64,000 nucleotides of DNA, from assembly GCF_003206615.1 (NCBI RefSeq), contig NZ_PZJW01000011.1, positions 79,784 through 143,783 of the forward strand, written 5' to 3'. The position numbers and the translations under genes were made by a program. Shown piece by piece: positions 1 through 64,000 of this stretch (positions are counted from its first letter, which is position 1; every line of letters begins with the position of its first letter). The notes below the pieces were generated by a model. It worked only from the letters and a program-made list of their open reading frames with translations, was not told the origin of the DNA and did not search any database. Origin of the DNA: Salinicola acroporae (GTDB lineage Bacteria; Pseudomonadota; Gammaproteobacteria; Pseudomonadales; Halomonadaceae).

Positions 1-2
1 TC

Positions 3-680
3 GACAGCCTTCCCGGCCTGGCCCAGGGCGACGAGGGGTTCACCGTCACCTACTCGCGGACTAGAGCCCTGGCACGCGACGATATCCAGCGTCTTTCCTG
101 GGAACACCCGCTGGTCATGACCGTGATGGAGCGCGTGCTCGACTCCAGCCTCGGCAACACCGCGCTCGCCCTGCTCAAGCATCCCAGCATCCCCGGCGGC
201 AGACTGATGCTCGAGCTGATCTATCGCACCCACTGCCCGGCGCCGCGCAGACTGCAGTTGGGGCGCTTCCTGCCGGATACCGGGATCCGCGTTCTGCTCG
301 ACGAGAGCGGTACCAATCTGTCGGACAAGGTCACGTTCAGCGGACTCTCCCGCAACCTCCAGCGGGTCAAGAAAGGCGTTGCCAGGGAGCTGCTGAAGTC
401 GCGCCATGATCAGCTCCGGGAACTGCTGGCGGAAGGAGAGCGGGAAGCACGACGCGAGCTGCCGACGCTCGTCGAGCGCGCACAGCGGGAGATGCGGGAG
501 ACGCTGGACCTGGAACTCTCGCGGCTCAAGGCACTGTCGCAGCACAACGGCGCCATCCGCGACGATGAGCTACGTGCGATGAGCGACGAGCGGCACGCAC
601 TCGACACCGTCATCGAGAGCGCAACGCTGCGTCTCGATGCGGTGCGCGTGATCGTCACCGTCGACAAGGATGCACGCTAG
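3..680 (+). CDS. rapA: RNA polymerase-associated ATPase RapA, C-terminal part (cut by window edge)
   Basis: Only the last ~225 residues are inside the window; the frame is open to the left edge, so the Swi2/Snf2 ATPase domains lie outside. The visible part holds a segment like RapA's WEHP motif (residues SWEHPLVMT just before position 125), then a long charged helical region rich in Arg and Glu. RapA is a Swi2/Snf2 ATPase that binds RNA polymerase and helps recycle it after transcription. Identity rests on similarity to the RapA C-terminus as I remember it. It converges with the epimerase gene that ends at 730; no clear terminator is seen between them. Confidence 0.85.
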   Translation, partial: DSLPGLAQGDEGFTVTYSRTRALARDDIQRLSWEHPLVMTVMERVLDSSLGNTALALLKHPSIPGGRLMLELIYRTHCPAPRRLQLGRFLPDTGIRVLLDESGTNLSDKVTFSGLSRNLQRVKKGVARELLKSRHDQLRELLAEGEREARRELPTLVERAQREMRETLDLELSRLKALSQHNGAIRDDELRAMSDERHALDTVIESATLRLDAVRVIVTVDKDAR

Positions 681-729
681 GCGGCGCCCGCGACGCGCTG
701 CCAGGAAAGCGGCAATCGCCACCCGCCGC

Positions 730-1635
730 TCAGCGGGAAACGATGGCCGCCAGCGCCTCGTCCAGGGTGGGATAGCGGAAGGTGAAACCGGCTTCCTGCA
801 ACCGTCGCGGCAGCATGCAGGCGCCGGTCAGCAGCAGTCGGGACATCTCTCCCAGCCCGAGCTTCAGGAGCGGGGCCGGAACGCATAGCGCTGCGGGGCG
901 ATGCAGATGGCGCCCCATCGCACGGGTGAATTCGGCATTGGTCACCGGGTTGGGCGCCGAGCCGTTGAAAGCCCCACTTAACGCGGAGTCCTCGAGCAGG
1001 AATTCGATCGCGCCGACCAGATCCTCGCGATGGATCCACGGCATGTACTGCCGCCCGCTGCCGAGACGTCCGCCCAACCCCGCCTTGAACGCCGGCATCA
1101 TCTTGGCCAGCGTGCCGCCTCCGGCATCCAGCACCAGCCCGGTACGCAGGCAGACGACTCTCACCCCGAATGCTTCGGCCTTGACGGCTTCCGCTTCCCA
1201 GGCCCGACACAGGCGATGGGCGAACTCATCGTGAGGCGGGGTGTCCTCGGTCACTTCGCGGTCGCCCTGGTCGCCGTAGAACCCCATGGCCGAACCGGAG
1301 ACGAGCACCCGGGGTGCCTGCCCCTGCTGCGCCAGACGCTCGCACAGCGCGACGACATCCCGTGTGGCGTGTCGCCGCGATTCGACCAGCCGCGTCTTCT
1401 GGGGATCGCTCCAGCGCCGGTCGGCGATCGGTTCGCCGGCCAGATTGACGATGGCCTCGGGCGAGGAGGATGCGAAATCCGTGGCATCGTCGCCAATGCG
1501 GACGTCATGGGGAAGCCGCTGGCGAGCCCGCTCGGGATCTCGGGAAACCACCATCACCTCATGGCCGGCCACCAGGGCCCGCTCGATCAACCGTCGTCCG
1601 ACGAACCCCGTACCACCCGTGATCAACAAGCGCAT
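730..1635 (-). CDS. TIGR01777-family NAD(P)-dependent epimerase (YfcH-like)
   Basis: This 301-residue protein is an extended short-chain dehydrogenase. The N-terminal Rossmann motif is ITGGTGFVG, an S-A-M-G-F-Y-G segment corresponds to the active-site region, and the C-terminal ~60 residues look like the DUF1731 domain of this family. The substrate is unknown. I place the start at the ATG at 1635 because GGGAG lies 8 nt upstream; a GTG at 1644 is possible. Genes of this family often sit near phrB and MerR-type light regulators in Pseudomonas-like genomes (recalled). Here it is divergent from such a regulator, and a TTGTACAA site lies just upstream. Confidence 0.9.
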   Translation of the reverse strand: MRLLITGGTGFVGRRLIERALVAGHEVMVVSRDPERARQRLPHDVRIGDDATDFASSSPEAIVNLAGEPIADRRWSDPQKTRLVESRRHATRDVVALCERLAQQGQAPRVLVSGSAMGFYGDQGDREVTEDTPPHDEFAHRLCRAWEAEAVKAEAFGVRVVCLRTGLVLDAGGGTLAKMMPAFKAGLGGRLGSGRQYMPWIHREDLVGAIEFLLEDSALSGAFNGSAPNPVTNAEFTRAMGRHLHRPAALCVPAPLLKLGLGEMSRLLLTGACMLPRRLQEAGFTFRYPTLDEALAAIVSR

Positions 1636-1650
1636 GATCTTCACTCCCGG

Positions 1651-2022
1651 TCATACCGAAGTTGTACAATATTCACAGGTTAGCAGCCGGGGCGCTGGCA
1701 TGCGCTCGTCGATGCCAATCTGCTCCCCTCCTGGACTGGAAGCGGCCTGACGCCATCCGCCCCGATGCTTCCGGCATGCGGTACCAGCGAAGTCCGCTGG
1801 CGAGCGACCTTCGAGGCGGCGGAGCAGGATCTCCCGCCGCAGGTCACCCAACCCGCCATGCTCGCCGCCCTGGAACCGAGCGAGCCCTGCCTCCCAACTC
1901 ACTCGGAATCCGAACCGCCTAGCCGGCCCCCAAGGCATCGCCCGGCTCGTGCCCCTGCCGCCGTTCCTCGCAGCCTGCAGGAGCACGCTCCGGGCCAGCC
2001 CGAGCAGATCGCGCGGCGACAT
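1651..2022 (-). CDS. Possible small protein of unknown function upstream of the TIGR01777 gene
   Basis: An open frame of 123 codons starts at an ATG preceded by AGAGAGG four bases upstream and stops 15 bp before the TIGR01777 gene on the same strand, as expected for an operon partner. Its codon third positions are mostly G or C, as in neighbouring genes. The protein is Arg-, Gly- and Leu-rich; I recognise no domain, signal peptide or membrane segment. Its last codons overlap the TTGTACAA site at 1662-1669. It could be a real lineage-specific gene, a decayed gene, or a chance frame in GC-rich DNA. Confidence 0.3.
   Translation of the reverse strand: MSPRDLLGLARSVLLQAARNGGRGTSRAMPWGPARRFGFRVSWEAGLARFQGGEHGGLGDLRREILLRRLEGRSPADFAGTACRKHRGGWRQAASSPGGEQIGIDERMPAPRLLTCEYCTTSV
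1658..1672. promoter_or_regulatory. Half-site resembling the light-regulator operator
   Basis: GAAGTTGTACAATAT matches 12 of 15 bases of the left half of the operator candidate at 2135 (GATGTTGTACAAAAC). It lies 23 bp upstream of the ATG of the TIGR01777 gene. It is a single copy with the local palindrome TTGTACAA; no second half-site occurs 12 bp away. Confidence 0.4.
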
Positions 2023-2448
2023 CCGACCTCTCTGGATTGGTCCGACTCGGCCGGCCAGCCTCCTGCGTAATTACGGCGCTCGACACCATCGACGAATCGC
2101 GAACATCGCTTGGTCAGCCGCCACGCATTGCATCGATGTTGTACAAAACACTTGAACCGTACAACATCTTCACCCATCCTTGGAACATCGAGACTACATC
2201 CATCGTCTCGTCACGACTCGTCGAAGTCATCGGCTGCGTGGCGACCGGCGCCCAACCAGGGTGACGGTGACAAGGCATCAGGGCATCATTGCACGTTGAA
2301 ACCACTGCAAATTGAGAGGGTGCGGCCCCGACAGATGACCGCACCGATGTTCTGGACCGCTCTAGCCCGCGATGATGACTCGCTATATTGATATGGACCA
2401 ACCCATTCGACGAGACGGCGCACGCAGAGACCTCATGGGAGGACTTGC
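2023..2448. other. Intergenic region upstream of the MerR regulator
   Basis: About 430 bp without a convincing gene. It holds the inverted repeat at 2135-2168. Short frames on both strands here have no family resemblance or plausible codon pattern. A good ribosome-binding site (GGGAGGA) lies six bases before the MerR start at 2449. TATATT at 2383-2388 could be a -10 box, without a good -35 partner. Confidence 0.6.
2135..2168. promoter_or_regulatory. Perfect inverted repeat, candidate LitR/PplR-type light-response operator
   Basis: Arms GATGTTGTAC (2135-2144) and GTACAACATC (2159-2168) are perfect inverted repeats of 10 bp with a 14-bp spacer. The same bases can be read as TGTACA-N12-CGTACA, one mismatch from the direct-repeat consensus T(G/A)TACA-N12-TGTA(C/T)A that I recall for the class II LitR regulator PplR1 of Pseudomonas putida. 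TTGTAC at 2139-2144 could serve as a -35 box, so bound regulator would block a promoter. The site lies between the MerR gene and the minus-strand genes, where a shared divergent operator is expected. Confidence 0.6.
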
Positions 2449-3366
2449 ATGACTTATCAGGCAATGGATTCCAGTGCCGCGCCGCTCTACCCGATTCGTG
2501 AAGTATCGCGACTCACTGGAGTCAACTCCGTCACGCTACGCGCCTGGGAGCGACGCTACGGCTTGATTCGCCCCCAGCGGACGCCGAAGGGCCATCGCCT
2601 TTACGGACGCAACGACATCGAGCGCGTGGAGCGCATTCTGCAATGGCTCAACCGGGGCGTCCCGGTCAGCCAGGTGCGCGAGCTGCTCGACCAGCCCGAG
2701 ACCGTGGAGACGCCCGCTCCCCAGATGGGAGATTGGGCCAGCCAGCGTCAGCATGTGATTCAGGCCGTCGAAGCGCTGGACACCGGCCGACTGGAGGTGC
2801 TGTTCAATCAGAGCTTGTCGCTCTACCCGGTCGGCCTGTGCATCGCCGAGCTATGGCAGCCCGTCGTTTCCCAGCTCGAGGAACGCTGGGGAGACCAGTA
2901 CGGCGCCACACTACAGCGCCGCCTGCTGGAATCCTTCTTGCGCACCCGCATCGGGACGCGAATCTACCATGCCAACCAGTTGAGCAACGCAGGTACGGTA
3001 TTGGTAGCGCGGCTGCCGGATGACGATAGCGGATTCTGGTCCCTGTTGATGGGCCTGACGGCGTCGGCCTCGGGCTATCGCGTTCAGTTGATCGATGGAG
3101 AGATGCCGTTGAGCGAGTTTCCGCTCGCCGTCGAACGCCTCGACACCGAGGCGCTTCTGCTTGCCAGCGGCCACGCCGAGCGCAGCGACGTCATCCGCCG
3201 CCAGCTGCCGCGTCTGGCGGAACAGTGCGAGGCACCGGTGTGCCTGGTGGGCCCGGTGGCCCGCATTCGCGCCAGCGATCTCGAGAACACCGCCGTCGCC
3301 GTGCTGGGCGAAGACATGAGTCAGGCGTTGAGCCGGATGCGAGCGATGATCGACTCCCGCACCTGA
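2449..3366 (+). CDS. MerR-family transcriptional regulator, class II LitR-like (light response)
   Basis: A 305-residue protein with an N-terminal MerR winged helix-turn-helix (about residues 14-80, with the typical RAWERRYGL segment) and a C-terminal region shaped like the helical and B12-binding domains of CarH/LitR photoreceptors. The W-x9-EH cobalamin motif reads W147-x9-RR, and the position of the axial His motif (ExHxxG) reads DDDSGFW at 191-197. It therefore probably does not bind adenosylcobalamin, like class II LitR proteins, which I recall work with a separate LOV photosensor. It precedes phrB by 126 bp and is likely to repress it, the following genes and itself in the dark (inferred). 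Start chosen by GGGAGGA upstream of 2449. Confidence 0.85.
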   Translation: MTYQAMDSSAAPLYPIREVSRLTGVNSVTLRAWERRYGLIRPQRTPKGHRLYGRNDIERVERILQWLNRGVPVSQVRELLDQPETVETPAPQMGDWASQRQHVIQAVEALDTGRLEVLFNQSLSLYPVGLCIAELWQPVVSQLEERWGDQYGATLQRRLLESFLRTRIGTRIYHANQLSNAGTVLVARLPDDDSGFWSLLMGLTASASGYRVQLIDGEMPLSEFPLAVERLDTEALLLASGHAERSDVIRRQLPRLAEQCEAPVCLVGPVARIRASDLENTAVAVLGEDMSQALSRMRAMIDSRT

Positions 3367-3445
3367 CTGGTAGCGCCGGCCGGGAGCTCGCCGACATGAC
3401 CGGTACCGGGGGTGGCGGTGCCATTGCCACGCGGGCGGGCAGCAC

Positions 3446-3465
3446 ACGGCGCATGGATGCGCCGT
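3446..3465. other. Perfect 20-bp palindrome between the regulator and phrB
   Basis: ACGGCGCAT-GG-ATGCGCCGT has 9-bp perfect arms. The T-tract after it is too short for a normal Rho-independent terminator. It could be a weak attenuator or an operator. No TGTACA site lies in this 126-bp gap. Confidence 0.4.
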
Positions 3466-3492
3466 CCATTTACCGGTAACAGGGAAGTGCCC

Positions 3493-4929
3493 ATGTCAGC
3501 GACGCAACTGGTCTGGTTCCGCAATGACCTCAGGACTCTCGATCACACGGCGTTGAGCGCGGCGGCCATGAAAGGACCCGTGGTCGGCATCTATCTTGCC
3601 TGCAGGCAACAGTGGCGAAGCCATGGCCATGGCGCCAACAAGATATCGTTTCTGCATCGTGGCGTCATCGCGCTGGCGGAGGAGTTGAAAGCGCTCAACA
3701 TTCCGCTGCTGTATCGCGATATCGATGATTTCGATGCCGCCCCCGGGACACTGCTGGAGGCGGCTCGTCGAGTCGACGCCCAGGCGCTCCATTTCAATCG
3801 TGAGTATCCCCTCGACGAGCAGCGACGTGACGAACGGGTAACCGACGAGTTCACCCAGGCAGGTCTTGCCCTCTTCGACTACACCGACCACATCGCCTTC
3901 GAGCCAGGCGAGCTGCTGACCGGTCAGGATGAGTACTACAAGGTCTTCACGCCGTTCTCCAGAGCCTGGCATCAGCGCGTCGGTGCCGATCAACTGGCGC
4001 TGCGCGACACGCCCCGGCGTCAGGCCAAGCTGGCCATCGCCAGTGACCGGATTCCGGCGCTCGCCGAGCGGGACCGCTCCAACATCGTCTCCCCTGCACC
4101 GTCGAAGATCCAGGAGGCACCCTGGCCGGCGGGCCAGGAAGCGGCCGCCGATCGTCTGGCCGATTTTTTGCGGCAGCGGGCGCGCCGCTACAACGACGAT
4201 CGCGACTTTCCCGCCATTGCCGGTACCAGTGAACTCTCCGCCTACCTCGCTACCGGCATGATCTCTCACCGCCAGTGCCTGCAAGCGGTGATGGCCAACA
4301 ACGGTGGCCACCTGGCCGATGGGGACGCCGGCCTGGCGAGCTGGACCAATGAACTGGTCTGGCGCGAGTTCTATCAGCATATCGCGGTAGGTTTTCCCCG
4401 CGTCTGCCGCCACCGGCCCTTCAAGCTCGAGACCGACAAGTTGAACTGGCGCCACAGCGACAAGGATTTCGCAGCGTGGTGCGAAGGCCGTACCGGCTTT
4501 CCGCTGGTCGATGCCGCGATGCGCCAACTGGTCGCCACCGGCTGGATGCACAACCGGCTACGCATGGTGACGGCGATGTTCCTGAGCAAGCACCTGCTGC
4601 TCGACTGGCGCCGCGGCGAGGCCTTCTTCATGGAGCATCTGGTGGATGGCGATTTCGCTTCCAACAACGGCGGCTGGCAGTGGGCCGCATCGACCGGTAC
4701 CGATGCTTCGCCCTACTTCCGGATCTTCAACCCGACGACGCAGTCGCGGCGCTTCGATCCGGAGGCGACATTCATCGCCCAATGGCTTCCGGAGCTGGCC
4801 GATCTGCCGGCCAAGAACCGCCACGAACCCAGCGCGGAACAGCGCCACAAGACAGGCTATCCCCCGGCCATCGTCGACCACAAGTTCGCCAGAGAGCGGG
4901 CGCTCGAAGCGTTCAAGAATCTAGGCTGA
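3493..4929 (+). CDS. phrB: Deoxyribodipyrimidine photolyase (CPD photolyase)
   Basis: A 478-residue class I photolyase that splits cyclobutane pyrimidine dimers using blue light and FADH-. The N-terminal Rossmann-like antenna domain begins LVWFRNDLR. The C-terminal FAD domain holds the conserved stretches ELVWREFYQHI, ATGWMHNRLRM and GDFASNNGGWQW, followed by RIFNP. Length is close to E. coli PhrB (472 residues, recalled). The ATG at 3493 has AGGGAAG upstream; an in-frame start at 3412 would add residues with no family match. The gene follows a LitR-like regulator and is followed by genes for lipid modification, a common arrangement in light-induced or singlet-oxygen-induced operons. Confidence 0.96.
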   Translation: MSATQLVWFRNDLRTLDHTALSAAAMKGPVVGIYLACRQQWRSHGHGANKISFLHRGVIALAEELKALNIPLLYRDIDDFDAAPGTLLEAARRVDAQALHFNREYPLDEQRRDERVTDEFTQAGLALFDYTDHIAFEPGELLTGQDEYYKVFTPFSRAWHQRVGADQLALRDTPRRQAKLAIASDRIPALAERDRSNIVSPAPSKIQEAPWPAGQEAAADRLADFLRQRARRYNDDRDFPAIAGTSELSAYLATGMISHRQCLQAVMANNGGHLADGDAGLASWTNELVWREFYQHIAVGFPRVCRHRPFKLETDKLNWRHSDKDFAAWCEGRTGFPLVDAAMRQLVATGWMHNRLRMVTAMFLSKHLLLDWRRGEAFFMEHLVDGDFASNNGGWQWAASTGTDASPYFRIFNPTTQSRRFDPEATFIAQWLPELADLPAKNRHEPSAEQRHKTGYPPAIVDHKFARERALEAFKNLG

Positions 4930-4967
4930 TACCGACACGACGCCAATCACGATTCAGGAAGCCTCCA

Positions 4968-5408
4968 ATGACAGCACCCGAAGCGCCCACCATCGAATCG
5001 TTGACGCATTTCTGCACCCTCTTCCAGCCCCTGACGTCCAGCGGCTTGCCCGCCCTCGAAGAGTGCTACAGCGACGATGTCGATTTCGCCGACCCCCTGC
5101 ATCGCCACGTCGGCCGCGACAACCTGATGGCCTATTACGCCGACCTGATGGAAGGCGTCCGCCACTGCCATTTCGAATTCCATGACCGCCAACTCCTCGG
5201 TGCCACCAGTTTTTTGACCTGGACCATGGAGTTGGCGCATCCAAGGTTGCGTGGCGGACGTAACATCAGCGTGGCTGGCTGCTCCCACCTGCAGTGGCAG
5301 GGTCAACGGGTCTGCCGTCATCGCGATTACTTCGACGTCGGGGCCATGCTCTACGAACACCTGCCCGTGGTGGGATGGATGGTCAAGGGCGTCAAGAAGC
5401 GGCTCTGA
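4968..5408 (+). CDS. NTF2-like (SnoaL-like) family protein of the photolyase cluster
   Basis: A 146-residue protein with the cone-like NTF2 pattern: an N-terminal helix pair, then ECYSDDVDFADPLH, typical of the fold, and a C-terminal HRDYFDVGAMLYEHL motif. Many such proteins are small enzymes or ligand-binding accessories; no catalytic role can be assigned. It starts 38 bp after phrB, with AGGA in the gap, and precedes the short-chain dehydrogenase by 54 bp, so it is probably co-transcribed. Proteins of this kind recur in phrB-lipid clusters (recalled), suggesting they act on a lipid or its oxidation product. Confidence 0.8.
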   Translation: MTAPEAPTIESLTHFCTLFQPLTSSGLPALEECYSDDVDFADPLHRHVGRDNLMAYYADLMEGVRHCHFEFHDRQLLGATSFLTWTMELAHPRLRGGRNISVAGCSHLQWQGQRVCRHRDYFDVGAMLYEHLPVVGWMVKGVKKRL

Positions 5409-5462
5409 AGCATCGGCCACCACGACAGGCGATCGGTTTTTTCAAACCAAAGAGGAAGGGGC

Positions 5463-6251
5463 ATGGCGAGTCTCTCGGGAACCCGGCGAATCTGGCTGAC
5501 GGGGGCGACTTCGGGCATCGGCGAAGCCCTGGCCAAGCGGCTGCTCGCCGACGGTCATCGCGTCGCGTTGACCGCGCGCCGGGAAGAGGCGCTACGGCAG
5601 TTGGCGGAGGGATATGACAATGCGCTGGTGGTACCGGCCGATCTCACCGACCGTGACGCCACGCGTCGCGCCGGCAACGCCATCGACGATGCTTTCGGGG
5701 GTCTCGATATCGCCCTGCTCAATGCCGGCACCTGTGAATACCTCGATGTCGCCCGCTTCGATGTCGAGCTGGTCGGTAGAGTGTTCGCGACCAACTTCCA
5801 CGGCACGCTCCATGCCATCGATGCTGCGCTACCCTTGCTGCGGCAAGCCAGGGGCGGCCAGCGGCGACCGATACTGGCGGGCGTTTCCAGCGCAGCCGCC
5901 TACCTGCCGCTGCCGCGTGCGGAAGCCTATGGCGCCTCCAAGGCAGCGGTATCCCATTTCCTCGAATCCCTGCGCCTCGACCTCGACGCCGAATCGATCG
6001 ATGTCAGCGTGATTCATCCGGGCTTCGTCAAAACACCGCTGACCGAGCGCAACGACTTCTCGATGCCGATGCAGATCGAGGTGGATCAGGCCGCCGACTA
6101 CATCATCGACGGTCTCGAGCGAGGTCGGTTGGACATCCACTTTCCGCGTCGCTTCACGTTTCTGGTCAAGACGCTGGGCATTCTGCCGCCGGCACTACGG
6201 CGACGCGTCGGCCTGCGCATCGCCAACCGCCGCCGGGGAGAGTCGGCATGA
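5463..6251 (+). CDS. Short-chain dehydrogenase/reductase
   Basis: A 262-residue classical SDR. The cofactor motif TGATSGIG is at residues 13-20, NAG at 87-89, catalytic Ser at 142/143 and the YxxxK pair at Y156 and K160, so it should be an active NAD(P)H-dependent oxidoreductase. AGAGGAAGGGG precedes the ATG. Its stop overlaps the start of the FAD protein by four bases (ATGA), indicating translational coupling. The substrate is unknown; the context of an FAD oxidase and a lipid methyltransferase points to an acyl-chain or lipid-derived carbonyl. Confidence 0.92.
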   Translation: MASLSGTRRIWLTGATSGIGEALAKRLLADGHRVALTARREEALRQLAEGYDNALVVPADLTDRDATRRAGNAIDDAFGGLDIALLNAGTCEYLDVARFDVELVGRVFATNFHGTLHAIDAALPLLRQARGGQRRPILAGVSSAAAYLPLPRAEAYGASKAAVSHFLESLRLDLDAESIDVSVIHPGFVKTPLTERNDFSMPMQIEVDQAADYIIDGLERGRLDIHFPRRFTFLVKTLGILPPALRRRVGLRIANRRRGESA

Positions 6252-7576
6252 CCCCGCCTCCGCAGTGGATCGCCGTGGTCGGCAGCGGCATCGCCGGCAT
6301 GACCGCCGCCCACTATCTCTCCCGTCGCCATCACGTCTCGCTGTTCGAAGCCGACTCACGCCTGGGCGGCCACACAGCGACCTTCGATATCGATACCGGT
6401 GCCGAACGGCACGCCATCGATACCGGCTTCATCGTCTACAACGATCGTACCTATCCGCTCTTCGAGGCGCTAATGGCTTCGCTGGGCGTCCCGGGCCAGG
6501 CGACCGAGATGAGCTTCTCGGTCCACGAGAGCGACCGCGACTTCGAGTACAACGGCCACACCCTGACCAGCCTGTTCGCCCAGCGCCGCAACCTGTTGCG
6601 CCCGCGGTTCTATCGCCTGCTCAACGACATCGTCCGTTTCAACCGCCGGGCGACCCGTGATTTCCTGGCCGACCGCCTGTCGCCTTCACTGACCCTGGGC
6701 GACTATCTGGCCGGCGAGGATTACGGTGAAGATTTCCAGCGTCGCTACCTGCTGCCCATGGGCGGCGCCATCTGGTCCGCCAGCGAAGCTGGCATGCGTG
6801 ACTTCCCGGCCCGCTTCTTCGTGCGTTTCTTCCATCATCACGGTCTGCTGTCGCTGACCGACCGCCCCCAGTGGCACACCATCAAGGGAGGCTCGCGAGC
6901 CTACATCGCCCCGCTCACCGAGCCCTATCGCGAACGCATCCATCTCTCGACCCCCATCGTCGGCCTGGCCCGGAACGACGACGGTATCAGCCTCCACACG
7001 ACGGCCGGTGAACGGCGTTTCGACCAGGTCGTGCTCGCCTGCCACAGCGACCAGGCACTTTCCATTCTGGGCAACCAGGCGAGCCGTGCCGAGCGGGAGG
7101 TGTTGGGAGCCATCGGTTACCGTCGCAACAGCGTCGTGTTGCACACCGACACCGGCATGCTGCCGCGCCGCCGCCGGGCCTGGGCGAGCTGGAATTACCG
7201 CCTCGACGGCCGCGATGCAAAGGCGTGCGTACCCGTCACCTACAATATGAACATTCTCCAGCGGTTGAAAAGCGACACCACCTTCTGCGTAACGCTCAAC
7301 GACGAGCAGAGCATCGACCCGGCCCGCGTGCTGGGCCGCTACGAGTACGCCCATCCTCAGTTCACGCTCGCCGCGCAGCAGGCCCAGGCTCGCCACGGCG
7401 AGATATCTGGTGCTTCCCGACGCACCCATTTCTGCGGCGCCTACTGGCGCAACGGTTTCCACGAAGACGGCGTGTGGAGCGCGCTGCGCGTGGTCGAAGC
7501 GATCAACGGCAGCCGACCGTCACCCGCAGCGACAGCGCCCGCGGCAGATCACCAGGAAGGGATGCCATGCCATTGA
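6248..7576 (+). CDS. FAD-dependent oxidoreductase (amine-oxidase-like, NAD_binding_8)
   Basis: A 442-residue flavoprotein. GSGIAG at residues 12-17 and the acidic residue E34 form the FAD-binding beta-alpha-beta unit; GGH at 40-42 and DTGFIVYN at 58-65 are typical of the group found beside DUF1365 and cyclopropane-synthase-like genes. A C-terminal FCGAYWRNGFHEDGV segment resembles the second FAD-contact motif. In Rhodobacter a comparable gene group takes part in the singlet-oxygen response and furan fatty acid synthesis (recalled); by analogy this enzyme may desaturate or oxidise a phospholipid acyl chain. It overlaps both neighbours, by 4 and 10 bases. Confidence 0.9.
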   Translation: MTPPPQWIAVVGSGIAGMTAAHYLSRRHHVSLFEADSRLGGHTATFDIDTGAERHAIDTGFIVYNDRTYPLFEALMASLGVPGQATEMSFSVHESDRDFEYNGHTLTSLFAQRRNLLRPRFYRLLNDIVRFNRRATRDFLADRLSPSLTLGDYLAGEDYGEDFQRRYLLPMGGAIWSASEAGMRDFPARFFVRFFHHHGLLSLTDRPQWHTIKGGSRAYIAPLTEPYRERIHLSTPIVGLARNDDGISLHTTAGERRFDQVVLACHSDQALSILGNQASRAEREVLGAIGYRRNSVVLHTDTGMLPRRRRAWASWNYRLDGRDAKACVPVTYNMNILQRLKSDTTFCVTLNDEQSIDPARVLGRYEYAHPQFTLAAQQAQARHGEISGASRRTHFCGAYWRNGFHEDGVWSALRVVEAINGSRPSPAATAPAADHQEGMPCH

Positions 7577-8337
7577 ACGATGCCTGTCCCCACAGTCGTC
7601 TCGCCGTGGGCCATCTGCGCCACCGGCGCTTCCTGCCGCGCTGGCACGCCTTCGATTATCGCGTGTGGATGCTGTGGCTGGATCTCGATGAGCTGCCGGC
7701 GCTGCTGGCGCGAACGCCAGGTTTCGGCACTCGGCGTGGCGCGCTGGCCCGCTTTCGTCGCGAGGACTATCTGGCGCCGCATGACCTGCCGCTCGCCGAC
7801 GCTGTCCGGGCGCGCCTCAGGGAGGAACTGGGCAGCGCTCCGACCGGCCCGATCCGCATGCTCAGCCAGGTCCGGCTGTTCGGCATGCTGTTCAATCCGT
7901 TGACGCTCTATTACGCCTACGATGACGAGGAGAGGCTTCAGGCGGTTCTCGGTGAAGTCACCAACACGCCATGGCGCGAGCGCCAGGTCTACGCCTGCCG
8001 GGTCGACCCGACGCGCCACACGCAGCAGGCCGCATTCGACAAGCGCCTGCACGTCTCGCCCTTCAATCCGATGCAAATGCGTTACCACTGGCGCTTCAAC
8101 TCGCCGGACGCGCGCCTGCTGATGCACATGGAGACATGGCACCAGGACGCGCGCCATTTCGATGCCACGCTGACACTCACGCTCCAGCCAGCGACGCAAG
8201 GCGCGCTGGTGATGGAGCTGGTCAAGCATCCCGGCATGACGCTCAAGACCATCGTCACCATTCACTGGCAGGCGCTCAGACTCTGGCTCAAGCGCACGCC
8301 GATCCACGACCATCCCGGACGGGAGACTTCGTCATGA
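7567..8337 (+). CDS. DUF1365 family protein
   Basis: A 256-residue protein with typical DUF1365 segments: an N-terminal GHLRHRRFLPRWHAFDYRVW, a central LFGMLFNPLTLYYAY, and a KRLHVSPFNPMQMRYHW stretch. The function of the family is not established; it almost always sits between an amine-oxidase-like flavoprotein and a cyclopropane-synthase-like methyltransferase, as here. The ATG at 7567 lies inside the end of the FAD gene with AGGAAGGG upstream. The stop overlaps the next start by four bases. Confidence 0.92.
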   Translation: MPLNDACPHSRLAVGHLRHRRFLPRWHAFDYRVWMLWLDLDELPALLARTPGFGTRRGALARFRREDYLAPHDLPLADAVRARLREELGSAPTGPIRMLSQVRLFGMLFNPLTLYYAYDDEERLQAVLGEVTNTPWRERQVYACRVDPTRHTQQAAFDKRLHVSPFNPMQMRYHWRFNSPDARLLMHMETWHQDARHFDATLTLTLQPATQGALVMELVKHPGMTLKTIVTIHWQALRLWLKRTPIHDHPGRETSS

Positions 8338-9611
8338 CAGCCGCCCGATCACCCTCCACTCACCCCGCCGCGGACGCACCGAGGCTGTCACGCTGGCTGC
8401 GCCTCCGCATGCTCAAGGCGCTGGAAGACCTGGAGGGCGGCAGGCTGACGCTGCGCGAACGAGATAGCGTCCACCACTTGGGGCGTGGCGATACTGGCTC
8501 ATCGACGGTCCATGTCGATATCACCATCCATGATCCGAACGTGTGGCGCCGCTTCGCCCTGGGCGGCACCGTCGGCGTCGCGGAAGCCTATATGGATGGC
8601 GCCTGGGAGGTCGACGATCTGGTCGGCCTGGTTCGTCTGTTCGCGCGCAACATCGAGCGCGTCAACGATGGCATGGAAAACGGCACCGCACGCCTGCGCC
8701 GCTGGGCCTTGACGGCGCTTCACGCTCTCCAGCGCAATACCACGCGGCGCTCTCGGCGCCATATCGCGGCCCACTACGATCTGGGCAACGAGCTGTTCGC
8801 GACGTTCCTGGATCGGGAGCACTGGATGTACTCGAGCGCGGTGTTTCCGCGCGCGGAGGCCACGCTGGAGGAGGCGTCGACACATAAGCTCGATCTCATT
8901 CTCGACAAGCTCGCGATCGAACCGCACCACCATCTGCTGGAGATCGGCACCGGGTGGGGCGGACTGGCGATCCACGCGGCCAGGACGCGAGGTTGCCGCG
9001 TCACCACCACCACCATCTCGGAAGAGCAGTACGCCTTTACCGCCGAACGTGTCCGCGAGGCCGGACTGGCGGACCGCGTCACTCTGCTGAAGGACGATTA
9101 CCGGGACCTGGAGGGTCGCTTCGATCGGCTGGTCTCAGTGGAGATGGTGGAAGCCGTCGGTCATCAGTACCTGGGGACTTATTTCGCCTGCATCGACCGA
9201 CTGCTGAAGCCGGACGGCCTGGCGCTGCTCCAGTGCATCACCATTCGCGATCAACGCTTCGAAACCGCCAAGCGCGAGATGGACTTCATCAAGCGCTATA
9301 TCTTTCCGGGCGGCTTCCTGCCTTCCCATACGGCGCTGCTCAACGGACTGAGCCGGCACACCCAGCTCAATCTGCTCGACCTGGACGAGATCGGACTGCA
9401 CTACGCCCGCACGCTGCGGGAATGGCGCCTGCGCTTCGAATCCCGTCTCGACGAGGTGCGTGCACTGGGCTACGACGAGCGCTTCATTCGCATGTGGCGC
9501 TACTATCTCTGTTACTGCGAAGGTGGCTTCCTGGAACGAACCATCGGCACCAGTCATCTGCTGCTGGCCAAACCGGAAGCCAGGCGCGCGCCCCTCACCG
9601 GTAGCGTGTAG
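8334..9611 (+). CDS. Cyclopropane-fatty-acid-synthase-like SAM methyltransferase (UfaM/CfaA type)
   Basis: A 425-residue protein with an N-terminal helical domain and a class I SAM-dependent methyltransferase domain; HYDLGN is at 147-152 and the SAM motif EIGTGWGG at 203-210. Compared with E. coli Cfa as I recall it, bicarbonate ligand Cys139 is replaced by Ser168 (YSSAVF) and His266 by Gln300 (LLQCI), while the Glu equivalent (E273) stays. It is thus probably not an ordinary cyclopropane synthase; a methylating enzyme such as UfaM of furan fatty acid synthesis fits better. It would act on unsaturated phospholipid acyl chains at the inner membrane. It overlaps DUF1365 by four bases. Confidence 0.88.
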   Translation: MTAARSPSTHPAADAPRLSRWLRLRMLKALEDLEGGRLTLRERDSVHHLGRGDTGSSTVHVDITIHDPNVWRRFALGGTVGVAEAYMDGAWEVDDLVGLVRLFARNIERVNDGMENGTARLRRWALTALHALQRNTTRRSRRHIAAHYDLGNELFATFLDREHWMYSSAVFPRAEATLEEASTHKLDLILDKLAIEPHHHLLEIGTGWGGLAIHAARTRGCRVTTTTISEEQYAFTAERVREAGLADRVTLLKDDYRDLEGRFDRLVSVEMVEAVGHQYLGTYFACIDRLLKPDGLALLQCITIRDQRFETAKREMDFIKRYIFPGGFLPSHTALLNGLSRHTQLNLLDLDEIGLHYARTLREWRLRFESRLDEVRALGYDERFIRMWRYYLCYCEGGFLERTIGTSHLLLAKPEARRAPLTGSV

Positions 9612-9621
9612 CCGTCGACCG

Positions 9622-10164
9622 ATGAGGGTCATGACCCGCGGTGGAGCGCTCGCCGTCAATACCCTGCTGTTCCAGGGCGGCTGGTTTCTCTGCGTGCTCG
9701 GCGGCTCGCCCTGGGCCATCGTCGCGACCCCACTCATCCTTCTCGTTCACTGGCGCTGGCTGGCACGGCCGGGCGAGTGGCGTTGGTGGCTGGGGTTGCT
9801 GCTGGTCGGCATCGTCGTCGATGGCAGCCTGGTCGTCGCCGGCGGCATCGAGATGGAAGGGAGTCTTCCCATCTGGCTATGGGCGCTCTGGCCGCTCTTC
9901 GCCACGACACTCCATCACTGCCTGTCCTGGCTGTGGCGCTACCGAATCCTGGCTATCACCTGCGGGGCCCTGGGCGGGCCGCTGAGCTATCTCTCGGGGG
10001 CGGCGCTGGCCGGAGTCGAGATTCGTTCCTGGGCGCTCGCTATCGAAGCGATCGTCTGGGCCGGTCTCTGCGCTGGCCTGGCTCAGCATCTCGGCAGTCG
10101 ACGAGCGCCCGGGCACCGCCGACCGGCAGCCGGCTTGAGCCGGGACGACGCCGATCAGGAATAG
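9622..10164 (+). CDS. DUF2878 family membrane protein
   Basis: A 180-residue protein with about five hydrophobic segments across residues 10-155 and a basic C-terminal tail, matching DUF2878, a family of unknown function found at the end of cyclopropane-synthase-like operons. The start is ATG 9622 or 9631; no strong ribosome-binding site separates them. It begins 10 bp after the methyltransferase and is probably the last gene of the cluster, because a minus-strand gene ends at 10155 and overlaps its 3' end by 10 bp. The DUF3833 partner often found in related clusters (recalled) is absent. Confidence 0.75.
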   Translation: MRVMTRGGALAVNTLLFQGGWFLCVLGGSPWAIVATPLILLVHWRWLARPGEWRWWLGLLLVGIVVDGSLVVAGGIEMEGSLPIWLWALWPLFATTLHHCLSWLWRYRILAITCGALGGPLSYLSGAALAGVEIRSWALAIEAIVWAGLCAGLAQHLGSRRAPGHRRPAAGLSRDDADQE

Positions 10165-11990
10165 ACGCTGGTGACCGATTGGCGTAGTCGCGTTTCGACC
10201 TCGCCGGCAGGCTGCGGCCGCGCGTAGAGATATCCCTGCACATGGCGACATCCTCTTGCCAGCAGGAAATCGCGCTGCTCGGCGGTTTCCACGCCCTCGG
10301 CAATGACATCCAGGTTCAGGCCCTGCGCCATCGCCAGCACCGCCGAGGTGATCGCCGCGTCGGCGTGGTCGTGGGGCAGCGCACGAATGAACTCCCGGTC
10401 GAGCTTGAGCTTATCGACCGGTAGACGCTTGAGATAGGCCATCGACGAGTAGCCGGTACCAAAATCGTCGATGGCGATCTGCAGCCCTTCACGCCGCAGC
10501 GCTTCCAGCCGCGGCGAAATGTCGCCGGCGCGCTCGTCGAGAAGCACCGACTCGGTCAGCTCGAGGCCGAGCAGCCGCGCCGGCACCCGGTACTGGTTCA
10601 GCGTCGAGATCAAGTGGGCCTCGAGGTCGCCCTGAATCAGTTGCAGCGCCGACAGATTGACCCACACGGGCAGCACGCTCAGCCCCTGGCTTCGCCAGGT
10701 CGCCAGTTGGGCCACAGCCTGCTCGATGACCCAACTGCCCAGCGCGGGCATCAGCCCGTGGCGCTCGGCCAGCGGAATGAATTCGTTGGGCAGGATCAGG
10801 CCGTGTTCGGGATGGTGCCAGCGCAGCAACGCTTCCATTCCCACCATGCCGCCATCGTCGAGACGATGCTGGGTCTGGTAGTAGAGTTCGAGTTGCGCCC
10901 CCTGGGCCAGGGCCTGGCGCAGCTCATTGAGGATGATCAGGTGGCGGTCGGACTCGATCTCGAGGGAGGGGCGGAAACGCCGGTCATGGTTGCGCCCGTG
11001 TCGCTTGGCGCTGTAGAGGGCGGACTCGAGCCGCTGGAACAGGACGTTGGGGTCATTGCCGTCCTCGGGGGCGCGACAGCTGCCGATGGTCAAGCCCAGG
11101 TGCAGCGAGTTGTCGTCGATCTCGAAGGGTTCGCTCAGGTGATGGCGCAGGCTGGCAACCCACTTTTCGTGGTCGTCGAAGGTGGTGGTGCGGATGACCA
11201 TGAACTCATCACCCCCCAGCCGCCCGACGATGCCACCGGCCACCTGCGCCGCCAAGCGCTGGCCGAAGCGCGACAGCAGACGATCCCCGCTATCGACGCC
11301 GAGACTGTCGTTGATCGCCTTGAAGGCGTCGATATCGACCAGTGCCAGATCCAGACCTTCTCCCGCGCGCAAGTGGCGCAGGCGCGAGGCCAGCAGATCG
11401 TGCAGGCGCCGCCGGTTGGGCAGGCCGGTCAGCGGATCTTCGAAGCCGATGCGACGAAGATCCTGTTCGCGCGCCTTGTGTCGGCTGATATCGGTGAACA
11501 GGCCGACGTAGTGGGACACCCGTCCCTTGCGATCATGGCAAGCCTGGACCCGCAGCCACTCGGGGTACTGGTCGCCATGCTTGCGCTGGTTCCAGACCTC
11601 GCCTTCCCAGCGACCGGTGGTCTTCAACGTCTGCCAATAGCGGTCGTAGAAGGCCTTGTCGTGGCGCCCGGAGGAGAGCGAAGAGGGGTTGAGCCCGCGA
11701 ACCTCCTCGGGGGTATAGCCTGTGATCTGGGTAAAGGCAGGATTGACGGTGACAATGCGGTTGGCGGTGTCGGTGATCATCACGCCATCCGGCGACAGCT
11801 CGAGGGCCTGCTCGCTGAGGCGGCGACGCTGATGCTCCAGCCGAATCTGGCGCCAGACGTCGGCGACCCCCACCATGACCAGGGCCAGCGCCACCAGCCG
11901 CAGCGTCAGCAACGGCAATACGCTAGCGGCAGCCAGTGCCGCTAGGCCCAACCAGGTCAGCGGTCGATTCAGCGTGAAGGAAGGCCACAT
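10155..11990 (-). CDS. Membrane-bound PAS-GGDEF-EAL cyclic-di-GMP enzyme
   Basis: A 611-residue protein. Two hydrophobic segments (about residues 10-46) anchor it, a PAS domain follows (about 60-170), then GGDEF (about 185-340) and EAL (about 355-600). The GGDEF motif is intact and no RxxD inhibitory site stands five residues before it. The EAL domain keeps MEALLRW, VNLSA, LTES, IDDFGTGYS, LKLD, AEGVET and QGY, so both synthase and phosphodiesterase activities look possible. I chose ATG 11990, just before the membrane segments; upstream in-frame codons to 12119 are Arg-rich and unlike the family. It may set c-di-GMP levels for the pga operon further right, but no direct link is visible. Confidence 0.92.
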   Translation of the reverse strand: MWPSFTLNRPLTWLGLAALAAASVLPLLTLRLVALALVMVGVADVWRQIRLEHQRRRLSEQALELSPDGVMITDTANRIVTVNPAFTQITGYTPEEVRGLNPSSLSSGRHDKAFYDRYWQTLKTTGRWEGEVWNQRKHGDQYPEWLRVQACHDRKGRVSHYVGLFTDISRHKAREQDLRRIGFEDPLTGLPNRRRLHDLLASRLRHLRAGEGLDLALVDIDAFKAINDSLGVDSGDRLLSRFGQRLAAQVAGGIVGRLGGDEFMVIRTTTFDDHEKWVASLRHHLSEPFEIDDNSLHLGLTIGSCRAPEDGNDPNVLFQRLESALYSAKRHGRNHDRRFRPSLEIESDRHLIILNELRQALAQGAQLELYYQTQHRLDDGGMVGMEALLRWHHPEHGLILPNEFIPLAERHGLMPALGSWVIEQAVAQLATWRSQGLSVLPVWVNLSALQLIQGDLEAHLISTLNQYRVPARLLGLELTESVLLDERAGDISPRLEALRREGLQIAIDDFGTGYSSMAYLKRLPVDKLKLDREFIRALPHDHADAAITSAVLAMAQGLNLDVIAEGVETAEQRDFLLARGCRHVQGYLYARPQPAGEVETRLRQSVTSVYS

Positions 11991-12222
11991 AAGATGTCGT
12001 TTATCGTCGTTATGGTTTGCCTGGCGGCTATCGGATAGATTCCGTTCCCGTCCCGCATCATGCCCCGGCGACGTTCGCCAGGGCAAGCGCCGCGGGGCCC
12101 ATTGCACCCTGGTTCGCACGAGACTAGGCTTTGGCCGGCGTGCATTCAGCGTCCGCAGCCTTTAGACTGGCCGCGCCTCGGGATGACGAGGCAAACTCTT
12201 CTTCGATTCTCGGAACGATCCA

Positions 12223-12738
12223 GTGACCAGACAGCACTCTTTCAGCCAAGACGATCTGCTGAGATGCAGCCGGGGGGAACTGTTCGGCCCCGGCAACGCC
12301 CAACTGCCAGCGCCCAACATGCTGATGCTCGACCGCATCACGCAGATCAACGAGGATGGCGGCAAGTACCACAAGGGCGAGATCATCGCCGAGCTGGATA
12401 TCCATCCCGACCTGTGGTTCTTCCAGTGCCATTTCCCGGGCGATCCGGTGATGCCGGGCTGCCTGGGCCTGGACGCCATGTGGCAGCTGGTGGGTTTTCA
12501 CCTCGGCTGGCTGGGGAATCCCGGTCGCGGCCGGGCACTGGGCTGCGGCGAGGTCAAGTTCTCCGGACAGATCCTGCCGAGCGCCGGTCAGGTGTCGTAC
12601 CACATCGAGATCAAGCGCGTGATCACGCGTCGCCTAGTGCTCGGCATCGCCGACGGCACGCTGTCGGTCGACGGCCAGGATATCTACCAGGCCAAGGACT
12701 TGCGCGTCGGTCTGTTCACTAACACTGAGAAATTCTGA
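12223..12738 (+). CDS. fabA: 3-hydroxydecanoyl-ACP dehydratase/isomerase FabA
   Basis: A 171-residue hot-dog-fold enzyme that dehydrates 3-hydroxydecanoyl-ACP and isomerises the trans-2 to the cis-3 double bond, the branch point of anaerobic unsaturated fatty acid synthesis in the cytoplasm. The catalytic His70 ([10 protein letters not shown]) and Asp84 (GLDAMWQ) stand at the same numbers as in E. coli FabA. The start is a GTG at 12223 with GGAACG upstream; no ATG fits. It lies 13 bp before fabB, forming the usual fabAB operon. Confidence 0.97.
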
Positions 12739-12751
12739 GCGGGAGGCTTCC

Positions 12752-13969
12752 ATGAAACGAGTGGTAGTCACCGGCCTGGGTATCGTTTCCTGTCTGGGCA
12801 ACGACGCCCAACAGGTGCTCGACTCTCTGCGCCAGGGGCGTTCCGGCATTCGCTTCAAGCCGGAATATGCCGAACTCGGCTTTCGTAGCCAGGTCGCCGG
12901 TGTCGTCGACATCGACATCGAGTCTCTTGTCGATCGCAAGCAACTGCGCTTCATGGGGGACGCGGCGGCCTATGCCTATATCGCCATGCAGCAGGCGATC
13001 GACGATGCCGGGCTCGACGCCAGCGATATCTCCAATCCTCGCACCGGCCTGATCGCCGGCTCCGGCGGCGCATCCAGCGCCAACCAGGTCGAAGCGGCCG
13101 ATGTGATGCGCGAGAAGGGCCTGCGCCGCGTCGGCCCTTACCGGGTCACCCGGACCATGGGCAGCACGGTTTCCGCCTGCCTGGCGACACCGTTCCAGAT
13201 CAAGGGCGTCAACTACTCCATCTCCTCCGCCTGCGCCACCTCGGCGCACTGTATCGGCAGCGCCGTCGAGCAGATCCAGCTCGGTAAGCAGGATGTCGTG
13301 TTCGCCGGTGGCGGCGAAGAGGAGCACTGGACGCTGTCGTGCCTGTTCGATGCCATGGGCGCCTTGACCACGCACTACAACGACACGCCGGAAAAGGCCT
13401 CGCGTCCCTACGACGTGGACCGCGACGGATTCATCATCGCCGGCGGGGGGGGCATGCTGGTGATCGAGGAACTGGAGCACGCCAAGGCCCGCGGCGCCAG
13501 GATCTACGCAGAGGTCACCGGCTACGGTGCGACATCCGACGGTCACGACATGGTCGCCCCCTCCGGCGAAGGCGCGGCACGCTGCATGCGTCAGGCGCTC
13601 GCCGGGCTGGAAGGCAAGGTCGACTACGTCAACACCCACGGCACCTCGACGCCGGTGGGCGATGTCGCCGAACTCAAGGCGATCCGTGAGGTCTTCGGCG
13701 ACAGCACGCCGGCAATGAGCTCGACCAAGTCGCTGACCGGTCACTCGCTGGGCGCCACCGGCGTCCAGGAAGCGATCTATTCGTTGCTGATGATGGAGAA
13801 CCGCTTCATCTGCGCCTCGGCCAACATCGATACGCTCGACGAACAGGCCAGCGGGTTCGACATCGTCCGCCAGCGTCGTGACGACGTCGACATCCGGCGC
13901 GTGCTCTCCAACAGCTTCGGCTTCGGCGGCACCAATGCCTGCCTGGTGCTGGATCGCTACGAGAGCTGA
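12752..13969 (+). CDS. fabB: 3-oxoacyl-ACP synthase I FabB
   Basis: A 405-residue condensing enzyme that elongates cis-3-decenoyl-ACP and so commits the chain to unsaturated fatty acids. The Cys-His-His triad is Cys161 (SSACATSAH), His296 ([11 protein letters not shown]) and His331 ([10 protein letters not shown]), and the C-terminal [10 protein letters not shown] loop is present. GGGAGG precedes the ATG. It is co-transcribed with fabA and ends 25 bp before a strong terminator. The membrane unsaturation produced here would supply substrate to the lipid methyltransferase at 8334. Confidence 0.98.
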
Positions 13970-13994
13970 CCGCCGGCACGCTCGCTGTCGACGT

Positions 13995-14021
13995 AAAAGG
14001 CGCCCCGCGGGGCGCCTTTTT
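13995..14021. terminator. Bidirectional Rho-independent terminator between fabB and the plsC-like gene
   Basis: AAAAGGCGCCCC (13995-14006) and GGGGCGCCTTTT (14009-14020) pair perfectly around a GC dinucleotide, with T-tracts in both directions. The genes on its two sides converge here. Confidence 0.93.
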
Positions 14022-14039
14022 CATGGCCGGATTCACCGT

Positions 14040-14798
14040 TCAGGAGGGCAGTTCCGCCGGTGCGGCCTTGTCCGGCGAGGCTGGACGCGGCACCTCGGAA
14101 ATCTCGTTCAGGGTGCTCTCGATCCACGCCTCCATTTCGGCCATTACCTCTTCGGGCTTGCGCCCCACCGTCTCGATCGGCTCACCCACCACGACATTGA
14201 GCACCCCCGGCTGCTTGACCCAGTGTCGTCCCCATCGCTCGCCGGCATTGTGCGCCACCGGCAATACCGGCACACCAGTGCGGCAGGCGATGACCGCACC
14301 GCTCTTGTTGAAACGGCGCCGCTGCCCTGGCGGGACCCGGGTCCCCTCGGGGAAGATCAGCACCGACAACCCCTCCTCCAGGCGCTGCTTGCCGTGGGAG
14401 AGCACCTGGCGCATGGCGGCCGACGGCTTCGAGCGATCCAGCGGGATCGGCCGCAGCAGTCGCACCCCCCAGCCAAACAGCGGGATGTTGAGCAGCTCTT
14501 TCTTGAGTACGGTGCAGATCGGCGTCTTGAGCAGTTGCAGGTAGACGGTTTCCCACTCGCTCTGGTGGTTGGCCAGCACCACACAGGGCCCTTCCGGCAC
14601 ACGTTCCCGCCCTGTCACCTGATAGCGAATGCCACAGGTCAGGGAGAGCCAGCCGACGATGAAACGGTTGTGCCAGTTGAACAGCCGAAAGCGCGAGCGT
14701 ATCGGCAAGGCAAAGCCCACCGGCAGCATCAGCAATCCCGAGACCAGGATTGCCAGGAAGTAACCGATATAGAAGATGATGCTACGAAAGACTTTCAT
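14040..14798 (-). CDS. 1-acyl-sn-glycerol-3-phosphate acyltransferase family protein (PlsC-like)
   Basis: A 252-residue acyltransferase of phospholipid synthesis, inner-membrane associated. A hydrophobic N-terminal segment covers about residues 7-32. The catalytic motif is NHQSEWE, i.e. H78-x4-E83 instead of the usual H-x4-D, a variant common in one PlsC subgroup; the substrate motif FPEGTR is at 149-154. It would place the second acyl chain on lysophosphatidic acid or a related lipid. It overlaps the upstream reductase-like gene by four bases (ATGA), so the two are translationally coupled. A second plsC elsewhere in the genome is likely. Confidence 0.9.
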   Translation of the reverse strand: MKVFRSIIFYIGYFLAILVSGLLMLPVGFALPIRSRFRLFNWHNRFIVGWLSLTCGIRYQVTGRERVPEGPCVVLANHQSEWETVYLQLLKTPICTVLKKELLNIPLFGWGVRLLRPIPLDRSKPSAAMRQVLSHGKQRLEEGLSVLIFPEGTRVPPGQRRRFNKSGAVIACRTGVPVLPVAHNAGERWGRHWVKQPGVLNVVVGEPIETVGRKPEEVMAEMEAWIESTLNEISEVPRPASPDKAAPAELPS

Positions 14799-15706
14799 GT
14801 GCCGGCCGCTTCCTCTCTGCTGCGACGTTGATCGCCAGTGTCGACCTCATCGTGATCGGGATAGCGCTCCTGACACCACGCATCCAGCATCAGCCCGAGC
14901 TCCAGGCGCCAGGACTTCTGATGGATGCCGAAGACATCGAGTAGCCGACGACAGTTGAGTACACGCCGCAGCGGCGTGTCATGATGCTGGTCGAGCCCTT
15001 CCAGCCGGCCCAGCGTCGGCGACTCCCCCACGCCCGCCAGTCGCGTCTCCAGCTGTGTCCGTACCACCGAGCAGAAGGTGAAGACGCTGACCGGTTCCGT
15101 GCCGCAGAGGTGATAGGTACCCCAGGCGTTGGCGCCACTCTCGAGCTGCAGCAACACGCCCGTCAGGGCGCGGGCCACGGCCACGACGGAGGTCGGACAA
15201 ACCACCAGGTCCCTGGCCGCCCTGACCGACTCGCCACGCATCAGCGCGTCGATCAATTCGCTCAGCCAGGCATCATCGCCCTCGCGTCCGAACAGCGGCC
15301 CCAGTCGCCATATCAGATGCCGCGGATGGCGGCGCACGAGCTCACCGACGGCGACCAGACGGCGCATCGCCTCGTCCCGTGGCCGGGGCAGGACATCCTC
15401 GTCGATGGGGACGTCGGCGCCATCCTCATACAGCGCATCGGAGACACACCAGACCAGCGGAATCTGCCGCGCTCGGCAGGCCGCCAGCAACGCCTCCACC
15501 CGGTCGGCATGGGCGTAGACCACCGCCGGCTCGCAGCGTCCCGGATCCGCCAACGGGGGCACGATCACGGCATCGGGCTCGACCACCGCCAGCGCCTCGA
15601 CATCTCCCGTCGGCCACGAGACATAGTCGATATCACCGCGCTGTGCGGAGACGGCGTGCAACGCCCGGCTCAGGCAGTGCTCCGCCTGCAACACCAAACA
15701 CTTCAC
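14795..15706 (-). CDS. RmlD-like sugar nucleotide-binding / NAD-dependent reductase family protein
   Basis: A 303-residue protein resembling dTDP-4-dehydrorhamnose reductases (RmlD) in length and overall layout, e.g. the strand V-W-C-V-S-D-A-L-Y-E-D and the block LIWRLGPLFG. The N-terminal glycine-rich motif is degenerate and the YxxxK pair is not evident, so activity is doubtful. The start is GTG 15706 with GAGGTG six bases upstream. It is the first gene of a two-gene operon with the PlsC-like acyltransferase; no functional tie between the two is evident. Confidence 0.65.
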   Translation of the reverse strand: MKCLVLQAEHCLSRALHAVSAQRGDIDYVSWPTGDVEALAVVEPDAVIVPPLADPGRCEPAVVYAHADRVEALLAACRARQIPLVWCVSDALYEDGADVPIDEDVLPRPRDEAMRRLVAVGELVRRHPRHLIWRLGPLFGREGDDAWLSELIDALMRGESVRAARDLVVCPTSVVAVARALTGVLLQLESGANAWGTYHLCGTEPVSVFTFCSVVRTQLETRLAGVGESPTLGRLEGLDQHHDTPLRRVLNCRRLLDVFGIHQKSWRLELGLMLDAWCQERYPDHDEVDTGDQRRSREEAAGT

Positions 15707-15916
15707 GATGGCACCTCGGAACGCCTCATCGCTCTGGAATCCTTACTCTGCTGAGAACTACACTGCCCTGGCCGGTCCCGGACTATGATAGAAGACGCCT
15801 TGTCCGCTCGAAGCTCGATGACGGGGAAGTGCCGATCGTGACGGACACCGATAGTGGCAGACATCGATGCCCGCAGGAACCGCTCGACCATTCGCTCACC
15901 CATGGAGAGAGTCACC

Positions 15917-16798
15917 ATGAACCAGGATGTCGCCGTCGCCTGGGAGATCGGCGCCGAACTCGGCGAAGGCCCCATCTGGTCCGACACCCTTCGCGCCCTG
16001 GTGTTCGTCGATATTCGACGGGCCAGGCTACACGTCTATCATCCCGAAGACGGCGAGCGTCGGAGCTGGGATCTCGAGGAGGCGTGCTGCTGGCTACTGC
16101 CTCGAGAAGGGGGCGGCTTCGTTGCCGGCCTGCGCTCCGGGGTTGTCGGACTCGAACTCGACGAGCGAGGGCCTCGCATCGGCAAGCGCCTGACGCCGAT
16201 CGAATGGCTGCCGGCAGGCGACCGCCTCAACGACGCCGGCAGCGATACGCGCGGCCGCCTCTGGTTCGGCTCCATGGATGACGCCGAAAACGAGATCCGC
16301 GGCCATCTATTCCGCCTCGACAGCCGTGGCGTCACCCTGATGGACAGTAAGTATCATGTCACCAATGGCCCCGCCATCAGCCCGCACGGCGACACACTCT
16401 ACCATAACGACAGCGCGCGCCAGACCGTGTTTGCCTTCGATCTCGACGCCGACGGCGAACTGTCGAACCGTCGCGAGCACATACGGTTGGCCCCGGGCGC
16501 AGGTTACCCGGACGGCATGACCTGCGATCGCGAGGGCGGGCTGTGGATCGCGCTGTGGGACGGCGGCCGTGTCGCCCGATTCCACGCCGATGGCTCGCTG
16601 GACCGGGAGATAGCCCTCCCCGTCTCACGCCCCACTTCCTGTATCTTCGGCGGCGACGCACTGGACCGGATGTTCGTCACCTCGGCGGCGACCGGCTGCC
16701 ATGACGAGCCGCTGGCCGGTGCGCTGTTCGAGGTCGCCGTCGATATCGGCGGCATCGCCATCACACCGGTGATCCTGCCCAACGACCCGGCGCTGTAG
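15917..16798 (+). CDS. SMP-30/gluconolactonase/LRE family protein
   Basis: A 293-residue six-bladed beta-propeller lactonase. The expected metal-ligand positions are present: E17 in GEGPIW, Asn in HVTNGPAIS and Asp in GYPDGMT, plus the RLNDAGSDTRGRLWFGSM block. Such enzymes hydrolyse sugar lactones such as gluconolactone, arabinolactone or xylonolactone in the cytoplasm. GGAGAG precedes the ATG at 15917; an upstream in-frame ATG at 15854 would add residues not seen in the family. It is a single gene, divergent from the RmlD-like gene; no sugar dehydrogenase lies next to it. Confidence 0.9.
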   Translation: MNQDVAVAWEIGAELGEGPIWSDTLRALVFVDIRRARLHVYHPEDGERRSWDLEEACCWLLPREGGGFVAGLRSGVVGLELDERGPRIGKRLTPIEWLPAGDRLNDAGSDTRGRLWFGSMDDAENEIRGHLFRLDSRGVTLMDSKYHVTNGPAISPHGDTLYHNDSARQTVFAFDLDADGELSNRREHIRLAPGAGYPDGMTCDREGGLWIALWDGGRVARFHADGSLDREIALPVSRPTSCIFGGDALDRMFVTSAATGCHDEPLAGALFEVAVDIGGIAITPVILPNDPAL

Positions 16799-16808
16799 CA
16801 CGCCGGGG

Positions 16809-18896
16809 TCACCCGGCCGCGGGCGCCGCCAGCACGCGGCGGTAGAAGCCGAGGCAGACGACAACGAACACTGCCAGCCCCAGCCACCGGGCGAGACCGG
16901 CGAAACCGTCTCCGACCAGCGCTAACGGTGCCGGCGCCCCGCTCAGGCCGATGACACCGGCCAGCAGCACGCCGACCAGGCTCTCGCCGACGATCAGCCC
17001 GGAGGCGAGCAGCACGCCACGTCGACGCGGCCGCTCCGAGGTACGTTCGACGTCATCGCCCCGTGCCAGCGCACGGGCGCGGAGCCGGCGGTCGATCAGC
17101 CAGCCAAGCATGGCGCCGATCACCAGCGGCATGTTGATGCTCGGCGGCAGGTAGATGCCGATTCCCACCGCCAGCACCGGTAGGCGTGCCTTGCCCCCCC
17201 GCCGGCGCAGCCACTCGTCGACACCGATCAGGACGGCGCCGATCGCCAGGCCGATGACGATCATCGTCCATTCGAGGTCGTGGGAGAACACCCCACGCAC
17301 GATGGCGGTCATCAGCGAGGCCTGGGGCGCCCCCAGGGCCTGTCCGGGGTCCATTCCTTCCCGTGGCATTGCCCCGGCGAAGCCGTAGGCGTTGTAGAGC
17401 AGCGAGAGCACAGGCGGGATGACCAGCGCCCCAACCACGCAACCGATGATCAGCGCGACCTGCTGCCGCCATGGCGTGGCCCCCACCAGATAACCGGTCT
17501 TGAGATCCTGCAGGTTGTCGTTGGATATCGCCGCCACGGCGAGGATGACAGAGGTCACGAACAGTGCCAGCGCCGTCGGCAGCATGCGCGCCACCGCCGG
17601 GTCCAGCACGTCGAACGCATCGCTGACGGCAGTGAAGCCCAGCAATAGCAGTGACACCAGGATGACCGCCACGATACCGATGCCGGAGATCGGGCTGCTG
17701 GAAGAGCCGACCAGCCCGGCCATGTAACCGCAGGCGGCCGCGATCAGGAAGCCGAACACGCCCGCGAACAGCACGCTGCCCAGGGTCAGCGTCCAGAACG
17801 CGGCGCCGGCCAGCTGCGGTGCCGCACCGTGGAGGAAGATCGCGAAGACCACGGTCAACAGCACCAGCAGCGCTACCGTCAACGCCAGGATGATGCCCGC
17901 CGGCAGGTCGCGCTCGGTTCGCGCCTGGTCACGGAACGCGCCCTGGTCGCCGCGCATCGCCCCCAGTGACGTGCGAATGCCGATCAGCATCGGTTTGAAC
18001 AGCGTCGCCAATGTCCAGACCGCGGCGATCCCGATGGTGCCGGCGCCGATGAAGCGGACCTTGTCGGACCACAGCACCATGCCGGCATCGGCCAGCGACT
18101 GGCCTGCCTCCGCCGGGGTGATGCTGGTCAGCCAGGGGACCGCGATCCCCCAGGCGATCAGCGTCCCGATCAGCATTGCCACGCCGCCGACGATGCCGAC
18201 CAGGTAGCCGGCGCCGACCAGCGCCAGCGAAAATCCGGTCGAGAGCTGGAACGCCGCGCGGCCGACCGAGAACCACACGCTGATGCTATCCGCCAGCACC
18301 CGCAAGCCGCCGCTGGCGATCGAGAAGCCGGCCGCAACGATGCCACCCAGCAGAATCTCCCGGGCACCGGGCTCATCCTTGGCGCCACCGGCGCCACGCT
18401 GACCGTCATCGGCGGCACGGGCCGCGTCCGGCGTGGTCGCATCGCGGCTGCCGACCTCGAGAATCTCGGCTGCGGCGATCCCCTCCGGATAGGGCAGATC
18501 GCTCTGTACCACCATCACCCGGCGCAGCGGGATCGTATAGAGCACCCCGAGGATGCCGCCGATGGCGCAGATCGCCGTGGTCTGCCAGAAAGGAAAGCCC
18601 TGCCAATAGCCGATCATCAAGAGCCCCGGCAGCACGAAGATGATCGCGGAGAGCGTTCCCGCCGCCGAGGCCTGGGTCTGGACCATGTTGTTTTCGAGCT
18701 TGTTGGCGCCGGCCACGCGTCGCAGCACGGCCATGGAGATGACCGCGGCGGGAATCGCCGAGGCGAAGGTAAGCCCGACCTTGAGCCCCAGGTAGACGTT
18801 GGAGGCGGTGAACAGCAGGGTGATGACGGCGCCCAGCACCACGCCTCGCAGCGTCAGCTCGGGCAGACCGGCGTCATCGGGGATACGTTGTGGCAT
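16809..18896 (-). CDS. OPT-family oligopeptide transporter
   Basis: A 695-residue integral membrane protein with about 14-16 hydrophobic segments and the family blocks SNVYLGLKVGLTFASAIPAAV near the N-terminus (within residues 32-52) and NDNLQDLKTG near residue 460. OPT proteins are proton-coupled importers of oligopeptides or metal chelates; the substrate cannot be read from sequence. A hydrophilic loop rich in Ala, Asp and Gly lies at about residues 155-180. It is the only gene of its unit, 191 bp downstream of pgaD on the same strand. Confidence 0.93.
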   Translation of the reverse strand: MPQRIPDDAGLPELTLRGVVLGAVITLLFTASNVYLGLKVGLTFASAIPAAVISMAVLRRVAGANKLENNMVQTQASAAGTLSAIIFVLPGLLMIGYWQGFPFWQTTAICAIGGILGVLYTIPLRRVMVVQSDLPYPEGIAAAEILEVGSRDATTPDAARAADDGQRGAGGAKDEPGAREILLGGIVAAGFSIASGGLRVLADSISVWFSVGRAAFQLSTGFSLALVGAGYLVGIVGGVAMLIGTLIAWGIAVPWLTSITPAEAGQSLADAGMVLWSDKVRFIGAGTIGIAAVWTLATLFKPMLIGIRTSLGAMRGDQGAFRDQARTERDLPAGIILALTVALLVLLTVVFAIFLHGAAPQLAGAAFWTLTLGSVLFAGVFGFLIAAACGYMAGLVGSSSSPISGIGIVAVILVSLLLLGFTAVSDAFDVLDPAVARMLPTALALFVTSVILAVAAISNDNLQDLKTGYLVGATPWRQQVALIIGCVVGALVIPPVLSLLYNAYGFAGAMPREGMDPGQALGAPQASLMTAIVRGVFSHDLEWTMIVIGLAIGAVLIGVDEWLRRRGGKARLPVLAVGIGIYLPPSINMPLVIGAMLGWLIDRRLRARALARGDDVERTSERPRRRGVLLASGLIVGESLVGVLLAGVIGLSGAPAPLALVGDGFAGLARWLGLAVFVVVCLGFYRRVLAAPAAG

Positions 18897-19087
18897 GGAG
18901 ACACTCTTGAGGTGGAAGGCCGGCCCAGGATCGAGGCGCCACCGTGGTCATCGGGGCAACCTTCATCCGTGGAAACTGGCAGCACAGGCGAATCGTTAGA
19001 TGGCTATCTAGATGGCCATTCTAGAAGTCCCGCGCTTTTGCGTCGAGGCTGCCGGGCTCACCCGGGCGGGGATCTAGAGCCCCCCTC

Positions 19088-19549
19088 TTACCGCGCCTCG
19101 GTGATGTTGCCCTGGGCATCATGGGTGAGTGTCACCCGGCGATGGCGCTGGAGCTCGGTCACCTGGTCCGAATTCATGCCGAACGAGAGCGCCAGCCGCT
19201 CGGAAGTCAGCGGCAGCGCTGGCTGGCGCCGATCGGCGTGCCGGAAGCGGCGGTAGTTGTAGAACGCCCATACCAGCAGCGTGGCCCCCGCGAGCACCGT
19301 GATGAACGCGTAGAGTGTCAGCGACGCCCAGCTATGGTCATGGCTGTCGATCACATAGGACTCGAACCGCCCGGCCCCGAAGATCCAGCCGCCAACCGTC
19401 GCCAGCGGTAGCAGCAGATAGAGCCACAGCAACCAGCCGATGCCCGCCAGCAGCGCGAATACACTGCGCTGGCGCCGTGATTGCAGGTCGGGACGGTGGA
19501 TGATTCGAGGCAGCCCGGCGGCCCCTCGCTGGCTGTTCGCCTTCGCCAT
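19088..19549 (-). CDS. pgaD: Poly-beta-1,6-N-acetylglucosamine synthesis accessory protein PgaD
   Basis: A 153-residue inner-membrane protein with two transmembrane segments (about residues 33-53 and 76-96) and the IIHRPDLQSRRQR segment near the N-terminus. PgaD partners PgaC to form the polymerase; in E. coli the PgaC-PgaD pair is activated by c-di-GMP. AGGAGAG stands before the ATG at 19549. It is the last gene of the operon, 14 bp after pgaC. The identity rests on position, length and topology more than on sequence. Confidence 0.85.
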   Translation of the reverse strand: MAKANSQRGAAGLPRIIHRPDLQSRRQRSVFALLAGIGWLLWLYLLLPLATVGGWIFGAGRFESYVIDSHDHSWASLTLYAFITVLAGATLLVWAFYNYRRFRHADRRQPALPLTSERLALSFGMNSDQVTELQRHRRVTLTHDAQGNITEAR

Positions 19550-19563
19550 ATCGAGCTCTCCTG

Positions 19564-20850
19564 TCAGGGTTGGATACCGCGGTCCGGGCTGTTCCAGCGC
19601 GCCCGCTGACGCCGAGAGGCCAGCAGGGTCCTGGGCACGGCGACCACTGCCGTGAGCGTCGATAGCACCCAGTAGAGCAGCGGATACCAGATGACCCAGA
19701 AGTAGTGGCGGAGAAAGCCCGCACGTTCGTAGCGCTGGTCGATGCTCAGACTGACCAGGAACTGGATCAGGCAGGTGGCACCCAGCAGCAGGCCGTTCCA
19801 CTGCGGCAACAGCGTTGCGATCTGCCAGCGTGGCGGCAGCGGCACGAACCAGCCGATACAGAACAGCACGGCGATGGCCAGCATGACGTAGGCCCACACC
19901 AGGCTGGTGAGATACTCCAGCGCAACCCCCCAGAAGCGGCGCTGGCGCCAGGCCAGCAGTCGCCCGCCGTAACGTAGCATCACCTCGACACCACCCTGGG
20001 CCCAGCGCAGGCGCTGCTGCCACAGCCCCTTGAGGGTTTCCGGCATATAGATGTAGCAGAGCGCCTCTGGCTCGAAGCGGATGTCCCAGTGATGGATCTG
20101 GAGACGCCACGAGACATCGATGTCCTCGGTGACCATATCGGCACGCCAGTAGCCGATGCTGTCCAGCGCCGCCCGGTTGAAGCCCGTGATCACGCCGGAG
20201 ACGGTGAAGATGCGCCCGTAGGTGCGCTGCGCCCGCTTGATCAGGCCGATGATCGAGGAGAACTCGCCCACCTGGATCTTGCCCAGCAGCGTCGAGCGGT
20301 TGAGGATTCGCGGGTTGCCGGTCACTGCGCCGACGCGCGGTCCCCCGGTCAGATGCTGCATCATCCAGTAGACGGCGAAGGGATGGAGGAGCGCATCACC
20401 ATCGATGCAGACGAGATAATCCGAAGGCGCCGCCAGCGCACCGGCGCGCAGCGCCACCGCCTTGCCTTGATTGGTCGCGAAATGGATCACACGCAGCCGC
20501 TCGTACTTCTCGGCCAGGCGATCGAGGATCTCGCCGGTCTCATCGTGGCTACCGTCGTTGATGGCGATGACGTCGAACCGCGGGTAGCGCGTCGCCAAGG
20601 CGTAGCGAATCGTCTGCTCGACCTGATCCGCTTCGTCGAAACAGGGCACCACGATGCTGACGTGAGGGGAATCGGGGCCCAAGGTCTCGAGTCTTGGCGT
20701 CATGTCCTTGCCCCGCTCGCGGCGAAGATAGAACCAGAGGCCACCGATGATCCACATCCAGGCCATGAAGATCGGGTAGTAAAAGGCAAAACCGAACATC
20801 ACGTCCCGCCAATCGATGGCCGAGACCCAGGCTTCGATATCGACGATCAT
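19564..20850 (-). CDS. pgaC: Poly-beta-1,6-N-acetylglucosamine synthase PgaC (GT2)
   Basis: A 428-residue processive family-2 glycosyltransferase that polymerises N-acetylglucosamine from UDP-GlcNAc at the inner membrane. It has an N-terminal membrane segment (about 22-45), the nucleotide-binding block VSIVVPCFDE, the DxD motif CIDGDA, the acceptor-site TED (MVTEDIDVSW), the QRLRW motif, and four C-terminal membrane segments. The ATG at 20850 overlaps the pgaB stop by four bases (ATGA), so a longer reading from further upstream is not needed. Confidence 0.96.
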   Translation of the reverse strand: MIVDIEAWVSAIDWRDVMFGFAFYYPIFMAWMWIIGGLWFYLRRERGKDMTPRLETLGPDSPHVSIVVPCFDEADQVEQTIRYALATRYPRFDVIAINDGSHDETGEILDRLAEKYERLRVIHFATNQGKAVALRAGALAAPSDYLVCIDGDALLHPFAVYWMMQHLTGGPRVGAVTGNPRILNRSTLLGKIQVGEFSSIIGLIKRAQRTYGRIFTVSGVITGFNRAALDSIGYWRADMVTEDIDVSWRLQIHHWDIRFEPEALCYIYMPETLKGLWQQRLRWAQGGVEVMLRYGGRLLAWRQRRFWGVALEYLTSLVWAYVMLAIAVLFCIGWFVPLPPRWQIATLLPQWNGLLLGATCLIQFLVSLSIDQRYERAGFLRHYFWVIWYPLLYWVLSTLTAVVAVPRTLLASRRQRARWNSPDRGIQP

Positions 20851-22991
20851 GGTTGACTCCGAAGACGAGAGGTCGAGTAGGGGAATTCGTTGAGGCTCAT
20901 GCCCTCGAACGTGGGCTGGAAGGCCGGCATGCCGGTGATGAAGTCGTCCGGGTAGTAGGCGAGGTTCAGCCCGCCCCGGCGCACCAACTGATGCATCCAC
21001 GCCTTGAAGCGCCCAGGCTCGATCCAGCGATCCCGTGCCCAGTCGTAGGCCTGCAGCTCGAATACCGTCTTCCTGAGCCCCATGGGCTGGCGCATCACCT
21101 GGTCGACCAGGTCATCCAGCCAGCGGCTGGCGGAGCGGTCATCGCGTGCCATGTCCGCGTCGTCGAGGTAGGGCATCGCCATCAGCGCCACCTCGTCGTA
21201 GTTGTCGAGGAAAGGACCCAGCGCCTGGGCAAAGCGCGACTCGGCAGTGGGGTCGAGCACGACCCGCGCGTAGATATTGCGCGCCACCCGGAAACGGTTG
21301 CTGAGATTGGCGTACTCGCGCGCGGCGGCGACCGCCTGATGACTGAAGTCGATCAGCGCCCGGGTCTTGTCACGCGCACTCAGGTCGCAGTCGGTAAGCG
21401 CCCGCTGACCGCCGGGCCAGCGCGCCGCGGGATCGCAGGCCTGAGCATCTTCGTTTGCGGCGAGATAGGCGTCATCGTGAATCAGGATGCCGTCGATCCC
21501 CGGGGTGTTGCGGGCCAGATCGCCATAGATCCCGCGAACGAGCGCCAGTACAGCCGGGCGGAACGGACTCAGCCGGCGGTAGTCGCGATCGGCGATCCGG
21601 CTCTTGCCGTCGCTCCCCCTGGCTCGCACCGCCAGTTGCTGCTGACGTTCGGCGTCGGGCAGGTCGAAGGCGAGCAGCGGTAACCAGGCGTAGACATCGA
21701 CCCCGGCCCGGGTCTTGAGCTGCCAGGCGACACGGTTGAACAGATCGGCGCGCATCGGCAGGTAGTCGTTGGGGAAGTAAAGTGCCGAAGCGGTGCCATC
21801 GCCATCCGGATCGGCAAAGGCCTGCAGATAGACCGTGCGCACCTGCATGGCCTGAATCCGGTCCAGCAACGCGCCGAGATTGGCATTGACCTGTTCGGGG
21901 TCGGGATCATAGAGATAGTCGAGGTCGACCTGCACGGCCCGTTGAATGCGCCTGGGCGGATCGACGGTCTGCGCGACCTGGGATTCTACGGCCACCGGAT
22001 CGGGATCATCCATCACCAGGAAGCGACCGAAATCGGGTCCGCTCGATGGGGTCGAGAGACGCTGATCACCGAGACTGAAGGTGAACCGGTAGCCCGCCTC
22101 TCTCGCTATCTTTTCGGTAACGGGGTTGGTCGCGCCGTAGGGCCAGACCAGGGTGCGTGGCCGAACCCCGGTGTGCCGCTCGATGATCTCGGCGCTGCGG
22201 ACCAGGTCGGCGTGAACGCGCCGCCGGTAATCGGCCTCGCTCTCGTACGCGCCACTGGCGGCATCGTAGCGTCGTGTCAGCGCCGCGGGTTCGACGTTAC
22301 CCTGCGGATTGGCGAGGATGCCGTGGTGGAGGTCATCGGTGTGCGAAGCCACTTCCACCAGCCCCGAGGCCTGCATCTCGCGGACCTGGTCCCAACCCAC
22401 GAAACCCTCTGCCCCTCTCTCGCGACCGTTGTAGAGAACTTCGTCCGCGGCCCCGCCGCCGTCGCCGCCGATGACCGCCCCCTCCTCGAGCTGCGAGGCC
22501 ACCGGATCGGTAGCGGCAGCCGCCACCCTGTCGCCACGCCCGACCCGCTCGATCCAGTCGGTCTCCACCGCGAACAGCGCCGGATAGCCGAAAGCCCGTA
22601 GCAGCGGGAAGACGCGGCTGTAGAAGCTCGCCAGCCCGTCGTCGAAGCTCAGCAGCACCGCGTTGGGAGGCAGCGGCCGCCTGCCTTCCCGAGCCGCCTC
22701 GATGTCGTCCAGGGAGATCGAGTGCCAATCGTTGGCCGCCAGCCAGTCGAACAGCGACGCCAGACGCTCGGTGCTGATGGCGTAAGGGTCACGATCCACG
22801 GCGGGCCGGGTATCGTCCCGAACATCATGAAACCCGAGCGTCACGAAATGACCGGCGGGGATCTGCAGCGTCGTCACGTCCCCTGGCAGGCTGGCCAGCG
22901 GCTGAGATGACGGCGCTCCCTGGGCCTGCGCTGCCGTCGACAGCGTGCCCAGTAGCGCAACCAGCGCGAAATGGAGCAGGGTCGATCGCAT
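20847..22991 (-). CDS. pgaB: Poly-beta-1,6-N-acetylglucosamine N-deacetylase PgaB
   Basis: A 714-residue periplasmic protein. The N-terminal polysaccharide deacetylase domain has FHDVRDD (54-60), SFDD (115-118) and the metal-binding SHTDDLHHG; the C-terminal half is the GHL13-like PNAG-binding/hydrolase domain starting at about residue 350 with the strand VRTVYLQAF and a GILIHDDAYL segment. It partially deacetylates PNAG before export. The signal peptide ends AAQAQG, a signal-peptidase I site; no lipobox cysteine is present, unlike E. coli PgaB. The ATG at 22991 shares one base with the pgaA stop (TGATG) and has GAGGGAG upstream; a GTG lies one codon earlier. Confidence 0.95.
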   Translation of the reverse strand: MRSTLLHFALVALLGTLSTAAQAQGAPSSQPLASLPGDVTTLQIPAGHFVTLGFHDVRDDTRPAVDRDPYAISTERLASLFDWLAANDWHSISLDDIEAAREGRRPLPPNAVLLSFDDGLASFYSRVFPLLRAFGYPALFAVETDWIERVGRGDRVAAAATDPVASQLEEGAVIGGDGGGAADEVLYNGRERGAEGFVGWDQVREMQASGLVEVASHTDDLHHGILANPQGNVEPAALTRRYDAASGAYESEADYRRRVHADLVRSAEIIERHTGVRPRTLVWPYGATNPVTEKIAREAGYRFTFSLGDQRLSTPSSGPDFGRFLVMDDPDPVAVESQVAQTVDPPRRIQRAVQVDLDYLYDPDPEQVNANLGALLDRIQAMQVRTVYLQAFADPDGDGTASALYFPNDYLPMRADLFNRVAWQLKTRAGVDVYAWLPLLAFDLPDAERQQQLAVRARGSDGKSRIADRDYRRLSPFRPAVLALVRGIYGDLARNTPGIDGILIHDDAYLAANEDAQACDPAARWPGGQRALTDCDLSARDKTRALIDFSHQAVAAAREYANLSNRFRVARNIYARVVLDPTAESRFAQALGPFLDNYDEVALMAMPYLDDADMARDDRSASRWLDDLVDQVMRQPMGLRKTVFELQAYDWARDRWIEPGRFKAWMHQLVRRGGLNLAYYPDDFITGMPAFQPTFEGMSLNEFPYSTSRLRSQP

Positions 22992-25207
22992 CACAGCACT
23001 CCCTCGAAACCTAGCTGTCCGAACCAGCGCGCTTCGCGCTCGCCCTCGTACTCATGACTGCCCCAGCCGACGCCGTAGTTGATCGACCAGGTCCGCGTCA
23101 GTTGCCAGACGTGGCCGTAGCGGGCGTCGTAGCCCGGCGCGCTACCGTAGCCGCGTTCCCACTCGGAGGCCGTGCCAAGCGAGACGTTCTGGGTGAAGGC
23201 GTGGTCGTAGCGCCGCCAGGTCAGCCAGTCGTGTTCGAGAGTCACTCCGGCGGAGCGGGTATCCGCGGGGCTGTAGTAATCCGTTTCGCTCTGGCTGTTG
23301 TGCTCGGCGGAGAGCGAGCCGCGCAGTCGGGTCCGATGATGCGCACTAGCCTGCACGCGCTGGGACAGCCCGGCGGTGACGTCGCTGCGCAGGTTGCCGT
23401 CGCTGATGTCCAGTGCGCCCAGCGTCAGCGTCGCCTGACGCGACTCGTTCTGGCGCCAGGTCACCTGCGCCTGGTAGAGGCGTCCCTCTCGATCGCTGCG
23501 CTCAGCGCGTAGCGGGGTCTCCGGCGACTGGAACTGGGTCAGCAACTGGTACTGCCAACGATCGTCGAGCCACTGCGACCAGCCGAGCTCGACGCCGGGA
23601 TCGTCGCTGGCGTTCTCGCCACTCACGCCGGCCCACCAGTGCCGGCGCAACCATCGGCGTTCGATGCCGACACCCCAGCGACTCCGGCGCTCGGCGCCAC
23701 CGTCGTAATCGCCCCAGCGCCAGGATTGTTCGATGTAGGCGCGGTAGCCATCCTCGTGCCAGGGCGAATTGAGGCGCAGCCGGTATTCACCGTCGCGGCT
23801 GCCGTTGACGGCGCTCCCGCCGCGAGAGCGACCGAAGCTGCCCTCCCCCTCGAGGGAGAAGTGCTGACGATCCTGCCATTCGAGATGGTTGCGCCGAATC
23901 GCGCTGTCGGTGGGAAACTGCGACACCAAGGGTTCGATAGTGCGGTGCCAGCGCGGGAAGTTCTCGAGGTCCTGGGCATTCTCGGCAATATTGAGCCGCG
24001 TGGCCTGATCCCTGGGCGCATAGGCCGCTGCCAGTTCGGCGGTCGACTGCGCCTGTTCGTACCAGCCTCTCGAACGCTGTGCGGTGGACAGCCCATTGAT
24101 CACGTCGGTGTTGCGCGGCGCCTGCCGATAAAGCGCACGGGCCCGGTCGAGAGCCTCTCCATCATGACGACGATAGGTGGCATCCAGCACCCGCAGGCGG
24201 TCGACCTCGCTGCGCTCCCAATTGGGCACCGGAGGCGTCTTGGGATTCGGCCGCGAGCGCCAGATCGGAGTGTCGGCGTCCAACCGGGCGAGCACCTTGG
24301 CCGCGGCGTCGTACTCTTCGCTCTCGATCAGGGCGTAGTAGTAGCCGGTCCGCACTGCCAACGGTGGCTGTGCGCCCGACTCGATCACCTCGCGATAGAG
24401 GCGTGCGGCCTGCACCGGCTGCCGGCGAGCCAGATAGGCATCGGCAACGGCGGCCCTGGCGTAGACCGGCACATCGACCGATTCACGCTGCAGCGCCTGA
24501 TAATCGGCAACCACCGCCTCGAAGCGGTTCAACTGGCGCAGCACCACCAGTCGATCGACGCGGGTCCGGTGGCCGGCGTCGCTGCCGAGAGGGAAGCGTT
24601 CCAGATTGGCATTCAGGGTATCGAGCGACGCGGTCAGGGCCGCATTACGCGCTCCGTAGCGCTGCCGCCGCTCGTGACGCGCCTGCTCCTGCACCCCATT
24701 GCGGATCCGGGCCGTCGCGACATCGGCCCGAAACCGATTCTGCGTGGCCTGCGGCCACTCGGGCCGATAGCGCTTGCGTAACCGCTCGGCGCGGCGATAG
24801 GCCCCAAGATTGGACAGGCTGGAGATCATCGTCTGGAGGGCCTGGCGATTGTCCGGGGCATACGTCAGCACTCGCTGCGCCAGTTGCAGCGCAATGGCCG
24901 GATGCCCCTGCTGACGCTGGCGTTCCGCAATACCGGCCAGATCGTCGGCATTGGGCCGCCCCGACGGCCCTGGCCGCACGTCTTCGCCATAGGCCGACGC
25001 CGGCGCCTCGGCGGGCGGCAAGCGCCCATCCGGAAAGCGCTCGGCTGCCTGGGCTGAATAGACGAAGAGCGACAGCAGGCAGAGTGCGAGCGGTAATCGA
25101 GTTGAACAGGCGCGGCAGCGACCGCTGCCGGCGGCGTTCGGCCTCGTCGAGAAGCCAAAGCCTTCGCCGGCCTTCGCGACTCGGCCGCGGAAGCGAGATA
25201 TTCGCAT
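22991..25207 (-). CDS. pgaA: Poly-beta-1,6-N-acetylglucosamine export porin PgaA
   Basis: A 738-residue outer-membrane protein. A signal peptide with an unusually long basic n-region has its hydrophobic core at about residues 38-50 and ends AQAAE. TPR-like helical repeats fill the periplasmic half, and a C-terminal beta-barrel of ~300 residues with alternating aromatic strands ends in FEGVL. It exports deacetylated PNAG. No good ribosome-binding site stands before the ATG at 25207, so a later start is possible. It is the first gene of pgaABCD. Confidence 0.93.
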   Translation of the reverse strand: MRISRFRGRVAKAGEGFGFSTRPNAAGSGRCRACSTRLPLALCLLSLFVYSAQAAERFPDGRLPPAEAPASAYGEDVRPGPSGRPNADDLAGIAERQRQQGHPAIALQLAQRVLTYAPDNRQALQTMISSLSNLGAYRRAERLRKRYRPEWPQATQNRFRADVATARIRNGVQEQARHERRQRYGARNAALTASLDTLNANLERFPLGSDAGHRTRVDRLVVLRQLNRFEAVVADYQALQRESVDVPVYARAAVADAYLARRQPVQAARLYREVIESGAQPPLAVRTGYYYALIESEEYDAAAKVLARLDADTPIWRSRPNPKTPPVPNWERSEVDRLRVLDATYRRHDGEALDRARALYRQAPRNTDVINGLSTAQRSRGWYEQAQSTAELAAAYAPRDQATRLNIAENAQDLENFPRWHRTIEPLVSQFPTDSAIRRNHLEWQDRQHFSLEGEGSFGRSRGGSAVNGSRDGEYRLRLNSPWHEDGYRAYIEQSWRWGDYDGGAERRSRWGVGIERRWLRRHWWAGVSGENASDDPGVELGWSQWLDDRWQYQLLTQFQSPETPLRAERSDREGRLYQAQVTWRQNESRQATLTLGALDISDGNLRSDVTAGLSQRVQASAHHRTRLRGSLSAEHNSQSETDYYSPADTRSAGVTLEHDWLTWRRYDHAFTQNVSLGTASEWERGYGSAPGYDARYGHVWQLTRTWSINYGVGWGSHEYEGEREARWFGQLGFEGVL

Positions 25208-25617
25208 TACAGGACAGGACCACCGTTATTTCCGTTAACACTCTGTTGCGAGAGCACTCAAATCCGTTGAGTGGGTGCTAAAAAGCCAGGCCAAACTAGA
25301 GCTAAAATGGCGGTCTTACAAATTAGTAAATATTGATATATCTGATTCTTTCATTGGCTTGCAAGATCGGCAAAAGCCAACCTGCCAGGACAATGCCTTA
25401 GTAGAAAAGATGAAAATTATTTTTAGGCAATTGATTTACAAGACAATTTATCGTCCGCTCAAGTCATGGGCGCTGGGTCATGGCGAGGAAAGCGCCCGCC
25501 AGCGCGCCGAGCGACGGGACCAGATTGGACGATAGCGCTCGCTGTCACACCGGTACCCGGCCGAAAGGTCGTTTTTCACCTACAGGTTTTTCCGCGATGG
25601 CTTACACCCATAACGCA
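25208..25617. other. AT-rich region upstream of pgaA
   Basis: About 410 bp without a convincing gene. Roughly 25270-25450 is strikingly AT-rich compared with the rest of the window and contains a 7-bp inverted repeat, TTGGCTT (25354-25360) and AAGCCAA (25374-25380). It probably holds the pga promoter and silencer or activator sites, or is DNA of foreign origin. A plus-strand frame from 25275 to 25535 has no family match. Confidence 0.6.
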
Positions 25618-25640
25618 AGCGCCCCGCAAGGCGGGGCGCT
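25618..25640. terminator. Strong hairpin, possible terminator
   Basis: AGCGCCCCGC (25618-25627) and GCGGGGCGCT (25631-25640) form a perfect 10-bp stem with loop AAG. There is no T-run on either side, so termination is uncertain; it lies ~210 bp past the ssb stop. Confidence 0.45.
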
Positions 25641-25724
25641 CTGATGACGGCCGGTGCGGCGCGCCAGGGGATCACTGGCTCGATACCCGCAAGGGCGAGC
25701 CGTTGGACGCTGGTACCCGAGCCC

Positions 25725-25854
25725 TAGGTGCTGTCTGACAAGTCGACGAGCGAAGGCCAGGCAAGGCGAAAATCGGCGAAAACGGACCAGGCTGGCGCTC
25801 CAGCCGATTTTTGACGCCACATGGACGAGCACAGCACTTTTCAGACGGTGCCTA
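25725..25854. repeat. Palindromic element with imperfect terminal inverted repeats
   Basis: Outer ends of 19 bp (25725-25743 and 25836-25854) are inverted repeats matching at 15 of 19 positions (TAGG-C-GTCTGA-AAGT pattern). An inner pair AAAATCGGC / GCCGATTTT flanks the centre. The right end contains the ssb stop codon. The design resembles REP/MITE-like intergenic repeats; I see no second copy in this window. Confidence 0.55.
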
Positions 25855-26445
25855 GAACGGAATCTCGTCATCGAAATCGTCGAAGCTACCGGGGTTCGGC
25901 GCACCGTAGTTCGGATTCTGGTTCGGTTGCGGGGCCGGCTGGCTCTGCTGCGGCGGGCGCTGCCCTTGGGGCGGGCGCTGCTGCGGCTGTTGCGGGTTGC
26001 CACCGTAACCACCACCCTGCTGCGGCGGCTGGTCGTAGCCGCCATTCTGCGGCGCACCGCCATACTGTCCCTGGGGCTGGGCGTAATCTCCGCCGCCTTG
26101 GCCGCCGCCACGAGAGTCCAGCATCTGCATGTCATTGCCGACGATTTCGGTCGAGTAGCGATCCTGACCGTCCTGGCCTTGCCATTTGCGAGTCTGCAGG
26201 CGGCCCTCGATATAGATCCGCGAACCTTTCTTGACGTACTGCTGGGCGATCTCCGCCAGCTTGTTGAACAGCACCACACTGTGCCATTCCGTGCGTTCCT
26301 GGCGCTGGCCGCTCTGGCGATCGGTCCAGCTATCGGTAGTCGCGATGCGCAGGTTGCACACCGGATTCCCCGAGGGCAGGAAGCGCACTTCCGGATCCTG
26401 TCCCAGGTTGCCGATCAGGATGACTTTATTTACACCTCGGGCCAT
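25852..26445 (-). CDS. ssb: Single-stranded DNA-binding protein
   Basis: A 197-residue protein. The OB-fold (about residues 1-110) begins [14 protein letters not shown] and contains [17 protein letters not shown] long Gln-, Gly- and Pro-rich linker follows, and the conserved acidic tip DDEIPF ends the protein and recruits repair and replication partners. It coats single-stranded DNA as a tetramer. The ATG at 26445 has GAGGAGA upstream. It lies 34 bp after the MFS gene on the same strand, the order also recalled from Pseudomonas (ssb - MFS - uvrA). Confidence 0.97.
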
Positions 26446-26479
26446 CGTTGTCTCCTCGCATTCCTGCGTTGCGACGCTA

Positions 26480-27862
26480 TCATGCGTCGGTTCGTTGCCA
26501 TTGGTTGCCTGCGATACGGGCCAACGCCTCCACATCCAGGCGCTGCCGGTCGACCTTGAGATAGGCGACCTGTTCTTCGGGTACGACCACGGCGTCCTCG
26601 ACCCCGGTCACCGCGACGAAACGCTCGAGTAGTGTATCGAGCATGCCCATGGATTGCTCGTCGAGTGCGATGATCTCGCTGGAGAGATGGCGGGGCGCCG
26701 GCATCTTCCAGACCACGGCCAGCCAGATCGCCCCGACCACTGCCGTGCCCAGGAAGACACTCTGGACGCCGAAGCCCTGGGACAGGGCACCGCCCAGCGT
26801 CCCGCCAAGAAAGGCGCCGAAGAACTGACTGGTGGAGTAGACGCCCATGGCGGTGCCCTTGGACCCGGCCGGTGCCAGTTTGCTGATCATCGACGGCAGC
26901 GTCGCCTCCAGTAGATTGAAGACGACGAAAAAGCCCCAAAGTAGGGTCAGCAGGGCGATGCGATCATTCGCCAGCTCGCCGAAGCCAAGCAGAATCAATG
27001 TCATCGCCGCGACGGCGCCGACGAAGACCGGCTTCATCTTGCGATACTTCTCGGCCACGATGACCAGCGGGATCATGCCGACGAAGGCCAGTGCCATCAC
27101 CGGCAGATAGACCCAGCCATGGTCTGCCGGGGCAAATCCCAGGGCCTCGAGCCGAAACGGCAGCGCCGTGAAGCACGCCGTCAGAATCAGGTGGAGGGCG
27201 AAGATCGAGAAATCGAGTCGCAGCAGGTCGCCCTGGCCCAGCGTGGCACGCAATTGACGGCGATCGATGCCGACATCTCGATGGGGCATTCGCTTCGGCG
27301 CTCGCGGGACCAGTTTCCACAGGATCAGCAGGCCGCAGGCGGAGAGCGCCGCGGTGAACCAGAACACGCCGGCGAGCCCGCCGACATCCGCGATCAGCGG
27401 CCCCACCACCATGGCAATGGCGAACGCGACGCCGATGGAGAGCCCGATGGTCGCCATCGCGGCGGTGCGGATCTCTTCACGGGTCTGATCCGCCAGCAGG
27501 GCCATGATGGCGCCGGCGACGGCGCCGCTCCCCTGCAGGCAGCGCCCGATGATGATGCCGGTGATGGACGTGGCACTGGCGGCGACGATACTGCCGATGA
27601 TGAACAGCAGCAGGCCCCCGGCAATGACCGCCTTGCGACCGACTCGGTCGGAGAGCAGGCCGAAGGGAATTTGAAGAATGGCCTGGGTCAGGCCGTAGCC
27701 GCCCAGCGCCATGCCGACAAGCAAGGGGGTGGCGCCGTCGAGATGGTCGGCATACAGCGCCAGCACTGGCAGGACCATGAATAGCCCCAGCATTCGCGAG
27801 GCGTACAGGCTGGCCAGCCCGACGATGGCGCGTCGTTCGGTAACGAGAAAACGAGAAGTCAT
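26480..27862 (-). CDS. MFS transporter, YajR-like with C-terminal cytoplasmic domain
   Basis: A 460-residue major facilitator protein with 12 hydrophobic segments. Motif A reads [12 protein letters not shown] after the second segment. The last ~65 residues form a soluble ferredoxin-like domain (start near M-G-M-L-D-T-L-L) that resembles the YAM domain of E. coli YajR in place and length. Likely a proton-driven exporter; the substrate is unknown. It is divergent from uvrA and upstream of ssb; an inverted repeat at 27914-27934 lies in its promoter region. Confidence 0.88.
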
Positions 27863-27913
27863 GGAGGTCGCAACGTTGGGTGAACTCGGCGCGAGCCGAG
27901 GATGATTCGGGAT

Positions 27914-27934
27914 GAACGGTGCATTTTACCGTTC
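27914..27934. promoter_or_regulatory. Inverted repeat in the MFS-uvrA divergent promoter
   Basis: GAACGGT (27914-27920) and ACCGTTC (27928-27934) flank a 7-bp spacer. On the minus strand the spacer edge reads TAAAAT, a possible -10 box of the MFS gene, so a bound repressor would block it. Confidence 0.4.
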
Positions 27935-27961
27935 GCCCTTCTCCAGTGAAAGCAGCCGGCT

Positions 27962-27991
27962 TTGCCGGGCCTTTGATCCGCGACCTATAAT
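27962..27991 (+). promoter_or_regulatory. Predicted sigma-70 promoter of uvrA
   Basis: TTGCCG at 27962-27967, an 18-bp spacer and the consensus TATAAT at 27986-27991 lie 33 bp before the uvrA ATG. I see no clear LexA box (CTG-N10-CAG) around it. Confidence 0.6.
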
Positions 27992-28023
27992 GGTCGTTTC
28001 CCGCGTCGCAGCACGAGGTAGTC

Positions 28024-30876
<2,853 letters not shown>

Positions 30877-31245
30877 GCCCCGCCATATAGGCGAGCGCCA
30901 TATGGCGGCTCTGCTCAACGTTGCAGGTAGATTTTGCCGGCAAGCCGTGGCGAACCAGAGTTGGGACCAGCCCCCAATAGCGCGACAGAGCGCTGGGCCC
31001 GCTATATCGCGCCTTGAGCTGCTGGAGGCGGCCGTTGCTGTTCCGCCATGCTCAGCAACGCGTCAGAGACGATCGGCTACGGTGAATGGCCGGCTCCTCT
31101 GGCCGTGAGCGCTGGGCGCTCTCAGGTGTTGTGAGCGCGCGCTGCCGCTGGGGCGACTTGCTGCCCTGGACTTGCCAGGTCGCTTGCATGGGCCCACAGA
31201 AGCCGCTCCGCAGTGGGGCCCCGGGCCTGACCTTCGCGCCAAAAG
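30877..31245. other. Long GC-rich gap between uvrA and rplQ
   Basis: About 370 bp without a recognisable gene or RNA. Just after the uvrA stop an inverted repeat CCGCCATAT (30880-30888) / ATATGGCGG (30900-30908) could form a hairpin, without a T-run. Another short palindrome GAGCGC-TGG-GCGCTC lies at 31107-31121. Overlapping short frames have no family resemblance. Confidence 0.5.
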
Positions 31246-31282
31246 AAAACCGGCTGCCCAATCACTTGGGCAGCCGGTTTTT
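31246..31282. terminator. Terminator of the alpha ribosomal operon (bidirectional)
   Basis: AAAACCGGCTGCCCAA (31246-31261) and TTGGGCAGCCGGTTTTT (31266-31282) form a 16-bp stem with loop TCAC and T-tracts on both sides. It lies 21 bp past the rplQ stop. Confidence 0.95.
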
Positions 31283-31303
31283 ATCGTGCAAGAAGCGTGG
31301 GAC

Positions 31304-31690
31304 TTATTCGTCGCCAGCGGCTTCTTCAACGACCGGACGATCGACCAGCTCGATGTAGGCCATCGGTGCGTTGTCGCCAGTGCGGTAGCCGCACTTCAGC
31401 ACCCGGACATAACCGCCCGGGCGATTGACGTAACGCGGACCAAGCTCGTTGAAGAGCTTGCCGACGGCTTCCTTGGAGCGGGTGCGGCTGAACGCCAGAC
31501 GGCGGTTTGCCACGCTATCCTGCTTGGCCAGGGTGATCAGCGGCTCGATATGACGACGCAGCTCCTTGGCTTTGGGCAGGGTAGTCTTGATCACTTCATG
31601 CTCGACCAGCGAGATGCACATGTTCTTGAACATGGCGTGCCGATGCGAGCTGGTCCGATTCAGATGACGACCACTCTTACGATGACGCAT
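31304..31690 (-). CDS. rplQ: 50S ribosomal protein L17
   Basis: A 128-residue protein of the large subunit lining the exit-tunnel outer surface. The N-terminal [17 protein letters not shown] block is diagnostic. It is the last gene of the alpha operon, 95 bp after rpoA, and is followed by a strong terminator. A short acidic tail (EEAAGDE) ends the protein, in keeping with a halophile-leaning proteome. Confidence 0.98.
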
Positions 31691-31785
31691 GATTGCTATT
31701 CCTTACCAAACTGGTGATTCGAGTCGGCACACTGGGTTCGACGCTGACACGAAGGCAGACACCTGGGCGTCTGCACGCGTCGTCG

Positions 31786-32784
31786 TTAGGCGGAAGCCTT
31801 GTCGTCTTTCAAGCTCGCCGGCGGCCAGTTCTCCAACCGCATACCGAGCGAAAGACCGCGCGAAGCCAGCACGTCCTTGATCTCGTTCAAGGACTTCTTG
31901 CCAAGGTTCGGCGTCTTGAGCAGCTCGACTTCTGTGCGCTGAATCAAATCGCCAATGTAGTAAATATTCTCGGCCTTCAGGCAGTTGGCGCTGCGAACCG
32001 TGAGTTCGAGATCATCCACGGGGCGCAGAAGAATCGGATCGATCTGATCTTCTTCCTCTTCGATTTCCTGCTCTCTGTCGGCCTCGAGATCGACGAAGGC
32101 GGCCAGCTGTTCCTGAAGAATGGTCGCACTGCGGCGAATCGCTTCTTCCGGATCCAGAGTGCCGTCGGTTTCGAGATCGATGACCAGCTTATCGAGATCG
32201 GTGCGCTGTTCGACACGAGCCGCTTCGACCGCATAGGACACGCGGCGAACTGGGCTGAACGTCGCATCCAGCTGCAGACGACCGATGGCACGGGATTCGT
32301 CCTCGTCGGAGAGACGCGCATCGGCGGGCTCGTAACCGCGACCCCGAACGATCTTCAGCTGCATTTTCAGCTCGCTGCCATCGTTGAGGTGGGCAATCAC
32401 GTGATCCGGGTTGACGATCTCGACGTCATGGCCGACGGCAATATCGCCTGCGGTCATGACACCAGGGCCCTGCTTGTTCAAGGTGAGGACGGCTTCGTCG
32501 CGACCATGCATCTTGATGGCCACGTCCTTGAGATTCAGCAGAATCTCGATGACGTCTTCCTGAACACCCTCGATGGCGCTGTATTCGTGCAACACGCCTT
32601 CGATTTCCGCTTCGACAACGGCACAGCCGGGCATCGAAGAGAGCAGGATGCGACGCAGCGCATTCCCCAGGGTATGGCCGAAACCACGTTCGAAGGGTTC
32701 CAGCACGATCTTGGCGTGATGTGCACTGACCTCTTCGACCTTGATGTCGCGGGGACGGAGAAACTCTGTCACTGAACGCTGCAT
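31786..32784 (-). CDS. rpoA: DNA-directed RNA polymerase subunit alpha
   Basis: A 332-residue subunit. The N-terminal domain (about 1-235) dimerises and assembles beta and beta'; the C-terminal domain, after an acidic linker rich in Glu, keeps the [19 protein letters not shown] and [11 protein letters not shown] segments that contact UP elements and activators. The start is ATG 32784 (MQRSVTEF), the family start; upstream in-frame residues do not fit. It lies between rpsD and rplQ in the alpha operon, so it shares S4 control. Confidence 0.98.
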
Positions 32785-32834
32785 ATGAACACCTTCCCAG
32801 GCTGCCAAACGAATATCGGTACTCCAGGCGGAAA

Positions 32835-32856
32835 CCGGGCCGCCTGAACGGCCCGG
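32835..32856 (-). terminator. Hairpin between rpsD and rpoA (possible attenuator)
   Basis: CCGGGCCG and CGGCCCGG pair around a six-base loop, followed on the minus strand by only three Ts. It could reduce read-through into rpoA or protect the mRNA. Confidence 0.4.
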
Positions 32857-32865
32857 CTCCAAGCC

Positions 32866-33486
32866 TTACTTGGAGTACAGCTCGACGATCAGGTTTTCGT
32901 TGATGTCGGCAGACAGGTCGCCGCGTTCCGGGACAGCCTTGAAAGTGCCTTCCATCTTCTTCGAGTCGATGTCGATCCAGGTCACGTCGCCGCGGTTGGC
33001 AGCGATGGACAGGGCCTGCTGGATACGGGCCTGGTTCTTGGCCTTCTCACGAACAGAAACGACGTCGCCGGGGCGCACCTGATAGGACGCCACGTTGACG
33101 GTACGGCCGTTGACCGAAATCGCCTTGTGGCTGACCAACTGACGTGATTCGTTACGCGTGGAGCCGAAGCCCATGCGGTAGACCACGTTGTCCAGTCGGC
33201 ATTCCAGCAACTGCAGCAAGACTTCACCGGTCGCGCCTTTCAGGCGAGCGGCTTCCTTGTAGTAGTTGCGGAACTGGTTTTCGAGCACGCCGTAGATACG
33301 ACGCACTTTCTGCTTCTCGCGAAGCTGCAAGCCGTAGTCGGAAAGACGCTGACGGCGCTGGCCGTGCACACCCGGGATCTGCTCGGATTTGCACTTCTTC
33401 TCGAAGGGAGTGACACCGCTCTTGAGAAAGAGGTCGGTACCCTCACGACGAGACAGTTTACACTTGGGACCTAGATAACGAGCCAT
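32866..33486 (-). CDS. rpsD: 30S ribosomal protein S4
   Basis: A 206-residue primary 16S-binding protein and, in gammaproteobacteria, the translational repressor of the alpha operon. The N-terminus [16 protein letters not shown] and the S4 domain block SRNESRQ-like ([19 protein letters not shown], about residues 93-111) are present. The zinc-type cysteines of some S4 proteins are absent. It follows rpsK by 12 bp. Confidence 0.98.
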
Positions 33487-33498
33487 GAGTCTGTCTCC

Positions 33499-33885
33499 TT
33501 AAACGCGGCGTTTCTTCGGCGGACGGCATCCGTTGTGCGGAATCGGCGTCGCGTCAGTGATGCTCTGTACACGGAAGCCGGCGGCATTCAATGCACGCAC
33601 GGCAGACTCACGGCCAGGACCGGGGCCCTTGACCAGCACGTCGACGTTTTTCACACCATACTCGGCTGCAGCAGTCGCTGCACGTTCACTCGCCACTTGA
33701 GCTGCGAACGGGGTGCTCTTGCGAGAACCACGAAAACCCGAACCACCGGCAGTTGCCCAAGAAAGCGCATTGCCCTGGCGGTCTGTGATCGTCACGATCG
33801 TATTGTTAAAAGAGGCATGGATGTGTGCGACCGCATCCACGACCTGCTTTTTAACCTTTTTACGGTTACTACGCGGGTTAGCCAT
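33499..33885 (-). CDS. rpsK: 30S ribosomal protein S11
   Basis: A 128-residue protein of the small-subunit platform, near the E-site mRNA. The blocks [19 protein letters not shown] and the C-terminal [13 protein letters not shown] are typical. It sits between rpsM and rpsD in the alpha operon with normal length. Confidence 0.98.
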
Positions 33886-33921
33886 GTTGATGTATCCTGA
33901 TCTTAAACGCCGGAACGTTAA

Positions 33922-34278
33922 TTACTTACGAATCGGTTTACGCGGTCCCTTACGGGTACGCGCATTGGTCTTGGTACGCTGACCACGCAGCGGTAGACCA
34001 CGACGATGGCGCAGACCACGGTAGCAACCCAAGTCCATGAGACGCTTGATATTCAGCGTCACATCACGGCGAAGGTCGCCTTCTACGGTGTACTTACCCA
34101 CTTCGGTACGCAGGGTGTCGAGCTCTTCGCCTGACAGTTCCTGAACCTTGGCGTTCGGTGCGATGCCGGCAGCGACACAGATACTCTGTGCACGCGTGCG
34201 GCCAATCCCGTAGATGTAGGTCAGCGAGATCGCCGCATGCTTGTTGTCCGGGATATTGACGCCTGCAATACGGGCCAT
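33922..34278 (-). CDS. rpsM: 30S ribosomal protein S13
   Basis: A 118-residue protein of the small-subunit head that bridges to the large subunit and touches P-site tRNA. The N-terminus [19 protein letters not shown] and the [18 protein letters not shown] tail are diagnostic. It is the first gene of the alpha operon; a promoter and a stem-loop lie in the 131-bp gap after rpmJ. Confidence 0.98.
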
Positions 34279-34335
34279 CAGCTTACTCCGAATGTTGAGC
34301 GGCTTGCTCGTTTAGTCGTCCACAAAGGGCGCAAT

Positions 34336-34364
34336 AGCATACCCCTTAACCTCTCTCAAGGCAA
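34336..34364 (-). promoter_or_regulatory. Predicted promoter for rpsM within the rpmJ-rpsM gap
   Basis: On the minus strand, TTGCCT (34359-34364), a 17-bp spacer and TATGCT (34336-34341) make a good sigma-70 promoter. The same stretch can fold into a stem (AUAUCCCUU with AAGGGGUAU). An S4-controlled alpha-operon leader would lie downstream of it. Confidence 0.5.
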
Positions 34365-34409
34365 GGGATATGCCACGGCCCGCTTTTTACTCGCAGCGCT
34401 AGGGTCAAA

Positions 34410-34523
34410 TCAGCCCTGGCGTTGCTTGTGACGCGGCTCGGTACAAATCACGCGAACCGCACCGTTGCGCCGAATGATCTTGCAGTTACGGCACATTTTC
34501 TTTACAGAAGCTCGAACTTTCAT
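34410..34523 (-). CDS. rpmJ: 50S ribosomal protein L36 (zinc-binding form)
   Basis: A 37-residue protein, [14 protein letters not shown] at the start and RHKQRQG at the end. Cys11, Cys14, Cys27 and His32 form the zinc ribbon, so this is the zinc-dependent paralog. It lies between secY and rpsM at the end of the spc operon, its normal place. Confidence 0.95.
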
Positions 34524-34553
34524 CGTTCTCTCCAAATGCTCTCTGGCGGAGGC

Positions 34554-35888
34554 TCAGCGCGTCAGACCACCGCTACCGTAGCCTTTCAGGTTCGATTTCT
34601 TCATCACCGACTCATACTGATGAGACATCAGATGCGATTGAACCTGGGCCATGAAGTCCATGATTACCACGACCACGATCAGCAGCGACGTCCCGCCGAA
34701 GTAGAACGGCACCTGCCAGGCCACCACCAGGAACTGCGGCATCAACGAAACCAGCGTGATGTAGAGCGCCCCGAACAGGGTCAGCCGTGTCATCACCTTG
34801 TCGACGTAGCGCGCGGTCTGCTCACCCGGGCGGATCCCCGGCAGGAAAGCCCCTGACTTCTTCAGGTTGTCGGCGACATCCTTCGGATTGAACACCAGCG
34901 CCGTGTAGAAGAAGCAGAAGAACAGCACTGCCGCGGCAAACAGGATGATGTACAACGGCGCACCGGGGGCGAGTTGCTGCGATGCCACCTGCAGCCACTC
35001 GAATCCGTCGCCCTGGCCCAGCCACTGACCGATGGAACCCGGGAACAGCAAGATACTCGACGCGAAGATCGGCGGAATCACACCCGCCATGTTGACCTTC
35101 AGCGGCAGGTAACTGCTCTGCCCCGCATACATCTTGTTGCCGACCTGACGCCGCGGATAGTTCACCGTGATACGGCGCTGGCCGCGCTCGATGAACACCA
35201 CGAAGGCGACCGTTGCGATACCCAGGATCGAGAGCGCCAGCAGCGGCAACACGTTCCACGCACCGTCATTGCGAGCCAGCTCGAACGATTGACCGATCGC
35301 GCTGGGCAGGCCAGCCACGATGCCGGAAAAGATGATCAACGAGATACCGTTGCCGATCCCCTTCTCGGTAATCTGCTCGCCCAGCCACATCAGGAATACC
35401 GCACCGGCCACGAACGTCACGATGGCCGTGAAGTAGAAGCTGACATCACCCGAATAAGCGACGCCCTGACCGACCAGACCAACTGACATCCCGGTCGCCT
35501 GGATCAGGGCCAGCAACACCGTGCCGTAGCGGGTGTACTGGTTGATCTTGCGGCGGCCGGCCTCGCCCTCTTTCTTCAGCGCTTCAAGCTGAGGCGATAC
35601 CGCGGTCAGAAGCTGCATGATGATCGACGCGGAGATATACGGCATGATCCCCAGCGCGAAGATACTCATGCGCTGCAGCGCACCCCCCGAAAACATGTTG
35701 AACATGCCCAGGATGGTGCCCTGGTTCTCCCGAAACAGGGCAGCCAGCTGGTCAGGATCGATGCCGGGGACGGGGATGTGGGCACCGATGCGGTACACCA
35801 CGATCGCGATGAAGACGAAACGCAGGCGCGCCCACAGCTCGCTGAGACCGCTACCCATGTTCGCCGGCATTTTTCCTGACTTAGCCAT
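34554..35888 (-). CDS. secY: Protein translocase subunit SecY
   Basis: A 444-residue channel protein with ten transmembrane segments that forms the SecYEG translocon in the inner membrane. It begins [19 protein letters not shown], has the first-helix block [19 protein letters not shown], and the plug and C5/C6 loops are of normal length. The start directly abuts the rplO stop. secE lies separately at 61415. Confidence 0.98.
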
Positions 35889-36323
35889 TTAGTCCTCTAC
35901 CTTGCCACCGGCCGCTTCGATCGCAGCGCGTGCACCTTTGGTGACCTTGAGGCCACGCACGGTAACCGCCTTGCTCAACTCGCCGGACAGAACGACCTTG
36001 GCGTACTCGGTAGCATTCTTGAGCACGTTGGCCTTCTTCAGGCTGGCGAGGTCAGCAACGTCGCCCTCGACCTTGGCCAGCTCGGCCAGACGGACTTCTT
36101 CGGACACCAGCGACTTGGCCGAGGTGAAACCGAACTTCGGCAAGCGGCGCTGCAAGGGCATTTGACCGCCCTCGAAACCCGGCTTGACCGAACCGCCGGA
36201 ACGGGACTTCAGACCCTTGTGGCCACGGCCACCGGTCTTGCCCAGGCCAGAGCCGATACCGCGGCCAAGACGCTTTTCAGCGTGCTTGGAACCCGGCGCC
36301 GGGCTTAAGCTATTGAGTTTCAT
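35889..36323 (-). CDS. rplO: 50S ribosomal protein L15
   Basis: A 144-residue 23S-binding protein of late large-subunit assembly. The Gly- and Arg-rich N-terminal region ([20 protein letters not shown], about residues 18-37) is diagnostic. It is followed without gap by secY in the spc operon. Confidence 0.98.
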
Positions 36324-36326
36324 GGA

Positions 36327-36515
36327 TTACTCTCCCTCGACTCGAACAAGGTAGTTGACCTTGTTGATCATGCCGCGAACGGCGGGGGTGTCTTCCAGCT
36401 CGACCGAGTGCCCAATGCGACGCAGACCGAGACCGGTCATGGTCGCCTTGTGCTTCTGCAGGACACCGATGGTGCTGCGGGTCTGGGTGATTTTGATCGT
36501 CTGTGCCATGGTCAC
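36327..36515 (-). CDS. rpmD: 50S ribosomal protein L30
   Basis: A 62-residue protein with the [19 protein letters not shown] core followed by [20 protein letters not shown]. It directly follows rpsE (no gap) and precedes rplO by three bases. The start at 36515 matches the family length. Confidence 0.97.
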
Positions 36516-37016
36516 TTACCCCGCCAGCTCTTCGACAGACAGGCCACGCTTGGCGGCGATGTCTTCCGGAGATTGCATGGATTCGAGCCCCTTGATGGTG
36601 GCACGAACCACGTTCACCGGGTTGGTGGAACCGTAGCACTTGGCCAGAACGTCATGCACACCGGCCAGTTCGAGGACGGAGCGCATGGCACCGCCGGCGA
36701 TGATACCGGTACCCTCGGAAGCGGGCTGCATGAACACCTTGGAAGCGCCGTGACGGGCGCGAACCGGGTACTGCAGCGTGCTGCCACTGAGACTGACCTT
36801 GACCATATTTCGGCGTGCCTGGTCCATGGCTTTCTGGATCGCGACCGGCACTTCACGTGCCTTGCCGCGACCGAAGCCAACCCGGCCGTTGCCATCGCCA
36901 ACGACGGTCAGCGCGGTGAAACCGAAGATACGGCCACCTTTGACCACCTTGGCGACGCGGTTGACCTGCACCAACTTCTCTTGCAGGTCTCCGCCCTTCT
37001 GTTCGTTATTCGCCAT
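36516..37016 (-). CDS. rpsE: 30S ribosomal protein S5
   Basis: A 166-residue protein important for decoding accuracy and mRNA unwinding at the entry channel. The double-stranded RNA-binding block [20 protein letters not shown] and the [17 protein letters not shown] segment are present. The spectinomycin-site loop (VVKGGR) looks normal. Confidence 0.98.
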
Positions 37017-37027
37017 CGTTAAACCCT

Positions 37028-37378
37028 TTAGAATTGCAGACCGCCTTCGCGTGCGGCATCAGCCAACGCCTTGACACGCCCGTGGTACTGGAACCCTGCG
37101 CGGTCGAAGGCAACCTGAGAGATGCCGGCATCCTTGGCGCGCTCGGCAATCAGAGCACCCACCTTGGCAGCCGCGTCAGCGTTGCCCGTGGCACCTTCGC
37201 GCAGGCTCTTGTCCAGCGTGGAAGCGCTGGCAAGGACCTTGCCGCCGTCCGGTGAGATGATCTGCGCGTAGATGTGACGCGGTGTGCGGTTGACGCACAA
37301 GCGGTTCACACCCAGATCGCGGATCTTGGCACGGGCGCGGCGGGCACGACGGAGACGAGATTCTTTCTTCGCGTTCAT
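37028..37378 (-). CDS. rplR: 50S ribosomal protein L18
   Basis: A 116-residue protein that binds 5S rRNA and joins it to the central protuberance. Typical features are the Arg-rich N-terminus ([16 protein letters not shown]) and the C-terminal [23 protein letters not shown]. Spc operon order rplF-rplR-rpsE is kept. Confidence 0.98.
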
Positions 37379-37387
37379 AACCCTGCC

Positions 37388-37918
37388 TTACTTCTTCTTG
37401 GCTTCTTTGCGGCGGACACGTTCGTCGCTGTAACGAACGCCTTTGCCCTTGTAGGGCTCCGGCGGACGGAAAGCGCGAATTTCCGCGGCCACCTGACCGA
37501 GTTTCTGCTTGTCCGCGCTTTTCAGCACGATCACGGTATTCTTCGGCGTTTCCGCCGTGACACCTTCGGGCAGCGTGTAGTCGATCGGGTGTGAGAAACC
37601 GAGTGTTAGGTTCAGCGTCTTGCCACTAGCCTGGGCACGATAGCCGACGCCATTGATTTCCAGCGACCGAGTGAAACCCTCGGAGGCGCCGGTGACCATG
37701 TTCTGGACCAGGGCACGCGTGGTGCCGACCATGGCCCAGGACTTCGCCTGTTCGCTCGGGGCGAAAACCAGCTGACCATCTTCCTGAGTGATCTTCACGT
37801 CGGGATGCACGGTCAGTTCAAGCGTGCCCTGGCCGCCCTTGACGGACAGCTGGTCGCCGTCGAACTTCACGTCGACGCCGCTGGGCAGTTTAACCGGATA
37901 CTTGGCTACGCGAGACAT
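37388..37918 (-). CDS. rplF: 50S ribosomal protein L6
   Basis: A 176-residue two-domain protein near the GTPase centre. The C-terminal motif [20 protein letters not shown] is diagnostic and the two repeated alpha-beta domains are of normal length. It starts 9 bp after rpsH. Confidence 0.98.
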
Positions 37919-37927
37919 TACTCACTC

Positions 37928-38320
37928 CTAGAATACGGTGCAGATGACTTCACCACCGACACCCGCCTGGCGTGCGGCACGATCGGTCATGACACCTTGG
38001 GAGGTGGTGACGATCGCCACACCCAGACCGTCCGCGACCTTGGGCAGTTCACTCTTGCCCTTGTAGATCCGCAGTGACGGCTTGGACATACGCTGGAGGT
38101 GCTCGATGACCGGCTTACCCTCGAAATACTTGAGGGTCACGGTCAGCTCGGGCTTGGTGCCCTCGGAGACCGTCGCGTCGGTGATGTAGCCTTCCTGCTT
38201 GAGTACGCGGGCCACTTCAACCTTGAGCTTGGAAGACGGCATGGTAACCGTCTCCTTGGTGGCCATCTGCGCATTGCGGATACGGGTAAACATATCCGCC
38301 AGAGTATCTTGCATGCTCAT
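37928..38320 (-). CDS. rpsH: 30S ribosomal protein S8
   Basis: A 130-residue 16S-binding protein. In E. coli S8 also represses the spc operon by binding near the rplE start; whether that site exists here cannot be judged by eye. The N-terminus [18 protein letters not shown] and the C-terminal [17 protein letters not shown] block are typical. Confidence 0.98.
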
Positions 38321-38351
38321 TACATTGCGCTCCTGAATTCCTCGACGTGGC

Positions 38352-38657
38352 TTACCAGCTGGACTTCTTCAGTCCAGGGACATCGCCACGCATGGCAGCT
38401 TCGCGCAGCTTGTTACGGGCCAGTCCGAACTTGTTGTAGTAACCGTGCGGACGGCCGGTAACGCGGCAGCGGTTGCGCTGACGGACCTGACTGGAGTCCC
38501 GCGGCAACTGTTGCAGCTTCAGCTGAGCGTCGAAGCGCTCTTCGTCAGAAGCGTTGACGTCATAGATGACGGTCTTGAGCGCGGCACGCTTGGCGGCGTA
38601 TTTGTCGACCAGCTTTGCGCGCTTGAGCTCACGCTCAATCATGCTTTTCTTTGCCAT
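38352..38657 (-). CDS. rpsN: 30S ribosomal protein S14 (zinc-free form)
   Basis: A 101-residue protein of the 30S head. It is the long, cysteine-free version (no CxxC), with the [19 protein letters not shown] segment and the C-terminal [11 protein letters not shown] end. It lies between rplE and rpsH as expected. Confidence 0.98.
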
Positions 38658-38667
38658 GAATCCACCC

Positions 38668-39207
38668 TTATTGCTTGAACGGGAAGTTCAGCGCGCTAAG
38701 CAGCGCACGACCTTCTTCGTCGGTGATGGCGCTGGTCGTAATGGTGACATCCAGACCACGAATCCGGTCGATCTTATCATATTCGATCTCCGGAAAGATG
38801 ATCTGCTCCCGTACGCCCATGGAGTAGTTGCCACGCCCGTCGAAGGATTTCGGGTTCAGACCGCGGAAGTCACGTACGCGAGGAATCGCGATGTTGACCA
38901 GACGATCCAAAAAGTCCCACATCCGTTCGCGGCGCAGCGTCACCTTGACGCCAATCGGCCAGCCTTCGCGGACCTTGAAGCCAGCGATGGACTTGCGCGC
39001 CTTGGTCACTACCGGCTTCTGACCGGAGAGCTTCTCCAGGTCGCCGACAGCATTGTCGATCAGCTTCTTGTCGCTGGTCGCTTCGCCGATGCCCATGTTC
39101 AGGGTCACTTTGGTGATCCGGGGCACCTGCATAACGTTGGCATAGCTGAACTGCTCTTTGAGCTGAGCCATGACCTCGTTCTGATAACGTTCTTTCAAGT
39201 TCGCCAT
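38668..39207 (-). CDS. rplE: 50S ribosomal protein L5
   Basis: A 179-residue protein that binds 5S rRNA and contacts the P-site tRNA and S13. Blocks [27 protein letters not shown] and [10 protein letters not shown] are present. Its place after rplX is normal. Confidence 0.98.
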
Positions 39208-39225
39208 TTTGCTACCCGACTCGCG

Positions 39226-39543
39226 TTAGGCGTCGATCTGCTTTTGCGTCGACTTGTAGATACGTACCTTGGTACCGTCTTCCTGCAGTTGGAAGCCGAC
39301 GCGATCCGCCTTGCCGGTCTCCGCATTGAAGATGGCCACGTTGGACGCATGGATCGGAGCCTCACGCTCGACGATACCCCCCGGGTTGCCAACCATAGGA
39401 TTGGGCTTGGTGTGGCGCTTGATCATGTTGACGCCCGAAACGACGTAACGGTCGTTCTCGAGGACGCGCTTGATCGTGCCACGCTTGCCCTTATCCTTGC
39501 CGGCGATGACGATGACTTCGTCGTCACGTTTGATCTTGTGCAT
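39226..39543 (-). CDS. rplX: 50S ribosomal protein L24
   Basis: A 105-residue assembly-initiator protein near the tunnel exit. The KOW motif region ([20 protein letters not shown]) is at the N-terminus. It lies 14 bp after rplN. Confidence 0.98.
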
Positions 39544-39557
39544 ATCCGCCTCGCTCC

Positions 39558-39929
39558 TTACAGCACTTCGGGCGCCAAGGAAATGATCTTCATGAACTTC
39601 TCGTTACGAAGTTCACGAGTTACCGGTCCGAAGATACGGGTGCCGATCGGCTGTTCGTTGGTGTTATTCAACAGAACCGCCGCATTTCCGTCGAAGCGGA
39701 TCAGCGAACCGTCGTTACGACGGACACCGCTGCGCGTACGCACGACCACCGCCTTGAGGACCTGGCCTTTCTTGACCTTGCCCCGCGGGATGGCTTCCTT
39801 GACCGTCACTTTGATGATGTCGCCAACGCGGGCATAACGACGGTGTGAACCGCCCAGCACCTTGATGCACTGCACCCGGCGCGCGCCGCTGTTGTCGGCG
39901 ACATCCAGCATTGTCTGCGTCTGAATCAT
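39558..39929 (-). CDS. rplN: 50S ribosomal protein L14
   Basis: A 123-residue beta-barrel protein at the subunit interface. [18 protein letters not shown] at the start and the C-terminal [17 protein letters not shown] are typical. It is the first gene of the spc operon. Confidence 0.98.
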
Positions 39930-39983
39930 TGGTTTTCTCCAAACCTAATCTGACTGCACTGGTTCAGAAGGCGCCTGTCGGGC

Positions 39984-40244
39984 TCAGCCCTTGGCCTGCT
40001 CGACCACCTCGACCAACGTCCAGGCCTTCTTCTTGGACAGCGGACGGCATTCCTGAATGGAAACCGTGTCGCCGAACTTGGCCTGGTTCGTCTCGTCGTG
40101 GGCGTGCAGCTTGGTGGAGCGCTTCATGTACTTGCCGTAGATCGGATGACGCTCGCGGCGCTCGATCAATACGACAATCGACTTTTCCATCTTGTCGCTC
40201 ACGACCTTGCCGGTGAGCGTCCGAGCTTTGCTTGCTTCAGCCAT
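39984..40244 (-). CDS. rpsQ: 30S ribosomal protein S17
   Basis: An 86-residue OB-fold protein of the 30S body. [19 protein letters not shown] is the OB-fold core. The start shares one base with the rpmC stop (TAATG), indicating translational coupling. It ends the S10 operon. Confidence 0.98.
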
Positions 40245-40438
40245 TATTGGTCACCTGCCTTCTGGTTGAGCACAGTCTTGACGCGAGCGATGTCGCGACG
40301 AACCTGCTTGAGCAGGTGCGTCTGGCTCAGCTGGCCGGTGGCCTTCTGCATGCGCAGGTTGAACTGCTCGCGGAGCAGTTCGAACAGCTGCTCCTGCAGC
40401 GCATCGACTGACTTTTCACGCATTTCGTTGGCTTTCAT
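40244..40438 (-). CDS. rpmC: 50S ribosomal protein L29
   Basis: A 64-residue two-helix protein by the tunnel exit and part of the SRP docking site. [21 protein letters not shown] is split over its first helices. I chose the ATG at 40438, which shares one base with the rplP stop (TGATG); a GTG one codon earlier is possible. Confidence 0.96.
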
Positions 40439-40851
40439 CACATCACCGTCCGTTTCACAAAGGTGGTGGAGATGGGCATTTTCTGGGCCGCCAGAGAGAA
40501 GGCTTCACGCGCCAGCTCTTCGGAAACACCCTCGATTTCGTAGAGCACCTTGCCCGGCTGAATCTGGGCCACCCAGTACTCGACGGAACCCTTACCTTTA
40601 CCCATACGAACCTCGAGAGGCTTGTTGGTAATCGGCTTGTCCGGGAATACGCGGATCCAGATCTTGCCACCACGCTTGACGTGACGGGTGATTGCACGAC
40701 GACCCGCTTCGATCTGACGTGCGGTGATACGACCGCGATCGGTGGCCTTGAGACCGAAGTCCCCGAAGCTCACCTTGCTGCCGCGATGTGCCAGGCCGCG
40801 GTTACGACCTTTCTGCACCTTGCGGAACTTTGTACGCTTGGGTTGCAACAT
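40438..40851 (-). CDS. rplP: 50S ribosomal protein L16
   Basis: A 137-residue protein near the A-site tRNA elbow. [19 protein letters not shown] at the start and the [14 protein letters not shown] end are diagnostic; the arginine targeted by hydroxylase YcfD in related species lies in the RMGKG segment. It ends coupled to rpmC. Confidence 0.98.
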
Positions 40852-40865
40852 CGATCAGTCTCCCC

Positions 40866-41567
40866 TTACCTGGAACCTTTCTTCTTCGATGCGGGCGCCT
40901 GAGCTTGCTGCTTCTGCTTGGCACGCACCTCTTCGATGCCCCCGAGGATCTCGCCCTTGAAGACCCAGACCTTGACGCCGATGACGCCGTAGGTGGTGTG
41001 GGCTTCATAGGTGGCGTAATCGATATCGGCACGCAGCGTATGAAGCGGCACGCGGCCTTCGCGATACCATTCGGTACGCGCGATTTCGGCACCACCGAGA
41101 CGACCGGAGAGCTGCACCTTGATGCCGCCGGCACCCAGACGCATGGCGTTCTGGACGGAGCGTTTCATGGCGCGACGGAACATCACGCGACGCTCGAGCT
41201 GACCGGCGATGTTCTGCGCGACCAGAGCGGCATCCAGTTCCGGCTTGCGGACTTCTTCGATGTTGACGTGCACCGGCACACCCATCATGCGGGTGACATC
41301 CTGGCGCAGACGATCGACGTCCTCGCCCTTCTTGCCAATCACGATGCCCGGACGGGCAGTGTGAATGGTGATACGGGCGTTGTTAGCCGGACGTTCAATG
41401 GTAATGCGGCTCACGGAGGCGTTCTTCAGACGCTCTTCGAGGAAGCGACGCACTTCCAGATCGTTGTTCAGCTTGTCGGCATAGGCACCGCGCTCGGCAT
41501 ACCAGACCGAGGTGTGATCCTTGACGATGCCCAGTCGGATACCGACTGGATTGACTTTCTGACCCAT
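40866..41567 (-). CDS. rpsC: 30S ribosomal protein S3
   Basis: A 233-residue protein at the mRNA entry tunnel with helicase activity. A KH domain holds the [15 protein letters not shown] loop, and the C-terminal domain carries the [13 protein letters not shown] segment. The tail is basic and glutamine-rich. Gene order rplV-rpsC-rplP is normal. Confidence 0.98.
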
Positions 41568-41578
41568 CTGGTCGACTC

Positions 41579-41911
41579 CTACTTCTCGGCTACCTTGACG
41601 GTGATGTGGCAGGTGCGCTTCAGAATGCGATCCGCCCGGCCTTTGGCGCGCGGTTGAATGCGCTTGAGCGTCATGCCCTCATCGACACAGATGGTCGAGA
41701 CACGCAGCTCGTCGATGTCCATGCCGTTGTTTTCTTCCGCATTGGCAATCGCGGACTGCAGCACCTTCTTGACCAATTTCGCGGCTTTCTTCGGCGAGAA
41801 GGTCAGCACGTCGAGCGCTTCGGCGACCGGCTTACCGCGCACCTGGTCAGCCACCAAACGGGCCTTCTGGGCGGATAAGCTCGCGCCACGCAACTTAGCA
41901 GCGACTTCCAT
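41579..41911 (-). CDS. rplV: 50S ribosomal protein L22
   Basis: A 110-residue protein whose long beta-hairpin (around [13 protein letters not shown]) lines the exit tunnel, where macrolides and arrest peptides act. The N-terminal [17 protein letters not shown] block is typical. No deletion is seen in the hairpin. Confidence 0.98.
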
Positions 41912-41928
41912 CTCTTAATCCTCTTGGC

Positions 41929-42204
41929 TTACCGTTTGGCTTTCTTGTCCGCTGCATGACCGCGATAAGTGCGGGTAGCGGCGAACTCGCCCAACTTGTG
42001 GCCGACCATCTCCTCGGAAACATGCACCGGGACATGCTGGCGACCGTTATGTACCGCAATGGTGAGCCCGACCATGTTGGGCAGGATCATCGAACGACGC
42101 GACCAGGTCTTGATCGGTTTGCGATCGTTCTTTTCCGTTGCGACGTCGACCTTCTTCAACAGATGAAGGTCGATAAAAGGACCTTTCTTCAGTGAACGTG
42201 GCAC
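41929..42204 (-). CDS. rpsS: 30S ribosomal protein S19
   Basis: A 91-residue protein of the 30S head. [19 protein letters not shown] at the start and the [21 protein letters not shown] tail (about residues 67-87) are diagnostic. It lies between rplB and rplV. Confidence 0.98.
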
Positions 42205-42226
42205 AGCCGTTACCTCTTAATGTCTG

Positions 42227-43054
42227 TTACTTGGACTTGCGGCGACGAACGATGAGTTTGTCGGTACGCTTGTTCTTGCGGGTCTTGTGGCCCTTGGTGG
42301 GAATCCCCCACGGGCTGACCGGATGACGACCGCCACTGGTACGGCCTTCACCGCCACCGTGCGGGTGGTCCACCGGGTTCATTGCGACACCGCGAACAGT
42401 CGGGCGCACCCCTCTCCAACGTTTCGCACCAGCCTTGCCCAATTGACGCAGGCTGTGCTCTGAGTTACCGACTTCACCCAAGGTAGCGCGGCACTCGGAC
42501 AGCACGCGACGCATCTCGCCGGAGCGCAGACGCAAGGTTGCGTAGTTGCCTTCACGAGCCACCAGCTGAGCGCTGGCTCCGGCACTACGCGCGATCTGCG
42601 CACCCTTGCCCGGCTTCAATTCGATGCAGTGCACCGTGGAGCCGACCGGAATGTTGCGCAGCGGCAGCGCGTTGCCACGCTTGATGGCGGCGTTGACACC
42701 GGACTCCACCACGTCGCCGGCTTTGAGAGCCTTGGGCGCGATGATGTAGCGGCGCTCGCCGTCCATGTACTTCAGCAGCGCGATGTTGGCGCTACGGTTC
42801 GGATCGTATTCGATACGCTCGACGGCGGCCTTGATGCCATCCTTCGTGCGCTTGAAATCGATCAAACGATAGTGCTGACGATGACCACCACCGACGTGAC
42901 GCGTGGTGATGCGGCCATTGTTGTTACGACCACCCGACTTCGACTGCTTCTCGACAAGCGCACCGTAGGCGCGACCCTTGTAGAGCTCGTCGTTGACGAC
43001 TTTGACGACGTGACGACGACCGGCGGAAGTGGGTTTTGTCTTGACTACTGCCAT
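42227..43054 (-). CDS. rplB: 50S ribosomal protein L2
   Basis: A 275-residue protein close to the peptidyl transferase centre. The [17 protein letters not shown] segment with the essential His is intact, as is the C-terminal basic tail. S10 operon order rplW-rplB-rpsS is kept. Confidence 0.98.
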
Positions 43055-43070
43055 GATCCGTACTCCTGCC

Positions 43071-43367
43071 TTACTCGGCGCCAGAGAAGTCTTCGAGCGT
43101 CTCGCCCGCAGCCAGGGTCACGTACGCCTTGCGGTAACCCTTGCGCAGACCAGTGCCGAAGCGAGTGCGTTTGGTCTTGCCCTTGACGTTGAGCACGGAA
43201 ACACCGGCGACTTTCTTGCCGAACAGCGCTTCGACGGCTTTCTTGATCTCGGGCTTGGTCGCGTCCTGGGCCACCTTGAACACGTACTGATTGTTCTCGG
43301 CGGCGAGCGCGGCCTTCTCGGTCATGTGAGGTCCGAGCAGAACCTTGTATACGCGTTCCTGGTTCAT
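43071..43367 (-). CDS. rplW: 50S ribosomal protein L23
   Basis: A 98-residue protein at the tunnel exit that docks SRP and trigger factor; the docking Glu lies in the early GPHMTEKA segment. Its start overlaps the rplD stop by four bases (ATGA). Confidence 0.98.
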
Positions 43368-43969
43368 CCCAGCTTCTCCTCGAATTTACGCAGAGCGGAG
43401 ACGGTCATCAGCACCTTGTCGAAGGCGATCAGGCTGACCGGATCGGCTGCCGCAGCATCAACCACATCGACGTTGGGGATGTTGCGCGCGGCCAGATAGA
43501 GCTTCTCGTCGATCTCTTCGGTAACGATCAGCACTTTCTCGAGCTTCAGCTCGTTGAGCTTGCCGACCAACTCCTTGGTACGGGGCGCTTCGACGGCGAA
43601 CTCTTCGACCAGCACCAGACGCTCCTGGCGAACCAGCTCGGACAGGATCGAACGCATCGCCGCACGGTACATCTTGCGGTTGACCTTCTGCGTGTAATCC
43701 TGCGGACGAGCGGCGAAGGTGACACCACCACTGCGCCACAGCGGCGAGCGGATGGTGCCGGCGCGCGCACGGCCGGTGCCTTTCTGGCGCCACGGCTTCT
43801 TGCCGCCGCCACGCACGTCGGAACGGTTTTTCTGGGCACGGGTACCCTGGCGGCCTGCCGCCAGGTAGGCGGTGACGACCTGGTGCACCAACGCTTCGTT
43901 GAAGTCTTTGCCAAAGGTCTCTTCGGACACTTCGACGGTGCCTGCGGCACCTACGAGATTCAGATTCAT
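43364..43969 (-). CDS. rplD: 50S ribosomal protein L4
   Basis: A 201-residue protein that lines the exit tunnel and, in E. coli, represses the S10 operon. The extended loop with [21 protein letters not shown] (residues about 57-77) and [16 protein letters not shown] is typical. It overlaps rplW by four bases. Confidence 0.98.
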
Positions 43970-43983
43970 CGGTCTCAGTCCCC

Positions 43984-44622
43984 TCAGCGAGCTTTCACGG
44001 CACTGCGCACGACGACATCGCTGCCGGGTGCACCGGGCACGGCGCCCTTGATCAACAGAAGATTACGCTCGGTATCGATACGCACCACTTCCAGGGTCTG
44101 GACGGTGACGCGTTCGTTGCCCAGCTGACCAGCCATCTTCTTGCCTTTGAAAACGCGGCCTGGGGTCTGGCACTGACCGATGGAACCCGGCGCACGGTGG
44201 GACAGCGAGTTGCCGTGGGTGTTGTCCTGGGTACGGAAGTTCCAGCGCTTGACAGCGCCCTGGAAGCCCTTGCCCTTGGACGTACCGGTCACATCGACCT
44301 TCTGACCAGCTTCGAAGAGGGATACGGTGAAGGAACCGCCCAGCTCGGGAGTCTCATCGTCTTCGGAGAGACGGAACTCCATCAGGGAACGGCCTGCCTC
44401 GACACCCGCCTTGGCGTATTGACCAGCAATCGCCTTGGAGAGGTGCTTGGCTTTGCGGGAGCCAGTTGTAACCTGCACCGCACGATAGCCGTCAGACTCT
44501 ACGGTCTTGACGCTCGTGATGCGGTTGGGCTCAACCTCGATAACGGTTACGGGCACGGATGCGCCATCTTCGGTGAAGACACGGGTCATGCCCGCTTTCT
44601 TACCGACCAAACCGATAGTCAT
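43984..44622 (-). CDS. rplC: 50S ribosomal protein L3
   Basis: A 212-residue protein of early large-subunit assembly reaching toward the peptidyl transferase centre. [20 protein letters not shown] begins it, and the loop with [20 protein letters not shown] carries the methylated Gln position. AGGAGA precedes the ATG. The 138-bp gap to rpsJ is longer than in E. coli. Confidence 0.98.
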
Positions 44623-44760
44623 GTTCAGTCTCCTTTAGTGTACGGGGCTATCACCCGCTATGGCTGCCCTTTCCAGAGCATTCCACTAGCACATTGTGTG
44701 GCGTCTCACGACGCGGCGGATGCTGTCGAACTCAGCGCCCGCTAGTGTCTAGTGTTGGTT

Positions 44761-45072
44761 TCAGTCGAGTTTAATCTGCACGTCAACGCCGGCGGCGAGA
44801 TCGAGCTTCATCAGCGCGTCGACGGTCTTTTCCGTCGGCTCGACGATATCGAGAACGCGCTTGTGCGTGCGAATCTCATACTGATCACGCGCATCCTTGT
44901 TGACGTGCGGAGAGATCAGGATGGTGTAACGCTCGCGATTCGTCGGCAGTGGGATCGGACCACGTACCTGGGCGCCAGTGCGCTTGGCCGTATCCACGAT
45001 CTCCTGAGCCGACTGATCGATCAGCCGATGGTCAAACGCTTTCAGCCGAATGCGAATCTTCTGGTTCTGCAT
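44761..45072 (-). CDS. rpsJ: 30S ribosomal protein S10 / NusE
   Basis: A 103-residue protein of the 30S head that, as NusE, joins NusB in antitermination and links NusG to the ribosome. The first gene of the S10 operon, preceded by a strong promoter (45137-45165) and a leader hairpin. Residues [21 protein letters not shown] form the typical loop and strand (positions about 38-58). Confidence 0.98.
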
Positions 45073-45096
45073 TTACCTTATGCTCCACTGGATGCT

Positions 45097-45112
45097 GACG
45101 GCGCGAGCCGTC
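45097..45112 (-). other. Leader hairpin of rpsJ
   Basis: GACGGC and GCCGTC pair around GCGA within the short leader between the promoter and the rpsJ start. The leader is far shorter than the L4-responsive S10 leader of E. coli. Confidence 0.45.
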
Positions 45113-45136
45113 GACCCACGCGTTCAAAGGACGCGC

Positions 45137-45165
45137 ATTATAGGAGAGCCCCGATCGAGAGTCAA
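45137..45165 (-). promoter_or_regulatory. Strong predicted promoter of the S10 operon
   Basis: On the minus strand TTGACT, a 17-bp spacer and TATAAT give a near-consensus sigma-70 promoter, followed by a GC-rich discriminator. It lies between the tuf terminator and rpsJ. Confidence 0.8.
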
Positions 45166-45204
45166 ACACCCTCTCCACCAAAGGCTACCGAATCCACATA
45201 GAAA

Positions 45205-45226
45205 AAGGGGCGCGTCAGCGCCCCTT
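45205..45226 (-). terminator. Terminator of the str operon after tuf
   Basis: AAGGGGCGC and GCGCCCCTT form a 9-bp stem with loop TGAC on the minus strand, followed by T-rich bases. It lies 22 bp after the tuf stop and separates the str and S10 operons. Confidence 0.9.
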
Positions 45227-45247
45227 CCTTGGCAATCACCGAAAGTG

Positions 45248-46441
<1,194 letters not shown>

Positions 46442-46470
46442 TGCTATAACCTCTTTACGTTAGCTAACGG

Positions 46471-48591
46471 TTAACCGTTCTGATTGATGACGGCATCAAC
46501 GACGCTGGAGGGCGCCTCTTCGTAATTCGCAAACTCCATGGTGTAGCTTGCGCGTCCCTGGGTCTGAGAACGCAGATCGGTTGCATAACCGAACATCTCA
46601 GCCAACGGAACCGTGGCGCGAATGACCTTGCCAGAAGAGGAGTCATCCATGCCCTGCACAAGGCCACGTCGGCGGTTGAGGTCGCCCATGACATCACCCA
46701 TGAAATCCTCGGGAGTCACGACTTCGACCTTCATTACCGGCTCGAGCAACACGGCCTTAGCCTTACGAGCACCTTCCTTGATCGCCATGGACGAGGCGAC
46801 CTTGAACGCAGTCTCGTTGGAGTCCACGTCATGGTAGGAGCCATCGAACAGCGTCACCTTGACGTCGATCATCGGATAACCCGCGATAACGCCGTTCTTG
46901 AGCTGTTCGTAAGCCCCTTTCTCGACGGCCGGCACGTACTCTTTGGGTACGACACCGCCGACGATCTCGGACGCGAACTTGAAGGACATCTCCTCGTCCT
47001 CGCCCTTGTCTTCGGCCGTCAGCGGCTCGATGCGCAACCAGACGTGACCGTACTGGCCGCGACCGCCCGACTGACGAACGAACTTGCCTTCCTGCTCCAC
47101 CGACTGGCGGATGGTTTCACGATAGGCAACCTGCGGCTTGCCGATGTTGGCCTCGACCTTGAACTCGCGACGCATGCGGTCGACGATGATGTCGAGGTGC
47201 AACTCGCCCATGCCCGAGATGATGGTCTGGCCGGTCTCCTCGTCTGTCTGAACGCGGAAGGAAGGATCCTCCTGCGCCAGCTTGCCGAGGGCGACGCCCA
47301 TCTTCTCCTGATCGGGCTTGGACTTCGGCTCGACGGCGACCGAGATGACCGGTTCCGGGAACTCCATCCGTTCGAGAACGATCTTGTCGTTCAGGTCACA
47401 CAGCGTGTCGCCGGTCGTGACGTCCTTGAGACCGATACAGGCAGCGATGTCGCCGGCGTAGACCTCTTTGATCTCTTCGCGCGAGTTGGCGTGCATCTGG
47501 ACGATACGGCCGACACGCTCTTTCTTCGACTTCACGGAGTTGAAAATGCTGTCGCCGGATTTCAGCACACCGGAATAGACGCGCATGAAGGTCAGCGTCC
47601 CGACGAAGGGATCGGTCGCGATCTTGAATGCCAGTGCCGCGAAGGGCGCGCTGTCATCCGCCTCGCGCGTGGCGATGGTGCCATCCTTGTCATCGAGCTC
47701 GCCCTCGATCGCCTTGACTTCGGTCGGCGACGGCAGGTATTCGATGACGCAGTCCAGAACGGCCTGAACGCCCTTGTTCTTGAACGCAGAGCCGCAGGTC
47801 ACGAGAACGATCTCGTTGGCCAGGGTACGCGCGCGCAGACCGGCCTTGATATCCGCGATGGACAGGTCGCCCTCTTCCAGGTACTTGTCCATCAGCTCTT
47901 CGTTGGCTTCGGCAGCAGCCTCGACCATCTGCTCGCGGTACTTCTCGGCAGTCTCCTGCAGGTCGGCCGGAATATCGACCAACTCGTAGTTCATGCCGAA
48001 GTTCTCCTCGTCCCAGAGAATCGCTTTCATCTGGATGAGGTCGACCACGCCCTTGAACTCGTCTTCCGCGCCCCAGTTGATCTGGATCGGGACGACGTTG
48101 GCGCCCAGGCGGTCCTTCAACTGGTCCAGCACCATGTAGTAGTCGGCGCCGGCACGGTCCATCTTGTTGACGAACACCATGCGTGGCACTTCGTACTTGT
48201 TGGCCTGGCGCCAGACGGTCTCGGTCTGCGGCTGCACGCCGGAAGAGCCGCACAGCACGACGACCGCGCCATCCAGAACGCGAAGCGAACGCTCGACTTC
48301 AATCGTGAAGTCGACGTGCCCCGGCGTATCGATGATGTTGATGCGGTGCTCGTCGAACTGCTTGCTCATGCCCTGCCAGAAGCAGGTGGTCGCCGCGGAG
48401 GTGATCGTGATGCCACGCTCCTGCTCCTGCTCCATCCAGTCCATGACGGCAGCGCCTTCATGGACCTCACCCACCTTGTGGGACAGGCCGGTATAGAACA
48501 GGACACGCTCGGTAGTCGTCGTCTTGCCAGCGTCGACGTGGGCAACGATACCGATGTTGCGATAACGCTTGAGTGGTGTCTTGCGTGCCAC
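46471..48591 (-). CDS. fusA: Elongation factor G
   Basis: A 706-residue five-domain translocase GTPase. Motifs are [17 protein letters not shown] and NKMDRAG; domain IV and V lengths are normal. The start is GTG 48591. It lies between rpsG (18 bp upstream) and tuf (29 bp downstream) in the str operon. Confidence 0.98.
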
Positions 48592-48609
48592 GATGGAAGT
48601 CCCCGTTGA

Positions 48610-49080
48610 TTAGAAGCGGTAGTGAGAGAAGGCCTTGTTGGCATCTGCCATGCGGTGCACGTCTTCACGCTTCTTCACAGCAGCGCCTTTACCTTCGGCG
48701 GCGTCCAGCATTTCGCCAGCAAGACGTTGCACCATGGTCTTTTCACCACGGCTGCGGGCGGCATCGACCAACCAGCGCATGGCCAGCGCCTGGCGACGTG
48801 ACGGGCGAACCTCGACCGGCACCTGGTAGGTCGCACCGCCGACGCGGCGAGACTTGACCTCGACCATCGGCTGAATGGCCTCCAGCGACTTGTCGAAGAT
48901 GTCCAGCGGCGCTTCGTTACTGCGCTCGGCAACCCGGTCCAACGCGCCGTAAACGATACGTTCAGCCACGGACTTCTTGCCGCTGATCATCAGGTGGTTC
49001 ATGAACTTGGCCAGGCGCTCACTTCCGAACTTGGGATCGGGAAGGATCTCGCGCTTAGCGGCAACTCTTCTTCTTGGCAT
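48610..49080 (-). CDS. rpsG: 30S ribosomal protein S7
   Basis: A 156-residue protein that nucleates 30S head assembly and, in E. coli, represses the str operon. The start is ATG 49080 ([16 protein letters not shown]); upstream in-frame residues are not part of the family. Its C-terminal end AFSHYRF is typical. Confidence 0.98.
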
Positions 49081-49196
49081 GATAAGCCCTCTAGTTAAGG
49101 GTCGTTCAGGTAAACCCGGCACGGCTCATCGCGGGTGGGCGATAGCGGCCGACCTTACTCTTATCTGACCGATAATGATTGGTGACAGCGTCCGGA

Positions 49197-49571
49197 TCAG
49201 GACTTGGGACGCTTGGTGCCGTACTTGGAACGGCCCTGCTTACGGTTCTGGACACCGGAGGTGTCGAGCGCACCGCGCACGGTGTGATAACGCACACCCG
49301 GCAAATCCTTGACGCGACCGCCACGGATCAGGACCACGGAGTGCTCCTGCAGGTTGTGGCCTTCACCGCCGATGTAAGAGCTGACTTCGTAGCCGTTGGT
49401 CAGACGCACGCGGCACACCTTACGCAGCGCCGAGTTCGGCTTCTTGGGCGTAGTGGTGTAGACGCGGGTGCAGACCCCACGACGTTGCGGGCAAGCCTGC
49501 AGCGCCGGCACGTCGCTTGTCTCGACGGGGCGCTTGCGCGGCTTGCGCACGAGCTGGTTGATCGTTGCCAT
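49197..49571 (-). CDS. rpsL: 30S ribosomal protein S12
   Basis: A 124-residue decoding-centre protein. The streptomycin-relevant segment [11 protein letters not shown] has the wild-type lysine, and [13 protein letters not shown] with the methylthiolated Asp position is present. It is the first gene of the str operon, with a good promoter at 49662-49691. Confidence 0.98.
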
Positions 49572-49661
49572 AATGTTTAGCTGACTCCAATGGGTTGCCT
49601 TGCCTCATGCCGGGGTGTTCGTGCATGAATCGCTTGCACTACCCCTACATAAAGGCTGCGC

Positions 49662-49691
49662 ATTCTAATCAGTTGTCATGAGACCCGTCAA
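49662..49691 (-). promoter_or_regulatory. Predicted promoter of the str operon
   Basis: On the minus strand TTGACG (49686-49691), an 18-bp spacer and TAGAAT (49662-49667) fit sigma-70. The -35 box abuts the rpoC terminator hairpin. Confidence 0.65.
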
Positions 49692-49717
49692 GGCCACCCA
49701 CCCGAAGGTGGGCGGCC
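49692..49717 (-). terminator. Terminator hairpin after rpoC
   Basis: GGCCGCCCACC and GGTGGGTGGCC pair on the minus strand around TTCG (an 11-bp stem with one G-U), 12 bp after rpoC. There is no long T-run, so some read-through into the str operon is likely. Confidence 0.7.
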
Positions 49718-49729
49718 CGGGATCACGAC

Positions 49730-53956
<4,227 letters not shown>

Positions 53957-54046
53957 GGGATCGCTCCGTTGCGGAGTTGTCATGAGCGGGGCCGCGAATC
54001 ACTCGCTCGCCCCGCAAACCGTCGCTATCGATCGACTGTGCCGGTC

Positions 54047-58123
<4,077 letters not shown>

Positions 58124-58175
58124 CTGTATTCCCCAGCTTGTTCACCATGGGTGACCGGTGCGTGGTCGGCGCTCC

Positions 58176-58198
58176 CTAACGCGGGCTACCCCCGTTAG
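58176..58198 (-). other. Hairpin upstream of rpoB
   Basis: CTAACG and CGTTAG pair with inner GGG/CCC pairs, in the rplL-rpoB spacer. It may be part of the structured leader. Confidence 0.45.
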
Positions 58199-58203
58199 GC
58201 GCT

Positions 58204-58238
58204 GACGGCAAGCCTCCCAACACAGGGAGCTCGCCGTC
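58204..58238 (-). other. Long stem-loop in the rplL-rpoB spacer, candidate RNase III site
   Basis: GACGGC/GCCGTC outer and CTCCC/GGGAG inner arms give a 35-nt stem-loop with an internal loop. Position and form match the RNase III processing stem known between rplL and rpoB in E. coli. Confidence 0.5.
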
Positions 58239-58311
58239 GGAATTCGTCTAGTGGCTACAATCCTGAACCGGGAGGTCGACCCCGGACCAGGCGTACTAAC
58301 GCCAGGCTAGC

Positions 58312-58354
58312 AAAAACAGAAAAAGGCCGGCAGCGGGTAGGCCCGCCACCAGCC
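58312..58354 (-). terminator. Attenuator (partial terminator) between rplL and rpoB
   Basis: On the minus strand GGCTGGTGGCGGG and CCCGCTGCCGGCC form a 13-bp stem with G-U pairs around CCTA, followed by TTTTTCTGTTTTT. It lies 38 bp after rplL and would lower rpoBC transcription relative to the ribosomal genes. Confidence 0.85.
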
Positions 58355-58392
58355 GTGGCGCTTACACAGCGCGTGAAGCCGTGAGCACAGAG

Positions 58393-58764
58393 TTACTTGA
58401 GCTCCACAGAAGCGCCAGCTTCTTCCAGCTTCTTCTTGGCTTCTTCGGCGTCGTCCTTGGACAGACCTTCTTTCAACGTCGCCGGAGCGCCGTCGACAGC
58501 GCCCTTGGCTTCTTTCAGGCCAAGACCGGTGATTTCGCGAACGACCTTGATGACGTTGACTTTCTTGTCACCGGCAGCGGTCAGAACGACGGAGAACTCG
58601 GTCTGCTCTTCGGCAGCAGCTTCACCGCCGCCGCCAGGACCGGCGACGACAGCGGCAGCTGCAGAAACGCCGAACTTCTCTTCCATTGCAGAAACCAGTT
58701 CCGCAACTTCCATCACGGACATTTCGGCAACGGCGTTGATGATGTCTTCTTGAGAAAGTGCCAT
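58393..58764 (-). CDS. rplL: 50S ribosomal protein L7/L12
   Basis: A 123-residue stalk protein present as dimers that recruits translation factors. N-terminal dimerisation helices, an Ala- and Gly-rich hinge (residues about 37-52), and the C-terminal domain with [20 protein letters not shown]. The start is ATG 58764 (MALSQEDI). It follows rplJ in the rplJL unit. Confidence 0.98.
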
Positions 58765-58858
58765 TTTCAGATTCCTAAACTTTGCGGAGCCCCAGCCGGT
58801 ATCGGCCAAGCGCTCATTAATTCAACAGTCGATCCAGTCTGCGCGAACGAGCTGCCAA

Positions 58859-59362
58859 TCAGGCAGCTTCTTCCTGCTTCTGGTCGCGAAGTGCTGCAAG
58901 CGTACGAACCAGCTTGCCGGCAGAAGCTTCCTTCATGACGGACATCAGCTTGGCGATCGCTTCATCGTAGGTCGGCAGCGTTGCCAGACGGTCGATATCA
59001 GCAGCCGGGATCATCTCCCCTTCGTAAGCCAGCGCCTTGACTTCGAAATCCTTCTGCGTCTTGCCGAACTCCTTGAACAGCCGCGCCGCAGCGCCGGGGT
59101 GCTCGTAGGAGAAGGCCAGCAGCGTCGGGCCTGCGAAAGTCTCGTTCAGGCACTCCCATGAAGTCCCTGACAGCGCGCGGCGCGCCAGCGTGTTGCGAAC
59201 AACACGAATCTGGACGCCATTCTCGCGAGCCTGTTTGCGCAGATCGGTCATTGCGCCAACGGTCACACCGCGAGAATCGGCAACTACGACGGAAAGAGCG
59301 TCCTTAGCGGCTTCACTGACCTCGGCAACAATCGCTTTCTTGCCTTCGAGTGCTAGTGGCAC
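58859..59362 (-). CDS. rplJ: 50S ribosomal protein L10
   Basis: A 167-residue stalk base that binds L7/L12 dimers through its C-terminal helix and represses rplJL translation by binding its own leader. The start is GTG 59362, reading (M)[19 protein letters not shown], with AAGGAG nine bases upstream; the ATG further upstream gives residues foreign to the family. Confidence 0.95.
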
Positions 59363-59631
59363 AGTGGTTACTCCTTCGTGCCGGGGCGACGGCGTCGCGA
59401 CCCGGTGGTTACCATCTCTTTCACCCGTCTTCGGTGAAAGTCTTGGATGATGGCTGCACACCTGACTCGGCGAGCAACACCATCTGCGCAGGCCCCCGTT
59501 CGGGGCATTAAGTCAGCGGCTAGCGCTGTCACCTGCGGTCTTTGACGGTGCCCCGCCCCACTCCGTCAAGACGACGCGAGTCGTCGAAACAGCGCACGGG
59601 GACCGCAAAGTTATTGCCTGGTTATCGCCGG
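59363..59631 (-). promoter_or_regulatory. rplJ leader region (candidate L10 autoregulatory leader)
   Basis: A 269-bp spacer upstream of rplJ with several stems: GACGAC/GTCGTC (59570-59585) and TTGACGG/CCGTCAA just inside it. The CGCAGGTGACAGCG and CCTGCGCAGATGG segments recall the L10-L7/L12 binding leader of E. coli. The first stems may act as a terminator for rplKA. Confidence 0.5.
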
Positions 59632-60324
59632 TCACGCGTAAGCGCTGTGATCGACGGTCAGACCCGGGCCCATGGTGCTGGACAGGGTCAGTTTCTTGAG
59701 ATAGATGCCCTTGGACGTGCTCGGCTTGAGGCGCTTGAGGTCGTTGACCAGCGCTTCCAGGTTGCCCTTGAGCGCGTCAGCAGGGAAGTCGACCTTACCG
59801 ATGGAGGCATGGATGATGCCGTTCTTGTCGGTACGGAAACGGACCTGACCCGCTTTGGCATTCTTGACCGCGGTGGCGACGTCCGGCGTCACGGTGCCGA
59901 CCTTCGGGTTCGGCATCAGGCCGCGCGGGCCGAGGATCTGGCCCAGCTGGCCGACCACACGCATGGCATCCGGGGCAGCGACGACGACGTCGAAGTTCAT
60001 GTTGCCTTTCTTGACGTCTTCGGCCAGATCTTCCATGCCGACGATGTCGGCACCGGCTTCCTTGGCGGCGTCGGCGGCAGCGCCTTGCGCGAACACGGCG
60101 ACGCGGACGTCACGACCGGTTCCGTTGGGCAGCACGGTGGCGCCACGCACGACCTGGTCGGATTTACGCGGATCGACACCCAAGTTGATGGAAACCTCGA
60201 CAGCTTCCTTGAACTTGACCGTGGACACTTCGGAGAGCAGCGCGACAGCTTCTTCGAGGGTGTGGACCTTGCCCGGCTCGACCTTCTCGCGAATCATCTG
60301 AGCGCGTTTTGTCAGCTTTGCCAT
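59632..60324 (-). CDS. rplA: 50S ribosomal protein L1
   Basis: A 230-residue two-domain protein of the L1 stalk that moves deacylated tRNA, and the repressor of rplKA. Blocks [19 protein letters not shown] and [13 protein letters not shown] are diagnostic. It follows rplK by two bases. Confidence 0.98.
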
Positions 60325-60326
60325 GA

Positions 60327-60758
60327 TCAGAGGCCCTCCACGTTGAGGCCCATGCTGCGAGCACTGCCAGCAATGGTACGAACGGCGGCGTCAAGACTGG
60401 CAGCCGTCAGGTCCGGCTCCTTGGTCTTGGCGATTTCCTCAAGCTGCTCACGAGTCACGGTGCCGACCTTGGTCTTGTTCGGCACGCCGGAACCGGATTT
60501 GATGCCTGCCGCTTTCTTCAGCAGTACGGCCGCCGGCGGCGTCTTGGTGACGAAGGTGAAGCTGCGGTCGGAATAGACCGTGATCACGACCGGCGTCGGC
60601 AGGCCCGGCTCAATTTCTTGAGTCGCGGCGTTGAACGCCTTGCAGAATTCCATGATGTTGACGCCGTGCTGACCCAGCGCGGGGCCCACGGGCGGACTCG
60701 GGTTGGCCTTGCCAGCTGCAACCTGCAGCTTGATGTAGGCCTGGACTTTCTTAGCCAT
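60327..60758 (-). CDS. rplK: 50S ribosomal protein L11
   Basis: A 143-residue protein of the GTPase-associated centre, needed for RelA activation by uncharged tRNA. The N-terminal [20 protein letters not shown] block and the C-terminal [12 protein letters not shown] are typical. A leader hairpin GCCGAC/GTCGGC (60804-60821) lies in the 114-bp gap after nusG; L1 control is expected there from the family's known regulation. Confidence 0.98.
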
Positions 60759-60872
60759 TTTGAACTCCAGTCGGGTACGGACGCCTTGCGGCTCCCCAAT
60801 TCAGCCGACACGACGGTCGGCAACGATAACGCAGCACCGAATGGCGCCGCGATGTACTCAGTGCACCGCCGG

Positions 60873-61406
60873 TTAGTCCTTGACCACCTGGACGAACTCC
60901 AGCTCTACCGGCGTCGAACGCCCGAAGATCAGCACGCTGACCTGCAGACGACTCTTTTCATAGTTGACCTCTTCCACGACGCCGTTGAAATCGGCGAAGG
61001 GGCCATCGACGACACGAACGGTCTCGCCTGGCTCGAAGAGTGTCTTGGGGCGTGGCTTGTCGGTGCCATCCTGGACGCGGCGCAAGATCGCATCCGCTTC
61101 TTTCTGAGTGATCGCGGCGGGCTTCTCCGGCGTACCGCCGATGAACCCCATCACGCGCGGTGTCTCATTGACCAGGTGCCATGTCTGTTCGTTCATCTCC
61201 ATCTCGACCAGCACGTAGCCGGGATAGAACTTGCGCTCACTCTTGCGGCGCTTGCCGTCACGCATTTCGACGACTTCTTCGGTCGGCACCAGGATGTCAC
61301 CAAACTGGTCTTCGACCTCGTAGAGCTTTACCCGCTCGATCAGCGAGCGCATCACCTGCTTCTCGAAACCGGAATAGGCGTGAACGACGTACCAACGCTT
61401 GGACAT
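60873..61406 (-). CDS. nusG: Transcription termination/antitermination factor NusG
   Basis: A 177-residue protein. The N-terminal NGN domain starts [16 protein letters not shown] and binds RNA polymerase; the C-terminal KOW domain ([18 protein letters not shown]) binds Rho or S10. The start is ATG 61406, eight bases after secE. The secE-nusG pair is coupled as in E. coli. Confidence 0.98.
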
Positions 61407-61414
61407 GAAAACTC

Positions 61415-61783
61415 CTAGCCAATGATTCCGGACATCGCCCAACCCAGGACGGTATCGATAAGCCACAGCAGCAGCCCCACGACGAGAACGGCCGCCAGTA
61501 CGATCAACGTCGTCTGGATGGTCTCCTGTCGGGTCGGCCAGACCACTCGCTGAATCTCACGCTTGGAACCCCGCGCCAGATCCATCAATGCCTGCCCCTT
61601 TGCCGTGGTCAACGCGATCGCGGCGGCAACACCACAAATGACGACGACGCCCAGCACGCGGTATAGCAACGCCTGGTCCGCGAACCACGCATTGCCGCCA
61701 ACCGCGACTGCCAGCAGCAACACCACGACGACCCACTTGGGGGTGTCGAAGCGTGACTCCTGCACCTCGGCGTTGTGCTTCAT
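61415..61783 (-). CDS. secE: Protein translocase subunit SecE
   Basis: A 122-residue membrane protein with three hydrophobic segments, the three-helix form found in gammaproteobacteria. The conserved cytoplasmic amphipathic helix reads [19 protein letters not shown] before the essential last segment. It clamps SecY. It lies 72 bp after tRNA-Trp and is likely co-transcribed with it. Confidence 0.97.
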
Positions 61784-61855
61784 GAAAACTCCTCAACTCA
61801 AGGCGCGATAACCGAACAAGACAAGATATCAAATACAAGCCAGCCTGGGGAAGAC

Positions 61856-61931
<76 letters not shown>

Positions 61932-61974
61932 GCAACTACACTTCCGAGAAGCACCCGGAAATTAGGAGGGCGCT

Positions 61975-62004
61975 ATGATAGCGAAGAGATGCCAGAAAAA
62001 GCAA
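61975..62004 (-). promoter_or_regulatory. Predicted promoter of tRNA-Trp - secE - nusG
   Basis: On the minus strand TTGCTT (61999-62004), an 18-bp spacer and TATCAT (61975-61980) are followed by a GC-rich discriminator (GCGCCCTCC), typical of stringently controlled stable-RNA promoters. Confidence 0.6.
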
Positions 62005-62031
62005 TCCCATCCGGCATTTTTCTTTCTCACC

Positions 62032-62058
62032 AAAAAAGCGAGCTCCTGGCTCGCTTTT
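62032..62058 (-). terminator. Terminator of the tRNA-Tyr-Gly-Thr unit
   Basis: AAAAGCGAGC and GCTCGCTTTT form a 10-bp stem around a five-base loop, followed by six Ts on the minus strand. It stands 26 bp after tRNA-Thr, where tufB is found in many relatives. Confidence 0.92.
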
Positions 62059-62083
62059 CGCACATCAGCATCGATGATTGAAA

Positions 62084-62158
62084 TGGAGCTCATGGACGGA
62101 ATTGAACCGTCGACCTCACCCTTACCAAGGGTGTGCTCTACCCCTGAGCTACATGAGC
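62084..62158 (-). tRNA. tRNA-Thr (anticodon GGT)
   Basis: A 75-nt cloverleaf, acceptor GCTCATG/CATGAGC, anticodon loop TTGGTAA, encoded CCA. Confidence 0.97.
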
Positions 62159-62179
62159 CTAAATCACTTCAACATCAAA

Positions 62180-62253
<74 letters not shown>

Positions 62254-62310
62254 CTACCCGCTCTGACTTCGGCTTGCCGAAACAGACCGGCAAAACTACC
62301 GCAATAAAAC

Positions 62311-62394
<84 letters not shown>

Positions 62395-62407
62395 ATAACG
62401 GCGACAG

Positions 62408-62435
62408 ATTTTACACTGCCCCTCATTGATGTCAA
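62408..62435 (-). promoter_or_regulatory. Predicted promoter of the tRNA-Tyr-Gly-Thr unit
   Basis: On the minus strand the consensus TTGACA (62430-62435), a 16-bp spacer and TAAAAT (62408-62413) lie 13 bp before the tRNA-Tyr 5' end. Confidence 0.8.
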
Positions 62436-62618
62436 GCGCCTGTTTTTATTGCGATAACAGGCTCAGACATCAATGGCCTTGCGCACAAAGCGGGGCGCAT
62501 TGTGTCAAAGCAGGATGCCGAATGCAAGCTCGAATGCCATCTTTTCGCCCAACCCCTGCCCCACCCACGCCATGTGGCGTCGATTCCCCTTTCCGTCCAT
62601 TACCGGCTGCTGACCGGG

Positions 62619-63596
62619 TCACACCGGCCGAATGCTTATCTCGCCCCCCGTGAGGGCCTGCAGACCAGCTTCGGACTTCACGATCAGATTGCCGCTATGG
62701 TCCACTTCAACGGCTTCGGCGGTATAGGACGTTGCCCCCTGGTGAATCTGGATGGATCGCCCCGCGTAGGCATGCCGCCTGTTCCAGTCCGCTCGCCAGG
62801 CGCCGAAACCCTGGCGCTCGAATTCGGGCAGCATCATCAGTAGCGACTCGATCAACGCCGCCGCGAGATGATTACGCGAGGGCGTGTGCACCACGTCGGC
62901 TAGCGCGCCTACTGGCTGCCCCGCGGCTTCTCGAACGGTATCGCTTGCAGAGACGTTGAGGCCAATCCCAATGACCACTTCGCAAGGTCCCTCCACATCC
63001 CCGGTTACCTCAAGGAGAATACCGGCAAGTTTCTGCCATTCGCCATCGACGGCAAGCAGAACGTCGTTGGGCCATTTCAGAGCGACGTCGACCCCCAGAT
63101 CGCTGGCGACGTTAGCCAGAACCACCCCGACGGCCAGGCTCAACCCCTCGAGGGCCGCCACGCCAGACTCGAATCGCCAACCCACCGACAGGATCAGGCT
63201 CGCCCCCCAACTGGTACTCCAGACCTTCCCACGGCGGCCGCGCCCCGCTGTCTGGCTCTCCGCAAGGCACACTTCGCCGTGACCCGCGCCATGGCGAAAG
63301 CGATCACGCAGAAACGTGTTGGTAGAGTCGAGAACGTCCTCGACGAAAAGGCGTTTGAGATGGCGTCGGGTTGCGGCCGACAGCCGAGAGACGATGCAGG
63401 CGCCGTCGAGCGACTCCAGCGGATTGACCAGTCGATACCCCCGCCCCTTGACCGCCTCCAGCGGCAAGTCCATCGCCTCCAGCTTCTTGAGCTGTTTCCA
63501 GACTGCAGTACGGGACACACCGAGACGCTCACCCAACTGCTGGCCGGAATGGTAGTTGCCGTCACTGAGCAAACGAATCAGGTCACCGATACTCAT
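62619..63596 (-). CDS. birA: Bifunctional biotin-[acetyl-CoA-carboxylase] ligase / biotin operon repressor BirA
   Basis: A 325-residue protein. The N-terminal winged helix (about residues 1-60, with LGVSRTAVWKQLKKLE) binds DNA; the central ligase domain has DSTNTFL, the biotin loop GRGRRGKVWSTSWG and KWPNDVLL; the C-terminal SH3-like domain closes it. It attaches biotin to the carboxylase carrier protein and can repress biotin genes. The coaX gene often found next to birA is absent; the 224 bp to tRNA-Tyr hold the tRNA promoter but no other gene. Confidence 0.97.
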   Translation of the reverse strand: MSIGDLIRLLSDGNYHSGQQLGERLGVSRTAVWKQLKKLEAMDLPLEAVKGRGYRLVNPLESLDGACIVSRLSAATRRHLKRLFVEDVLDSTNTFLRDRFRHGAGHGEVCLAESQTAGRGRRGKVWSTSWGASLILSVGWRFESGVAALEGLSLAVGVVLANVASDLGVDVALKWPNDVLLAVDGEWQKLAGILLEVTGDVEGPCEVVIGIGLNVSASDTVREAAGQPVGALADVVHTPSRNHLAAALIESLLMMLPEFERQGFGAWRADWNRRHAYAGRSIQIHQGATSYTAEAVEVDHSGNLIVKSEAGLQALTGGEISIRPV

Positions 63597-64000
63597 CAGG
63601 ATACGCCTAGCGCCAAAACCGATATTCTAGCGAAGTTCGCAGTTTATCGATAACGCAGCCCTCAGCGATGATCCGCCGGACAAAGCCAAACCCCGGCTTC
63701 TTCCGAAGCTGGGGTTGAATAGAAGCCTGGCGATGACCGAGGCGGCGCCCCGCGACTTGACTCGTCTTATCCCGAGCCCAGCCCTTCGGGCCCGCCGACG
63801 CGGCTCCTGGTTGCTCCCGACGCTCGCTCCAGGGGAACTCCCAGATCGACTCCATTTCTGGCATGGCCTGAGCGCCGAGATAGAAGCTAGACGGGTATCC
63901 GGACGGCGCTCTGCGATTGTCACGCGGGTCGATCCGCGTCGCGGCCTCACGGGTCAAGGACGGGCCCGTCTCTCTTCCGAGGGTGCCGCCATAAAAAAAC
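63597..64000 (-). other. Right-edge region with a hairpin and an open frame of unknown nature
   Basis: About 400 bp lacking a recognised gene. A stem AACCCC-GCTTC / GAAGC-GGGGTT at 63689-63716 could terminate minus-strand transcription arriving from outside the window. A minus-strand frame is open from the right edge to 63607; its inferred residues include SGYPSSFYLGAQAMPEM but match no family I know. A possible birA -10 box (TAGAAT on the minus strand, 63624-63629) lies here. I find no rRNA or tRNA in it. Confidence 0.4.

What the first reader, a model, noticed from the sequence alone, without database searches (positions are those of the whole stretch)
1651..10164. Candidate light/photo-oxidative stress module linking DNA repair to membrane lipid remodelling
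A class II LitR-like regulator, phrB, an NTF2-like protein, an SDR, an FAD oxidoreductase, DUF1365, a cyclopropane-synthase-like methyltransferase and DUF2878 lie in one array, most of them overlapping or closely spaced, with a TIGR01777 gene divergent. Comparable gene sets are known under sigma-E/ChrR in Rhodobacter and under PplR1 in Pseudomonas putida (both recalled). Here the set is under a MerR-type regulator, and the jobs of the NTF2-like, DUF1365 and DUF2878 proteins are undefined. Several uncharacterised steps of one lipid pathway may be encoded together.
Basis: partly seen in the sequence, partly recalled or inferred. Interest (0 to 1): 0.72.

Follow-up and report, generated by a model that had tools for sequence, protein, structure and literature searches.

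The report
Light-switched furan-lipid and photolyase operon
This stretch of a Salinicola-like genome holds a DNA photolyase gene and a complete three-gene set related to known furan-fatty-acid enzymes, behind a conserved operator-like site of a light-type regulator, so the cell is predicted to repair DNA and make protective furan lipids when blue light arrives; it is a known kind of system in a new host.

Summary
The array is real and ordered as described. It is a relative of the light-inducible pplR1/pmlR1 cluster of Pseudomonas, and much of its 'undefined' core is defined: FAD oxidoreductase = UfaD-like, DUF1365 = UfaO-like, CMAS = UfaM-like, the furan-fatty-acid set (PMC7380195). New here: (1) a LitR-type operator (11 of 12) at 2140-2163, conserved before litR in 19 of 32 family loci against 5 other sites in 480 kb; (2) a short-LOV gene elsewhere in the genome; in 61 family genomes LOV never occurs without LitR (48/7/0/6); (3) ufaD-ufaO-ufaM contiguous in 79 of 80 named loci and 36 of 40 unnamed ones; (4) MerR-type and sigma/ChrR-type regulators stand beside the core in 18 and 40 of 107 loci, never both; (5) UfaO is modelled as a beta-barrel, and diene + O2 -> furan + H2O balances without a reductant; (6) the NTF2-like protein has an isomerase/epoxide-hydrolase fold but lacks two recalled hydrolase residues. 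Light induction, lipid product and LitR-LOV contact are untested in this organism. New member of a known kind; SDR, NTF2-like, DUF2878 and TIGR01777 proteins lack proven jobs.

The parts
730..1644 (-). TIGR01777/SDR39U1-type oxidoreductase, divergent from the array
   Evidence: NCBIfam TIGR01777 331.1 bits, over cut-off; present in 31 of 32 family loci, drawn on the opposite strand before litR
1663..1668 (.). TGTACA half-site just upstream of the TIGR01777 gene
   Evidence: read; TGTACA upstream of this gene in 17 of 44 sequences against 2.0% of random pieces of the loci and 3.1% of shuffles
1747..2067 (+). decayed remnant of a cbiX-like gene
   Evidence: tblastn with the cbiX-like frame of locus L066: E 6e-21, 42% over 107 aa; longer frames in other family loci
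2140..2163 (.). predicted LitR operator, T(G/A)TACA-N12-TGTACA type, 11 of 12
   Evidence: only place scoring 11 or more in the 64 kb window; a site at the like place in 19 of 32 family loci
2449..3366 (+). litR: MerR/CarH-like regulator without a detectable B12-binding domain
3493..4929 (+). phrB: deoxyribodipyrimidine photolyase
   Evidence: NCBIfam PRK10674 528.9 bits, cut-off 506
4968..5408 (+). SnoaL_2/NTF2-like protein, isomerase/epoxide-hydrolase fold
5463..6251 (+). short-chain dehydrogenase
   Evidence: Pfam adh_short 1.2e-39
6248..7576 (+). ufaD-like FAD oxidoreductase, predicted desaturase of methyl-branched acyl chains
   Evidence: Pfam Amino_oxidase; adjacent upstream of ufaO in 16 of 16, 40 of 40 and 79 of 80 loci that have ufaO
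7567..8337 (+). ufaO-like DUF1365 protein, predicted furan-forming oxygenase
   Evidence: Pfam 3.9e-77; single match in the genome; model
8334..9611 (+). ufaM-like SAM-dependent acyl methyltransferase
   Evidence: Pfam CMAS 9.9e-82; a better-scoring CMAS gene lies elsewhere in the genome
9622..10164 (+). DUF2878 protein, predicted membrane protein
   Evidence: Pfam 2.6e-28; no conserved His or Cys in 32 sequences

Best explanation
The array 2449-10164 is a Salinicola-type relative of the pplR1/pmlR1 cluster: it encodes a LitR-like regulator, a photolyase and contiguous homologues of ufaD, ufaO and ufaM behind a LitR-type operator-like site, and it is predicted to be opened by blue light and likely to build methylated furan fatty acids in membrane phospholipids. 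Likely steps: in the dark LitR would sit on 2140-2163 and block the promoter (inferred from PmlR2). Blue light would convert the short-LOV protein encoded elsewhere in the genome (L006:1408-1875), which would bind LitR and release the DNA (inferred). PhrB would then repair UV damage. UfaM would methylate cis-vaccenoyl chains, UfaD would make the conjugated diene and UfaO would add O2 and close the furan ring (reported for the Rhodobacter and Rhodopseudomonas proteins, inferred here); the furan would be consumed by singlet oxygen. The SDR and the NTF2-like protein most likely work on oxidised or intermediate acyl chains, and DUF2878 in the membrane beside them (inference, weak).
For: Families and order. 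Operator: one place of 11/12 in the window; 19 of 32 family loci have a site of 11 or more within 350 nt before litR, against 5 other sites in 480,032 bases; 7 of 13 named Halomonadaceae loci likewise (in L137 two overlapping sites tie, one being the operator). Photoreceptor: 155-aa single-domain LOV with the DCRFLQ motif, E 3.6e-61 to a solved 'sensory box protein' and 1.5e-54 to 3sw1 (that these are Pseudomonas short LOV proteins is recalled). LOV and LitR co-occur: 48 both, 7 LitR only, 0 LOV only, 6 neither, Fisher p 3.1e-5 without correction for relatedness. No ChrR-type cupin at E 0.001 in the genome. Papers: PMC7380195 (abstract, sections 8 and 10, passages), PMC9758184 (abstract, sections 3 and 15, part 1 of 3 of section 4), PMC12089945 (abstract, section 13: Halomonas ufaM in E. 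coli gave 11-methyloctadec-12-enoate).
Against: No expression or lipid data for this genome. No site of 11 or more in 13 of 32 family loci, nor in 6 of 13 named ones. Genome-wide the pattern with one mismatch hits 4 places and its backward control about as often. Seven family genomes have LitR without a short LOV, one in the same genus (G027). Sixteen of 32 family loci have no ufa set near litR, so lipid synthesis is not a fixed part. The consensus scan found no sigma-70 promoter in 1600-10300, and 285 nt lie between site and litR start. Rhodobacter and Rhodopseudomonas sequences were not compared directly.
Confidence: 0.82

Rival explanations
1. The lipid part stops before the furan: the UfaM and UfaD homologues would make methyl-branched, diene or cyclopropane chains, and DUF1365 would do something else here.
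For: Three of 34 diverse DUF1365 proteins beside ufaD lack the otherwise conserved His162; cyclopropane chains were also detected in E. coli with Halomonas ufaM (PMC12089945, section 13).
Against: UfaD, UfaO and UfaM are contiguous in 79 of 80 and 36 of 40 loci; the genome has a separate better-scoring CMAS gene; UfaO homologues of two genera are required for the furan (PMC7380195).
Confidence: 0.1
2. The switch is not light through LOV but another signal: LitR would respond to redox or flavin state, and light would act only through reactive oxygen.
For: Seven LitR-bearing family genomes lack the short LOV; in Aeromonas salmonicida genes of a like cluster (NTF2-like, SDR, FAD, DUF1365, cfa, DUF2878) are lower with added riboflavin (PMC10012899, passages); Vibrio cholerae uses MerR and ChrR under blue light and the authors point to reactive oxygen (PMC5241685, passages and section 8).
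Against: In Pseudomonas mendocina lit PmSB-LOV inhibits DNA binding by PmlR2 in the Biacore assay, though a gel shift showed a DNA-bound complex (PMC9758184); LOV never occurs without LitR in 61 genomes.
Confidence: 0.12
3. The genes are neighbours by accident of genome order and are not one unit.
For: Gaps of 126, 38 and 54 nt separate the first four genes; half of the family loci lack the ufa set.
Against: Overlapping or nearly touching frames from SDR to DUF2878; the same order in many genera; the Pseudomonas counterpart is likely one light-induced unit (PMC9758184).
Confidence: 0.03

Closest known systems
pmlR1 / pplR1 cluster of Pseudomonas mendocina and P. putida (PMC9758184)
   Same: LitR-type regulator, phrB, SDR, FAD oxidoreductase, ufaM and hypothetical genes together, light-induced; operator T(G/A)TACA-N12-TGTACA; short LOV in the genome
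   Different: Here litR stands first; the unit there starts with PME6650, whose counterpart I did not look for; a decayed cbiX lies upstream; the LOV gene is unlinked. PplR/PmlR sequences were not compared directly
UfaM-UfaD-UfaO furan fatty acid pathway of Rhodobacter sphaeroides and Rhodopseudomonas palustris (PMC7380195)
   Same: Same three protein families by the paper's description; order D-O-M as the R. palustris numbers run (RPA2571-2569)
   Different: In Rhodobacter the genes answer to ChrR and ufaM lies apart; product unproven here
Halomonas sp. YLGW01 ufa genes (PMC12089945)
   Same: Halomonas is a relative; three consecutive ufa genes, UfaM active in E. coli
   Different: Regulation and the rest of the array are not treated in the section read
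MerR/ChrR blue-light response of Vibrio cholerae and the VC1123 (DUF2878) gene (PMC5241685, PMC12971978)
   Same: VC1122 cyclopropane-synthase-like gene induced by blue light; DUF2878 gene VC1123 annotated in the regulon of a MerR-family PhrR
   Different: MerR and phr genes (VCA0056-0057) lie apart from VC1122-1123; ChrR also acts there; no ChrR found here

Membership tests
Furan fatty acid pathway (UfaM/UfaD/UfaO) | All three protein families present and contiguous | tested here: met
Furan fatty acid pathway (UfaM/UfaD/UfaO) | UfaM distinct from the canonical cyclopropane synthase | tested here: inconclusive
   a better-scoring CMAS gene exists elsewhere in the genome; no tree was made
Furan fatty acid pathway (UfaM/UfaD/UfaO) | Sequence identity to the Rhodobacter enzymes | not tested
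   their sequences were not in my loci
Furan fatty acid pathway (UfaM/UfaD/UfaO) | Furan fatty acid made | not testable with these tools
   needs lipid analysis
Class II LitR (PplR/PmlR) | MerR DNA-binding domain, CarH-like body | tested here: met
   MerR_1 7.8e-19; NCBIfam CarH 2.6e-29, under its cut-off; CarH chain 5c8d 9.6e-20
Class II LitR (PplR/PmlR) | No B12-binding domain | tested here: met
   no such Pfam match at E up to 10
Class II LitR (PplR/PmlR) | Four-helix B12-binding_2 domain kept | tested here: inconclusive
   no Pfam match at E up to 10, yet the CarH model aligns across residues 13-271
Class II LitR (PplR/PmlR) | Operator T(G/A)TACA-N12-TGTACA at its own unit | tested here: met
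   11 of 12 positions; binding not tested
Short LOV photoreceptor | Single LOV domain with the photoactive cysteine, no effector domain | tested here: met
   155 aa, DCRFLQ, E 3.6e-61; PAS domains only in Pfam above cut-off
Sigma-E/ChrR control | ChrR-type cupin anti-sigma factor in the genome | tested here: not met
   PF12973: 0 matches at E 0.001
Limonene-1,2-epoxide hydrolase (for the NTF2-like protein) | Catalytic Asp-Arg-Asp set (recalled) | tested here: not met
   last-strand Asp (D120) kept; the other two positions align with W85 and M87
Nitrobindin/calycin barrels (for UfaO) | Same fold | tested here: inconclusive

The most novel reading that the evidence does not exclude
UfaO is a new kind of oxygenase: a calycin-like beta-barrel that takes a methylated conjugated diene and O2 and gives furan plus water with no outside electron donor, through an internal peroxide or epoxide, while the neighbouring NTF2-like protein opens, isomerises or closes that intermediate at the membrane. 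The sum C19H34O2 + O2 = C19H32O3 + H2O balances, which would explain why no reductant had to be added in the published assay.
Probability: 0.2. Interest if true: 0.65.

Novelty: new member of a known kind. Interest (0 to 1): 0.34.

Why it matters
It would put the Pseudomonas light switch (LitR plus short LOV) and furan lipid synthesis together in Halomonadaceae, with an operator-like site and a photoreceptor gene that can be tested at once. It also narrows the open question of the UfaO cofactor: the conserved residues, the predicted barrel and the balanced reaction suggest what to measure.

Full report
What is there. The nine genes were checked against Pfam and NCBIfam. The array ends against a convergent PAS-GGDEF-EAL gene; a FabA-domain gene and a ketoacyl-synthase gene follow at 12223 and 12752. 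The nearest named locus is from Salinicola lusitanus (UfaO 98%).

What the lipid genes are. DUF1365 is the domain of UfaO. In Rhodobacter sphaeroides and Rhodopseudomonas palustris UfaM, UfaD and UfaO are needed for the furan fatty acid 9M5-FuFA, and O2 is the source of the furan oxygen (PMC7380195; abstract, sections 8 and 10 and passages read). In Halomonas sp. YLGW01 the three genes are consecutive and UfaM gave 11-methyloctadec-12-enoate in E. coli (PMC12089945, section 13). In Chlamydomonas two CFA genes and a DUF1365 gene are induced by singlet oxygen (PMC4067076, passages). In my loci ufaD, ufaO and ufaM are contiguous in 79 of 80 named loci (the best 80 of 585 relatives, themselves from a capped list), in 36 of 40 unnamed class loci (40 fetched of the 67 other genomes with a match; 68 of 229 with the own one) and in all 16 of 32 family loci that have ufaO. 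The exceptions are L168 (no ufaD found) and L083, L108, L112, L117 (no ufaM adjacent). The named loci were found through UfaO, and named and unnamed sets may share species. DUF1365 has a single match in this genome, and a separate CMAS gene scores better than the window's, which fits a canonical cyclopropane synthase beside a UfaM; no tree was made.

The switch. The consensus T(G/A)TACA-N12-TGTACA is taken from PMC9758184. The window has one place with 11 or more of 12 (2140-2163). The whole genome has four places with at most one mismatch, two of them palindromic; the backward control pattern gave about as many hits, so the count alone says little and position and conservation carry the argument. 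In 32 family loci (fetched of 58 genomes with a LitR match, of 61 searched) 19 have a site of 11 or more within 350 nt before the litR match, while 5 further such sites exist in 480,032 bases, two of them before TIGR01777 and three in L125. Thirteen of 32 have none. The aligned sites often share a TTG in the spacer and a CATCCT-like stretch 17 nt on (by eye); a promoter there is inference, and the consensus scan found none. Upstream of the divergent TIGR01777 gene TGTACA occurs in 17 of 44 sequences against 2.0% of random pieces of the same loci and 3.1% of base shuffles of the same upstream pieces, so that gene may share the regulator. Relatedness of the sequences is not corrected in these counts.

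The photoreceptor. PAS_9 finds 14 places in the genome. The best lies in a 155-aa single-domain protein (L006:1408-1875) with the DCRFLQ motif, closest to solved 'sensory box' LOV proteins (3.6e-61). In 61 family genomes a LitR match at 1e-36 or better is in 55 and a LOV match at 1e-50 or better in 48; both 48, LitR only 7, LOV only 0, neither 6; Fisher p 3.1e-5, not corrected for relatedness, thresholds set after seeing the lists. In P. mendocina lit PmSB-LOV takes PmlR2 off DNA in Biacore and lifts its repression in vitro, although a gel shift showed a DNA-bound complex (PMC9758184; abstract, sections 3 and 15, part 1 of 3 of section 4). The window's LitR shows no B12 domain, so a LOV partner is the likely sensor. 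The class II label stays open because the B12-binding_2 domain was not detected.

Swapping of regulators. Of 107 loci outside Halomonadaceae (40 unnamed and 67 of the 80 named; the 13 Halomonadaceae loci dropped) a MerR-type gene like LitR is near in 18, an ECF sigma or ChrR gene in 40 (27 with both of these), MerR-type together with ECF/ChrR in 0, neither in 49. Of the 18, ten match the window's LitR with 150 bits or more; five match at only 24-25% identity, and L114 and L216 by short stretches, so some may be other MerR proteins. ECF, ChrR, desaturase, DUF1295 and DUF3833 are named from one representative each. Photolyase is near in 26, NTF2-like in 23, SDR in 35, DUF2878 in 37, a fatty acid desaturase in 49. 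Loci shorter than 16 kb (24 of 107) lower these counts. In the 32 family loci TIGR01777 is present in 31, phr in 28, NTF2-like in 16, SDR in 16, DUF2878 in 12. So the regulator-photolyase-TIGR01777 core is steadier than the lipid set.

The upstream spacer. Relatives carry a FAD oxidoreductase and/or a cbiX-like gene between TIGR01777 and litR (names by eye). In the window 1747-2067 is a decayed cbiX remnant (E 6e-21); loci L063-L065 and L137 show only pieces.

Verdict. A well-formed new member of a known light-controlled photolyase and furan-lipid cluster. Shown: gene content, order, conservation of the operator-like site in part of the family, LOV-LitR co-occurrence, contiguity of the ufa core. 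Inferred: light induction, LOV action, furan product, roles of SDR, NTF2-like, DUF2878 and TIGR01777. Full-text searches for UfaO, DUF1365, DUF2878 and LitR/LOV with Halomonas or Salinicola listed no paper on a LitR-LOV-ufa link in Halomonadaceae; the lists are capped (for example 20 of 1,292, 10 of 51), only titles and abstract starts were seen there, and most subscription journals are not covered.

Noticed in passing
window 1747-2067: Decayed cbiX-like remnant between the TIGR01777 gene and litR; longer frames in several relatives.
   Followed up: partly
window 10155-12119 (-): PAS-GGDEF-EAL protein gene convergent with the array, its stop overlapping the DUF2878 end by 10 nt.
   Followed up: partly
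window 12223-13969: FabA-domain gene and ketoacyl-synthase gene 2 kb after the array; could supply unsaturated chains (the link is a guess).
   Followed up: no
L135:9520-9543 (G000:C12:579519): Second palindromic LitR-type site in the genome, between a chemoreceptor-like gene and a small gene without Pfam match.
   Followed up: partly
L063, L066 (same genus): Two relatives in the genus keep TIGR01777 and litR but show no lipid set nearby; L066 also shows no phr and its genome no short LOV.
   Followed up: no
window 2164-2448: About 240-300 nt between operator-like site and litR in this genus, against about 50-175 nt in the other family loci that have the site; no function known.
   Followed up: no
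L172, L178, L182, L186, L188, L190, L193, L212, L214: DUF2878 stands about 1.1-1.2 kb before a second CMAS paralogue in nine named loci, a hint of a role beside acyl methyltransferases.
   Followed up: no
plasmid collection: DUF1365 relatives match in 94 plasmid-collection records, 76 predicted non-mobilizable; some records are chromosome-sized.
   Followed up: no
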